A DNA stretch of 64,000 nt, taken from contig PPXM03000002.1 of NCBI GenBank assembly GCA_003707065.3, positions 186,001-250,000 on the forward strand, read 5' to 3'. The stretch comes from Trigonopsis variabilis (Eukaryota; Ascomycota; Trigonopsidomycetes; Trigonopsidales; Trigonopsidaceae). Positions 1 through 64,000 of this stretch are shown here, piece after piece (the first letter of the stretch is position 1; each line of letters starts with the position of its first letter). The notes under the pieces were generated by a model. The model was given only the letters and a program-made list of their open reading frames with translations, was not told where the DNA came from and did no database searches. Made by a program: the position numbers and the translations under genes.

Positions 1-1010
<1,010 letters not shown>

Positions 1011-2357
1011 ATGAAAATGATTAATATGTCAGGCCAGCAGATACCCCAACGGCCAGCGATGGCGTTTCCGCCTTCCGGCCATCGTCAAGGACCAGCAAAC
1101 GGTGCTCCTACTAGCCGGCCTCCAAGTATAAAACCTGGTAAGCATATACCGATGAGCGAGCCTGAAAATTTTATTTGGAAACTGACCGCTTTGTAGGACC
1201 ATGGGTCTATAATGGCCAGAATACGCCGGGTCATAACCAAGTTACTGGAATAGGCACTCAACCCCAAGCTCGACAACCATCTTCAGGAATAGTACGAGCT
1301 CCTCAATCTGTTTCGAGCCAGAATGGTGTTCCAAGACAGAGCCAACCAGTCGGAACCCAGCCAGGGCTTCCAAGTGTATCAAATGGACAGCAAGGTCTAG
1401 ATCTATCGGAGTTTCCCGCCTTAGGCGCCAGTTCTAATAGCCAATATGCGAGTCGACCAAATCCGCGACCAACAGGACCTCCGGGTTTGGCGTCGTCAGA
1501 ATCGAATGGTACGTGAAAATAGAAAAGATGATGGACTGACAATTATAGGAAACTTTGAAGGTAAGTTTGCCCTAATATTGGTGTGTTTAGATGGAGAGCG
1601 AGCATTGAGGTATTTGAGTCTTGCCATCTTGTCGGCTTGATTATGAGCGTGCTTAGAGTCGGCGTGGTGACTATCTCTGGTAGATTGTCTCCCTGAGAAT
1701 ACTGGCATTAATCTCGACTTTGGACAGATTCTAACATTATTAGAAAAACCCAAACAAGAGACAAAGGAGTTAACGGAACTGGACAAATTTGGATTGAATG
1801 GACTACTGGGTGTCGTGCGGATGGACAATAGCGATATCAGTGCCATGGGATTAGGGACAGATCTTACAACAATGGGGTTAAATCTTGGGTCATCGGAGCC
1901 ATTGTACTCTTCTCTTTCATCTCCTTGGGCTGAAATGTCGACTACACGGGTCGAGCCAGAGTTTCAACTCCCGGCTTGCTATCGGGTTAGCTCGGTGTCA
2001 CCTCAACAGGGCAAGATCCAGAACTTCAGCGACGAGACTCTCTTCTTTATATTCTATTCTATGCCGAGAGACGTAATGCAAGACTATGCGGCAGCAGAAC
2101 TGTATGATCTCTGCGAAAATCGGATTACTGACAATTTAGATCAAATAGAAATTGGCGCTATCATAAAGAGCTCAAAATATGGCTGACCAAAGATCCAGGA
2201 AGTGAGCCTATTCAACAGAGTGCGCATGCGGAGCGCGGGATATATACCTTCTTTGATCCGAATTCATGGGAACGCATTAGAGTGAGCATAATTGCCCATA
2301 GGAGATTTCTAACGTGCCTAGAAAGAGTATGTCTTATATTATCACGCCATCGCATAA
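1011..2357 (+). CDS. NOT2: CCR4-NOT complex subunit NOT2 (CNOT2)
   Basis: NOT2 is a scaffold subunit of the CCR4-NOT deadenylase and transcription-control complex. The Gln/Pro/Ser-rich N-terminus carries a DLSEFPALGAS motif (family DFPALG). The C-terminal NOT2/3/5 domain follows: FGLNGLLGVVRM, LGTDLTTMGLNLGSSEPLY, SDETLFFIFYSMPRDVMQ, SNRNWRYHKELKIWLTKDPG, TFFDPNSWERIRKEYVLYY, then stop. Likely exons are 1011-1137, 1197-1508, 1549-1609, 1657-1679, 1744-2101, 2140-2281 and 2322-2357. The borders at both ends are firm (phase, CTAAC/CTGAC branch sites, family match). The short exons between 1549 and 1743 are less certain; a 30-nt in-frame stretch at 1561-1590 could be intron or exon. Alternative in-frame ATGs lie at 1017 and 1026. 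Confidence 0.93.
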
Positions 2358-2406
2358 AATGGATCTATGTGCATTCCGAGGTTAGCAAGTTCGTCGTAGA
2401 CTCTCT

Positions 2407-3024
2407 TCACACGCCGACATCAGACCAGCCATCAGATTCGTGCTCGTCGGCCAAGGATGAATCGTCGCTCTCTGATTCTCTCGCATTATTCACAACTTGC
2501 TGTAACCTGGGAAACTGACTCAGTATCAAAGCCCGTGGGTTAGTGGCCAGATCGCGATCACTAGCACCTTTTTGCTCCTTGGTCTTCTTCCCAACCAAAC
2601 CCATGCGCCATGCCTTTTTGTATGCAATACGATCAGACGTCCCCACCGTTTCGCCGACTTTTTTCCAATTCACCTTTCCATTCGACATCCGGCACGATTG
2701 TACCGACTTCCTCAGCAGATCCGTCTCTTCAGCTGACCATATTGTCTTTTCACCACGTAACGGCGTGGATCGATTTGAAGAAGGTGGGATACTCGACGCT
2801 GGAACACTAGTCGACCGCTCGTGATGTGGCTCGGTTTCAGGGCCGAGCGAGATGGCAGAGATCAATTGAGGAGTGGGCGTCGAGTGGATGGCCCATGCAA
2901 GAGATCTGTAATAAGCAGATGTCGCCTCTAAGGAACAAGCAAGAGATTCCAGATCAGGAAGAGGAGGTAGAGGAGGGTCAGATGGCCGCGAAGCAGAGCG
3001 ATCTTGCATAAAGATGCCTCGCAA
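2407..3024 (-). CDS. Small SANT/Myb-domain protein
   Basis: This is an intronless 205-residue protein. Residues about 94-143 form one SANT/Myb-like repeat: WSAEETDLLRKSV, then VNWKKVGETVG, then AYKKAWRMGL, with the regularly spaced aromatic residues of the fold. The N-terminal 90 residues are Pro/Ser-rich and the C-terminus is acidic (ESESDDSSLADEHESDGW). A single SANT repeat suggests a role in chromatin or transcription, but I recognise no specific orthologue. It converges on NOT2, with only 49 bp between the two stop codons. Confidence 0.75.
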   Translation of the reverse strand: MRGIFMQDRSASRPSDPPLPPLPDLESLACSLEATSAYYRSLAWAIHSTPTPQLISAISLGPETEPHHERSTSVPASSIPPSSNRSTPLRGEKTIWSAEETDLLRKSVQSCRMSNGKVNWKKVGETVGTSDRIAYKKAWRMGLVGKKTKEQKGASDRDLATNPRALILSQFPRLQQVVNNARESESDDSSLADEHESDGWSDVGV

Positions 3025-3637
3025 ACAGCGTCACGTTCACAAACCAATTTAAAGACGTGGTCACGAGACAATTTGTGACAGGCTTAGGTATAGTAGTGAA
3101 TCAAGACTGTGATAGCCGGAGAGCAGTGCTTTCTGTGGTGTCGTTAGGTCAAAGTCATATTGTCCTGACGGCCGGTAATTTAATACTAGTAACGACTAGA
3201 TCGCTCGGTCACACTTTTAGAACTCTCACACTGGCAGCTGGGACAGTTATCTATTTATCTTTGTTTTTTTTTTTTTTTCGTACCTCTCTTTTACAGATGT
3301 GCCTGGTGTAGTTCTGAACGCGCAGCCTATCTGGTTTGAAGTACGCGGTGGATATGCTATGCTCCTAATATGTAGATCGCGTGGCCTATAGGCAACGTCT
3401 TACTTGACTGAAACGCATGATAATGGAAATGATACAACGCGACAGCTCATTCTGTTGGTGCGCATGATGCATCTAGGGACAGACGTAGGACATTAAGTGA
3501 GATGGTCGGTTTGTAGATCTTAGGCGACGCGTGTTTTGTGGAGAGCATCGTACGTTTATGGCAACCTAATAGATAAGAATATAAAATAATATAAATATAT
3601 AGACTAAGATATAATTAAGGCGTGCATAATAAGGCAG
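3025..3637. other. AT-rich intergenic region
   Basis: The region holds a poly-T run near 3262-3279 and an AT-rich stretch near 3570-3615. An MluI-type ACGCGT hexamer occurs near 3526. Short open frames here show no recognisable protein features. It probably contains the promoter of the SANT gene and the 3' end of the acidic orphan. Confidence 0.5.
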
Positions 3638-4294
3638 TTAATGTCGGCGCTCTAAGCCACAACGACGTTGCATTCGTTGTCGAGACCGGCGGTTCATTAG
3701 TTTCGAAGGCTGTTTGTATTGCTTTGAGTTGGCAGCTATCTCAAAGAGCTCAGACAAGTCATCATACTCGTCATATAGATCTTCCTCGTAGAAGTCTTTT
3801 TCGTCGAGCTCAGGCGACTCTCCCTTATCAGCCTCGAATGGATTCCTAGTTGAACTAAGGCGCAAATGCGCAGGTGAGTCTACCGAAAAGGCGGTTCTGC
3901 TGTGAATTGTAGGGATTCGCTCCAAGGACTCCTTGAGTGTTCCAGAAGAATCCTCTCCGAGTTCGGTTTCGTGAGACGACTGAACTTGGGGAGAGACACT
4001 AAAAGCTTTATAGCTGTCTCCATGAGAATAATTTCCTTTCGAGAGTTGTTCGAGATATTTATCATTTGAAACTGTAGTGATCGAGTCATCATCTGACATC
4101 CAGTCTGCGCTTTCAGGACATTGAGAGCAACTTTCAGCCAAATAAAACAAATGCTTTGGAGAGGAGAAATCTTCCAGTAATGCTTGTTCTTCGGGGTCTT
4201 CGCAATCCCTCTGGCAAAAAGGGAAGCAGTCTCCACAGACAGATGCGAAAAGAGAAATCTGATTAAAAAAGCTGATATCAAAGAGAAATCGCAT
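3638..4294 (-). CDS. Acidic orphan protein with N-terminal Cys cluster
   Basis: I do not recognise this 218-residue open frame. Near its N-terminus it has a tight Cys cluster, VCGDCFPFCQRDCEDPEEQ, followed by a second pair, ESCSQCPES. The middle is Ser/Thr-rich, then comes a strongly acidic stretch (EKDFYEEDLYDEYDDLSELFE), and the end is basic (NRRSRQRMQRRCGLERRH). The CxxCx3CxxxC spacing could bind zinc, but this is inference. The length, composition and frame argue for a real gene. The first ~18 hydrophobic residues may be intron or leader rather than protein, so the start is uncertain. Confidence 0.5.
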   Translation of the reverse strand: MRFLFDISFFNQISLFASVCGDCFPFCQRDCEDPEEQALLEDFSSPKHLFYLAESCSQCPESADWMSDDDSITTVSNDKYLEQLSKGNYSHGDSYKAFSVSPQVQSSHETELGEDSSGTLKESLERIPTIHSRTAFSVDSPAHLRLSSTRNPFEADKGESPELDEKDFYEEDLYDEYDDLSELFEIAANSKQYKQPSKLMNRRSRQRMQRRCGLERRH

Positions 4295-4802
4295 AGAAGT
4301 AAAAGAAGATATGATAAAGTGAAGAATAATTGAAGAGTATGCGTCCTTTTATAGCTTTCATGCAAGACATAAGGCGTTATACACTAAGGCGTTGCCTGCC
4401 GGCAGACCAGCAACTATTGCATACTGTCAAAAGAGAACCCCAACTCAGGTACGCCGAACTATATGGCTACTTTTAGAGAAGACTGTATAGATATCGGATT
4501 TTTGTTGTTCATTGAGCCAACAGGTTGACGGTGTGGTATATGAGAAAGACAGGAAGGCCCCGCATAGATACTCGCTAGCCGTACTATGATGAGCTAAAAG
4601 CCTCAAATTAGTCGAAAGCAACTGGTTGGAGCATAATTGAGAGAGCCAACAATAATGGCATGGGGAGGGATATAACAGTGAGCACAGCATAGACCAACAG
4701 CATACGCAAGGGAACCTCGAAAAATAGCTACCTACAAAGTAGACAACAATGCAGCAGGCAAAGCAAGAAACATGCCAATGATATTAACGAAAAACTGCAT
4801 GA
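4295..4802. other. Intergenic region downstream of the Ufe1-like SNARE gene
   Basis: This lies between two minus-strand genes and should hold the 3' end of the SNARE gene and the promoter of the acidic orphan. A minus-strand open frame at 4445-4690 has no supporting features. I see no repeat or RNA gene. Confidence 0.5.
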
Positions 4803-6014
4803 TCAACCCAGAGCACCATCATACAATAATAATAAAAGTCCCAATATAATTGAAGTCCAAATTATAACTTTTGACGCAAACCTATTGCGTTCTTTGGCTT
4901 TGGAAAGCTGCTTGTTGGCTTTAGTGACATTTTCAGTGACGTTTAGCGCGTCGTCAAACAATGAGTTGATTACTGATTCTTGGTGAGCCAACTGAGTCGC
5001 CAGCTGGGTTTGCAACGAGGATATCTCCATTAGTGATTTTTCGGCTTGTCTAGAAAGAGTTAGCCTTCTATCGTCGCATAGCACAGGAAAGGCTTGAAAG
5101 GACTTACTCAGCTTGATAAGTAGTTTGTTCAAATTCGGCCACTAAGGCGTCGTTTTCTTGCTGGAGCTCTTGTTGAGTGATTTGGATAAGATCGCTATCG
5201 ATCGTCGGTGATTCTTCTCGTGGTTTTTCATTTTCCAGCTCTTCCAAACTGACATTTCTAACTTTAAAGTTAGATATCCTTTTACTTGGGCGACGGACAT
5301 TCTTAGACTTTTCATTTCGTTCATGCAAGCGCTGCTGTTGAAGGCTGCCTTGAATGTTAGAGACCTGGCTCAGTAGATTGTTTAGGAAATAGCATATTCC
5401 TAGTCGATGATGGGATAAACATTCTCTCGATTCGATTTGAGATTGATTCACAAGGAAGCGCTTCATTCCTCCTAAATTGCGTAGTTTGTTGATGGAATCT
5501 GAGAGTGAGCTAGTACTTAAAAAGGCAATAATCACCTTTCTCAAGGTCTTCCATCGCTTTTATCCTTGTCATCGATTCCCTTATGATAATCTTCATCTCA
5601 TAGTCCATTTCATCTTTCTGCCGGTCGGTAAGAAAGCTCACCTCTCGAGTCGATGGCAGAGGCGAAAGTGGATTGCTTGGCCTAGAATCAAGGGCTAAAT
5701 AAGCCTGCCTGTTTTTCTGGAGAAAGTCATTTAACTCCAACAACCGTTGGTACTATCGCGTTAGAACTAAATAGGGTGTAACAGAAAGGTATAATGAAGA
5801 AAACATAAGAGTAATAAGTCATTTCATCAAAAGAGAGAGTCTGAAAGAGAGCGCAGACGTTGACGTACCACTTGGAAAGCTTCCTTGAGAAAGGCATCTT
5901 CAGGGACCTCAGGAGGCTGAAAATTAGCTTGCTAGTCAATTGACATGCCTTTTTTATGGGTGTCCCACTTATTTGCTCAACTAGCTGCCGATAGACTCCC
6001 GAGACATCAGTCAT
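4803..6014 (-). CDS. UFE1: ER Qa-SNARE, syntaxin-18/Ufe1 family
   Basis: Ufe1/syntaxin-18 is the Qa-SNARE of the ER that receives retrograde Golgi vesicles. The N-terminal syntaxin-18 region reads PPEVPEDAFLKEAFQV, then YQRLLELNDFLQKNRQAYL, then LTDRQKDEMDYEMK. A SNARE helix follows (SLQTQLATQLAHQESVINSL, then FDDALNVTENVTKANKQL). One tail anchor, IIWTSIILGLLLLLY, lies close to the C-terminus. Well-supported exons are about 5930-5869, 5752-5536, 5498-5108 and 5049-4803, all with matching phases. The first exon probably starts at the ATG at 6014 (MTDVSGVYRQ), but its 3' border is unclear: every in-phase GT there is non-consensus. Confidence 0.88.
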
Positions 6015-6564
6015 GATGTGGGAACCACGTAGAGAAAAACGTTACTCGCAATGGAGATGAAAATGCATGGAAGGGAACATCCTTTTGCGCTTTGACGATT
6101 AGTTTCTACAGTGACCACAGAGATTTGAATAGATGAATGGACCGAAATTTATGCTTAAAATCCTCGGCTGCTGGACTTTCCTGTTGAACTGACGATTGAT
6201 GGCCGATTTTCTTACTCGATACTACTGCTTCGCACCACATTGGATATTTTTATATAGCTCAGGTCTAAAACTCCCTTCTTTTAGTTAAAACTATGACATT
6301 TGAACGTGATAGCGGACTTGAGATTGAGGCAAGACATAGCTGAGTTCACCAGGCCTATGGGACATCTGTAGCAGGTAATGCACCAATTACTGGAAAACAG
6401 GGTATTTCCTTATGTAGATAACCAACCTTCTTTATCATCAAAGGATATGCAAGAGAGATTGCTGCTGTCGTCGCACTGGAACGCTTGGGACTTTCGGTAA
6501 CGGTGTATCGTTGCCATTCTAGTTACTTTGAGATTTTTTCTCAATATTATTATTGAGAAATAGA
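6015..6564. other. Divergent promoter region, UFE1-like and SSF1
   Basis: The stretch separates the divergent SNARE gene and SSF1. Its right end holds a perfect 9-bp hairpin immediately before the SSF1 start codon, listed separately. I found no coding frame. Confidence 0.55.
6537..6560 (+). promoter_or_regulatory. Perfect hairpin in the SSF1 leader, 4 nt before the ATG
   Basis: TTTCTCAAT (6537-6545) is perfectly inverted as ATTGAGAAA (6552-6560) around a 6-nt AT loop. The stem ends four bases before the SSF1 start codon at 6565, so the mRNA could fold right beside the initiation site. The stem is AU-rich and only 9 bp, so the effect may be small. Confidence 0.4.
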
Positions 6565-7839
6565 ATGGCCAAGCGAAGAGTAAGAATTTTGTGGGACGTT
6601 TAAGCTAATTAAAAGCATAAGAAGAGGACACATGAGCCTTCCAAGATTGCAGAGGGTACTCCTCAAAGCATGGTTCTGAAGATTGGATCGAATGACACGG
6701 GAAAGAGTCTAGCAGAACTTGTGCGGGATATGAGAAACGTGATGCAGCCATTCACTACCGTTAAACTTAGGGTAAATATCTAGATATAATTATCTAACTG
6801 TCAGGAACGGAAATCCAATAAATTACGAGATTACTTGGCTGTCACCGGTCAACTTGGAATTACCAACCTCCTTCTATTTTCGCGGTCGAGTGAAGGAAAT
6901 GTCACTTTGCGTGTTGCCAGAGTCCCTAGAGGCCCGACTTTGAATTTCAGAGTTGTTTCATACACATTGTGCAAGGATCTTCAGCAAGCAATGCGACATC
7001 CTTACACTCCCAGCGCTGCTGATTTCCTTAATCCGCCGTTGGTGGTTTTAAATAATTTCTCTACAAATAAGCAAGATCCTCACGAAACCGTCATTACATC
7101 GATGTTTCAAAATATGTTTCCTCCTATTTCTGCTCACACTGCCAACCTGGGCGGTATCAAGCGTGTCTTTCTTCTGAACAAAACAGAGTCTGGAGATTTC
7201 GACCTAAGACATTATCACATCACCACTAAGCCCATCGGCCTTTCTAAGCCGGTCCGTCGTCTTTTTAGAGCGCGAGAAAAGCTGCAGAAAAAGATTCCCG
7301 ATCTTTCTAAAGCACAGGATATCGCTGACTTTATTCTCGAAGACATGGGAGGGGGGTTCACTAGCGAGTCTGATGTTGATGATGATGCTACGGTTCAGGT
7401 CCTGGACAAGAAGAAAAAGCTCAAATCAGCATCTGATATAGATGAGCCGTCTCAAAAGAAGGCGATCAAGCTCGTTGAAATCGGCCCCCGAATGCATCTG
7501 AGGCTGGTCAGAATTGATGAAGGCGTCTGCGAAGGAAAAGTCCTTTACCATGCAGATTACAAGAAGACAGCCGAAGAAGAGAAGGCTCTCGAGAAACGAC
7601 ACAAGGAGCGACAGCGAGAAAAGGCCAAGCGAAAGCAGGAACAGCTGGAGCGAGTGAACTCCAAGAAGCAGAAGACATCTCGGTTCCAGCGGGGCAAGGC
7701 TAAAGCTAGAGCTGCTGCTGAGCAAGAAGAAGGAGAAGCAGCTGACAGTGAGGCTCAAAGCGATGAGGAGGCAAACTCCCCTGGGAGTGAGGACGATGCG
7801 AACTACTCTCAGAGTGAGAGCGATGAGGAGTCTAACTAG
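6565..7839 (+). CDS. SSF1: Ribosome biogenesis factor SSF1/Peter Pan (Brix domain)
   Basis: SSF1/PPAN is a nucleolar Brix-domain protein needed for 27S pre-rRNA processing and 60S subunit assembly. Exon 1 (6565-6579) encodes only MAKRR. Exon 2 (6616-6771) encodes HKKRTHEPSKIAEGTPQSMV and onward to VMQPFTTVKLR. Exon 3 (6805-7839) holds ERKSNKLRDYLAV, GPTLNFRV, PPLVVLNNF and HYHITTKP, all conserved Brix/SSF1 segments. The C-terminus is a long basic coiled region, then an acidic Ser-rich tail (EEGEAADSEAQSDEEA), usual for this family. The total is 401 residues. Introns are 36 and 33 nt with CTAAT and CTAAC branch sites. Confidence 0.96.
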
Positions 7840-7866
7840 AATGTGTACCTAAAAGATGTATCATAG

Positions 7867-9693
7867 TTATGAAAATTTCTCTCTGCCAGAAGTTTCCGGA
7901 TCAAGCGACCTGAAGTTGGGAGCCCAGTTTTTGGCTATATGTAGAGATAGAGAAGCCCCAATTTTTCTCCTGTCTGCAAGAGGATAAGAAGGATTGTCGA
8001 GGGCATTACGGATCATTTCACCTAGTTGTTTATATAGTTCGTCATCTGGCGCTCCTTGGAGTTTCAGAGACTCATATAACTTGACATAAGCCTCACACAG
8101 ACCTCTAGGAGTCCCGTAATGTCGCTTTATTCGCCTTGCTTTATCTGCACTGAGGCCTTTGATCGACAAGAGCATCTTCATAAATAAGTCACCGACAGTG
8201 TATGCACTAGATTTTCCTGCAACACTTTTAAAGTCGTCGTAAAAGATGGCCATATGCTTACTTTGCTTTCTTTTAGATTTCATTAGATCACAAAGACTCG
8301 CATACGAGGATATCTTGACATATTTGCTGGGGACCATATAAAGGTCGGTTCCTGAGTATTTCCTTCCGAGTAGAAGAGTGAGATTGGCAAGATAGATGGC
8401 ACTGGCCGCAGGAGATTCAGTCTGCTTCACAAAACAATCGTCAGCAACTTGAAGGGTCGAGAGACAAGTTCGTATGGCTTCCTCCATCGGCTTTGAAATC
8501 AAGTTTTTCTCATGACTTCCAACATCTTCAATTAGATATACAACATTTTCAACCCCACAACGAGCCAATCGGAAGCGCTGTTCAGTGAATCTTCCATCGA
8601 TGACACTCGAGGCTAAATCGGTTAAACGTTTTCGCTCCACAACATAATCCAGCATTACTCTTCTGTCGGAAGCTTTATGCCGAGCTATCCAGCAGAAATC
8701 GCCGACCGCCAGAGCTTCTTGGCTTGCCCGTAAAGATCTATTGACAAGTTCATCAATGAAATAGTTTCTATCCCCAAACGAACGGACTTCTCTGTTATCG
8801 ACTAGAATTTCAACGTCAAAACTGCCAGCAGGCCATTTTTCTAATTCATCATCCAAACCTTCGAAGCAGGAGTCCATGATTGTGTGGATATTTCGTTCTT
8901 CGTGGACGTTATTCTCATTCGATATTACCGGCTCATAGATGGGTGTTGCGCTATTATCTTTCTCATGTCGATGATCTAAAGGAGCCAAACCTTCTGCCGA
9001 CCAGATTCCTTCCATAATCTTAATCCCTTCTTCCGTGATATAGTAAGTCGTAGGCTTCGAACTCGCATAGACCAACCCATGTTTAATTAAGGTATTAACC
9101 GAATTCCAGGCTCCATACATATTCTGCTGGGATGAAACCGAAGATGAGTCAAAGGCAACTATGTCATTCAAGTCACTAGCCTGATTTCTTTTGCTTCCAC
9201 GACCAACTGAGCCTGTGGGCAAGAAAGGCGAAGCCGTATGTTTCTGTCCTAGAGCAATAATCTGTTCCTTGCTTAACCCATCCAGATCCTGTTCAAATAA
9301 CGTCCTCAAAATAGCGTATCCTCCTGATCCCTTCCTTGGAACGTATGCTTTCGTACTAGTTTTCCGTTTAGAAGACGCCGAACGCTCTTCACTGGGTTTT
9401 CGCTTTCGGCTAGAACTGCTCGCGGCCGGTTCGATGTACTCAATTAATGGTATACCCTGTTCTTCACAGTATTTCTTAAGCCTCCGTTCAAGCTGCTTGA
9501 CAATGAATTCTCCAAAACCTTGAATATCAATAAGCTCTCTAGGGTGACAGAATTGCCCTGGATTCTTGGATAAATTCATACGAGCCCTGGAGTAGATCAT
9601 TGGTAAATGCGTACTCTTGTCATTGGCTTTTTCTAGCAGGTCATCAAGCCAATCAAGAAACAAGGGCTTCAAATCCGGCCTAGACATGACCAA
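7867..9693 (-). CDS. MUS81: Structure-specific endonuclease MUS81
   Basis: MUS81 is the catalytic subunit of the Mus81-Eme1 nuclease, which cuts flaps, replication forks and Holliday-type junctions in the nucleus. The protein has 608 residues and no intron. An N-terminal helix-hairpin-helix region (residues 10-80) is followed by a basic linker and a winged-helix region (about 115-230). The ERCC4/XPF nuclease domain (about 297-440) carries VDNREVRSFGDRNY, GDFCWIARH and the catalytic VERKRLTDLASSVIDGRF, which keeps the ERKx3D core. A C-terminal helix-hairpin-helix region follows (LLSIKGLSADKARRI). The stop codon lies about 30 bp from the convergent SSF1 stop. A second start two codons in (MSRPD) is possible. 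Confidence 0.96.
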   Translation of the reverse strand: MVMSRPDLKPLFLDWLDDLLEKANDKSTHLPMIYSRARMNLSKNPGQFCHPRELIDIQGFGEFIVKQLERRLKKYCEEQGIPLIEYIEPAASSSSRKRKPSEERSASSKRKTSTKAYVPRKGSGGYAILRTLFEQDLDGLSKEQIIALGQKHTASPFLPTGSVGRGSKRNQASDLNDIVAFDSSSVSSQQNMYGAWNSVNTLIKHGLVYASSKPTTYYITEEGIKIMEGIWSAEGLAPLDHRHEKDNSATPIYEPVISNENNVHEERNIHTIMDSCFEGLDDELEKWPAGSFDVEILVDNREVRSFGDRNYFIDELVNRSLRASQEALAVGDFCWIARHKASDRRVMLDYVVERKRLTDLASSVIDGRFTEQRFRLARCGVENVVYLIEDVGSHEKNLISKPMEEAIRTCLSTLQVADDCFVKQTESPAASAIYLANLTLLLGRKYSGTDLYMVPSKYVKISSYASLCDLMKSKRKQSKHMAIFYDDFKSVAGKSSAYTVGDLFMKMLLSIKGLSADKARRIKRHYGTPRGLCEAYVKLYESLKLQGAPDDELYKQLGEMIRNALDNPSYPLADRRKIGASLSLHIAKNWAPNFRSLDPETSGREKFS

Positions 9694-10150
9694 AAGCCTA
9701 TTTATTTTTCAGAATCCCTTAAAGAAAAACCATGTAGATCTCTCTATAGCTAAGAGACACTGCTGCTGATTTGGTCCTGACACGTCAATAACGAACGCAC
9801 GTGACCCAGCAGCGCTGCGTTCAGTACAGGGGAGTTTGAACTCTAGTCTCAAGACAAACTATTCTAGTCTCTACAAAAAACACGATTAACTTCATTAGTC
9901 GGAGTTACAGGATCTGTATATTCCTGTCGCAGATTTCATAAGGAAACCAACCCAAACGAACTAATTAACCTTGCTTCAAGCTGTGAAGATCGTCAAACTC
10001 ATTAAGCAATTGAACAGTATCTTGGAGAAGCAAATAACGAAATGAACCACCCAGGAATTTCGACACTTCTAGCGGAGTGATCGTGTACTCTACAAAGAGA
10101 ATCCAGATATCCAGTTGCAAAAATACAGAATAAGGTCTCGCCTTAAGTAA
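9694..10150. other. Intergenic region, MUS81 promoter and ROT1 3' end
   Basis: The stretch holds one CACGTG E-box (9798-9803) about 105 bp upstream of the MUS81 start. I see no coding frame, repeat or RNA gene. Confidence 0.5.
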
Positions 10151-10949
10151 CTAAGAGGAAGTAAACCAGCCTATTGCGCCAATCACGAATGACCCCAGTG
10201 ATAAAGCCCAGACCCATAAAGGAACAACAGCTTCTTCAGACAAGACGGGAATACCAGAATCCCGTAAAGCCCGTTTCAATCTGAGGCGGCGGCGAGTTTC
10301 GGTACTGCTATCAGTAGATGATGATGTAGGATTCATCGTGATAGTGGGAAGCATCTGAGGAGGATCATAGACCAAGTACATTGGATGAAGAGGTGAACCA
10401 TCGAACTGATAGAGATCTAGCCTGTAGTTTCCATGATAAGTATCGAATGAGATAACAAAATATTTCATGAACAGTGTAGCATTATATCTATTGTACGCCG
10501 ATGATGAACTGTCGGAGCAAGGGTCACTGACCAGTTGACGGCCATCGATTGCAAAAGGCTCCAGGCTGAGAGAGCCATTTTCAAACAGAACATAGGATCC
10601 ATGTTGAAACGTTAATGCGGCAGTCGAGCAACCGGGATTTTTAGCTGCCCATGTTAGCACGTTCTATATATAAACCATACGATTCGAAGTCACTTGATAG
10701 GAGGCCAATTCCCAAAATCCATCGTCTGTGAAGGAGTAAGAATAGCCCGTCAGATCAGGCTCTATCAGTTTCTCATCGACGGGGTTATAAAAGCCCTGAG
10801 GTCAGTTAAAATCGACGTCTATCACTCACCGGCCCCGTTAGCACCTTGAGGCTTTTTGTGCTCCATGTTCCAGTCAGAGCAGTCACGTTAGAAGACAGAC
10901 TCTCTCCGAGAACAGCTCGGAATAAAATCAGACAAGCCAACCACTTCAT
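10151..10949 (-). CDS. ROT1: ER membrane chaperone ROT1
   Basis: ROT1 is a fungal-specific ER membrane protein that acts as a chaperone in glycoprotein folding and cell-wall synthesis. The protein begins MKWLACLILFRAVLGESLSS, a signal peptide. It continues with GTWSTKS, GPGFYNPVDEKLIEPDLTGYSYSF and SYQVTSNPKNPGCSTAALTF, then FENGSLSLEPFAIDGRQL, all family hallmarks. It ends with a C-terminal membrane anchor (VPLWVWALSLGSFVIGAI). There are three exons: the start is at 10949, and the two introns use GTGAGT..CTGACCTCAG and GTATGG..GCTAACATGGGCAG (36 nt), both phase-consistent. Several NxS/T sites are present. Confidence 0.95.
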
Positions 10950-11335
10950 GTTGAGATGATTTGCAGTGTAGCGTGCGCCGAAGGGGTTTCAGTACTTCTG
11001 AGGCCCGATGGTTTCGCTACAGCGACGGGACGCCAGTAACGGTTTCAAACGCCTCGAAAGTGATCCTGAGAGAAATGAAGTCTACGATCATAGGTAGCTC
11101 TATATGATATATCTTTATGGTACAGCCCAGTTTCACCAGCAACAAATCACATACTGAAGAATGTTGGAAATCGCGGGAACATTAGAGTCAAACAACCATT
11201 ATAGATCGAGTCTACCCTGCGCTTGCACGGTAGTACGCGTGTAAGAGGCGGCAATCATATCAGTTGACTCTGGAAAGACAAAATGGACTCAACGTAAGCG
11301 GCTATAGAAAATAAACCCAAAGAAATGTCAAATGT
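10950..11335. other. Intergenic region upstream of ROT1
   Basis: The stretch lies between two minus-strand genes and should contain the ROT1 promoter and the CCDC174 3' untranslated region. I see no coding frame, RNA gene or repeat. Confidence 0.5.
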
Positions 11336-12163
11336 TCAACCGTTTGAGGAGTCGTAAGGCAGAGACAAGTTCATACGACTTAGGAACTGCTCTCCTAATC
11401 GTATTTCCATCATCTTCTTCTTTCCCTCGAGAACTTTCCGGCGAGTTTCGAGGTCCTCTTCTCGTTTTCGAGCCAACAGTCTCAGCTTCGCCGATTGAGT
11501 CTGTTCTTCTTGACGAATAGAAAGCAGATCTTGCATTTGTTGATCTCGAGTCTGAGCATCAGACGAAAAAGAATAGAACCCGACTCCTTTTGATCTAACC
11601 TCCCTTGTACTATCGTAGTGTTGTTCGAGTTCTTGACGTTCATCCCGATTAAGAATCGCCTGGGCCGCATTCTCGTCTACTTTAAACGAGCCTGTCTGAA
11701 TATAGTCACCCTTAATGAGGTTCTCGGTCTCCGGTGCACTTTTTGACTGGTATTGTCGAGCGTCTCTCCTAGGTACCATCCTAGTTCGTCCAAATTCATC
11801 CGTAATTTCTACCAAACCATCCGCTAGATCAATATCTGATGCGCCGCTATCTTCGTCGACATCAGACATCATTTCAAAGTCAAGTAGATCCCTCTGATCG
11901 GCAGTGCTTCCAGCACCTTTCGACCGCCGTAACTTCTCGTAGACCTTGCTTTTTTCAACTAGACGATCATATGTCTTCTTATATTGATCTTCTGGTAGTT
12001 CGTCCTGCACGGCTTTACCAGAAGCCCGCATAGCTGGTTTCGGCCTCTTGAAGACATCATCTTTTATCCTCGCTTTCCTTTGGAGCTTGACTCTTTTCTT
12101 GCCTGATTCGCGATCTTTATCAAATTGCTCTTTTATTAGAGATAAATGAGAGGAAAGATCCAT
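11336..12163 (-). CDS. CCDC174-like nuclear RNA-processing protein
   Basis: This intronless 275-residue protein matches the CCDC174 family, associated in animals with the spliceosome and exon-junction complex. Conserved pieces are the start-proximal helix (HLSLIKEQFDKDRE), the central KTYDRLVEKSKVYEKL, the LVEITDEFGRTRMVPRRD segment (animal form DSLGRSRR..RKD) and GVGFYSFSSDAQTRDQQMQD (animal form GVGYFAFARD). The C-terminal half is charged coiled coil. It is shorter than the ~467-residue animal protein, and I infer that this reflects loss of unconserved tails. Fungal CCDC174 is little studied, so the role is transferred by family. Confidence 0.82.
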   Translation of the reverse strand: MDLSSHLSLIKEQFDKDRESGKKRVKLQRKARIKDDVFKRPKPAMRASGKAVQDELPEDQYKKTYDRLVEKSKVYEKLRRSKGAGSTADQRDLLDFEMMSDVDEDSGASDIDLADGLVEITDEFGRTRMVPRRDARQYQSKSAPETENLIKGDYIQTGSFKVDENAAQAILNRDERQELEQHYDSTREVRSKGVGFYSFSSDAQTRDQQMQDLLSIRQEEQTQSAKLRLLARKREEDLETRRKVLEGKKKMMEIRLGEQFLSRMNLSLPYDSSNG

Positions 12164-13233
12164 CGTCTCACTCCTAGTGATAATCGTCGCTCCAGTGACT
12201 TGAATTCACTTCAGTAATAGTATAGACTATTTATTTATTCGTGCGAGTGAGAAATGCGGAAATCGACTAACCGCAAGATCTTTAAACAAAATCAATCAAA
12301 GACAAATGGTATGCTTTTCCATTCGACTCAGACGGTGGATCGCATTGACAACCGTTGATAACAAGTGCCTACTGTTGATACCCGTTCACTGTCCTCTGTC
12401 AATGGTCTGTCGCTTAACCTCAATGACAATATATACTGGATTATACTCTATTACATAGTTCATAAAATCCTACAAGATAGTTATTTCTCCAGTCCAAGAA
12501 CACTCTTTTCTGCTTCTAGTTCTGACTAATTGTGGTCCTTGTTCTAGTCTTTAGACTGCAATCCCATAAACTAGAGAATGCTCCTGTTATAGGGAGTAAG
12601 GAAAAAGGTTTGATGTGGAGAGAGAGATAGAGAAATTTGGATTTCGGCAAATAGGTATCTAAACCTTTTCGGTTAGATAGAGCGTGCTCATCTGTCGGAT
12701 GAAAGAGGATGGCAAGGTTTCATATACTTGTTTCACATCATTCTCTCAGTAATGCTTTTTTTTAACCGAACTTATAAGTCTGGGACATTATTTTTAGTAA
12801 TTGAGACCTGATCCATAAATGGACGAAAAGATCAATACGACAATCACTTCTGCAAAAGGCAGTGTCCGAGTTGGTGATGATTCGAAAGCGGATATCAATT
12901 GATTCTGTTTGGACGGCTCACGCTGGCTTCTGACTTCTCTTTGACATGTTACACCGGAAAGGGAACAAAGGGAACTTACGTGTCTTTGTCTGAGAAATGG
13001 AAGTTCTTTATAACAATCTAGTCTTTGCCTAAATAGCAATTTCTTTCATCAGAACTTATCGTCTAGGGGCTTTATTATCCTTGATTAGTGTTTGACGTTG
13101 GGGCTTACCAAGGCTGACTATCCTTATCAGTCGTTCTTTGATACCGACCGAACGAGGTTTCGTGTAATGTCATAACAGAATCATTAGGTCTATTTAACGA
13201 CTTGCTAATGAACTTGACCTATCTCTTCCAAAA
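12164..13233. other. Long divergent promoter region, CCDC174-like and TIS11-like
   Basis: This 1.07-kb non-coding stretch lies between divergent genes. Near 12345-12395 a GTTGATA-containing phrase is repeated twice with changes. A poly-T run sits near 12757. Most of the length probably serves the CCCH gene, whose family often has long, regulated leaders. No convincing coding frame is present. Confidence 0.5.
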
Positions 13234-14001
13234 ATGATGACCTCTTCCGTTCACCCTCTGTTCTCGTGGGATCTTGCCAATGAAAGTTCAAGACACTTTG
13301 ATATTCCTATTCATGCCCCAATGCCCAAATATTTAAATCGGTCTAGGGTTCTCTACGATGATGATGACCACCACTATTCTTATGAAAGTCTTTATTCTCA
13401 TTCACCTTGCGGCAGTACTGACAAGTGGCCTTCTTGTGATAGCCAGCGCTTAATAAGAAACCCCTTAACGGAGTCTTTGTATTCAAGTTCTGGATCTGTC
13501 TCTGATTCTTCCTCCAAGTATGATGTCGGCCTAGGCTTTTCTTCCGCTTGTTGTGATAAGAATTCTCCAGGAGCTAGACCCGCTCAGAAGAAAATGGGCT
13601 CAATTCCTGGATATCCTGGTTCTACTGGTTTACCTAGACAAGCTTATTCAAACTTAAAGGAACCCCCTAAGAATCCACCGCATCGGAAAACAAATTCAAC
13701 TTCTCCTCAGTCAATGTCTTTATTCAAAACCGAGTTATGTAATACTTATTCTACTCATAATTATTGTCCTTATGGCGACAAATGCCAATTTGCCCATGGA
13801 TTGGAGGAGCTGCGTCCAGTCGCCAGACACGCAAAATGGCGGACTCGATTATGCAATACTTATATGACCCATGGAGTCTGTCCGTATGGATACCGATGCT
13901 GCTTTCTGCATCCAAATAACGAGGCGGAACTACCTTTGCCTGTCATTCATGGCAAAGGCAAAAGAAGACCTCAACTACGACGTGACAATTCCTCTCATTA
14001 A
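13234..14001 (+). CDS. Tandem CCCH zinc-finger mRNA-decay protein (TIS11/Zfs1 type)
   Basis: This intronless protein has 255 residues and two tandem CCCH fingers near residues 165-230. Finger 1 is FKTELCNTYSTHNYCPYGDK then CQFAH, and finger 2 is RTRLCNTYMTHGVCPYGYR then CCFLH. Both fit C-x8-C-x5-C-x3-H with the (R/K)T(E/R)LC lead-in and the 18-residue linker of the tristetraprolin/TIS11 family. Family members bind UAUUUAU elements in 3' untranslated regions and recruit deadenylases such as CCR4-NOT, whose NOT2 subunit is also in this window. The N-terminal half is low-complexity Ser/Tyr/Pro sequence. Codons are unusually AT-rich compared with neighbours. Confidence 0.92.
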   Translation: MMTSSVHPLFSWDLANESSRHFDIPIHAPMPKYLNRSRVLYDDDDHHYSYESLYSHSPCGSTDKWPSCDSQRLIRNPLTESLYSSSGSVSDSSSKYDVGLGFSSACCDKNSPGARPAQKKMGSIPGYPGSTGLPRQAYSNLKEPPKNPPHRKTNSTSPQSMSLFKTELCNTYSTHNYCPYGDKCQFAHGLEELRPVARHAKWRTRLCNTYMTHGVCPYGYRCCFLHPNNEAELPLPVIHGKGKRRPQLRRDNSSH

Positions 14002-14403
14002 ATACAAACAGTCCTTTTCTTTTTGAACTTCCAATATAACGGACAATGAAAGTTGTATTTAATGTATGGTGTGGAGAAGTAAATATATAGGAAGATTGAC
14101 AACTCTAAACAAAACAGCCTCAGAACTGGTACTGCGCACCTAAAGGTGGTGGAGGTGGCACGCATTCTCCATTTTCCCTCGAAAGTTGAAAACTTTGTAG
14201 AGACTGTGAATTGGACCCATTCATCAACGACTGGTTTAGTTGTAAAGAGCACTTAAGCGAGCACAAAGCTTTTATAGTATTGCTGACGCCGTTGTGGGTA
14301 CAACCATAACCGTCAGTGTGCAGCTCCATTTATGCCGGTAGCGCAATTTTTCTCGAACCGAGTCTGTAGTAGGAAGAGCACAACTAGGCATCGAGTGACT
14401 CAG
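14002..14403. other. Intergenic region between the TIS11-like gene and GCN1
   Basis: The left half is AT-rich 3' untranslated sequence of the CCCH gene. The right half leads into GCN1. An in-frame ATG at 14332 could extend GCN1 by 24 residues. Confidence 0.5.
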
Positions 14404-17400
14404 ATGGAGGATAGTTTGACTCGTTCTCCCTCTGCCAATGGCCGTTCTTGGTCGACATTATCGCAAGATGTCTCTAGTTTGTTCTCGTCGTCTGCCATCG
14501 CTCGGATCAACTTCATGACCGAGTTAAGTACTCTGGCTAGACATGGAGGTTAGTAGAAGGGAGAAAGGTTAGCATGGACTAATAGCTCTAGTAATAAATG
14601 AAGGACATTTCAGCCATATCATTGATCTATTATTTCGCACCACTACTCGGTATGAAGATGGTGCATCGATGAAAGCGACTCAAGATACGATTTTGATTTT
14701 ACTTACTACCTACGGAAATGATTTTGCTAATCTGTTTTCTATGAAATTGAAGCAGGCCAGTCAAATAAAAGGTTCATATCCGTCGGCTTATATGACTTTA
14801 CTGAAATGGACCAACTGTAGTATTCTCACGGTGGTGGAGAACACCGAGAAATTCGACTTTAACAAAGACAACAAGGTGAAGGAAACATTCACAAACTTGA
14901 TTGCCAGTCAAGCGATTCTTCTACGAAACATTCAAGCTGCAACTGCCACTCATCGTCAGCGCTTGTCTAAATCTGGTATTCAAAACACCAAGACGACCAT
15001 CAAACAGGTAATCCTGACTCTTGGCGATTCGGACATCGTTATTGGCTGGTATCTGGACTATTTGTTGGGCAAAAAGGAGTATAAGGTGACGTCGGTTGAT
15101 AATGCGACATTGTTGGGCTTAGTCATTAAAGCTACTGAAAGCCTTACGAGCTGTTTGAAATCGCGACAAGTCATATTGGATCGGAAAACGGAGATCTGTG
15201 AGTATTATGTTAAAACGGTTCTTGGAGTCAAAAGTGGGGTTTTCGTTGATTACGATAGTCTGAATGAGTTTTGGTCGGGATCAATATTATCTCAAAACGA
15301 TTATGACACTATAATTTTACCAGGAGTCAACAAGGCTTTATTAAGGTCTCCAGAAGTAGTTTTGGATGGTATTTTATGTTCTCTCTATACCCACCTGAAC
15401 CTCCAAATTGATCTATCGTTGACTCTAAAAGAATCCTCCACCTGCTTAATAAATAATCTGAAATCATCCAGAGAATTTGTACGACACGGAGCTATGAAAT
15501 TATTACAGGTCTTATTACGTCGTGCTAATGATGACAGTATTCGAACTCTAGTAGCGAAAGAGCTACTAAGTCAGCTGAAGACTAATAAAGTCACTTCTGC
15601 AGACCACAAGATTCTCTATTTGGAGGTTTTGTCTACTTTTGATGACCAGAGCGGTGATGAATTCCCTTCCACGGTTATGGATGATCTAATTACCATCGCC
15701 AATAAGGAAGCAAACGACTCTGTACTTGGGCTTATCACATGGTTGATTTGCAGAGTTTTGATAAAAAAGCTGATTGACAGTAATGAACAAGATCAATCCT
15801 TGGAAGCAATCGAAAAGGCGGTTGTTCAGGGCCTGACGGACAAGCGGATCTTAATCCGTCGGCAATGGTTTTTTAATCTCGGTAAAGTGCTGATAGATAT
15901 CTCTGATGAGCAATTGAATGATAAGATTGTCGGATTCTTGACCAAGTTGACTCCTAATTTTAACACTCTCTGGAAAGAGGTGATCTCGAACGCCCTGACT
16001 GCTGTTCAAAACAAGAATATATCTGTGGGATACATCATTCTGGCTCTTACGTGCCATTTTCTCAAGTTCGCTAAAACTCAATCATTATTCTCATCCGTTG
16101 ATTTGCAGGCGATCATGACCAATGAACCCAAGCCATCTTTGATTCTGTCATCGAGAATATATACAAAGCTAGATTCAGAAGTATATTTCTGGCTGATTAA
16201 ATGCCTTGAAAATGTTGCTGAGTTTTTACCAAATGACTCTAGCACCCATCAATTATGGGCAGAGGCATGGATCTACAGTTGTCTCTATCCCGAATCTTTT
16301 CAAGCCCGCAAGATGGCTCGAGAAGATCTTGAAACTCTATTTCTTAGGTTTCCGGAATTGGTTGGAACTTCTATAATAAAAGCAGCGAGGGAATGGGTTA
16401 ACGATTCCCATGAGGAGTACGGTAAAGCCAAAGATAAGATTGGCATCGTGATACGTTCAGTTAATCCCAAATTCGTGACTAGGGACGGACTTGATAATCC
16501 TAGTCCTATCGATCCCGAGCTAATGAAAACTTTACTTGTGCATTTATTTATCCTTATGCACCATGAGAGATTTGTGGGCGATTCTTGGATTGACGCGTGT
16601 CTACGGGTTGGAGAAGATCCTTTTGATATCAGCGATAAGAAGGCGCCTGAGCTATTGCAAGAAATTGATGCAAACTTGCAGACGTGTCGATCTACACATG
16701 GCCTTAGTAAAGTGGAAGAGTGGAAGATAAGAGCCTCCAGTCGAGCGGCAGCCACCATTCTGTTTATAAATCCTGCAAGGGTATCAGAGCCACTATTGCA
16801 TAAGTACTTCGAGCCGCTTGAACCTTCGAGTGAAATTACGCCTGAATCCATAAGTATATGGAAAACTCCGGAAGGATCGGTGTATCATGATGTTCTTTCT
16901 ACCAAGAAAAAATACGAAGAGAATAAAAACACTAAAGATTACAAGACAAAGAAATGGGAGGAACAAGTGAGGAAGGAAATCGGAGCCAAGAAATCTCAAT
17001 CTTCTGGGAAATCTCTCACTAAAGAGGAGCAAGAAAAAGTCAAAGAGCAGCTACTAGTGGAAGCCAAAATTCGTAAAGGGATCCAGGATCTTTATGTGAA
17101 GTTCTACATTGAGATCCAATTGATTCATGAATTCTCAAAGACTGCAAGCGGTTCAGTTTACCACTGGTTTCCTACAGTCTATAGAAGTATTATTGCTATT
17201 GGCAAGGCAGGCGGGGCTTTATTGGTTGACACATATTATGAAACGATCCAGGTAAGCGGACCAGGGTTCATACATCTCTAACGTCAGTTACTATCTAGAA
17301 TGGTCTCTCATGATCGCCAACACGGTTTAATATCGGCTGCTCCTAAAGAGATTTTATTTTCATTGAATATTCATGGTTTACCAATCACTCCTTCCCCTCA

Positions 17401-20400
17401 CTCGGATTGCTCAGTCTTTCTGTTTCATCTCCAAGCTTCGAGTGACTCATTACCTTTTGACACCTTATTTGCATTATATTGTTTCCCTCTTTTAATCCAA
17501 GTTTTGACCTTAAAAGTCCACTCTAATAGTCCTCAAGCCCTATCTGAATGTATCGAGCATGTACTGGCCATTATCGAGTCTAGTGCTGCTGCCTACGGCG
17601 AGCTCGTTCCTGAACGTTTAGAAATCCTCCAGGCTCTAACTGCGCTGATTCAGAAGCAACCAATGCTATTCAAGAACGTGCGCGACTGTTTCTTGGCCTT
17701 ATTGGAAGTTATAGGAGAAGGAGCTAGTGATGATGAGTTAGTTGTCCTTCAGCAAGAAACATTATCCTCAGTCGATCCTGTTCGCCGAATTGTCTTAGAA
17801 GGGATAGATAACTACTTGGAAGTCTCTCGTCTCGGAGACTCTGCTCAAATCTATATCTGCGTCCACGATGAAGACGATGATATCGCCTCAACCGCTCTTT
17901 CTATCTGGCAAGGATCCGAACTTAAGCTCTCCTCAAACAGTCCTAGCAATCTCATCAAATATCTATCCAACCCTAATCTTGCCATCCGTCAAGCGACTGC
18001 AAGATCTATTGCCGATGCCATCAATGCTTTGTCTTCTACAATTCCTGATATCTTCGCCCAGGCCTATAAACAATTAATTTCTGTTTATAGCGAGTCTTTA
18101 AAACCGATAGAAACGGGTCGCGATGCCTCGTTTGTTCGGAAAACTTTGGAACCTAAAGATCCTTGGGAAAGTCGAAGTGGAGTGGCTTTAACACTGAATG
18201 AAATGGCCTTGTCATGGGATAATTCTTTTACTGAAACTTTTATCGGATTTTTACTTCATGATGGACCTCTACGCGATAAAAATCATACGGTTCGAAAGCA
18301 AATGCTCGATGCCGGGCGTTCAGTCGTCAAAGTTGCAAAGGCGGAATTGGAGAATGTTCTGCCGATTATCTCTGGATCTTTAAAGTCCTTAGATGGCGCT
18401 AGCAAAGAGGATGATCTTGTTCGTGAAGGAGCTATTATTCTCTATGGTGCCCTTGGGCAACATTTGAAACCTGATGACCCTCGACTGCCTGGTGTCATCG
18501 ACACAATGATTACTGCCTTAAAGACCCCGTCTGAGGATGTCCAATATGCCGTTTCGTTGTGTCTTCCACCACTAATTTCTAAGAATAAAAATCAAGCCGA
18601 CGCGTATATATCTTCGCTGTTAAAACTCACTCTCTCTGGGCCTACTTATGCTGAACGAAGAGGTGCTGCGTATGGTCTCGCCGGTGTCGTTAGGGGCGCA
18701 GGACTAAACTCTATCGTCGATAATGATATTCTACGTGAACTATCGATTGCTTTTGAGTCGAGAAAAGATCCTATCGCTCGAGAAGGTGCATCATTTGCTG
18801 TCGAATGTTTCTCGCAAGTCCTCGGAAGATTATTTGAGCCCTTTGTTATACAGTTAGTCCCCCTTTTGCTGGCATCTTTGGGTGATACCTCAGCTGATGT
18901 CCGAGAGGCCGCTGGAGAAGCTGCTAAAGTGATTATGCAGAATGCTACGGGTTATGGAATCTCGCAATTAATTCCTTTGGCTGTTGATAGTTTGGGTGAG
19001 TCGGCTTGGCGATCTAAAAAGGGAGCAGTGGAACTACTAGGTTCGATGGCATACCTGGATCCCCAGCAACTTTCTCGCTCACTTCCTCTTATCATTCCCG
19101 AGATTGTGGGTGTGTTGAATGACTCGCATAAAGATGTTCGAGCAGCTGCCAGCGGAAGCTTGGGCCGTATTGGTGATGTGATTTCTAACCCCGAGATCAA
19201 GGCTCTTGTCCCTACGATCCTTGAAGCTATCGCTGATCCTAGTAAGCATACTGATTCTGCATTGACCGGCCTTCTAAACACATCCTTTTCTCATTATATC
19301 GATGCTCCCTCATTGGCTCTTCTGGCTTACATTCTCCGACGAGGATTGCGAGATAGATCCGCCGGTACAAGAAAGAAAGCTGCTCAGATTGTTGGCAATA
19401 TGGCTATCCTTGCCGACAGACGGGACTTGGAGCCATATCTGGATGATCTCGTTTCTGATCTTGAAGCAGCTATGGTTGACCCCGTTCCCACCACCCGAGC
19501 TACAGCAAGCCGAGCTCTGGGGACGTTGGTCGAGAAATTGGGTGAAGATGCTTTCCCCGGCTTGGTTCCTCGGCTGCTGGATACCGTCAAGTCCAATACT
19601 GATTCTGCTGACCGTGTTGGTGCTGCTCAAGCTCTAAGTGATGTTATTGCTGGACTGGGAACCTCTAAGTTGGACGAAGTCTTGCCGTCAATTTTGCGGT
19701 CTGCCTCAAGTTCTTCGCCTGGTGTCCGTGAAGGATTCATGACGTTGATGATATTCCTTCCCGTTTCTTTCGGAACCTCATTGGGACCCTACTTGGGACG
19801 GCTCATTCCACCCATTCTCTCTGGACTGGCTGATCCTTCTGAACCTGTTCGAGAGACTGCCCTTCGAGCTGGCCGATTGCTGGTCAAACACTATTCAACG
19901 AGGGCCGTTGATTTGCTTCTTCCTGAGCTTGAACGAGGCTTGGGCGATGCAGACGCACGAATCAGAGCCTCTTCAGTGGAGCTTACGGGTGAGCTATTAT
20001 TCCAGATTACCGGAATGGCATCATCAGAAGCTGCACTTACCGAAGAACAAAGCAAGAGACTTACTTCAGTCATTGGCAGCGAGAGACGAGCTCATGTTTT
20101 GGCGCTTTTGTGGGTCTGTCGATCCGATACTATTTTGGCTGTACGCTCGGCTTCCTCTGCGATTTGGAAGGCTTTGGTACCGAATACTCCTAGAACGCTC
20201 AAGGATATCCTCACTCCTCTTTCGATAGTGCTGATTTCTCGGCTGGCAGCTGTAGACTCTGAGCAACGGGCTATTGCAGCCCGCAGTCTTGCTGATGCCG
20301 TCCGAAGAGTCGGTGAATCAGTTGTTGGCAAGCTTATTCCTTCCTTGGAATCACAAATGGATAATCATGAAGCTAGAGCACGCCAAGGTGTATGCTCTGC

Positions 20401-22623
20401 TCTCACAGAACTTATTGGAGGCATGACTGAATCATCCCTATCAGAGCATCAAGCTTCCATTGTCAATATTGTTAGAAGAGGGCTGGCAGACGAAGACGAG
20501 GATGTTCGAGAAGCTGCCGCTCAAAGCTTTGACGCTCTTCATCAAGCCATTGGTAAAGAGGCCGTTGATGCTGTCCTGCCTGCGTTACTATCCATGTTAC
20601 AGTCGAGCAATCCTTCAGAAGCTGATGCCGCTCTTGCTGCTCTTCGTGATCTCATGGTGGTCAGATCTTCTGCTATTTTCCCTGTTCTCATCCCAAGTCT
20701 CACCAAAGTTCCTATTTCGTCATTTCACGCCCAAGCGTTGGGCTCGCTGGCAAGCGTGGCCGGTGCAGCTCTTAGTAGGCGGTTGAATGCTATCGTTTCG
20801 GCAATCTTTGAAAGCTTGATCCTTGAGAAAGACGAGCAGACAAAGAAGGATGTTGGTGATTGTTTGGACCGAATTCTTGAAGCCGTTAGAGATGAAGATG
20901 TGCACTCCTTCATGGGATTGATTCTAGACTTGTTGAAAGATGCCGACTCCAAGAAACGGGCAATTGCTTACGAGCATCTGCCAACATTATTCTCAACTGG
21001 CATTGATATTAGAGCGTATTATAACGACATTATCACTGATGGGATCTCCGCTTTGGAAGATCCGGATCCTCAAGTAGTGTCGAGCGCTTGGAGTACCTTA
21101 TCGAACCTGTCAAATTCTCTGTCAAAGGAAGAACTGGATCGCCTCGTTTTACCTGCCGAGCGTGCTCTTTCATTGACTGGGAGAGGCGGCGGTCCTGTGG
21201 CCGGTTTGTGTCTCGAGAAGGGACCCGGTTGTATCCTTCCCATCTTCCTCCATGGTCTGCTGTATGGATCCAGTGAGCAGCGTGAGTCGTCGGCCGGTGG
21301 TATCAGCCAACTCGTTGAGAAGTCTGATAGCGCTCAACTCAAGTCGTTTGTCACCCAAATGGCTGGTCCTTTGATTCGAGCTGCAGGCGAGCGACTGCCT
21401 GCCGGCGTACGAGTGACGATTATAGTTGCGCTCGAATCCATGTTACGAAAGATTCCTCAATTCTTACGTCCTTTCTTCCCCCAGCTCCAAAGAACGTTTG
21501 TCAGAGCATTGGGTGATACGTCAAGTGAAGATTTACGAACGCGAGCAGCGCGAGCTTTGGGTATCTTGGTCGGCAGCCAGCCTCGTGTCGATCCTCTGGT
21601 ATCTGAATTGGCGAACGGCGTGATCAATTCGACAGAGCAAGGTGTGCGCATTGCAATGGCTCAAGCGCTTGAGCAAGTCGTCACCAAATCTGCAAAGAAT
21701 ATGAGCGAGAGTTCAATCAACACTACATTAACTGTCGCCGAAAAAGGCTTGGAGGAATCAAATGCTGACATGGCTGCTGTCAGTGCCCGACTTTTGGGGG
21801 CTCTTCTTAAAGTTATCAGCTCTGAACAGGCTTTCCAGCTTCTGAGGTATGTTTCGATCAAATTCTATCCACTAACGTTAGTACACGTGTTCTTAACGAC
21901 CATACTCCGTCAACTGTCTTAGCGATGAACTCGGTGGTCAAGAACTCTCCTCAAGTAGTCACGAGCGATTCGAATCTGCTTGCTAGCGTTTGTGAATTTG
22001 CATGTCAGGGATTGAAAAACCCAAGGGTAAGTGCATTTTACAAGATTGTTCCTTGCTGACTGCTCTAGGCCGAAATCGTCGACGGATGCGTCTTATTGTG
22101 CGGAAAACTGCTTCTCAGCAACGAGATTGTCTTACCTTTTGAGCTTCAAAAAGACATACTCACGACGTTGGCTTCAGTCATGGTCAATAACGCTCCTGGC
22201 ACCGCGGATAGTCGTCGTCTGGCCTTGATTGTGGTGAGGACGCTTGCGCGACAAAAGCACGATACTGTCAAACCTCACATGAATTTGCTTGTTCCAGCCG
22301 CATTTATGGGAGTTCGAGACCCCGTTATCCCCATCAAACTTGCGGCAGAGAAAGCGTACCTTGCCCTTCTGCAAATGACTGAGAAAGACACGGCTGTCTT
22401 TGACAAATGGTTAGCGCAAGCCCAAGAAGCAGACATCGATCTTCCCGGGAATGTACAATGGCGATCCATTCAAGACTATACTCGGCGTGTCGCTACACGT
22501 CTTGCGAAGGCTGAACGAGAGCGGATTGCTGACGGAGGAGATTACACTGCCGTGTACTCAGACCAGATCGAAGACGAGCAGGAGATATGGGCTTTGGGCC
22601 ATTCAAAAGTTGAGGATGAGTAA
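14404..22623 (+). CDS. GCN1: Translational activator GCN1 (HEAT-repeat ribosome-collision sensor)
   Basis: GCN1 binds translating or collided ribosomes and, with GCN20, activates the eIF2alpha kinase GCN2. Five exons (14404-14548, 14586-17251, 17288-21846, 21882-22026, 22069-22623) join in phase to about 2,689 residues, the family's usual length. The protein is HEAT repeats throughout. The central eEF3-like region contains FVRKTLEPKDPWESRSGVAL, VQYAVSLCLPPLI, YAERRGAAYGLAGVVRGAGL and SVDSLGESAWRSKKGAVELLG (written here partly from the reading frame). The C-terminal third, which binds the GCN2 RWD domain in yeast, is present, and the protein ends near RRVATRLAKAERERI. Introns are about 35-42 nt. 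An ATG at 14332 is an alternative start. Confidence 0.96.
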
Positions 22624-22815
22624 GGCATCATTGTGACGTTTTGAGGTGAATCCATTATATGATAGTCTATGATGTTCATGTACGAGTATCTAGTAGTTTA
22701 CGTAGCCTACATCGGTGTGCTAAACGGAGAACTTTTTTATTACCCCAGAGAGTCTGACCCAGACCCTATGCTATAGAAAATAACACAAAAACTGTCGACA
22801 ACTATATGCTTCCTA

Positions 22816-24636
22816 TCACTCAGACTTATTTTCCTTGGCCCAAGACTCGTCACTAAAATCCAGCGAATAGTCTGGAGCATTCACCATATCCGGAGCGCTT
22901 TCTTGGCTCTCATGACCTGAATAACTCGTCATCTGCGACTCCAAGTCCTCTGACAAATTAATGCCCGGCAAATGCTGGCTGGTATCCATGTTGGCTCCAA
23001 CCTGCTGCTGACGCTGATGGATTTCATGAGCTCCAACGTACTCCCACAGGTTCTCCTCCCTATCTTCATAAGGAACGTCCGTAAGAAACGAGTAGTGCCT
23101 GGTGTGTCCCGCCCGACGGTTATGGGCACTGCGCATTGGAGAGACGTAGCCTTGAGAGCGTGCGCTCGCAGGACCAGTTCGTCGGTAAGGGGATGCTCGA
23201 GGCGTACCCAAGGTGCTCGACGTTGTGCTTCTCACTGGACTAATAGAACCAGCTTGAGACACAGAAATGGATCTCGAACTAGGAGGGCGCGAATGCTCCT
23301 CCTGTACGGTCGGAGGAACACGATACTTGACACCGAGACCTTCGAGAAACATATCTTGGCTTGGCTGGACTGTTTCTTCAGACTCTTCGAGGAAGTTGGC
23401 GGCAGCCAGAGCATTTGTCAGGTCCGCACTGGGCGTAGGTTTATGACGAGACAGGTGAGGAGGATGAGGAAGATCATAAGGAGATACCTGGCTAGGTGCC
23501 ATCATGGAGGAGGACGTGGAGTCGGTCGACCACGAGAAACGGGACTCGGAAGATGAATGGGGTATTGAAGGTGACGCTCCTTCCTTTGGAGGTTGGAGAG
23601 AGATTGGGCTGGAGTAAAAAGGGTTATAAGTTTGAGATGACGGTTGGCGAGGGCGGTCCATACCAGAGGGAGGGGCCAGTTTGTGTATATCTGGAGCTAA
23701 GAGAGGGTATAGGAGGTCACTAATATTTTCGCGCCTGGCTAACTCTTTTGCTCTGTCCAGAGTGATCCAGACGCCTTTAAAATGCATGGAGCCGGACTTG
23801 ACGACGTGTCTGATTTTTTCCGATTTCAGGATTCCATCGCGACGGCCTCTGGTCATGCCTGCGACATTGAGTAGTTTGGTTCCATTAACCATATTGTTAT
23901 CTTCTCGGCGAGCAACGCAGATGCCTTTGACGGTGACATGATAACACACGGTCTTTTCATCGTCCCAGTAGGAAGAGCTGAGCTTTCGTGAGCCCGACGG
24001 CTGCATGTCACTTCTCGAAGGACTAGACCGACGAGAGGAAGAGGAAAGGTAGGGCATGCTCCTAGATCGACTATGGCTAGACTGAGTAGAAGGGCCAACA
24101 GAAGGGCCAGCAGAAGGACCAGGAGGCCGAGATCTAGTACCATAAGGCGATCTGAACTGAGAGACCGAGATTGGTTGAGACGGTTTACGCGAAGTTGCCG
24201 GCTGAGGGGGGGGAGGAGGATAGTTCAAGGGGCGACCTTGGGGGGCGGCTTCTGGAGGAGGAAAAACGAATGCAGGTTGCGAATGCGCATGATAAGTATA
24301 AACGGCTCTTGAAGGAGCAGACGATGAAGGAGGCAAAGATGATATCGAAGGAGAAGGCTGCAGGGGCTGATTAGGGGGAGCTTTTTGTTGATCTAAGAAG
24401 GCTCTATTCAGGTTGTAGTCTTGGGGCAAACCGGCCGGAGCCTGGTTTGGAAAAGTATAGACATCATAAGAAGGGTATTGTGATTGAAGGTAATTCACGA
24501 CCGACTGAGAATTTATATAGTCCGCTTGCGGTTGATGAAATTCATTATCGGCTAAAAGAGACGAAGATTCAGGCGACAAGGATGATTGAATTTCAGGGGC
24601 TGGACTTTGCTGATCAGGCATAATGTACAAGTCCAA
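22816..24636 (-). CDS. APSES-domain transcription factor (StuA/Efg1/Phd1 type)
   Basis: This intronless 606-residue protein contains one APSES DNA-binding domain at residues about 223-320: [72 protein letters not shown] and [13 protein letters not shown]. This is the StuA/Efg1/Phd1 branch, which controls morphogenesis, sporulation and filamentation in fungi. It lacks the ankyrin repeats of the Swi4/Mbp1 branch. The flanks are Ser/Pro/Gln-rich and disordered. A second ATG lies five codons in (MPDQQ). It converges with GCN1 (192 bp between stops) and is read from a long, pyrimidine-rich leader region. Confidence 0.93.
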
Positions 24637-26647
24637 GACAAGCAGAGGTTCAAGCAGGACAACCCAAAAAGTATGTCAACAGCTAAACGCAAGATACTTT
24701 TAATCGACAGTACGATATATAAAGAACGAAAGAAAAGGACAATGAATGGACAAGCCTAGACGGTTAGCTCAGCAACGATTGATGTGCCCATTGGGCTCCT
24801 CGCGAGCAGAACCCCAGAGGAGTCGAGGCAAGAAAAAGCCATCAATTGACGGCAACTTACAAAAGACTAAGTCAAAAGGAAAAAGGAACAATGGACCAAG
24901 AGCAAGTAATGCAACAATTAACGACTCAAGCGATCAACTAACAAGACGAAGGGAAAAAATCAAAAGGAAAAGCCAACACGCACAACGGAATCAAGGGACA
25001 AATACGATTGAAATTTCTTTTGAAACCAGACTAAGGAGATCAGATCAAACACTATCAGAGTTAGTCTTGCCCGAGATGGAACGAAAAAGTACCTTTTAGA
25101 ACATGCAGAAAATTCATTCAATAAATAGTCATTGACTAATCTAGTCGAGGTTTTCAGATGGAAAAAGGATCTCAACTCTTCGAGTCGCAAGAATGAAGAT
25201 GAGAGACTGTGGGAGTGAAAAGTCAAGGTGAGAAAGTTTGAGCCCTAAGTTAATCGGGGGGCTCACCTGAGAGGGGATAATGAATCAATAACTTAGAAAC
25301 GCGGTTCTTGTTACACTAGCGTTTTGCCGTCCCCTGACAACCCCGATCTAATTTAAGCTACATGATATAAAAATAGATTCTCGGGCCATTTCTAGTTTTC
25401 TTGACCTTGAGCTTGTTCTAGTCGTCTACAAGTCCCGAATGACTAAATTCCGGTCTCGAGGACAAAGTTTTAATTGATGTTTAATTGTGCTCCTTTTTAA
25501 CTTGACTTTTAGGGGGCCCAAGTTCAATCAATGTAACTCGTAACGGCCCTTTTGCCCTTCTTTGCCTTTCCGGTTTGCTCCTCGGTTAGGTAGCACCTTC
25601 CATAGCCTTTCCCAATAGGGCTTAATTAGTCACGTGAAACGCGCGCGTGAGTGTCTCCGGGGTCAATGACACCGCTTTTGTTGAGGATTTTCTCTTATAG
25701 TTGGGGATTTAAAATGGTGTGACTGATGTTTGAGCTGCTCAAAATGATTTGCAGTTGTGTGAAGTGTAAAAGCTGAGTTTGTTGACAAGTGTTGAATTCC
25801 ATTCCTGGTTAGCTCGACCGGTTGATATATCCAGATAATAAGTATTGGCTTGGATACCATAAATAGTCCCATGAACCGGCGACGAAGCTGCTAGTGACGC
25901 GGCCGTTAAACGGAAACCGCAAAGTTTTCACAGGGACAGAATCATACTACTAGTGATAAGGTAGAGATCCATTCGTAGGTACTCTTAAGATAAGGTCAAA
26001 ACAGATACAAAGAGATATACAAGAAGATTTGAAAAAATTCACTATTCGTCGGATCATCTACTCTGAAATGACATATGAGAATGCCACTCTTGCCAGTCGT
26101 CGGCTTTGCTTCCCATAAATCTGGCGCATGTCAACACCGAGCGAGAATCGTCAATTTTGCCATAAGCGTATGATCCCACATTTAATCGTTCCCTCGTAGA
26201 GCCGTCACGGGTCGGATTTGCAAAGATGACGGATGTTCTCGGGAAAATGCAGGATGACATTTATTTCCATACTTGGAGATACGGCGATGTTTCCCGGGCC
26301 TTACTTTCAAATTTATGTCATTTCCAAAGTCCCCAAATATAAATTCTGACGCCACTCATTGGAACTCGGCTATTAGAAATAGACCACTAATATTTCTTTG
26401 AGCCGGCTGCAAGGACAAGGTCTGCTCTTGAATCTCGACTGTTGAATCAACGTTATGCAATAGTCTCCTTTGCTAGAAATGAACAAATTCCCTTTTGGCT
26501 GTCAAATCCGAGTAGTCTCAAAAAGAGTCTCAATTGCTTTTTGTTCAGTTATCGACACATTAGCGAGCAAGTGAAGGGCGAACATCGCTACACTTGGACG
26601 TTACCATCAACGCTACATCACCACTGTCATCAGTTTCTTCGAGCCCA
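24637..26647. other. 2-kb intergenic region between APSES factor and Aquarius
   Basis: This is the longest non-coding stretch in the window. Its left 500 bp are purine-rich on the plus strand, that is pyrimidine-rich in the sense of the APSES gene, like the long leaders known for StuA-type genes. A 117-codon plus-strand frame at 24746-25099 is a Lys/Arg-rich product of this purine bias and not a convincing gene. A CACGTG site lies at 25631-25636. I see no RNA gene or mobile element. Confidence 0.55.
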
Positions 26648-29600
26648 ATGGTTCAAAGCTCGATAAAAAAGCTCAGTTTGGAATCAATAGCACATAAACA
26701 CTGGCTAGATGCGACTGATTTCAGCCCTGAGATTGTGAATGAACTGTTTAATCGTTCCAGTCGATCGAATTTCAATGACTTTCATTCTTTGGAGTTCCTC
26801 CAATACCTAGAAAGGTAAACACTTGTCGACTTCAATCTGACTCTTCTAGATATTTGTTACCAAATCTAACCGAAAATTCTAATGATACTCACGTCATCTC
26901 TATTGCTTTGTTATGCCTGGCCAAAGCTCACAACGACCTTCCTATATGGACTCACTTTTCTTCTGATCACTTTAGTTTGGTTCTCAATCGGCTCAAGCGG
27001 CTGTCACTATCAGATTCAATCGATTACAATGCCAAAGGTGTAATAATCAGATGGTTTTCCTTGCTCTTTCTCTCTCTCGATTCGCCTATGGTCAGACGAC
27101 ATTGCGGTCCACTTGTGTCTATTGCTATCTGGGCTAACTTGGGCTCTCTTCTAGCCCGAGAAAACATATTCAAACAAGACCCAACGTTAAAGAAAGTTTG
27201 GCGGTCGGCAATCCGAAAGTACGAGAACAGTGACCCGGAATCTAAAGAGGTACTGAAATTCGATCGCTCATGGATTTACAACCTTCTTATTGACCTCTCG
27301 ACTATGTTGCTTTCGGCAGAGACAGACCAGGATCGCCACAGTGCTCAATATACTGAATGGGTCCTGGAACTGCTGATTATCTTGGTCTCTCAGCTACCAC
27401 TGAGGCGTTTCACGAATACATTATTAAAAGACCTAGATATTCTCTCCCTGATTCGGCTGTCTTCAATCTACAACCATCCCTCCAATACGCTTTTGCGTGA
27501 TCTCGTGACATTGCTTGAATTTTACGTGTTCTTCCCCATAGATGATTTTTCAGGTGACAACCTCAGCCCACCTGAGGCATCCGATAGATCCTACCAAGCA
27601 GCTAATGAGTTCCAATTGATCATTTTTCAACATTTCATGGAGAAGCTTAGGCCGCTTGCTCTCTCCAGTCTTGGTGTCATTCAAGACCGCCACGCTCTTT
27701 TACAGGCGCTGCGAGCCCTAGATATTCACGAACTGAAGCATTTATGTAACCTGCTGGGATTGAGAGCTGACATGCCTTGTCCAGATACCGAACATCTAAC
27801 GGAAGAGTATCTTCAAAGCTTAATAGTTGATAAATACTCCAAACGGAAATCGCTGAATGACTTTTATGATGAACTAGATACGTTTCCAACCTTAGAGTCT
27901 CTCTTCAGTCCTCTTTTACAGCAGACCATCGATTATGATGGCAAACGTGCTCTCGCTCTTCCTCGGATCAATCTGCAGTTCTTATCAGTCGATGACTTCT
28001 TGGTGCGTTCGTTTCAGTTATACAGGCTCGAGGCTCTGTACACTATTCGCTCTGACTTATCAGAATTGATTCACAAGACTCGCCCTTTTATCTCCAACGA
28101 GAAGTTGCGGTTCCGTGAAGCTAGTGGGCGCATGTCTTTGATCGAGTCTTTAGCCCTTCTTGAGGTCGCGCCTCCAAATGTCGGTGAGACGCTTCCGAGT
28201 CATGTGAGAGTCGAAGTCAAAGTTGACTTGCGCCAAGCTTCGCCGACTACCCTGAATCAATGGGAATCTCTGCGCCCAAGAGACGTTGTTTTTTTGCTTG
28301 ATCTCCGTCCGGGTGATAAAGAATATCATGGCCCTGCTGAAGCCAAGAAACTGGGATTGAACAATATTGTAGCTGGAGAAGTTATCCAGGTTCTCGACGA
28401 AGCAGGACGTCCTCTCCATCAAGCGCGATTGCTTGCAGAAAAGAACGAAGAAGAAAAGTTAAAAATGGGACGTCGAAGGAGGTTTCACATTGACCTCGAT
28501 CCAAGGTCTTTTGATCCCTCGGTCAATCGAGATTCTTTATACTCTTCCTTGAATGCTATATTCCGGCGAAGACAGCGTGAAAATAATTTCAAGCCTATTC
28601 TTGATAATATCAAGTCCTTAGGGCAGACTGGTGCTTACTTGCCTTCTTGGTTTACTGATCTTTTCCTTGGCTTTGGCAATTTTTACGGCCAACGACAGTC
28701 AGCCAAGGTAGATGTGTTCGACACTTTCGTTGATAATGACCAAATTAAAGCGATCTTTCCGCAAGCCGTTTTCGAGTCCGATATCAGCGGTCCTCCTTAT
28801 GTGTTGGAAGAAAGTGACTCTGAAGTCAAAGTATCAACCTATAAGCTTCTTCACAAGAGTCCATATCCTCAGGAGTTGCCCAAATTCAATAGCATAAAAT
28901 TCACAGATGCTCAGATACGTGCTATACTCAGCGGGACTCGGCCTGGATTGACGGTAATCCATGGACCTCCAGGAACCGGCAAGAGCGACGTGTGTGCTCA
29001 GATCGTCAGTAACATATATCACGGTTCACCGGATGAAAGGACTTTAGTTATAGCGCATTCAAATTTTGCTCTAAACAAACTTTTCGAGAAGATCGCCGGT
29101 CTGGACATCTCTGCTCGCCATCTTGTTCGATTGGGAGCTGGCGAGGAGCTGTTAGAGACTGAAGCCTCATTTTCACATGCTGGTCGGATCGAGAGTCTCT
29201 TGTCTCTTCGCAATTCGCTTCTGGTCCAAGTCACGCGATTAGCTAAATCTCTAAACATAATTGGAGCTCACGGGGACTCCTGTGAGACCGCCTCTTACTT
29301 CAAATCGGTCTTCATTGACCCGTTAATATCTGCATTTACTTCACGGTCGCTCGAGAGCGCTCAGGATCTTCGTTCTTTATTTCCCTTCACTAGCTTCTTC
29401 TCCGACGCGCCTGATTTCTTTTCGAGTGACGATATCAATGTTCTGAAGGATCAAGCAGATGCCGGTATTGCCCATATTGAGGACATTTTCCATCAGTTAA
29501 GGGATATTAGGCCATTCGAAGTCATAAGTTCTGCTAAAGAGAAGGCGAACTGGCTATTGATCAAGGAGGCGAGAATCATTGCGATGACTTCTACCCATGC

Positions 29601-30624
29601 TGCCATTCGACGGGATGAACTGGTCCAAATGGGCTTTCACTACGATTCCGTGGTGATCGAGGAAGCTGCGCAACTCACTGAACTTGAAGTGGTTATTCCT
29701 TTGACCCTTCAGAACCGCGAAAACTGTGAAAAATACCTCAAACGAGCTGTTCTAATTGGTGATCACCTACAGAATGCGCCAATAATTCAGAATATAGCTC
29801 TCAAACAATTTGGTGGTCTTGACCAATCTACACTTGCCAGGTTCATTCGCTTGGGAAGCCCAACTCTTTTCCTCGATGCGCAAGGTCGGTCTCGCCCTAG
29901 TATTGTTGATATCTGGAGATGGCGCTACAACGATCTTAAGGATCTTCAGACAGCCGTGGCGCGTGAAGAGTTTGCCCTAGCCAATGCTGGATTCGCGCAC
30001 GAGGCGCAGTTCATCGACGTTGGCGACTATGAAGGCCAAGGAGAAAGCTGCCCAAGTCCTCATTTTTGGCAGAATCTTGGAGAAGCCGAATACGCTGTTG
30101 CTGTCTATCAGTATATGAGGCTTCTAGGCTACCCCAGAGAAAAGATCACCATCCTGACTTCTTATGCTGGTCAACGAGTGCTCGTGGATGAGGTGCTCAA
30201 GCACCGTTGTGCTGGGGTTAAATTCCTCGGAATGCCGGGAGCAGTATCGACTATTGATATGTACCAAGGCCAAGAAAACGACTATGTCATTGTTTCACTG
30301 GTTCGAACCTCTCGAGTGGGCTATCTTCGAGACATCCGTCGGATGACGGTCGCTCTTTCCCGAGCACGATTGGGATTATATGTCCTCGGCCGAAAGAAGC
30401 TCTTCACGTCTTGTCCTGAAATAAGGGGATTGTTCAATGGTCCCTGGATTGAAAAAGATCAGCTGGTTCTGACTCATGGAGAGATGTGCGGCAAAGTCAG
30501 TCGACCATTCGACCAGCCTGCATCGGAAACGTTCGAGATGGAAGGAGTGGAACATCTTGGACAGTATGTCTATGAGATGATTGAACAGCGCAAGTCCGTG
30601 AATAAAAAAGGCATGATCAGATAG
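26648..30624 (+). CDS. Intron-binding spliceosomal helicase Aquarius (Cwf11)
   Basis: Aquarius/Cwf11 is an SF1 RNA helicase that binds the intron upstream of the branch site and joins the catalytic spliceosome. It is absent from budding yeast. Exon 1 (26648-26814) starts MVQSSIKKLSLESIAHKHWL. Exon 2 (26850-30624) holds the ARM-like N-terminal half and then the helicase core: Walker A HGPPGTGKSDV, motif II VVIEEAAQLTELE (the DEAQ-like form of Aquarius), GDHLQNAP, QGRSRPSI, TIDMYQGQENDYVIVSLVRT and MTVALSRARLGLYVLG. The total is about 1,313 residues, somewhat shorter than the human protein (about 1,485). An in-frame non-ATG extension lies upstream, so a further 5' exon is possible. The intron ends CTGACTCTTCTAG. 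Confidence 0.95.
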
Positions 30625-30636
30625 ATGGGTGAAAAT

Positions 30637-30933
30637 GTATATACATCAAATAATACGAGTACGGTAGGGAAGGTAATGTAGCAAATCCATTGTCCATGTT
30701 ACTCAAGAGTCTATCCAAAAGTTGTCCTAGCAATCTATTATCCATGTTATTCTGTCAAAAAGTCTAAGCAATAGTCACTATTCAAGCGACCTTACTCCAT
30801 ACTGATGTCCTTATAAAAAACAAATGTTAGCATCTCTTACTCCTAGTACTATTGGACAGACAATTATAATGGATTTGCTACATTACCCTGCTACATCACC
30901 TTTCCTTCCGTACTAGTGCTATTAATGAATATA
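30637..30933. repeat. Imperfect long inverted repeat, MITE-like, between convergent genes
   Basis: The left arm (about 30637-30695) and right arm (about 30853-30933) are inverted copies. The cores share AGTACGG, then AGG, AAGGT and ATGTAGCAAATCCATT. The arm match extends outward to GTATAT. The right arm contains an internal duplication, so the 11-mer TAATGTAGCAA and its relatives occur three times. The ~160-bp centre holds two diverged direct copies of a TCCATGTTA(C/T)T-containing phrase. There is no coding frame. The form resembles a non-autonomous DNA transposon (MITE), but I could not define a target-site duplication. It fills almost the whole 329-bp space between the two stop codons. Confidence 0.6.
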
Positions 30934-30953
30934 CATGTTAACAAGAATTACAG

Positions 30954-32771
30954 TTAACCCCGTAACTGAGAAGAGAAGTGGGAATGCGAAAGCTGGCGCG
31001 CAAGCCTGGGAGCGCGACCCAGCGTGCGCACCAGACCGCGGTCATAGCATCGCATCAAGCGACGAAGATCATCAATAACAATGGGACAGATGATCTCGGC
31101 AAGGAATTCTGAGACTTCTTCCGCCAATTCCTTCATTACCTGTGAATGAGCCACCATGGCAGGATGGGGATTCTGCGAGATGGAATCGACCGCCAGCTGA
31201 TGGGCAAACTCTACCGCGGCCGCCGCCTCAAACAAGGAGACGATTGCAGTCTCGTAGTTACCATAAGGTTCATTGGCGTACCAGACATCAGACTCATCTT
31301 CAGATAGGGGATCGAAAGGCGAGGGGCTATTGATGGTCGTGTAGCTTAGTTGTTGGTTGAGAATATGCGTCAATGCGGGGCGAATAGTGTTAGCTGTATC
31401 AGAAGCAGTTTGCAGCCCGGTAATAATATTGGATTGAAGTATGTAGCTAGCCAGGTCAACTGGACATTTCGAAGCCTTGGTCTCCTTCGAGTGTGCCACG
31501 GGACACTGTGCTTCCGTAGTTTCACTATCAGAAGAAGCAGGTATACATTTGGCTGCAACCTCGGTGGCATGAGAGACAGGACATTTTCCTTCGGTTTCGG
31601 CGGCGTGAGCGACTGGGCATTTCCCTTCTGCGCTCTCGGCGTGAGAGACAGGGCACTTTTTAATTTCGCTATTCGGGTGTTCAACACCAGTTTCTCCTTC
31701 GGTTGGGGCAGAGTGAGCAACAGGGCATCTTGAATCGGCAGTCGAAGCATGAGCAACGGGACATTTGGGCTCATTGACCTGGGAAGCTGGAGAATCAGAA
31801 AGTCGTCGAGCTTCAGTGACTTCAATTTCTTCTTTAGGGGCAGTGAGGATATCAAAAAGTGTTATGAAATCCCGAGCCAGCAGTCTGAAAAGACTAGCCT
31901 TCTCGGAGACGGCAGACAGACAAGGTCTTTCGACGGCCCAGACGTCATGGGGATAGTATTCGGCCTGAGTAAGGTAGCCGCCTCTAGGACACTTGATGAT
32001 AGACATGATGTTATTCATTTGCCAAAAGTTGATGGCGACCCATTGACGAGGAGGAGCAGAGGGCATGCAGATTGATCCTGTCGACGAAGAGTTATCACGG
32101 AAAGAGTGAGAAGAGTAAGAACTATTAGGACTGACATACTCTAACACCTGTCCTTGAGAAGAAGGACACGGGGAAGGAGTACGGTCGCTCGAAGAAGGTG
32201 TAAAAGGTGAATCAGAAGACTTTGGGGTTCTCGGAGAATTGGGGGTCTTTGGAGACGGGAACGAGGTAGGAGAAGATGTTTGAGAAGGAATTGAAGAAAC
32301 CGCCAAGGTCGAAGAAGATAGCTGAGTAGGAACTGAAGAAGCCACTAAGGTCGGAGTAGAAACGATGGGTCGTTTAGTTGCTGCTCGAGGTGTCTTCTGC
32401 TCAGAAGACTGCTGAAATTGGGCATTGGCAGCGACTTCTTCTTTTCGGAAAAGCTCCAAAAAAGGACATTTCCGTTCTTCGTCCCATTCGTTAAACGGCT
32501 TGATGATTCGCTTCTTCTTCTTGGTAGGCAGGTTATGGTGAGAAATCACAGGATGAAGAGGAGGCTTCATCATTGACAGCCTTGAAAGGCGTTTGGAATC
32601 GGTCACAGTCAATTGTCCGGACTTGACATCCAAGTTGTCCAGAGCGCTAGTCAATTGATCGACGGCCATGATATCTATAGAAGCTTGAAGACGATGTTTC
32701 CGAAGTTGAGCAGAAACTGAAGAAGGACGGCGTACTATCAAAGTCTGATGGGACCCACAGCCCTCAGCCAT
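30954..32771 (-). CDS. Novel Cys-Pro/His repeat protein (CPV[A/S]H array)
   Basis: I do not recognise this 605-residue intronless protein. Residues about 336-438 form a tandem array with a 12-residue period. Cys at 337, 349, 373, 385, 397 and 423 each begin CPVAH or CPVSH, usually after Lys. Position 409 is a degenerate unit (KCIPAS) and 436 is CPVDL. Further Cys-Pro dipeptides occur at 102 (KCPFLELF), 202, 261 (KCPRGG) and 562. Residues 242-310 look like a folded segment (QWVAINFWQMNNIMSIIKC, then YYPHDVWAVERP), and residues 505-600 are helical. The rest is Ser/Thr/Pro-rich. Cys-Pro is the core of heme-regulatory motifs, so heme or metal binding is possible but unproven. A TATA box five bases before this ATG suggests that Met35 (32669) may be the real start. 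Confidence 0.8.
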   Translation of the reverse strand: MAEGCGSHQTLIVRRPSSVSAQLRKHRLQASIDIMAVDQLTSALDNLDVKSGQLTVTDSKRLSRLSMMKPPLHPVISHHNLPTKKKKRIIKPFNEWDEERKCPFLELFRKEEVAANAQFQQSSEQKTPRAATKRPIVSTPTLVASSVPTQLSSSTLAVSSIPSQTSSPTSFPSPKTPNSPRTPKSSDSPFTPSSSDRTPSPCPSSQGQVLEYVSPNSSYSSHSFRDNSSSTGSICMPSAPPRQWVAINFWQMNNIMSIIKCPRGGYLTQAEYYPHDVWAVERPCLSAVSEKASLFRLLARDFITLFDILTAPKEEIEVTEARRLSDSPASQVNEPKCPVAHASTADSRCPVAHSAPTEGETGVEHPNSEIKKCPVSHAESAEGKCPVAHAAETEGKCPVSHATEVAAKCIPASSDSETTEAQCPVAHSKETKASKCPVDLASYILQSNIITGLQTASDTANTIRPALTHILNQQLSYTTINSPSPFDPLSEDESDVWYANEPYGNYETAIVSLFEAAAAVEFAHQLAVDSISQNPHPAMVAHSQVMKELAEEVSEFLAEIICPIVIDDLRRLMRCYDRGLVRTLGRAPRLARQLSHSHFSSQLRG

Positions 32772-32776
32772 GGCTC

Positions 32777-32782
32777 TTTATA
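32777..32782 (-). promoter_or_regulatory. TATA box of the Cys-Pro/His repeat gene
   Basis: TATAAA reads on the minus strand only five bases before the most upstream ATG (32771). Initiation normally lies at least 25 nt downstream of a TATA box, so that ATG is probably untranscribed. The next in-frame Met codon, at 32669 (MAVDQLTSALD), then becomes the likely start. Confidence 0.5.
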
Positions 32783-34067
32783 ATAGGAAAACACAATTGT
32801 CAGGCGACTTTTCAAACCCGTTCGCAAGGGGGGATAAGGACCGGCAGCTTCGTGCGGCGCCCGCGAAACCAAAAAAATTTGGGGACTTGTTCCCCGGATT
32901 ACTATTCCCGAGATTTAACAAATACAAAAGGCTTTTATTTATCTTTTTTTATTTTTTAATTTTTTTTCCGATATCAGAAGTAGCGAGAGAAAACTTAATC
33001 CTTCTCTGTAAGTTTTTGAACGCGACCCCTGGCAAGTCAACACTTATGGCCCGACGCGATAGCGAAGAGTGCTATCACGTTCGGGGACCAGACAAGAGAA
33101 AGATTCTCTGACAAACATGCTTTGATAAATTTAGAAGACTCTTATCATTATTCGATGTCTTTATGAACCTGAAACACCCTATCTGCTCAAAGATATGAGA
33201 ATAGATAATATCAATCATGCTGCAAAAAGGGAATAAGTCCCATCTGGCGCGTCGCTCCAAAGCCATGGCTGCGATAAATCTCTCGACAAACATATCCTAG
33301 ACGTTTCAGAGAAGCTCGAGAAAAGCGTCCAGAAGGTCATGAAGCTTTTAGTTGTTTCTTTTATATTTTCAGCCCTCTTTTCTGTCTTCTAAATCTACCG
33401 ACTTTTCATTGATTTCTAAATACCCTGTGGTCATGGCTTGGTTGGGTTATCGTCTTGTTACCATTTTAGGGGCACCCTGTTACTGTATTCGGGACATGCA
33501 GCGTTGACTTGTGCCCACGGGTGGTAGGTGCATAAGGTAGCATACGGCGACAAATCACAGTTCTGTCTCATAAAGCCATTTCAGTAAGTAGCTACGCTTG
33601 TCTTTCGGAGACAAGCTAGAAAAGTCTTTTTGGGACAACCGAGATATTTCTTTTCGGGATACTTTTCTATCGGCTTTTCTCAGGGCTCTGCTCGTGGTTG
33701 TATAGATGAATCTACCTTGTTTCCTTATTGTATTCTCGGGATAAAACCCAGACGCACCGTAATGCTCACTAAACACAATGCTTTGCTATACATAAAGGCC
33801 CTTCTCACTTGATTTACTGATAGCAATTTCGGGGCTGCCATGCCAGCTCCTGAACAACCAAGTCTTTGGTAACGCTAAAACAGTCCCAAGTGAGACTTCG
33901 TCTCAAATGACAAACAAATTCGGGAAGTCTCAGAATTAGTCCCGAACAACGCGCCAGCCTTGCGGTTCGCACGTTTCTCTTTCTCTTTTCTAAAATGATT
34001 GCCTAATTTGCAAACACTAATCAGCCATAACTGGTACAGCGGTCTCGACTGCCAACCTTGATAACGT
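32783..34067. other. Intergenic region with T-rich tract and small hairpin
   Basis: A T-rich tract (about 32935-32970) lies upstream of the repeat-protein gene. A perfect 8-bp stem with a TTCGG loop occurs at 33596-33616 inside a minus-strand 73-codon frame (33555-33776). That frame is Lys/Ser/Arg-rich and has no recognisable family. I cannot support a gene here. Confidence 0.45.
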
Positions 34068-34535
34068 ATGCCAGGACTAACCGTAGACGGTAGTCCAAAG
34101 AACGGCCCGAGCCTCGATAAGAAACTGGCTGCAGATATTTTCAGATGGAATCTCGGTGACAGGTTCAGCGGTCAATCTATACCGGTCAGGACTATCAGTC
34201 TTTGTCTACTTTCTTCTCTCTATCTATGGATCAGCTCGAAACAAGCCCTTGTATCCCACCCTGAACGAAAACATGAATACAATATAACAGACATCTTTTT
34301 CCTTGTCTCGCTCTGGGCTCTCTCTGCAGTCCAAGTTGAGTTCTCTTTGCCGTCTATCTCGAGACAGGAGGATCAGCAGGCGTATCAATATCGACGGACA
34401 ACTTTGCCTCTGCCTCTACGAGAAGGGGCCTTTAACGAAGATGGCCGTTCATTCAAAGCAAGGATTTCAAAGATATTGTTGCTATCAGAGCAATTGTATC
34501 GGTCAGGATTGCCTGTGAACCAAGTTTGGATCTAG
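34068..34535 (+). CDS. Unrecognised 155-codon open frame upstream of the aldo-keto reductase gene
   Basis: The frame encodes a 155-residue product with one hydrophobic segment (NITDIFFLVSLWALSAVQVE) and otherwise mixed composition. I recognise no family, and introns could fragment it. It ends about 50 bp before the TATA box of the aldo-keto reductase gene. It may be a real small gene, a decayed gene or chance. Confidence 0.2.
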   Translation: MPGLTVDGSPKNGPSLDKKLAADIFRWNLGDRFSGQSIPVRTISLCLLSSLYLWISSKQALVSHPERKHEYNITDIFFLVSLWALSAVQVEFSLPSISRQEDQQAYQYRRTTLPLPLREGAFNEDGRSFKARISKILLLSEQLYRSGLPVNQVWI

Positions 34536-34585
34536 TCCGATTTTCCGGTCACGGTGGACATTATGTCATGGCTGCCAAAGACCTT

Positions 34586-34591
34586 TATAAA
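34586..34591 (+). promoter_or_regulatory. TATA box of the aldo-keto reductase gene
   Basis: TATAAA lies 26 bp before the ATG at 34617. This supports that short first exon over longer in-frame extensions upstream, and implies a very short 5' leader. Confidence 0.55.
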
Positions 34592-34616
34592 CTGACAAGT
34601 CCAAAGATCTCACCCA

Positions 34617-35599
34617 ATGGCGCCCTTGAAGTATGTCAGAAGCATGCAAAGCCGTCTAACAATAGCCAAAAAACATTCAAGCTCAACACCGGAGCTGAAA
34701 TTCCTGCTATTGGCCTCGGAACATGGCAGTCCGAGCCAGGACTTGTCTATCAGGCAGTTAAAGATGCCATTGCCGATGGCTACACGCACATCGACACGGC
34801 ATACCTGTACTTGAATGAAAAGGAAGTCGGCCAAGGCATTAAGGATAGCGGAATTCCTCGAGAGAAGCTGTTTTTGACGACCAAGCTATGGTCCACCTTT
34901 GCTGAGGATGTCGAAGGAGGACTCGAAGAATCGTTGAAGAATCTCCAAGTCGATTACGTGGATCTTTACCTCATCCATTGGCCCATCGCCCAACGCCCCG
35001 TACCGGAGGGAATTATCTTTCCCATTGGCGGAAAGCCTCCATACAACGTAATGAAGGACTGGAAGCTCTCTCAGACGTGGGTCGGGATGCAGAAAGTTCT
35101 CGAGTCAGGCAAAGCCAAGGCAATCGGGGTTTGCAACTGTTCGACAGAAGTTCTTGACGAGTTGTTGAGCGCACCTACCACCACTATCGTGCCTGCGGTC
35201 AACCAAGTCGAGCTTCATCCTTATCTTCCCCAAGATAAACTCCTGGCTTATTGCCAGAAGCATGGAATTCACGTCACTGCTTATTCTCCTCTTGGATCAA
35301 CTGGAGCTGCAATCACAAAGGATGAAACGGTCGAAAAGATCGCAAAGGCTTGCAGCATGACTCCTGCTCAAGTCCTCCTCACCTGGGCCGTCCAACGAGG
35401 CACGTCTGTGTTGGCCAAGTCAGTCCATGCGGCAAGAATTAAGGCTAATTTTGAGAGCCTCCAGGAGCCGCTACCGGAAGAGTACTTCAAGGAGCTTTCT
35501 CAATTGGGAGTCTCCAAAGGAATATATAAGCGTGTCGTCGACCCCAACTGGGGAGTAGATGTCTTTACTGACGATAAAGATTACGGTCGACGAGTCTAA
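34617..35599 (+). CDS. Aldo-keto reductase (GCY1/glycerol dehydrogenase-like)
   Basis: This is an NADPH-dependent aldo-keto reductase of 315 residues, the normal family length. Exon 1 (34617-34630) encodes MAPLN. A 35-nt intron with TCTAACAATAG follows. Exon 2 (34666-35599) continues QKTFKLNTGAEIPAIGLGTW. The catalytic tetrad is complete: Asp48 and Tyr53 in GYTHIDTAYLYLNEKEVG, Lys78 in LFLTTKLW and His109 in DLYLIHWP. NADP-binding elements VNQVELHPYLPQ, AYSPLGS and SVLAKSV follow. The substrate is unknown; relatives reduce glyceraldehyde, xylose and other carbonyls. A broken copy of its 3' end lies at 38992-39199. Confidence 0.94.
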
Positions 35600-36172
35600 G
35601 GATGCGAAAGGTAGGCAGGAGCCAGAGTCTTGATCTTGTAGAAAGATAGATTGATAGAACGGCCTCAATTATTAGCATACAGAGCACACTCCGAAATTCG
35701 CAGACCAGTTATGCACATGAAAGTGAGTACCCATCACTCCTGATTGGAGAAGAGCCAAGTTGGAGTCGTGGATTGTAGAAGCTAGAGTAAAGCCCGAAGC
35801 CTCAGACTCTTCAGTCCTCGGAAACAGGAATGGATAATCTCTTGATTGGTAATGATCAAAGAAACCTCTGTTGGAATAGATCAAGGTATGCCCGCCGCTC
35901 ATAGGCTAGTGGAAAAGACCAAAGCTCATGTGAGTGGGGAATTAGATTGCAGATTCAATATTTGGAGCCAATTAAAAAGCCTACAGAATCATTTGGTTGA
36001 GCCCTGCGTTCAAAATACGTCCATCAGGTCGTACGGTTTACAACTTATTGACTGCCTGAACCCATGCCCGTGGAATTATCCCTGGTTTTTTCTTTTACCT
36101 GCTACCAGCGCAATGAGGACAAACAAGCATTTGAGTGGCATCCTCAACTTGAAGACATGAAAATATTGCAGG
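35600..36172. other. Intergenic region downstream of the aldo-keto reductase gene
   Basis: The stretch contains the reductase 3' untranslated region, which is also present in the downstream duplicate, and a 76-codon minus-strand frame (35672-35902) without recognisable features. At its right end lies an inverted fragment of the FunK1 gene, listed separately. Confidence 0.5.
36064..36172 (+). pseudogene. Inverted fragment of the FunK1 kinase gene
   Basis: On the plus strand the frame encodes LVFSFTCYQRNEDKQAFEWHP, nearly identical to the minus-strand FunK1 kinase segment LVFSFTCYQRNENEQAFEWHP (encoded near 36455-36525). The DNA matches over roughly 60-75 bp in opposite orientation, with a few substitutions. 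The fragment lies tail-to-tail against the intact gene's stop codon. It is too short to act and is best read as the remnant of an inverted duplicate. Confidence 0.65.
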
Positions 36173-38337
36173 TCATGGTGGTAACCCTGTTAACCCTGTC
36201 TCAAGTGCCATTCGTAAACGCTCCAACAACTCATCGTGAGCGTTTTCAGCGGGAGGATCGCGCAGAAACTTAGCAAAGGGCTTGAGTACACAAGCAACAT
36301 TTCTCCAGCAAGGCTGCACATAGGATGCCAAAATGAGATCCGGCCTTCGCATTTCTTCAAAGAAGCACTGAGGTGTCAGAAGGCTGTTAATGAGAAGATC
36401 TCTGTTCAATTCTTGACTCTCACTGGAACCGTTCATTTTCTTCATAAGATTTTCATTAGGATGCCACTCAAATGCTTGCTCGTTCTCATTGCGCTGGTAG
36501 CAGGTAAAAGAAAAAACGAGTACCCAGAAAAAAGACTCCAAGTCGCTCAAAAAGGCAGACTCCTCCCCTCTCCATACCGATCTGGCCATAAAAAAGGTCG
36601 TCCCGATGCGCTTTTCCGGGACCCGAGTAGACTGACTGAGAAGAATTGCATGATCCAAGTCTATTAAAATTCCCCTTTCCCTGTAAGGATCATACATTAC
36701 ATTTCCGAAACTTATATCTCGGTGGAGAATACCGCGATCGATGAGTTCTTTATGCCCTTATTATTACAATGAAAGAAAATATATCCTTACCTTTGATGGC
36801 ATCCAATATGCTGCTCACGACGAGAAAAGGGTCCCCAAGATCGGTCAACTTTTTATAAACGGGCAAAATAAAGATTTCCCGGAAGAAAATTCGATGTCCT
36901 GGATTCCGAACATCAAGAGGAATGGCCAGAAGTTTTTTTCGAAGTCGCCAAGTATCCCCAGCGTTCGCCAATCCACCGACCAAGCGAGGCAAGTGATGCG
37001 CGTCTTGAACCATTTCTAAAAGGGCTAATTCTGACGGACGGTCTATTCGAACCCAATTTTCTTTGACCACGAAGCGCCTCTCAGCTAGATCCTGGTATGT
37101 CCGGACTATGCCAGTCGGTCCTAGAAGCATCGCTCTAGTAGTGATGTTACCTAGTAAGGAATATCTAACTCCATCTACAAGAAGGGTATTCACAGGAGAC
37201 ATCTTTCCGAGGCTTTCAAGTGGAACGGTCAGAAACGCCAAAAACATCCCAGCCACTCTTCCTATGTCGCGAAGCTCAAAGGTCCGAAAAGCATAGCCCC
37301 CAGATCGATCAAAGTACCAAGGATGGACGACCTCTCCAACTATGCCGACGCCAAGGACAAAGCGGCGACCAGGGTCCTCGAGAAATATGTTGCACGCTCG
37401 TTCGACCAGCTGCAGGTAAACCTTCTTCTCGGTATTATTTCCCTTTTTTAACTCAATCGGGACTAGAATCCGACTAAAGTCCGTGACAGGACCACTCAGA
37501 CAGACCCCCATATCCACCTCTCTGACCGCTGACATCACAGAAAGCTTGATGGAGCTTTCTACCCATCTTGGAAGATCTTGTCCTAAGTTGAGATCTGAGA
37601 CTACATCCTTCAGGAACTCGATGACATCTGGCTCCTTTGAAGATCGTGGCTTTCGCGATTTTTCTTGCATCTGGCCACTGGGTATGCCAGCTTCGAAAAA
37701 CTCATCTATACCCAAGTCCAACTGGAACCTGGCAGCTATTACTCCTGATTCAACAAGGCTGAATTTGCTCTCAGCAATAGTAATAGGGGTAGTGTGCCAG
37801 CCGTTCTCCGTTTTGTTTAAAATATCTCTTGAGCACGAGCGAATCATTCGCTGCTCTGGTATTAAGGGAGACACATCGCGATCAAACTCAATATACTGGC
37901 CAATATAGGAGGCTATTAAACACCTCGTCAGATTGTTCGGCAGGGGGAGGGGGTAATGCTCGAAGGAGATATTAATATCTAAATCGCGGTTCACTTTTTG
38001 TCAGCCTTGTTTCAGAAGAGTGTCTCTTCATTCATATATGCAAAGGGTATCGCATGACTTACACTCTATGATATCCTCTCGTTCATATGAATAGGTCAAA
38101 TAGCAATATAGATAAATGATATTAATGGTAAAACTTTCGCAGGGACCTTCTATAGGGCCCCTGATAGTGGCTCCTGATTGTCTCAAGAAAGGTATTGAGT
38201 CGGGAAAACGTAATAGAAGGTTTGAAATAAGCTGATATCTATCTGATCCTTTATCATTAGACACTGTATGCGCCTCACTTGCCAGGCAGGATCTCCTCAG
38301 GGAAAAGGTTAATAAGGTATTGGTCAAGTTTCTTCAT
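36173..38337 (-). CDS. Fungal-type protein kinase, FunK1 family
   Basis: FunK1 proteins are a fungal kinase-like family, expanded in some lineages, with mostly unknown roles. The catalytic parts are in place: the VVKENW lysine region, the catalytic loop GILHRDISFGNVM, the DFG-equivalent ILIDLDHAI and the family segment GTTFFMARS. The upstream half (IELKKGNNTEKKVYLQLVER, GVGIVGEVVHPWYFDRSG) is the usual FunK1 N-terminal region. Exons are roughly 38337 to about 38283, then to about 38077, then about 37990-36791, then 36756-36173. The first intron appears to begin GC (GCAAGT..AAG) and is tentative. The HRD and Asp residues suggest an active enzyme. The flanks show local duplication and decay. 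Confidence 0.85.
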
Positions 38338-38991
38338 TATGGTGGTTAATGAAGTTTATTGCATTCCAGTTTATCGAACTTATGGTATATGCTATAATGA
38401 ATTTGTAGGGTAACCTCTTAAAGGTGCTTGATTTCAAAGAGCTTGGACAATTATACCACTTAAGTGACAACGACTCGAGTAAGATTTATGCAGAACTGGC
38501 TTTAAAAGAAAACCGATTCGTATAGCAACTTTTTGGGTGATGTTTCAAGAAGGGCAAGTGTTATATGTCTAACACTACCCTTTGGCTTTGACTCTTGGCC
38601 ATGAAAGACAACCCAGAGATTTCCTATAATTGAATGGGTGACAGCTTTTGAAGAGCTGGCGCCTTGTGACTGAACGAGTACACATTCTGGTTTGTTCGAT
38701 GCCAAACTTCTCGACGCTGAGGAATTCCCAAATGGGAAATTAACGAATGTCACAAAGCATAGTTCTGCGCCAATAAGGCTTGGGTGTTATTATTGGCAAA
38801 CAGGAGATTGCTGAAACTAGATTAGTCTTTAATTGGATTGACAAAACAGAATACTGTATCTTTGTCCTAAATTAAGCTTTTCTTCAAGAAATTCACTGCA
38901 GGATATAGCAAAAGACTGGCATGTAACGGATTGTTGAATCGTGAATCACGTGTAGACGAATGGTCAACAGTGGAAGGAAGAATAATTTCAG
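38338..38991. other. Intergenic region upstream of the FunK1 gene
   Basis: The stretch should contain the FunK1 promoter. An 83-codon minus-strand frame at 38502-38753 has no recognisable family. A CACGTG site lies at 38947-38952. I cannot support a gene. Confidence 0.45.
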
Positions 38992-39199
38992 CCGGAAGAG
39001 TACTTCAAAGAGCTTTCTCAATTAGGTCTCCAAAGGAATATACAACCATGTCGTCGACCCCAAGTGAGGAGTAGATGTCTTTACTGATGATAAAGATCAC
39101 GGCCGACAAGTCTAAGGATACGAGAAGCAAGGAGGAGTTAAAACCTTGCTCTTGGAGAAAGATAGATAGATAGAACGGCTTCATTATTAGCATACATGC
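38992..39199 (+). pseudogene. Broken duplicate of the aldo-keto reductase 3' end
   Basis: The DNA matches the last ~125 coding bases and the following ~80 bp of 3' untranslated region of the reductase gene at 35475-35680, with scattered substitutions and small gaps. The copy has a small frame-changing deletion and a stop codon in what was the PNWGVD segment. Because the 3' flank is included and nothing upstream matches, this is a truncated DNA-level duplicate rather than a retrocopy of a mature message. It is not functional as a reductase. Confidence 0.85.
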
Positions 39200-39468
39200 T
39201 GCTCTCCAATGAACCGTTAGATAGGCGATAGATTGATACAGTAACTGGGGCTTTCTGTTAGTACGTACGATGCCACATGGTCGACATCTCTACGCTTACG
39301 CGAATCCCGGCAGGCAATCGAAAAAGCATCTGTCGCAAGCTGAGAAAGAGAGAGGTCGTGTGTCGAGAGAACTTTTCCGTAGCGGATACAGGTCGATTCA
39401 AAAGTCGAAAACGTACTATTGATAGTTGATACATGTCGAACAGTCGAGTCGGTATTGGGCTAGGGCGC

Positions 39469-40333
39469 CTAGTACTGGTCTTCGCTGTATCGAGACTCCC
39501 GTCGAGGCTCGCGAGGTTCTCTGTCGTAGCGATCGTAGGTGTCTCTTCGGTCGTCGCGGTATGGCCGATCGTCGCCCCTGTCGCCATATCGATCTCCCCG
39601 TCGGTCATCGTAGCGATCCCGGCGGTCGTCATATCGATCTCTTCGATCGTCGTAGCGATCCCTGCGATCGTATCCACCTCGTCGATCATCGTAACGGCTT
39701 CGAGGGGGTGGACGGTCGTAATCGTATCGAGATCGACGATAGTCCCGGTCATAGTCCCGATCGTAGTCCCGGTACCGCGGAGGGTCCCGTGGGTATCTCC
39801 CTCCCCGACGGTCCTCCCGTTTAGGGGGTCCAAAGTATTTACCTGGCGTGGGAGTTCTGGGCCGATTTCTTCGTGCAAACTCAACGCCCAAGGTCTTACC
39901 TTCAAGAACCTCACCATTGAGTCCCGCAATAGCAGCAGAGGCTGCTTCCCTGGTGACAAACTTGACAAATCCGAATCCCCGAGGATCCTTGGTATGAGGA
40001 TCCAACATAATCTGCACCTTTTCCACCTCTCCATATTTACTGAACGTATCCTCTAAGCCCTGCTCAGAGACTGCATTGGAGATCCCAGTGACAAACAGAT
40101 TAGTACCCTCGTTTTCAGCATTAGTAGAGCTCCTTTCACAAGTTAGTTTAAAGATTGCTTCTCTCTTCTCTTACGTGTATGATTGGTCTCGGTTGTCATC
40201 CCGAACGTCATCTGAACCACGAACGGGCGAGCGCGATCGTTCGCGCGTTGGGCGTTCTGGGGAAAGAGAGCGTTCTACTGTTAGAAAAGAAATCCTAATT
40301 TCAGTCTTTACCTTGATATTCTCGATCAGACAT
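39469..40333 (-). CDS. Tra2-like SR-type RNA-binding protein
   Basis: This protein has one RRM flanked by RS-like regions, the layout of Transformer-2-type splicing regulators. Exon 1 begins at 40333 with MSDREYQ. Exon 2 carries the RS-like stretch SPERPTRERSRSPVRGS. Exon 3 encodes the RRM, with RNP2 NLFVTGIS and RNP1 RGFGFVKF, then GVEFARRNRPRTPTPGKYFG. The C-terminus is an Arg/Asp/Tyr-rich tail with tandem DRYDDRR units (about 39560-39720). Both introns have CTAAC branch sites and consistent phases. A role in alternative or weak-site splicing is inferred from the family. Confidence 0.9.
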
Positions 40334-40980
40334 GACGAAAAATTTTCGACCTTGATGGGTTTTGTTGCAACGCTACCAGTACAACCGGGCTTTGTCGAAT
40401 CCCTCGTTGACAGTGATGGCGTAGAATGGAGCATCCAAAGAAAATTGATTCCGGGCTTACTCTCACCTCTCTACTTATTCCCGGCTGTAAACATCAAATG
40501 TAGCTTCAGATTGCCTACACTGTAAAACAATGGGAAGGCTGTCCAGGTATCGTATAGAGAGAACATAATATGGGCCCAAGCCAACGTCTACGGGTAAATG
40601 ACTACAGTTTTACGAGTCATAGCGGATAAGAGGCAAAAGAACGTTGCCTAATTGGGCGTTCAGCAGTTGCTTTGGTCTCTAGACCCACTCCAAGTCGTTT
40701 CTGTCTGTAGCATGGCGTGCCAAGGAAAACGCCAGCGTCACTCTCGACCAGGTTTCCTGTTCCATAAGAAAATGGGTGATTAATTAGTTAATTGCTCATG
40801 GAATTAATCCAGCAAAAGATATTCTCTCCGAGAATCCCTCCTCGCTCGTCTTATCTTGGTGCCTATCGTTACCCGACGGCTTATTGCACCCCCGCCGCAT
40901 GTTTGTCATCATCAGATAGGCCTGCTGGACAATGGGGACAGTAGTATAAATAGCTGGAAGGCGAATGGCTCTAGCAAACA
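40334..40980. other. Divergent promoter region, Tra2-like and HSL-family hydrolase
   Basis: The stretch lies between divergent genes. Its right end carries the TATA box of the hydrolase gene. No coding frame or repeat is supported. Confidence 0.5.
40945..40952 (+). promoter_or_regulatory. TATA box of the HSL-family hydrolase gene
   Basis: TATAAATA lies 36 bp before the hydrolase start codon at 40981, which implies a leader of only a few nucleotides, as at the aldo-keto reductase gene. Confidence 0.55.
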
Positions 40981-42133
40981 ATGGACTACAGAGGAGACAC
41001 AGAACGCCATAAGCCGGTTGTCTACGTTGAACCACTCAATGCAATCAAGCCTCAATACCTAGGAGGACTGGATCCTGTTTTTGTCGAGGCATGGAACAAG
41101 TTCCAAGTCGGGCGGTTAATGAACCATCAGATTCCTCTCGAAGTCTTTCGCAAGAATCCTGCTCAGTACACAATCTCGTTTGGGTTGACCTATGGACCCG
41201 AGGTTGGGCAAGAATACGACATCAAATGCCCGGTGAGCGGAGGGGAAATAGATATCCGAGTTTATGTTCCTCACAACAGGGCAAGCACCCCTCTACCATA
41301 TTACATGAATTTCCACGGAGGCGGCTGGGTCTTTGGCGGTCTCCAAGCCGACTCGACGTTCTGTCGCCGAGTCTGTCATGAGCTTGGCTGTATAGTGTTT
41401 GACGTCGATTATCGCATGGCTCCCGAGTATCCTTTACCTATTCCTGTCGAAGACAGCTGGGAGGCATTCAAATTTGTAGGCAAATGACATTGTGGTCTTC
41501 TGCTAACTCTAGATCCGAGAAAACAGTGCCAAGTTCAATATCGACCCTTCTCTAGCTGCCATTGGAGGTATCTCTGCAGGTGGACACATCTCTGCAATAA
41601 TAGCGCAGCGATGCGCACAAGCAAACTATCCCCTTTGTCTGGCTCTTTTGGCGGTTCCTGCCTTGGATTTGACCACCCTCACGTCAGACTATTCTGCGGT
41701 GAAGGCCTCTTGCCCTTATCCCAGTCACTTTGAGAACTTTGATGTTCCTCATCTCTCTTTCTCGAGAATATCTTTCTTTTATAAGCTGGCAATTGGCGAA
41801 AACACACAAGACATCGAGACGGTAAGCATCTTATCCACGACTAGACTAACATCCCAGCCAACATTTAGCCCCATTAAAAGCAACGACCTCTCGGGATTAT
41901 GCCCCCAGCTCATCATCACAGCCGAGTTCGATGTCCTGCGGGACGAGGGAGCAGCCTATGCCAAAAAACTTGCCGAAGCTGGAGCCCCCGTCAAACATAA
42001 GCTCTATAGAGGAGTCACACACCCGTTCATGCACATGGATGGTCTCCTCAACCAAGCTAAAGACTACAATAAACTCACTATCTCCACCCTCCGCCGCGCT
42101 TTTGAGAACCACGGCAAAGACGTCTTTGCTTAA
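40981..42133 (+). CDS. Alpha/beta hydrolase, hormone-sensitive lipase family
   Basis: This is an esterase/lipase of the HSL (acetyl-hydrolase) branch, 359 residues long. The oxyanion-hole motif HGGGWVFGG is at about residue 112. The nucleophile is Ser186 in GGISAGGH, and the likely acid and base are Asp293 (TAEFDVLRDEG) and His323 (RGVTHPF). Exons are 40981-41475, 41513-41821 and 41858-42133. The second intron is 36 nt and in frame, so a retained-intron form would also be open. The start is the first ATG after a TATA box. The substrate is unknown; acetylated or short acyl esters are typical. It contains no signal peptide. Confidence 0.93.
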
Positions 42134-42719
42134 AAAACAAGGCTCCATTTATATGTACAAGTCCTTAAAGTTAAAAAACAATCAATGAAATAATAGTGAA
42201 ACCGTATCGCTGTAACTAAAGCGAGGTTAGTCTGCACGGTCTGTGATCCACAGAGACTCCCATTACAGTAGTCCTCTCCTTTCCTTAACGATGATTATGT
42301 GCTAGAATCTTTCAGAGAGTTGCCATAAAGGCATCGCTGCAAGATAGGCCAGCTGCAAGTGTATGTTCCTGGCGAAAGGACCCGGGGGGCATAAGAGGTG
42401 GAGAGTTTTCAACTTATGTCACCAAGTTTTAAATCAATTGTACTGGTCGAGAAATGGTTCTGGAGGAATTTAGCGTCCCTGTATCTTTTCTCTATGTCCA
42501 TGTATACTGAAAAGGACGAAATCTTGACAGAGGTGCTCTTTCGTAGTGTGGGGCGTGCGATGATGCCCCCATGCCGTTACAGGAAATCGGCCAGGAATCT
42601 TAATAGCGACTCAAATCTCGACGGCGTTATTGCAAGCTTGTCTATTTGGACTTGACTACGCCGGTGACTTTTCCTTTGTTGTTTTTTTCTTTTGGAATCA
42701 TTTATAGTGGACAGTTCCG
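42134..42719. other. Intergenic region, hydrolase 3' end and lipase promoter
   Basis: Both genes lie on the plus strand. The region ends in a T-rich tract (about 42665-42690) before the lipase start. No coding frame, RNA gene or repeat is supported. Confidence 0.5.
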
Positions 42720-44812
42720 ATGCCAGTTTGCGATGCAGATAAAGATTTCATCAACTGGGACCGTAAGTTCTTTCTGTTTGGTAGGAAAGGCTGACAGTCT
42801 AGATATAGCTGCGTTTGCAGAGGCATTAGGAAAAGAACAAGACCGAGACAAATTAGAATTCATAGTGAGTAAGAATGATTGGATGCCGGTGAAAGAACGG
42901 GTCAAAGGTCGACAGAGACGGAATCGGTTTATAAAATCCAAGTATGGGACAAATAAAGGTTAGTTTAGAGCGCATTGAATGAGAAGGCATGTGTTAATTG
43001 TCAGGTTTTGGCTATACACTTCTGCGATGGCCTGCATTTTTCATGGTTTGCTGGTGGATTTTGTTCCTGTCGTTACTTTATTTTCTCGTTCGTGTTTCTG
43101 TGGCTTTGTACGAGCATTTTTTCTTTTGGACTGGGGCTAGATATCGTTTACGAGAGAAATTACGGCATGCAAGCACGTATGACGAGTGGCTTGAAGATGC
43201 AAGAAAGCTGGATAATTATCTGGACCTAAGTGACTGGAAGACCGATCCAGAGTCTCCATATTATGATTATAATACGATTACTAGAGTCACCAGAGATTTC
43301 AGGAATATGAGAGAACAAAACGATATCGAAGGATTGGTAGGACTGCTTGAGGCAGTAGTTCAGAATAACTTTGGAGGTAGCGAGGGAATCATTCTATATA
43401 GCCAGTGCTATTCTGGCACCAAAGATTTAATAGGGGAGTTCAAGATTGAAATATGTCTGGCGATCGAAAAAGTCATGCAATCACCAAGGTTGTCCTTGGA
43501 TGATCGTCGATATTTGGTCCATTTGATGGGCCGTAAACTAGGTCGAAGTGCGCTCTGTTTGAGTGGAGGCGCTACCTTTGCATATTATCATTTTGGAGTC
43601 TTGAAAGCTTTGCTCGATCAAGACCTTTTACCTAGCGTAATTGCCGGTACTTCTGGCGGTGCGCTCGTTGCCGCTTTTGCTTGCTGTCATACCAATGAGG
43701 AACTTGCCCAATCTCTGGTTCCTGAACTGGCCGACAAGATCAGCGCTTGTCATGAATCATTTTCTCAATGGTTTAGGCGATGGTTGAGGACAGGTGCCCG
43801 ATTCGATAGTATCGACTGGGCTGAACGGTGTTGCTGGTTCACACGAGGTAGTATGACCTTCAAGGAGGCCTACGAACGGACTGGCCGAGTCCTCAATATT
43901 TCTACTGTCCCTGCTGACCCACATTCTCCCGTCATTTTATGTAACTACATCACTGCACCAAACGCGGTTATTTGGAGCACTCTTTTGGCATCAGCCGCTG
44001 TGCCTGGCATCTTGAATCCAGTCGTCCTTATGATGAAGACAAAAACTGGGGAAATTGTTCCTTTCAACTTTGGAAACAAGTGGAAAGACGGGAGCCTCCG
44101 CACTGACATCCCACTACGGGCCCTTAATACCTATTTCAATGTCAATTTCTCCATCGTCTCGCAAGTTAACCCTCATGTTTCTCTTTTTTTCTTCAGTCCC
44201 AGAGGTACAGCTGGGCGCCCGGTGGCTCATAGGAAGGCTGGCGGATGGAGAGGAGGATTCGTGATTAGTGCGCTTGAAAAGTACATAAAACTGGATATAT
44301 CGAAATGGCTCTATGTGGCCCGAGATTTGGACCTTTCTCCTCATTTCCTGGGTCAGGACTGGTCTTCAGTGTTTTTACAGAACTTCAGGGGAAGCATTAC
44401 TATCTGGCCCAAGCCAAACTTAGCTGATTTTTATTATATCTTGTCTGACCCCACTCGAGAGCGCCTGAAGCGCATGATCGCCGTGGGCCAATCAGTGACC
44501 TTCCCCAAAATCGTCTTCATTAAAGATCGAATGATAGTTGAGCGGGCTATTGAGAAGGCATATGTTTCATTGTCGAGAGAAATGGGCCTAGAGGATGATT
44601 ATGTGGGTGCGTTCGAAGACCTCTACACAGGATCTCTGCGACTAGAAATAGGAAGTGAGACCGAACTCAGTGATGCGTCTCGAAATAGAGACTTGATTGC
44701 CCATCAACGGCAAGGCATCCAAGGCGAGTTGTTACGGCGAGCGGTTGAGAACGATCTCCATGGTCATCAGCGGTCAGACTCATCAACCATTGAATCGAAT
44801 GAGTCGGACTGA
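42720..44812 (+). CDS. Patatin-like triacylglycerol lipase (TGL3/4/5 family)
   Basis: These lipases hydrolyse stored triacylglycerol on lipid droplets. Exon 1 (42720-42762) starts MPVCDADKDFINWD, exon 2 is 42803-42958 and exon 3 is 43005-44812, giving about 668 residues. An N-terminal hydrophobic segment (FFMVCWWILFLSLLYFLVRV) is followed by the DUF3336 region (ASTYDEWLEDARKLDNYL). The patatin domain has the oxyanion loop SGGATFAYYHFGV, nucleophile Ser283 in AGTSGGALVAAF and the catalytic Asp in KWKDGSLRTDIPLRAL near residue 430. The Ser-Asp dyad is therefore complete. Introns are 40 and 46 nt. The start fits the family, whose members begin with D-F-I-N just before the intron. Confidence 0.94.
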
Positions 44813-44925
44813 AGAGTGACATTTGGAAAGGAGTTTTATGAGGAATGGTTGAGTTATTGTTGGAAAGTTTAGGTTACTGCATTGCACTGTTTCTGCCATA
44901 TCGTAGATACAATTAAAAATACAAT

Positions 44926-45468
44926 TCAGGACGAACTTTGCGGAGACTCGAGTTCATCTATTAGCTGCTCGAGCCATTTTAGTGTCTCATGATGCTTTGA
45001 TTGAGCCACCCATTCGAATTTGGTGTCAATATTAAGAGGAACCAGTCCCGCTCCATTCAGTGCGATGATTTCCTTATAAAGACCCTTTTTGATATCCCAC
45101 AAGAGCGAATAATACTTTGACAGAGGAGATTTCTCAGACCCAGACGTTGCTAGTGTCTGTTGAAGCTGGGCAAGAGATTCAGAGTCGTTGACGGAAGTGA
45201 TGAGATTGGAAGCTTCTTGAAGCGCCTGTGTCACATTCTAAGAGAGGGTTAGTTCAATTTAAATAGTAGTAATAATACATACTAGTTCCAGTTCATGAAG
45301 GACGTCAAGATGCTGATTCACTTGCTGACCCGTGACCATCGAATTGAGCTCCTCCACCGCGTTGAGCGGAGCCGACCAGGATTTAGAAGGCCTTAGAGAG
45401 TTTCCGCTAGTTGATGCATCGTGAGATGAACGAGGAGAATCTTTAGAAGATCCTTCAGATTCAGGCAT
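44926..45468 (-). CDS. Small conserved-looking orphan, 165 residues, helical
   Basis: There are two exons (45468-45283 and 45237-44926) joined by a clean 45-nt intron (GTATGT..CTAACCCTCTCTTAG) in phase. The N-terminus is Ser-rich (SSKDSPRSSHDASTSGNSLR). The remainder is predicted helical: LNAVEELNSMVTGQQVNQHL, DVLHELELNVTQALQEASNL and YYSLLWDIKKGLYKEIIALN, then TLKWLEQLIDELE. The clean splice signals and heptad-like pattern argue for a real gene, perhaps a small subunit of a coiled-coil complex. I do not recognise the family. Confidence 0.6.
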
Positions 45469-45598
45469 AAGAGCCAGCCAGACGTTGGTGAGATCCTTGT
45501 CTTGTTACAACAACTCCCAACTCGAGACGTCTGTTTTTTACGACGAGTGCAAGGACCACCGATTTCTGTCTTGAGGAGATAGATGGACTGATAGATAG

Positions 45599-46888
45599 AT
45601 GACGCTCTATAGGACGATCAAGAGACCTACGTTTATATTCGAAAAGGTTGTTCTTAGACGCAAATATTACGTTCTTGGGATTGAAAGCTCCTGCGATGAT
45701 AGTTCAGCGGCTCTTTTGGATCGATATGATACAAATAAACCTCCAAAGGTATTGCGTCAAGTTAGAATATCACTAAATAATGTTCCTTACGGAGGAATAG
45801 TACCGACAAAGGCGTACGAGCACCATCAGGAGTATCTTCCTCAGGCTATTGAAGAAGCTCTGAGATACCTCCCTGACGGCATAAGTCGACCAGATTTAAT
45901 CAGTGTGACTAGAGGCCCAGGAATGGTTGGCCCTCTTAGTGTAGGGTTGATGTTGGCGAAAGGACTCAGTATTGCGTATAAGGTTCCGATGATTGGAGTT
46001 AATCATATGTTGGCACACTTGTTGACCCCACGAATGGAAAGCAACGGTCAAAGTCCAAGGTTTCCTTTTTTGAGTTTACTTGTTAGCGGGGGACACTCAA
46101 TGTTAGTGCTATCAAGAGGAGTGTTAGATCACCAGATCTTGATTGATACCATAGATACCGCGGTTGGTGATGCGCTAGATAAATGTGCTCGTCATTTGGG
46201 ACTCAAGGGGAACATGCTGGGGAAGGAAATGGAAAAATTCATCATGGACTCGGGCTCGATGACAAAAGACGAAATTCAAAGTATACTTGATACAGAATTG
46301 AGAGACTTCATCCCCATGCTTCCAAATATTCTCAAGAATAAACGGGGAAGAGTTGAAATACCCAACTTTTCCTTTTGTTCAATGGAAACAGTCGTTCGCC
46401 GATTCTTGGAACTACCAGACCATGGCTTGGAGACTTTATCTCTGGCTGCAAGGCGGCAGTTGGCTCGACTGACCCAAGAGAAATTATTCGATCATATCGT
46501 TGATAAAATCAAAGTCGGCATCTCTCTTATTGCTCCTGAAGAACGCGCGATGATCCAAGACTTTGTCTGTTCCGGAGGAGTCGCTTCGAATCTACGATTA
46601 AGGGCATTGTAAGTGGATCAGAAACTGTATCTTCTAACATTTAGACTGTCGCAGAACCTCCCAGACTTTGAGTTCCATTTTCCTTCCCTGGATCTCTGCA
46701 CTGATAATGCGGTGATGATTGCCTGGTCTGGCATTGAACTCTATGAGAAGGAACATCTTACTACTTCCTTAGCGGTGGGGCCCTTTAGAAAATGGAGTCT
46801 AGAAAACTTGACCTCAAATATCCCGGGGTGGTTACAAAACGGTGAGCCGTTATCATGCCATTCTCCCAAGTCGTCTCTGGAGCCTTGA
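45599..46888 (+). CDS. QRI7: Mitochondrial tRNA threonylcarbamoyladenosine synthase QRI7
   Basis: QRI7 (OSGEPL1) is the mitochondrial Kae1/TsaD-type enzyme that transfers threonylcarbamoyl to A37 of tRNAs reading ANN codons. Exon 1 (45599-46608) and exon 2 (46645-46888) give 417 residues. Family motifs are YYVLGIESSCDDSSAALL, GGIVPTKAYEHHQEYLP, TRGPGMVGPLSVGL, metal-binding GVNHMLAHLL, LLVSGGHSMLVL, IDTAVGDALDKCAR, CSGGVASNLRLR and DNAVMIAWSG. The N-terminus (MTLYRTIKRPTFIFEKVVLRRK) is basic and suits mitochondrial import. The intron ends TCTAACATTTAG. Confidence 0.95.
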
Positions 46889-47225
46889 TGAGCCCACCAA
46901 GGTTTCGCCTTCATCATTCACCGAGATCTTTAGTTTAATGCTCTCATCGATTTCTTCCCTCTTCTGTATATACGGGGTTTTCAGTTGTACATAAATCGAA
47001 ACTTGTGTGCTAGGTTCTAGATCCAGAACATGTTTGGAAGCCATATATGTCTATATACATCAGCAGAGGCTGTACGTAAGGAGTGACACTAGGAAGAAGC
47101 GAGCTAAATGTACTGATGTTTGTCTCGAGCCTGGTACTAAAGACAATGTATCGTATGACGAAGTTACTGTTACCTGGCTGTGTGCTCTTGAAAGCGTGCA
47201 ACTATTCGCGCACTTGTCTGTGAGA
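46889..47225. other. Intergenic region between QRI7 and CSN1
   Basis: Both neighbours lie on the plus strand. The frame of CSN1 remains open upstream to 47007, but the family-like protein starts at the ATG at 47226. No other feature is seen. Confidence 0.5.
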
Positions 47226-48640
47226 ATGGCGGATCAGATTGGTTCCAGTGTCGCTGAGCCTAGTGCTGAGCCCAATTTATCGTCTGCTCAAAGGGCAGAC
47301 GTTCTAGAACCAAGGGTTGCTCCTGATTATTCGTTAAGCGACTATATAGCACGGTACCAATCCAGTAAGAGAGACCGCCACAACCAAAGATTAACCTTGC
47401 AGAGTTCTGTTTACCTTATAGATTGAATATGATTGCTCCTAGATGTCCGACCATGGCGCCGGAAGCTTTGGACAAGGCTCTTAACCTTGCCATTGAATAT
47501 AGCGGAGACGAGGGGTTAATGAATTCGCTCCTTGTAAAGGCAGAAGCTCTTAACAATGTCAGAGACTATACTTTAGTCAAAGCACAGTGGTCAAGTCATC
47601 TTAGTGACCTTAGTCGAAAACTGGTAGTTGCAGGTCATCAAGCAGATCAACTGGCCAGGCCATCCGGTCAAGAGCCCATTCGAAGAGCTCTGATGGACAT
47701 GGCTGACATTTATATCATTAAGGGAGACTTGAAGCAAGCCATGACTACGATAACCCGGGCTATTGATAAAGGGCTTGGTTCACAAGAACGATATTTGTCT
47801 ATTGTCCAACTGATGGCTGCAGCCATAATTCTTCATGATACTGTTTTGTTACGATCTATTCTGGAAAAGCTGTCTGACATTCCAGATGAAGTCGAATTCT
47901 CGGCCGATGACATCTTGATTGCAAAGGCTTATGATCAGTTTAGTGAAGGCCAATATCTCAGTACGGTCGAACTGATCCTGAAAACGTCGGGAAATGCTAG
48001 ACATCCACCACCTTACAATAAACAACTATTTCCCTCAACGGTTACATCAGATAATGATCTGGGCGTGATGTTGGTCATATCTTCGCTGGCCTCCCTGTCA
48101 AGGACCAAGCTAAGCGAACTGGGTGAATCAGCTCGATTCAATCAATTGGTCAGTCTAGAACCAGAACTTAAAGAAATAATATCATCGATTGCATGCCTGG
48201 ACTATAAAAAAGCGTTTTCAATCCTTCAACAGTATGAGTCCTATGTTTATCTGGATGTGTGGATGTCTTATTCGGCTGCTGATGTGTTCAAAAAGTGCCG
48301 TGAAAGATGTTATACCGAGTATTTGATTCCATTCCAAGAGATTAGCCTGTCTCAAATGGCTAATGACTTTGACACGACCGATTCAGAAATACGCAGTGTA
48401 CTGGAAACCCTTATTTCTGCAGGGCTTGTTCCGTTTAAAATCGACCTGGTCGAGAGAGTAAGTTCAAGACCTCAGGCAAGCTAACTCGAGGCGATTATCT
48501 ATCACGAAGCTGATAGCGGCAACTCTGTCTACCAGAAAGTCCTCAAGGCTAGTCAGGATTATGAACATACGGCCGCTTTGTCACTCTTACACGCTGAGGT
48601 CATCAAAGCAGGATTACCAGAAGGTCCATCTCTCGGATAG
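47226..48640 (+). CDS. CSN1: COP9 signalosome subunit 1 (CSN1)
   Basis: CSN1 is a PCI-domain subunit of the COP9 signalosome, which removes Nedd8 from cullins. Exons 47226-47364, 47403-48457 and 48491-48640 join in phase to 447 residues. Conserved parts are YSLSDYIARYQS, RLNMIAPRCPTMAPEALDKA, the TPR-like MADIYIIKGDLKQAMTTITR and the PCI domain ending in the winged helix EISLSQMANDFDTTDSEIRS, then LISAGLVPFKIDLVERAIIY. It resembles CSN1 rather than its paralogue RPN7, notably in the N-terminal YI..Y motif and the start of the repeat region. The start at 47226 is chosen because upstream codons look unconserved. Confidence 0.88.
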
Positions 48641-49306
48641 GAGTCAGCAATAGAAAGCCCTAAATATGATTTCCTTCCTGCAATGCTTTTCATGGTGCGA
48701 TGATATGAATTATGAAATACTTGGTTCTCTCACGCTGCAAGAGCATTTAGCGAGAAAGAACGCCTGATACTCACTAACATGTCAGCATCCGTAAGCAACA
48801 GCTCCTGGTGCGTTTTATGTACCGAACCGTCAAACGTTGAGAAATGGCAAAAGCCATTACAAATTTGGCTTGATTCTGGCCTTGTTGTTTATTCAATAAT
48901 GTCCAAGGAGATAAAAATAGATTTGCAATGGTCTCATGATTCGCGAGCAAGAAGACATTTGCGCCTTGTAGGTAGAACAACAGAATTCTTCATAAGATAT
49001 GCCTACAATTTGGTGCAACGCGTGCGCAATGAGATGGATCCTGTCAAGGATTTGACACGATGTAACGGTAGATGATGACAACAAGCCGAACGTGCGATAA
49101 GGCTCCAAAGCAAAGACGCGTGTATAGTAAGAAAAGAAACGGCGTCTAAATTCCCAGTCTCAAAGCGTCTTGTAGAGTCTCATACGAGTTCAGAAAAAAA
49201 AAAGACATGAATGGACCGTGAGGTAGTGACGGGTGTCAAGTTTGAGTCATCCTCCCACCCTGCTGATCACTCTCGTTGTTTACGTCTGTTTGGCCTTCGA
49301 GTCAAG
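48641..49306. other. Intergenic region between CSN1 and the LRR gene
   Basis: A 98-codon frame (48779-49075) has no recognisable features. An A-rich run lies near 49193-49203. The LRR gene frame is open from an earlier ATG at 49211, which could add 32 unconserved residues. Confidence 0.45.
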
Positions 49307-51239
49307 ATGGTCAACCAGACCATAGACGGAGATACATATGTAAAGAATTTTGCTACATTCATCAAATCAAATGAAAAGCAGGTGAGTCGCGTTGCGTTAG
49401 GGGAGAAGAAACGGTCTAACTCTGGCTTAGTTGGCCCATGCGTTTTCGTCATCAGCAAGGACATCCAATGGCTCGCGAGCCGTTGAAGCTGCTAAGGCAG
49501 TACGATTGTCATTAACTCCGCATCATTTGTTTTATTTGCTTCATCGAATCGAAGAGTTGGGGGTATCCGTGGGTCCGACCAATATCCGACTTGACTCATT
49601 ATCCAACGAGACTCCGAGTAACTATGTTTCTTTTCTTCAAAACCCTTATCGTCGACAGTTAAGTAGTGACGCGATCTCGGTGCGGTCAGTTTCATCCGTC
49701 AAAAGTGTCATGTCTTCCATGTCCGGCTTATGGAGTTATATTTCTGGGCCGGATGCATCCTATAACTCCGAAAAGGATCTCAAGTATATATATTCTGCAT
49801 TTACCAAGATCCCGTGTCTACGGTTGGCTCCTGATTCCAAAGCGCGTCTCGTTGAAGCCTTTGAGGAGTTCCCGTTTGATACCGAAGTCCCTCTTGTTTG
49901 TTTCAAGAATTTACTGGCGCTGGAAATATCCAACTTGGATCCTCGATCATTCTTTGGTTGGGATGTTTTGGCTGAGCATCTTCGGTTCTTGGTCATCCGC
50001 AAGACTCATCTCGAAGACCCAGCCGAAGTTATATATGCGCTCGTGTTGGCTGATCTTGAACGGCACCGGAAACGCAGCACGAGCTATAGGAGAGGTCGGA
50101 CTCAGAGTACCCTGTCTCGCAGACAGTCGCTGTCGTCCCCGTCAGCTGCTACAGTGTCAAGTTCCCTGCCTAATGGGTCTCCCGAACTTTCTTCTCCCAG
50201 TCGTCATCATTCCAACTCTGCACATTTCAAATCTACTCTTTCGCGTTCTGATTCATCCTCATCTCAGTCTTCTGTTTCGACTCGAGACTCTGCTCCAAAA
50301 TCTTCCCTCGCTCCCTCAAAATGGAGATTCCTTCGTCATCTTTGTTTATCTGAAACACATATGTCTCACGTCTCAGATTATGCCTTTCTACCTTTCTCTG
50401 AAACCTTGACTTCTCTTGACCTGTCTCATAATTCCCTATCGTCGGTTCCTCCCGCTTTGAACTGCCTGAACTCGTTGAAAAACCTGTCTCTAGCCAATAA
50501 TTTCATTGACTCGACGGAACTATTTATTCATAACCCTTTATCGGCCCTGACTATTCTCAATCTGCGGGGGAATAAGATCCAAAGCTTGGCGGGCATTGAG
50601 AGTCTGTCTAACCTGAATAAAGTGGATTTGCGCAACAATTGCCTTACAGATGTCTCTGAAGTTATTCGGTTGGCCTCGATTCCGGCAATGTCTGAAATCT
50701 GGATCAGCGGCAACGAGTTCACAAGGTCGAACCCAAACCATCGAATGGATATCTTTGTGGCGTTCAAGAAATCCCAACAGCCTCGCTCAGTAAAGCTAGA
50801 TGGCGCCGGCCCAGGTATTCTCGAGCAACGCTACCTGAACAAAATAGGAACCAAAGTAGAGCCAAAAGTCGAACCGAGCGCAATCAAGGAAGTCGCTCGA
50901 CTACAGCAAGCTTTAAAGTCAAATATCAAATCCCTTGAAACTAGCATTGATCCTCGAGAGTCTCTGAGTCCTGCCACTCCTAGGTGGACAACCCATGAGA
51001 GTCCGCAGCAAAGTCCTGCGACCCTGCGATCGAAGAAAACCGGCGACGACGATGGTGATGACTCAAGTACGATCGGTGGTTCTACGGGCAAAAGCCCCTT
51101 GAATGCAATCAACGTATCCAACGAGGAGAATGTCCCTCGAGCTATAACGGAACCGTTGATTAAACGCAAAAGTGGTGCGCAATCGATACCCATAACTGCG
51201 CTGAGCGTCACTGAGTTTAAACATCAAGTGGCTATATGA
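49307..51239 (+). CDS. Leucine-rich-repeat protein, fungal nischarin-like
   Basis: Exon 1 (49307-49381) encodes MVNQTIDGDTYVKNFATFIK. After a 49-nt intron ending TCTAACTCTGGCTTAG, exon 2 (49431-51239) encodes the rest, about 627 residues in all. The middle has a Ser-rich insert (SSSSQSSVSTRDS). The LRR block follows: LTSLDLSHNSLSSVPPALN, LKNLSLANNFI, LTILNLRGNKIQSLAGIESL, NLNKVDLRNNCLTDVSEVI and an LRR cap. The C-terminus is disordered. Similar proteins are conserved through fungi, but their job is poorly known. The start is set where the family-like sequence begins; 49211 is an alternative. Confidence 0.85.
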
Positions 51240-51606
51240 ACATTCTTTTTCTAACAACCTGTACTGTACGTTTTGTTCCTTATTTAGTGTATGTGGCATT
51301 TCTTGTTCTTTCCTGTTGTTCGTTTTGGGTTTATTGGATCTGATCAGTTTTTCCGTTGTGTTTAGTAACATAGTTCATACAATGATCATTCCGCAAGTGT
51401 AAAGAAGGTACAGAGTATTCAAGTTTGGCTCAAGCTCAAGGCCACAGCACCTCCCTTTAAATCTACCTATTCCATAATTCTGCTCTATTAATATAGGCAG
51501 TAATATCGCATAGAAAATTTCACCCTTAGAGCTTTTCTAAAGAGACACCCAAGGATCTCATGATGTATGGTTGCTAACTCCCAACGATACGTAACGCTGA
51601 CCTTTT
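51240..51606. other. Intergenic region between the LRR gene and the TMEM223-like gene
   Basis: AT-rich 3' untranslated sequence of the LRR gene and the promoter of the next plus-strand gene. No further feature is seen. Confidence 0.5.
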
Positions 51607-53106
51607 ATGCAGCGATCGCGTATACTGGATTTAACCGCTGCTCCCATCATGATGAGCCAATCCGGCTTAATCACCCGGTTTCTTGGCGTGAATGCTGTTC
51701 ATTGTACTAGGAACACTCTTCCTCGGGCATTGAAATCTCACCACTGTCGTTTATACTCGAACTTTTACCGATCTTTTGAGATCAGGACTGGGTATTCCTG
51801 TCCTGGTCAAATGTCGGGATCTCGTGACGGAATCATGAGACTAGAGCCATTTCATTATCAAAGAAGAGATAAATCGGACGTTATACCGAGCGATAAGAAA
51901 AAAGTAAGTGGATCAAAGATGATACGATTTTGAACTAAGACTCAGAATGTTCCTTCGAGTACAAACAATGACCCTACCGACTCTTTATCAGATAGTTCAC
52001 CTTCTAAAGATTCACAGAATCGGCCGGCTATAACTCCTGACGAAAACTCAGCCCTGGATCATCCGGTCAAACTGGAGCCAGGAATACATAAAGGGCCTTT
52101 GCGAATTGGCCAGACAAACAAGAAAATTCAGCAGGACTCATTGTCGAATCGGATTGGTGCCAAGTTTCCTCTTGGAAAGGAAGCTTTACCCACATTACTC
52201 TCTCGTCCTGATAGTCCTCGGGTAGGGGATGGGCGGATCAAGAATTTCAAGCAGCTGATGACGACTTTGACCTCCTCCAAGGAACCAGAATTAATCTACG
52301 AATCTGAACCTCATCGTCTGTATTTTATCATTGCTTATTGTCTTGCCTTTGTGTCTATATTCTACGGACTCTTCGCTTTTGATTGGGTACGAGAAGTGGC
52401 TTGGGATGAGTATACTATAAACGAAAAGGGGTTGCCTCCAGTTCACAATGTCGTTACGTTCCTCGGCCGAATGTCTATTGGTCTTGCCTTTTTATCTTTG
52501 GCGGGAGCCATCAGTTATTTCCTCCTCGGCTCACCGTCAAAAATTGTTCGTCAGATTGCTTACATTCCCTCTACAATTACTCGCGGGGAACCATTGATTA
52601 GATTATACGTCTACAGCATCATTCCTGGCCGACCCAGTCCAGTTATAACCATCCCCTTGTCCAAGGTCACGCGGAGTCCAAAGACCAAAGTATGGACAGG
52701 TGAAGGATTCTATGGGACAGCAGATAAAGCACAGTTTATGTATTTTCTGTTTGAAAAGGGGAATAGATGGCCCTATGTGATCGACCGCAAAGGATGGTTC
52801 TGGGGTGACGGGCGAGTCCAAGATGTGTTGTTCGGAAAGGAAACATTGGCCGAGGCAGAGCAAGGCAAATCCTACGATCGCAAGCTACTGGAAGAAATTC
52901 GACGGAAAGAGCGACTTCATCTTCAGGCCAAAAAGGAAGCCAGAGAGCTTCGATATAAAAAACTCGCCATCACTGCAGGAAAAAATGAATTCATTCAACC
53001 CAAGACCCGGTTGGACAGGCTGAAATTATACCTCAGTGCTGCCGGCAAGCTGATTAAACAAGATGTCAACTTTATTTTGGGCAAACTACGAAACCTGTTT
53101 AGATGA
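51607..53106 (+). CDS. Mitochondrial inner-membrane protein, TMEM223-like
   Basis: Exons 51607-51903 and 51946-53106 give 485 residues. The N-terminus is basic and lacks acidic residues for about 40 positions (SQSGLITRFLGVNAVHCTRN), typical of a mitochondrial presequence. Two membrane segments follow: LYFIIAYCLAFVSIFYGLFA and FLGRMSIGLAFLSLAGAISY. A soluble part then carries ITIPLSKVTRSPKTKVW and YVIDRKGWFWGDGRVQD. Two helices, then a beta-rich domain, is the layout of the TMEM70/TMEM186/TMEM223 group, which acts in respiratory-complex assembly. The assignment rests on layout and is moderate. The C-terminus is basic coiled coil. Confidence 0.65.
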
Positions 53107-53168
53107 GTCTCCCCTTCCTCTTTGTAAATAGAAAGCAATCATAAATCTATTGTCATTAAACGATCACT

Positions 53169-54529
53169 CTAGATCCCATTTTCAATATAATATCCCACAG
53201 ACTTCAAAAAAGCCTTGGCCTGTTGACCAGAGTGAGGATACTTTGGATTCGCCGTCACATCGAAATGAACAGTTGGACCTGACGAAACGGGCACCGCTTT
53301 AGGAACTCGAGTCAAGAAATCAAAATTAGCGTCCCCAGTCTTTCGTCTGAGCACCTTCTTGGGTGAGCTAATAGTAAACTTTGAGTTAAATCGCACAGTC
53401 CCTTTAGGAGGAGCCAAAAGCTCATCAAAGATCGACTTTGGCGATGGGCTTTCGTCGACAATGTCCAAGTAGGCTCGGCGGCTAATAATGGCTAGCAAAG
53501 TAGAGAGATCTGCAGGTTTTCCGGGATGCTCGACATCTTCCATCTTAGACTGGATCAATTTATTCAAGTCAAAGGTCTCAGAATAAATCTCTTCTTTGGG
53601 AATGGAGGGCTTTGCTGGCTGTTCCTTAGGAGCAGCTTTGGCCACTTTGATATTAGAAAGGTCGAGATGAGACAGTTTCTCTATTTCCTTGGAGATTTCA
53701 CTGACGTATGATGGAGAAATAACACCGAGATAAGCCAAAACGTCTCCCTTAAGGATTCGGCCGTTAGGTCCAGAGGCCGAAATCTTCTCGAGAGCATCTT
53801 CCTTGGAAATATGATTGAACTCGAGAAGCGCATGAACGGAAGGCGATAAAGTTTGATTGGGATTAGGCTTGTTTGCTCCAGATGGCTTTGAAGACCGTCG
53901 AGGAGCCGGTTTAGTTTCAGATGGTCGAGATTCTTTGGGAGGCTGCTGAGCAGGTTGGGCTTTTGGCTCTTTTTTAGCAGAATCAGATGACTCAGAGGCT
54001 GGAGAGGATGAACCAGTCACTGGTTTTGGGAACTCCAACGATGAAATGTCGTCACCCGGATCAGCAAGGACAGCAATAGTCGTTCCTACTTGGATGTTCT
54101 TCTCACCGGGTTTCTTGTAGATTTTTGCCAAAATACCATCATCCTGAGCTTCAACATCCATTTGTGCTTTGTCGGTCTCAATTTCGAGAATGACATCCCC
54201 GGCAGAAAATGAGTCCCCTAAGCGGTCAGTCTCCTTCCTCGACGCTCCTGTACTGACCTTCCTTTATTTTCCACCCAGTAATTCCACCTTCTGTCATAGT
54301 CGGAGATAACGCAGGCATGGCCATATTATGAGCAGCCCAGAGAAGACGACTGTAATGAAGATCTAAAAGTCAGTCGAGATCAAGGGAGCAAGGAAAGATA
54401 TCGCAGCATAGCCCTCGTATTTGAGGTGTATCGCCACTGACACATGCAAATTATCGTCTCAATTGGCTACTCACATCGTTTTAAACCATGGCTTAGAGTC
54501 CTGGCCGGCAATCTGAGGCCTGGTCTCAT
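53169..54529 (-). CDS. PDX1: Pyruvate dehydrogenase complex protein X (PDX1, E3-binding protein)
   Basis: Protein X anchors dihydrolipoamide dehydrogenase (E3) to the pyruvate dehydrogenase core in mitochondria. Exons 54529-54475, 54362-54258 and 54217-53169 give 402 residues. The presequence is MRPGLRLPARTLSHGLKRYL. The lipoyl domain follows, MAMPALSPTMTEGGITGWKI with the lipoylated lysine in EIETDKAQMDVEAQDDG. After a Pro/Ser/Lys linker comes the E3-binding domain, SPSVHALLEFNHISKEDAL then SGPNGRILKGDVLAYL. There is no acyltransferase catalytic domain, which separates it from E2 (LAT1). The stop codon lies 63 bp from the convergent neighbour's stop. Confidence 0.93.
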
Positions 54530-55030
54530 TTCTCAGTGGTGAGGGTCAAGGATGTAACGAGCGGGGGGTAAAGAAATGATGTCACGTGTGAGGGGAGAGT
54601 GTGCTCCGACAGATCAGGCAAGCACCAGGTACTAATGAACTTCGCTAATCAAGTTCTAAAATGCAAGTATGGTTGCTATGTACAACCCAATTGAAGTAAG
54701 CAGCCCTTGGGTGGTTCATTGATTGCTTCCTCTGCCTCTCTACAAGGAGCAGTATCACGCTCTCTCTGTGAAAGATATTAGTTTCTTTAGATAGTCTTGA
54801 GAAAAGCTTACGTTGAAATTGAAAAAATGGTTTTCAATGCTCTAGTATCTTGTCCCAAAACACATTCCGGGAATGTCTTATGATATATTTTGTTTTCTCA
54901 GCCAAGCAACTCGCTTTCATACTTCTTGTATGTGATCTCCCTCAATCGTCTAAAGATAATGGTCTACAATGCCTTTCCTAGGAATGCTCGTGACAAGTAT
55001 CAATCGACTCATTCAAGGTGGAGGATAGAA
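54530..55030. other. Intergenic region upstream of PDX1
   Basis: Contains the PDX1 promoter, with a CACGTG site at 54583-54588 about 55 bp upstream of the start, and the 3' end of the G gamma gene. I see no coding frame. Confidence 0.5.
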
Positions 55031-55461
55031 TCATGAGATGAGACAACAGCCTTTGGCCTTATCCAGCGACTCTTCTGGAGACTTCTCTTTGGTTACTTTG
55101 GATAAAGATCTTGACCTCTTGGGAGAGTAAGGATCAACGGGAGGGCTACCCCAAACAGAAGGAATCATATAGTCAGGAGTATTCTCGACATAATGAATAA
55201 TACTGGGGTTAGATATGCCTCGTGCTGGAGAACTCACCTTCCAGCAGCCTCAGAAACCTTGATTCGATTGACTTTTAAACTTTTCTCCAGTCGTTCGTTA
55301 TAGACAGTCAGCCGTTTGACTTTGAGATCCGTTATCCGGCGTCCGATCTTGTATCGATCCCGCAAAAGCATCCTGCGCTCTTCTGCGTCTATATTTCTCA
55401 CGCTCGTCATCCCTCCATCAACCTCTTCCTCCATGGCCGGGAAGGGAGAACTTCCGAACAT
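55031..55461 (-). CDS. Heterotrimeric G-protein gamma subunit (Ste18/Gng-1 type)
   Basis: G gamma pairs with the G beta subunit at the plasma membrane in pheromone and nutrient signalling. Exon 1 (55461-55238) encodes DLKVKRLTVYNERLEKSL and NRIKVSEAAG. Exon 2 (55202-55031) encodes SIIHYVENTPDYMIPSVWG and DPYSP, all fungal G gamma hallmarks. The protein ends GCCLIS: the last four residues (CLIS) are a CAAX box for prenylation and the Cys before it is a likely palmitoylation site. A basic, Ser-rich insert of about 25 residues (KRSRSLSKVTKEKSPEESLD) separates DPY from the CAAX box and is longer than usual. Start choices are Met1, Met10 or Met18; the last gives a 114-residue protein, nearest to the family length. 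Confidence 0.92.
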
Positions 55462-56212
55462 GCAAAGTCATGGTAAGAACAAAGACGCATGCGGCGTCCA
55501 CTTCTCTTTACCACCAAACACGGAGAACTCTTCCAGATCCACGACAGATAAGGAGCCGCAAGTTGCCGGTAAAAACAAAAGGATATAAAACGAAAGAGAC
55601 TGCTTGATTTTAAATCTGAATGCTCTCCAGATTCTCCTTCGTTATGGGCCAAGTCTCGACCTGCATGCGAACGCAGTAACACTCAAGCGATACTGATCTC
55701 GTGAGAATGATCTCTCCATACATTCATTCTCTTGTGACATCGTTTTCTGTACGGATTGCTTTCTAGAGAATCACTGAGGAACAAACCGCTGCAGGCAATA
55801 TGTTGCTACTTGATGAAAGCAAAGTCAAACTCAATAGAAGCTGATGTTCTCATGACTACTGGAACAGACTTTTCAGCAATAAGAGCACTCCATTATGTTC
55901 AACTGTGCAGTGATTCATATACTTTTATCAAAGGTACACGATCAATACGAAATTGACTATGAGTAGATTTAGTTGTATGTCTATCGCGGGGTGTGAGGGT
56001 GGCTCATACTTGTCGTCATCACCAAGATCATCCTGGCTCTTTGGGCATATCATTGTAAAAGTATCATTCCCATAGCAAGGAAAAATCACCGTAATACATG
56101 TAATCGTATTTCGAAGCCAGTCGCGTCCCGTTTTCCCTTCTAACTGTTATATTGCCTTTCTAGATTATCCCTAGCAACGTGAAAAAATTTCTCTTAACAA
56201 CCCTCCTTGAAG
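55462..56212. other. Divergent promoter region, G gamma and eIF3a
   Basis: The 751-bp stretch holds no convincing coding frame; a 66-codon plus-strand frame at 55756-55956 lacks features. No repeat or RNA gene is seen. Confidence 0.5.
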
Positions 56213-59078
56213 ATGGCCATTTCAGTTCGACCGGAGAACCTTCTCAAGGTACGCTATCTTTATGGTTTCCGTTACTAATAATTAGCGGGCTGAAGAATTA
56301 ATTACTGTAGGCCAATCTGCTGCGGCCTTGGAACTCCTTCATGAAGTGATATGTTCCAAGCGGGCTAGAAATGTGTCTTTGCCGTCAATGGAAGCAATCA
56401 TGCTTCGTTTTGTCGAGCTTAGTGTTGATCTAAGACGAGGAAAGATCGCTAAGGAAGGTCTTTATCAATATAAGAACTCTGTTCAAAACACATCGGTTGC
56501 TTCGATTGAGACGGTGCTAAGAAAATTCATCGATTTGAGTGAAGCCAAGGTCGCCGAGGCTCAAGAAGCTGCAGAAAAACAGAATCTGGATGCCATTGAT
56601 GACCTTGAAGCTATCGAAACTCCAGAAGATATCTTGCTCTCGACTGTCTCCGCCGAGCAGACCCGTGATCGAACCGATCGTGCGGTGGTCACTCCCTGGC
56701 TTAAATTCTTATGGGAAACATATCGAACTGTCCTTGATATCCTTCGAAACAACGCGCGATTGGAGACTATGTATCAAAACGTATGTTCGCAGGCTTTTCA
56801 GTTCTGCCTGAAATACCAGCGAAAGACTGAGTTCCGTCGATTGTGTGAACTGTTACGAAACCATCTTCAGTCGGCCGCTAAATATGCTACTCAACAACAT
56901 GCTATTAATCTAAATGACCCTGATACGCTCCAGCGACACCTTGATAGCCGGTTCACCCAGTTGTCAGTGGCTGTCGAGTTGGAATTATGGCAAGAAGCTT
57001 TCCGATCAGTTGAGGATGTCCACACGCTCTTGTCCTTGAGTAAAAGACCGGCGAAGCCCCAGATGATGGCCAACTACTATGAAAAGTTGGTCAAAATTTT
57101 CTTGGTCAGCGGCAATTATCTTTTCCATGCGGCTGCTTGGAATCGTCTCTACCAATTGCTCCGCCAGGCTAAATCCACTCCTGATGCTGAACTCAATAAA
57201 GCTGCTTCTTCCGTCGTTCTATCTGCCTTGGCTATTCCTAGCTCCGGTTCAGGCTCTAAATCTCCCTCGACCAGTGCTGCTCCCTCTCTTTTCTCGGTAG
57301 ATGAAAACAAGCACAAAAATTCTCGATTGACTGTTCTCTTGGGTCTTACGAATACTCCAACAAGGCAAGCTTTACTTCAAGATGCTCTCAAGAAAGGCCT
57401 ACTAAAAAGATGCCACCCATATATTCAACAGCTTTATACCATTCTCGAAGATGATTTTCATCCTCTTTCTATCGCCTCTCGCGTCGGTCCTATCATCACC
57501 CAATTGGCTTCTGAACCTGATCTTGGCAAATATCTAAGACCCCTCCATCAAGTCCTTCTTACACGTCTCTTGCAGCAGCTTAGCCAAGTCTACGACTCGG
57601 TGGAACTTGACTTTGTCGTCCGTCTTGCATCATTCCCCAGTCCTCTTGAAACCTCTTCGACCCAATTAGAACGGTTCATCGTCGCCTCTTGTCGTCGCGG
57701 AGACCTCCGAGTCGAAATTGATCATGCCAACCGTCTTTTGACTTTTGTCACGGATGTGTTCTCCCCATCTTCGTATTCCTCGCCTGCCCTCCAACCTTCT
57801 TCTTCTGATATCGTTTCCCATCGTCTTTCAGCAATTGGTCGTGCCTTATACGAGGCACTCTCTAAGGTTGATCCTGAATTTATAAGAGAGCGGGAACTTG
57901 CTCATGTTGCTGTCCTCGATACTGCCTTGTCTAGCGGCGAAGCTGAAGCCGAGTCCATCTCGCAACACGCAGCTATCATTGCTCGAAGAGAAGAGTACAA
58001 GCAGGAAGAAAAGGCTAGGCGTATTGAACAGGAGGCTCGAAGCCGAGCGCAGCGTGCTCAGGAAGAGTTGGCTGCAGAACAGAAACGTCAAGCCGACGAA
58101 GCTGCTGCTCGTGCTCGAGAGCGCTTGGAGAAGGAGAAGGAAGCAGTAATGAACATGGAGAAGCAGAAGCTTTTGGACGAAATCATGGCTCGAGGTCCAT
58201 TAAAGCTGGATGTTAGTGATATATCGTCGCTCGACGCTGGGAAACTTCGCGCTCTCCAACTCGAGCAACTTGCTAGGGAGAAGGATGAACGGGCGGAAGT
58301 TTTCAGGATTGTTGGCAAACGCATGGATCACTTGGAGCGAGCATATCGAGAAGAGGAAGCACCTTTGCTACGAGATGACTACGAGAAGCAAAAGGAGCGC
58401 GACCGCAAGTTACAAGAAACTCGATATACCAATTTGGTCGAGGCTGCCAAGCGACAATACAAGGAACGTCTTGCTCTCAAGAAGCGGTTTGAGAGAATGA
58501 TTCCAGACTTTGAAAAGTACAAGAAGCGCATTGAACAAGAACAGACTGAGCATCTAACGCGCTTGAGAGAAGAAGCGCAGGCCAAACTAGCTGCAGCCAA
58601 GGCGGCTCGTATCCAAGAGGTCAATGCTGCTGCGCTCAAAGAGAAAGAGGAAGAAGATGCCCGCGCTGCTGCTGAACAGGAGACGCTCGAGAGAGAAGCC
58701 GCCGAAACGGCTGCCCGAGAAGCGCGCGAAGCTCAGCGACATGAAGAGTTGGCCAAATTCCGACGAGAAAAAGAGGAAGATCTTCGCAAGGCCGAGAAGA
58801 TGCTGGCTCTCCAACGGGCTCGAGAGGCAGCTGTGGAAGAAAAAGAACGGAGAGAGCGAGAAGAAAGGATGGCTGGCTTTGGCAGACCAAATGGCAAGCC
58901 CCAGTCCTACGTTCCGCCCAGTCATCGGGTCCGTGGCGATCGAGACAGTCGAGCTGGCTCGTCAGCTTCGTCAGGCACTTCTTCACCCGCTCCTCAGCAG
59001 CAACAACTTCCCCCTCCCAAGCCATCCGATGCGACTCCTTCGCCTGGCAAATATGTTCCCAGACGTCGCCGCGGTTAA
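56213..59078 (+). CDS. TIF32: Translation initiation factor eIF3 subunit a (TIF32/RPG1)
   Basis: eIF3a is the largest scaffold subunit of eIF3, which recruits the 43S complex to mRNA. Exon 1 (56213-56248) encodes MAISVRPENLLK. A 37-nt intron follows. Exon 2 (56286-59078) continues RAEELITVGQSAAALELLHE. The N-terminal half contains the TPR-like and PCI regions (RTEFRRLCELLRNHL, SVAVELELWQEAFRSVEDVH, PKPQMMANYYEKL-like segment). The C-terminal 350 residues are a long charged coiled coil. The tail is basic and Pro/Gln/Ser-rich, ending PGKYVPRRRRG. The total is about 942 residues, close to the yeast protein. Confidence 0.96.
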
Positions 59079-59856
59079 AAACATGTGTACGAGATGTTAG
59101 ATGAATGAATATTAGTCAAGATTACGCTCAGCGTGCAGTAGTTTCTTGCGCTGACATTAGCCATGATTCTGGCGCCACAAAAGGGTGCGTGATGAGCTGT
59201 CCCTGAAAGTGAACCACGCAAGGCGGGTTAGCACCTTGGCGCGTCATATTTGTGCGTACGGCTACCGAGGCTCGTTTACGGCAAGAGGCGCAAGTGATTT
59301 ATCTGACCCTGTCGCTTTATTAAGGCGTGTGTATTTAATATAGAGCCCATCACGGGTCTGGAATGGAAGGCTATGCAGCTTGCTAGGTGACCTTTTGGTT
59401 TAGGGCGAGCAAGGTCACATGAGGGCTGGGACCGCGGGCCTGGCTTGTTTGGGTAGACGGCAACGACGGCCAATCAAGGCCGGGTCAAAAAAGCGGTCTC
59501 ACGTGACGAACAGGTGATGAGGGTGCGAGGAAAATTTTCAAACCAAATACGCAGACAAACTTGAAGCGGACCAAAGGACAAGAAAGAGAAAGATTTCACA
59601 AGGTTTCTAACTTTTTTGTTGAAGGTTGTGGGGCCCTAGGCCATACGGGTAAGTCACACAAGAATGAGACGAGAGGCGGGATGAAGAGGGTGGTGGAATT
59701 CATATAGATAATGAAACAAACATTAATTGGAGGAGATGGGGAGACTTTTTTTGACGCAAGCTGACTGAGCCATAGACGCAGACGCTTTTTAAGACGGATA
59801 TAGGCATTGAGCCATGATGTGCTAAAGAGAAAGAGCGGTCGAGGATCGAGAAAAGA
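59079..59856. other. Intergenic region with an inverted TGACCT pair and an E-box
   Basis: GTGACCTT (59387-59394) is inverted as AAGGTCAC (59411-59418) with a 16-bp spacer. CACGTG lies at 59500-59505. Both could be factor sites for the downstream acidic-repeat gene, but single short matches are weak. No coding frame is supported. Confidence 0.4.
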
Positions 59857-61053
59857 ATGATTTTTAGTGCAGGAAAACAAGAGGAGAAGGATACGATGAG
59901 TGACTTTTCCAAGCGCGTGGTTGGGGGAGAAAAGAACTTAGGACGGTGTTCTTTGTTGACGCAGATGTTGTCTGATAATTCCAGTCAGTGCTCTACTGGT
60001 CCTAGTTCTCGGGCTTCGAGTCCTCAAGATCATTATGCTAATCTACAATCAACTTCACGAGCGCCTAGCCCAGAGAGCAAGGTGGGAACCTCTCATATGA
60101 CACCTAGCCCAGGTCGACCTGTTGGGATCTTGCAAAGAACTCCTAGTCCTGGTCGCCCGACTGGGATCTTGCAAAGGACACCGAGTCCAGGGACCAGGGC
60201 TGGGATCTTACAAAAGTCTAGCACTACCACCACTACTACAACTACTACTAATAATAATAATGAGCGCGAAGGATGTTCTACTTTGAAGTTTATGTGCAAT
60301 GACCGTGACTCGGAGAGCCATGGTCCGAAACTGCGTTGCTCAAAGAGTCCTTTGCCTAATAAGGATAAAGTATTAAGCGCTGTCGATGACGATGAAGATG
60401 ACGATGAAGATGACGATGAAGATGACGATGAAGATGACGATGAAGACGATGATGACGACGAGGATGACGAGGAACAAGACGACGACCAAGATGACGACGA
60501 TGTATCAGGCCTCGATGATGACGACGAGGATGATGAAGATGATTCCGATCTCGACGAGGACGAAGTGGAAGAGGCTGGCTTCGACCCCGCTTCAACGTCG
60601 AGTCGCTATGCATCAAGAAGAGTCGCTCGATCTCTACCTCGGATCATCAAGTATAAACTCTCCGTCAACGATGAGTTGAATCAAAATGACTTTGTTTGCG
60701 GGACGTTGGACGAAGAACAAGGGAGCGACTCTCGCGGTAGACCGATCGCCGCAAATGAAGGCGTCTCTGGGTCAGAGAATGACAGTGCTTCTGGCTCTAG
60801 GAGTCTCTTAAATGGTGTCTCTGCTCAACAGATTGCCCATCACCAGGCATTTAATGAGTACAATGGTCTCAAATCCTTTTCTTATCATACCCAACGCACT
60901 CTAAGATTTGGAGGTCCCGATGTCACTCCTTTCCATACTCGACGGTGTCCTCCTAGCCGACGAGGATCTCCTGCTCCTCCTTTATGCCGACGAGACAAGC
61001 GCATCCGTAAAGGAATCGATATCAATCCTCCTCAAGTTCATCACGCCTCTTGA
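59857..61053 (+). CDS. Acidic low-complexity protein with SPSPGRPxGILQ repeats
   Basis: I do not recognise this protein of up to 398 residues; Met14 (59896, MSDFSKRVVGG) is a likely start. Near residues 77-120 there are three to four copies of a TPSPGRPxGILQR unit of about 14 residues. A Thr run and an Asn run follow (about 60220-60262). Residues about 178-225 are an almost pure Asp/Glu tract encoded by a tandem GATGAAGATGAC-like 12-mer (about 60390-60480). The C-terminal part is ordinary sequence (RSLPRIIKYKLSVNDELNQ, QRTLRFGGPDVTPFHTRRCP) and may be the conserved portion. A nuclear regulatory role is only a guess. The minus-strand His/Arg frame here is a shadow of the repeat. Confidence 0.72.
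   Translation: MIFSAGKQEEKDTMSDFSKRVVGGEKNLGRCSLLTQMLSDNSSQCSTGPSSRASSPQDHYANLQSTSRAPSPESKVGTSHMTPSPGRPVGILQRTPSPGRPTGILQRTPSPGTRAGILQKSSTTTTTTTTTNNNNEREGCSTLKFMCNDRDSESHGPKLRCSKSPLPNKDKVLSAVDDDEDDDEDDDEDDDEDDDEDDDDDEDDEEQDDDQDDDDVSGLDDDDEDDEDDSDLDEDEVEEAGFDPASTSSRYASRRVARSLPRIIKYKLSVNDELNQNDFVCGTLDEEQGSDSRGRPIAANEGVSGSENDSASGSRSLLNGVSAQQIAHHQAFNEYNGLKSFSYHTQRTLRFGGPDVTPFHTRRCPPSRRGSPAPPLCRRDKRIRKGIDINPPQVHHAS
60390..60545. repeat. Tandem 12-bp coding microsatellite (Asp/Glu tract)
   Basis: A GATGAAGATGAC-type 12-mer is repeated in near-perfect tandem for at least six units and then decays into mixed GAT/GAC/GAG codons. The unit is a multiple of three, so length changes would keep frame. Confidence 0.85.
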
Positions 61054-61279
61054 ACATTGAGAGTTGCTTACGCCGAGGCTCAATATTTTCTGTATTTCTA
61101 GTAACTCTGATTCTGCACACAGCCTGATCATTTGCACTATTCTCTACCAGATCGTATGGCGTAACTAGAAGGAACTTTATTCAGGTAAAGCCCAATCGCA
61201 GCCGCCGTCACTAAACCCAGACGGCGCCTTGATACAAGCCCTTCCTGGCAACGAATCCTCCTATCCCTACGCCGCCATC

Positions 61280-62361
<1,082 letters not shown>

Positions 62362-62491
62362 TAGCAAGTGTCTACTAACTCGATTGAACCTTTTGTTGTA
62401 ATGTGAACGTTTTCTGGAGTTTACTCAACTATGTTGTTTCCTTGCTGCAGCTGAGTCATCATAAGCGTTCACTATATTTACACATGTCATA

Positions 62492-63979
62492 TTACATTTC
62501 TCGTAACCCCGAAAGGGCCAGGTCAGGACGACCTTTATTGAGAACAAAGAGCCCTTGAAGTTGGGCGGTCGAGAGAGGTTTACCGAGACCTGCTGCTTCA
62601 TCAGCAAAGACATCAGGATCAACGACTGACGCATCTTCATGCATTTGTCCGTGAGCCAATTGTCGCGCAACCGTAGACGCCTTTGAATCGCGAACGACTG
62701 CCTTTGCCGACTCCTGTTGAGCAGGCGTGCCATAGAAGCGGACAAACATCTCTTTAATTTGGTCTCTCGAGGCCCAGTCCAGTAGAAATTGAGCATCGAC
62801 CCGGCCAGGACGGATCAGGGCTGGGTCCAGCCGTTCAGGATGATTGGTAGTCATGAAGATGATCCTCTCTTCGCTACTCGCCACGCCGTCAAGAGAATTC
62901 AAAAGACCAGAAAACGTAACTCCTGAGGTGTAACCTTGCTCCTGGGACTGAATGCGACGAGTAGTGAATGCAGCATCGATATCTTCAAGGAGAAGGATGG
63001 AGCGGTCAGGAATATGATTCATGAGATGATTTAAGCGGTCATCAGTCAAATGCGCTTCCGCTAAATTCAGAATGCAGATGTTGTAGTCTAAATGACCCGC
63101 CAGAGCTTGGATAAAACTAGACTTTCCTGATCCAGGAGGGCCATGAAGAAGGTAGCCGCGACGATAAGGAATGCCTCTTGAATAGTACCAGGGACCGGAA
63201 TGAAGAAAGTCAATGACATCAGCAGTGATTGCTTCTTTCAATCCGGTGTCAAGCACAACGGAATCTAGCGGCCGTTTTCGGCGAGGTTGTCCAAATGGCC
63301 TCCACTCGGGCCCCCATGACGTATACAAGACGGTCTTGCCTTCTTGGGCTTTGACTGCACGCTGTCGAGCGTCGTCGAGTAATTTGGTAAACACATACCT
63401 ATCTCGGTGAAGAGTCGTCAGTTTGAGAGTTTCGAACGGGGATCCTTGGGTAAGATCCATCAACCGTCCACTTCGTTCTCTAGTCACCTTGATAATACAA
63501 TGATCATACGTGAGGAAATGAGTTCCAGGTCCAGGAACAAGAGAATATGATGCACTGGCAGAACCATTATCGTGTTGTAAGAAGGTGGTCTGGACTGACA
63601 AGTGATGAGACCGATTCAGTCGCCGAGACAAGCGGTCAATGAAGGTTGTTGGTGGCGTTGTCTGTAGTCTCGATTGCTGTTGAGCCATCCAGGCTAAAAT
63701 CCAGCCATAGGATTTATCCTTGGAAGGAATTTCAAGGTCGACGAGCATGGCCCTGTAGATGCTATCTGACACTCTAACGACTCCTTTTCTTAATGAGGCC
63801 AACACCACCCCGAGACCCATTAACCCAAATCCAGCCGCAAAGTATTCATTATGACCAAAGAGTGAAGAAATCGTCAACGGTTCAGAAGTCGAAGGTGGAG
63901 CTACCGACGAGCTGCTCGAGACATCAGGACTCAGTGACTCTTTCTCACCGCTGCCTATCGGAGGATTTGGCAACGCCAT
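62492..63979 (-). CDS. BCS1: Mitochondrial AAA chaperone BCS1
   Basis: BCS1 moves the folded Rieske protein across the mitochondrial inner membrane into complex III. This intronless 495-residue protein has a membrane segment near residues 46-62 ([18 protein letters not shown]), then the internal import signal and the BCS1-specific domain ([20 protein letters not shown] through PGPGTHF). The AAA module has Walker [11 protein letters not shown] (residues 280-289), Walker [11 protein letters not shown] (about 328-337), the sensor [19 protein letters not shown] and the usual C-terminal helices. It is convergent with SAR1 (130 bp between stops). The Ser-rich N-terminal 40 residues are unconserved. 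Confidence 0.95.
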
Positions 63980-64000
63980 GCAGGAGTAAGTTCAAGAATT

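What the first reader, a model, noticed from the sequence alone, without database searches (positions are those of the whole stretch)
31450..31775. Tandem CPV(A/S)H array with a 12-residue period in an unrecognised protein
Six CPVAH or CPVSH units plus two degenerate units (KCIPAS, CPVDL) lie at Cys 337, 349, 373, 385, 397, 409, 423 and 436. Spacing is 12 residues, or a simple multiple of it, until the last two. Additional Cys-Pro pairs sit at 102, 202, 261 and 562. Cys-Pro is the core of heme-regulatory motifs, and a Cys plus His four residues later could coordinate heme or a metal. CPVxH-like strings occur singly near the ends of some heme enzymes; I know of no fungal protein with an array. 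The flanking segment at residues 242-310 looks like a folded domain. A multivalent heme or metal sensor or store is the attractive reading, but it is inference.
Basis: partly seen in the sequence, partly recalled or inferred. Interest (0 to 1): 0.75.

Follow-up and report, generated by a model that had tools for sequence, protein, structure and literature searches.

The report
Fungal protein with heme-motif array
A fungal protein of no known family carries a row of short Cys-Pro-Val-x-His motifs, mostly twelve residues apart, like the heme-sensing motifs of the yeast regulator Hap1; it may sense or buffer heme, but no binding has been tested.

Summary
A 605-residue ORF (30954-32771, minus strand) holds six intact (K/R/Q)CPV(A/S)H units and two degenerate ones where stated. 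One more degenerate unit (TGVEH, residue 361) fills the apparent gap, so seven units (337-409) follow one 12-residue register. These six are the only CP(V/I)xH strings in all six frames of the window. A recent neutral minisatellite is unlikely: among the intact units the C, P, V and H codons differ about as much as saturation would give, yet the residues are the same. But this protein is not a recognisable Hap1: no zinc cluster was found, and no Pfam family or credible PDB relative. Best reading: an unclassified protein with an old, selected array of Hap1-type heme-regulatory motifs that binds several ferric hemes through Cys and so controls or buffers heme. Heme binding is inference, and no orthologue could be compared. 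New variant of a known kind.

The parts
30954..32771 (-). 605-residue ORF (P0001), single open frame, ATG at 32771, stop ending at 30954
   Evidence: coding score highest of six frames; no Pfam family at E up to 10
31449..31766 (-). array of nine units (six intact CPVxH, three degenerate), residues 336-441
31749..31763 (-). unit 1 CPVAH, Cys337, preceded by K
31713..31727 (-). unit 2 CPVAH, Cys349, preceded by R
31641..31655 (-). unit 4 CPVSH, Cys373, preceded by K
31605..31619 (-). unit 5 CPVAH, Cys385, preceded by K
31569..31583 (-). unit 6 CPVSH, Cys397, preceded by K
31533..31547 (-). unit 7, degenerate CIPAS, Cys409, preceded by K
31491..31505 (-). unit 8 CPVAH, Cys423, preceded by Q; 14 residues after unit 7
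31452..31466 (-). unit 9, degenerate CPVDL, Cys436, preceded by K; has the Val-Asp of the Hap1 motif but Leu for His
32454..32468 (-). outlying Cys-Pro, CPFLE, Cys102
32154..32168 (-). outlying Cys-Pro, CPSSQ, Cys202
31977..31991 (-). outlying Cys-Pro, CPRGG, Cys261
31074..31088 (-). outlying Cys-Pro, CPIVI, Cys562, inside a modelled C-terminal helix
32505..32522 (-). basic run KKKKRI (residues 84-89), possible nuclear localisation signal (inference, no predictor run)
   Evidence: sequence
32127..32273 (-). Ser/Thr-Pro-rich stretch, residues 167-215 (10 of the protein's 15 S/T-P sites)
30972..31454 (-). C-terminal region after the array, residues 440-600, modelled as long helices with low to moderate confidence
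   Evidence: no Foldseek match at E up to 0.001

Best explanation
A heme-responsive protein of no described family. A flexible linker (residues 336-441) between a Ser/Thr-Pro-rich N-terminal half and a helical C-terminal region carries an array of Hap1-type heme-regulatory motifs. Each intact unit exposes one Cys, held by the following Pro, that can take the iron of ferric heme; the following His probably raises affinity or links to a neighbouring unit rather than being the second ligand within the same unit. With six intact units the linker can fill step by step as labile heme rises, and this loading changes the protein's partners, stability or location, as heme does for Hap1 and Bach1. Shown here: the motif array, its register, the sameness of C, P, V and H despite saturated codons, and the lack of a Pfam domain. 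Inferred: heme binding, the regulatory outcome, flexibility of the linker, and the nuclear location suggested by the KKKKR run.
For: Six intact units, five of them (K/R)CPV(A/S)H, against the published Hap1 motif (K/R)CP(V/L)DH or K/RCPV/I. C, P, V, H codons of the six intact units, all 15 pairs: 39 synonymous differences over 40 synonymous sites, 0 over 140 non-synonymous sites; in the spacers pN is 0.50. Codon mismatch at these positions is 0.65 in the window, expected 0.56 at saturation from the codon usage of seven window ORFs, and 0.00 to 0.31 in 27 other in-frame CPVxH arrays (from 26 of 49 fetched loci). All six CP(V/I)xH strings in six frames of the window are these. The array has no aromatic residue, the six spacers have 1 hydrophobic residue of 36, and the model shows coil there, at pLDDT below 50. 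Cys-based peptides bind ferric heme at 0.4 to 6.4 micromolar Kd, and extra His or Tyr generally raises affinity. In Hap1, six motifs near the DNA-binding domain and a seventh near the activation domain give graded heme control.
Against: No heme binding is shown. A CP among alanines does not bind heme; [quoted passage not shown] the six clustered Hap1 motifs have a small effect on activity; one of two Hhy1 CP-type motifs is dispensable; citrate synthase of a white-rot fungus has one HRM but spectra that point to His ligation. Net charge (K/R minus D/E) of the 9-mers around the six intact units is 0 in four, +1 in one and -1 in one, and of the whole array -5, while positive charge favours heme binding. 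The Asp of the Hap1 motif is Ala or Ser in all six. Intact units were picked because they match, so pN of 0 is partly circular; three of nine units have lost the motif. No orthologue could be examined.
Confidence: 0.5

Rival explanations
1. Heme buffer or carrier rather than switch: the array holds several hemes reversibly to keep labile heme low or hand it on, without a change in activity of the protein itself.
For: Multivalent and evenly spaced; no recognised catalytic or DNA-binding domain. A fungal precedent proposed as a heme-buffering protein is S. pombe Hhy1, whose CPC motif carries part of its hemin affinity while its first CP motif is dispensable.
Against: A Ser/Thr-Pro-rich stretch and a basic run, if functional, suggest regulation rather than storage; neutral to negative charge of the array.
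Confidence: 0.2
2. The units are short linear motifs for a protein partner or a modification of Cys, with no role for heme.
For: Repeated short motifs in disordered linkers are often docking sites (general knowledge). CP motifs do not prove heme binding.
Against: The constant residues are exactly C, P, V and H of the Hap1 motif.
Confidence: 0.17
3. Metal-binding array (zinc, copper or other) through Cys and His of each unit.
For: One Cys and one His, with three residues between them, in each intact unit.
Against: No second Cys per unit; Pro after Cys and the preceding K/R fit the heme motif.
Confidence: 0.08
4. Neutral minisatellite expansion.
For: In-frame repeat; three of nine units are degenerate. 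The same gene has a 42-base tandem duplication elsewhere (32281-32360).
Against: Tandem Repeats Finder reports no array at the CPVxH units at score 40; 32 of 36 unit pairs share at most 22 of 36 bases, and the closest shares 29; codons at saturation with C, P, V, H the same.
Confidence: 0.04
5. A diverged holocytochrome c synthase (cytochrome c heme lyase), which also carries CP motifs.
For: CP motifs occur in that enzyme.
Against: No Pfam family at E up to 10 for the whole protein or three segments.
Confidence: 0.01

Closest known systems
Hap1 (Saccharomyces cerevisiae; C. glabrata Hap1A and Hap1B; C. albicans Hap1/Zcf20)
   Same: Fungal, with several motifs of the type (K/R)CP(V/L)DH: seven, five and six in S. 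cerevisiae Hap1, Hap1A and Hap1B; two K/RCPV/I in C. albicans Hap1.
   Different: No Zn2Cys6-like pattern in six frames of the window; Ala/Ser for Asp; strict 12-residue register over seven units. By recall only, Hap1's first six motifs are further apart and less even.
Bach1 (mammals)
   Same: Six HRMs; heme acts on location and DNA binding.
   Different: Bach1 has BTB and bZIP domains; no Pfam domain here.
Hhy1 (Schizosaccharomyces pombe)
   Same: Fungal heme-binding protein with one CP and one CPC motif in its C-terminal region.
   Different: No array in the passages read; not compared by sequence here.
Gis1 (Saccharomyces cerevisiae)
   Same: Fungal heme-regulated protein with two CP motifs.
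   Different: JmjC demethylase with zinc fingers; no such domain here.
Holocytochrome c synthase (yeast)
   Same: CP motifs in a heme-handling fungal protein.
   Different: No match to any Pfam family here; its CP motifs are reported as not needed for cytochrome c production in E. coli.

Membership tests
Proteins with Hap1-type heme-regulatory motifs (functional class) | several copies of K/R-C-P-V/I or K/R-C-P-V/L-D-H | tested here: met
   five K/R-CPV-(A/S)-H intact, one QCPVAH, and KCPVDL; the short form K/RCPV is met by five intact units plus unit 9; the full form with Asp-His is met by none
Proteins with Hap1-type heme-regulatory motifs (functional class) | motif exposed on the surface | tested here: inconclusive
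   coil in the model and hydrophilic spacers, but pLDDT below 50
Proteins with Hap1-type heme-regulatory motifs (functional class) | reversible heme binding through the motif Cys with a functional effect | not testable with these tools
   needs spectra and mutants
Hap1 orthologues | Zn2Cys6 DNA-binding domain | tested here: not met
   no Pfam hit at E up to 10; no Zn2Cys6-like pattern in six frames of the window; a cluster split by an intron could escape the pattern
Hap1 orthologues | several heme-responsive motifs | tested here: met
   Asp replaced
Hap1 orthologues | repression modules and activation domain | not tested
   no full-length Hap1 sequence was at hand
Holocytochrome c synthase | cytochrome c heme lyase domain | tested here: not met
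   no Pfam family for the whole protein or three segments

The most novel reading that the evidence does not exclude
A second, independent type of fungal heme sensor: not a DNA-binding factor like Hap1 but a protein in which six Hap1-type motifs, five of them in one 12-residue register, form a multivalent heme ruler that loads several hemes in a graded way and acts through its helical C-terminal region.
Probability: 0.25. Interest if true: 0.7.

Novelty: new variant of a known kind. Interest (0 to 1): 0.42.

Why it matters
In the papers whose passages I read, the fungal proteins with five or more such motifs are Hap1 and its C. glabrata homologues. If this protein binds heme, it would show a Hap1-type motif array outside the zinc-cluster factors, at a fixed period, and give a clean system to ask how number and spacing of heme motifs set sensitivity; in Hap1 the motifs carry unequal weight.

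Tried and rejected
Relatives: tblastn of the protein in the plasmid collection (E up to 1) and the search for related loci in genome contigs and viral contigs found none (in 22 and 23, 39 and 8 stretches matched a peptide pattern and none was confirmed). These hold prokaryote genomes, plasmids and viral contigs, so absence there says little for a fungal gene. Metagenome contigs was not scanned, its cap being 0. No whole genome is held for the window.

Other CPVxH arrays: a DNA pattern of three units with gaps of 9-39 bases gave 43 genome-contig loci (first unit with TGC only; a TGT start was not scanned there), and 1 plus 5 viral-contig loci (TGC and TGT starts). In 26 of these 49 loci at least three units share one stop-free frame (27 rows, two from L038); the other 23 loci were dropped from the codon comparison. 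Of the 27 rows, 20 have identical codons at C, P, V and H and 7 have mismatch 0.15 to 0.31. I used them as a contrast, not as relatives; they come from prokaryote and viral contigs and are mostly short frames.

PDB: the only hit of the whole protein at E up to 10 is lysostaphin, E 1.9e-5; rejected as compositional, since it aligns to the array's repeats with Ala where Cys should be. Segments 237-311 and 441-605 gave nothing at E up to 10, and Pfam nothing for 80-140, 242-312 and 441-605. Structure models from the single sequence had mean pLDDT 41 (whole protein) and 62 (residues 436-600), and Foldseek of the second gave no match at E up to 0.001: nothing concluded.

Papers: the motif strings gave seven papers, none on a fungal heme protein by title and start of abstract; two word combinations gave none; some searches gave 13, 21, 474 and 21 papers, of which 12, 20, 15 and 10 were listed and seen as listings. 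Of seven papers I read passages found by term; of PMC6356037 I read passages and sections 7 and 8. No paper was read whole.

Full report
Observation. The minus-strand ORF 30954-32771 codes for 605 residues from an ATG that is the third codon after an in-frame stop. Six units fit CPVxH (337, 349, 373, 385, 397, 423); 409 is CIPAS and 436 is CPVDL. In the 24-residue step between 349 and 373 there is a further unit in register, TGVEH at 361, with Val and His but no Cys-Pro. So the array has nine units, six intact, of which the first seven stand in one 12-residue register and the last two follow after 14 and 13. Shuffles do not give this. In six frames of the whole window no other CP(V/I)xH occurs.

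Real gene. The frame scores 0.20 bits per codon against a nucleotide background, the five other frames -0.07 to 0.10, and seven ORFs of the window, also the training set, 0.15 to 0.34. No zinc-cluster pattern was seen in the flanking DNA or elsewhere in the window. The neighbourhood is fungal: the Pfam fungal protein kinase family PF17667 at 36173-38000, an aquarius-like helicase at 26779-30624, a KilA-N protein at 22816-24675 and a DUF3336-patatin protein at 42998-44812; the KilA-N protein also matches Mbp1 chains. The species is not known to me. eIF3a at 56286-59078 scores higher with 1350-1382-residue eIF3a chains (up to 520.6 bits) than with a 964-residue chain (413.9 bits); I take these, by recall, to be mammalian and yeast, which says little on placement.

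Age and selection. If the array were a recent expansion, its units would be near-identical in DNA. They are not: Tandem Repeats Finder lists nothing at the units at score 40. The 36 pairs of units share 10 to 29 of 36 bases, 32 of them at most 22. Over the C, P, V and H codons of the six intact units, the 15 pairs give 39 synonymous differences over 40 synonymous sites and 0 over 140 non-synonymous sites. In the spacers pN is 0.50 and pS 0.72. At C, P, V and H 0.65 of codon comparisons differ, where codons drawn from the window's usage would give 0.56. As a contrast, 27 other in-frame CPVxH arrays (26 of 49 loci fetched by pattern from prokaryote and viral contigs) have 0.00 to 0.31. The caveat is that intact units were chosen for matching, so the zero is partly circular, and three of nine units did lose the motif. 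Still, six units with the same four residues at saturated synonymous change ask for selection or for independent origin of each unit, and both suggest function.

What it works like. The motif is that of Hap1: (K/R)CP(V/L)DH in one paper (passage read, PMC11580460), K/RCPV/I in another (passages read, PMC9491583). Five of the six intact units have K or R before Cys. The difference is Ala or Ser in place of Asp. [quoted passage not shown] Peptide work (section 7 read, PMC6356037) says Cys-based peptides bind heme at 0.4 to 6.4 micromolar Kd; that CP peptides are penta-coordinated, mainly with a Soret band near 370 nm, whether or not another ligand is present; that added His or Tyr generally raises affinity; that a CP among alanines does not bind; and that negative charge hinders. 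Hap1 HRM7 is reported at 362 nm, and a fungal citrate synthase with one HRM shows spectra that point to His instead (passages read, PMC10771590). Here the 9-mers have net charge 0 (four), +1 (one) and -1 (one), and the array as a whole -5, so binding is plausible but not assured. Gis1 (passages read, PMC5758875) and Hhy1 (passages read, PMC13135908) show that fungal proteins can have CP motifs of which only some matter for heme.

What it is not. It is not a recognisable Hap1 orthologue: no zinc cluster and no Pfam family. It is not a recognisable cytochrome c heme lyase (CP motifs of that enzyme from passages of PMC3884852). The only PDB sequence hit is compositional. The C-terminal region is predicted as long helices with low to moderate confidence, without a fold match.

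Verdict. An old, probably selected array of Hap1-type heme-regulatory motifs in an otherwise unclassified fungal protein. I give a heme-responsive regulator 0.5 and a heme buffer 0.2. The kind is known. I saw no report of this architecture in my searches (open-licence papers only, lists capped), which is weak evidence of absence.

Noticed in passing
window 30672-30887: Perfect 20-base inverted repeat with 176 bases between the arms, with a 13-base tandem at the right end (30876-30900); looks like a small MITE-like element between the two convergent genes. No other copy of the arm in the window with up to 3 mismatches.
   Followed up: partly
window 32281-32360: 42-base tandem duplication (1.9 copies, 81 per cent matches) inside the same gene, in its Ser/Pro-rich part and outside the CPVxH array.
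   Followed up: no
window 36173-38000 (-): Fungal kinase family PF17667 matched in two overlapping open frames of different phase, so either an intron or a frameshift.
   Followed up: no
window 60385-60497: 12-base tandem repeat (GATGACGATGAA) coding for a long acidic Asp/Glu run in the ORF 59818-61053.
   Followed up: no
window 39580-39693: 42-base and 21-base tandem repeats in the Arg/Asp/Tyr-rich tail of what looks by eye like an RNA-binding protein (ORF 39469-40170, minus; no family search made).
   Followed up: no
L038 (Candidatus Parabeggiatoa sp. HSG14), 845-1039: Bacterial tandem array read as AVKCPVEHLQ with a 10-residue period in a 981-residue frame that holds masked stretches; codons at C, P, V and H are identical. 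K stands before CPVxH; R does so in L016, L017, L028 and L045.
   Followed up: partly
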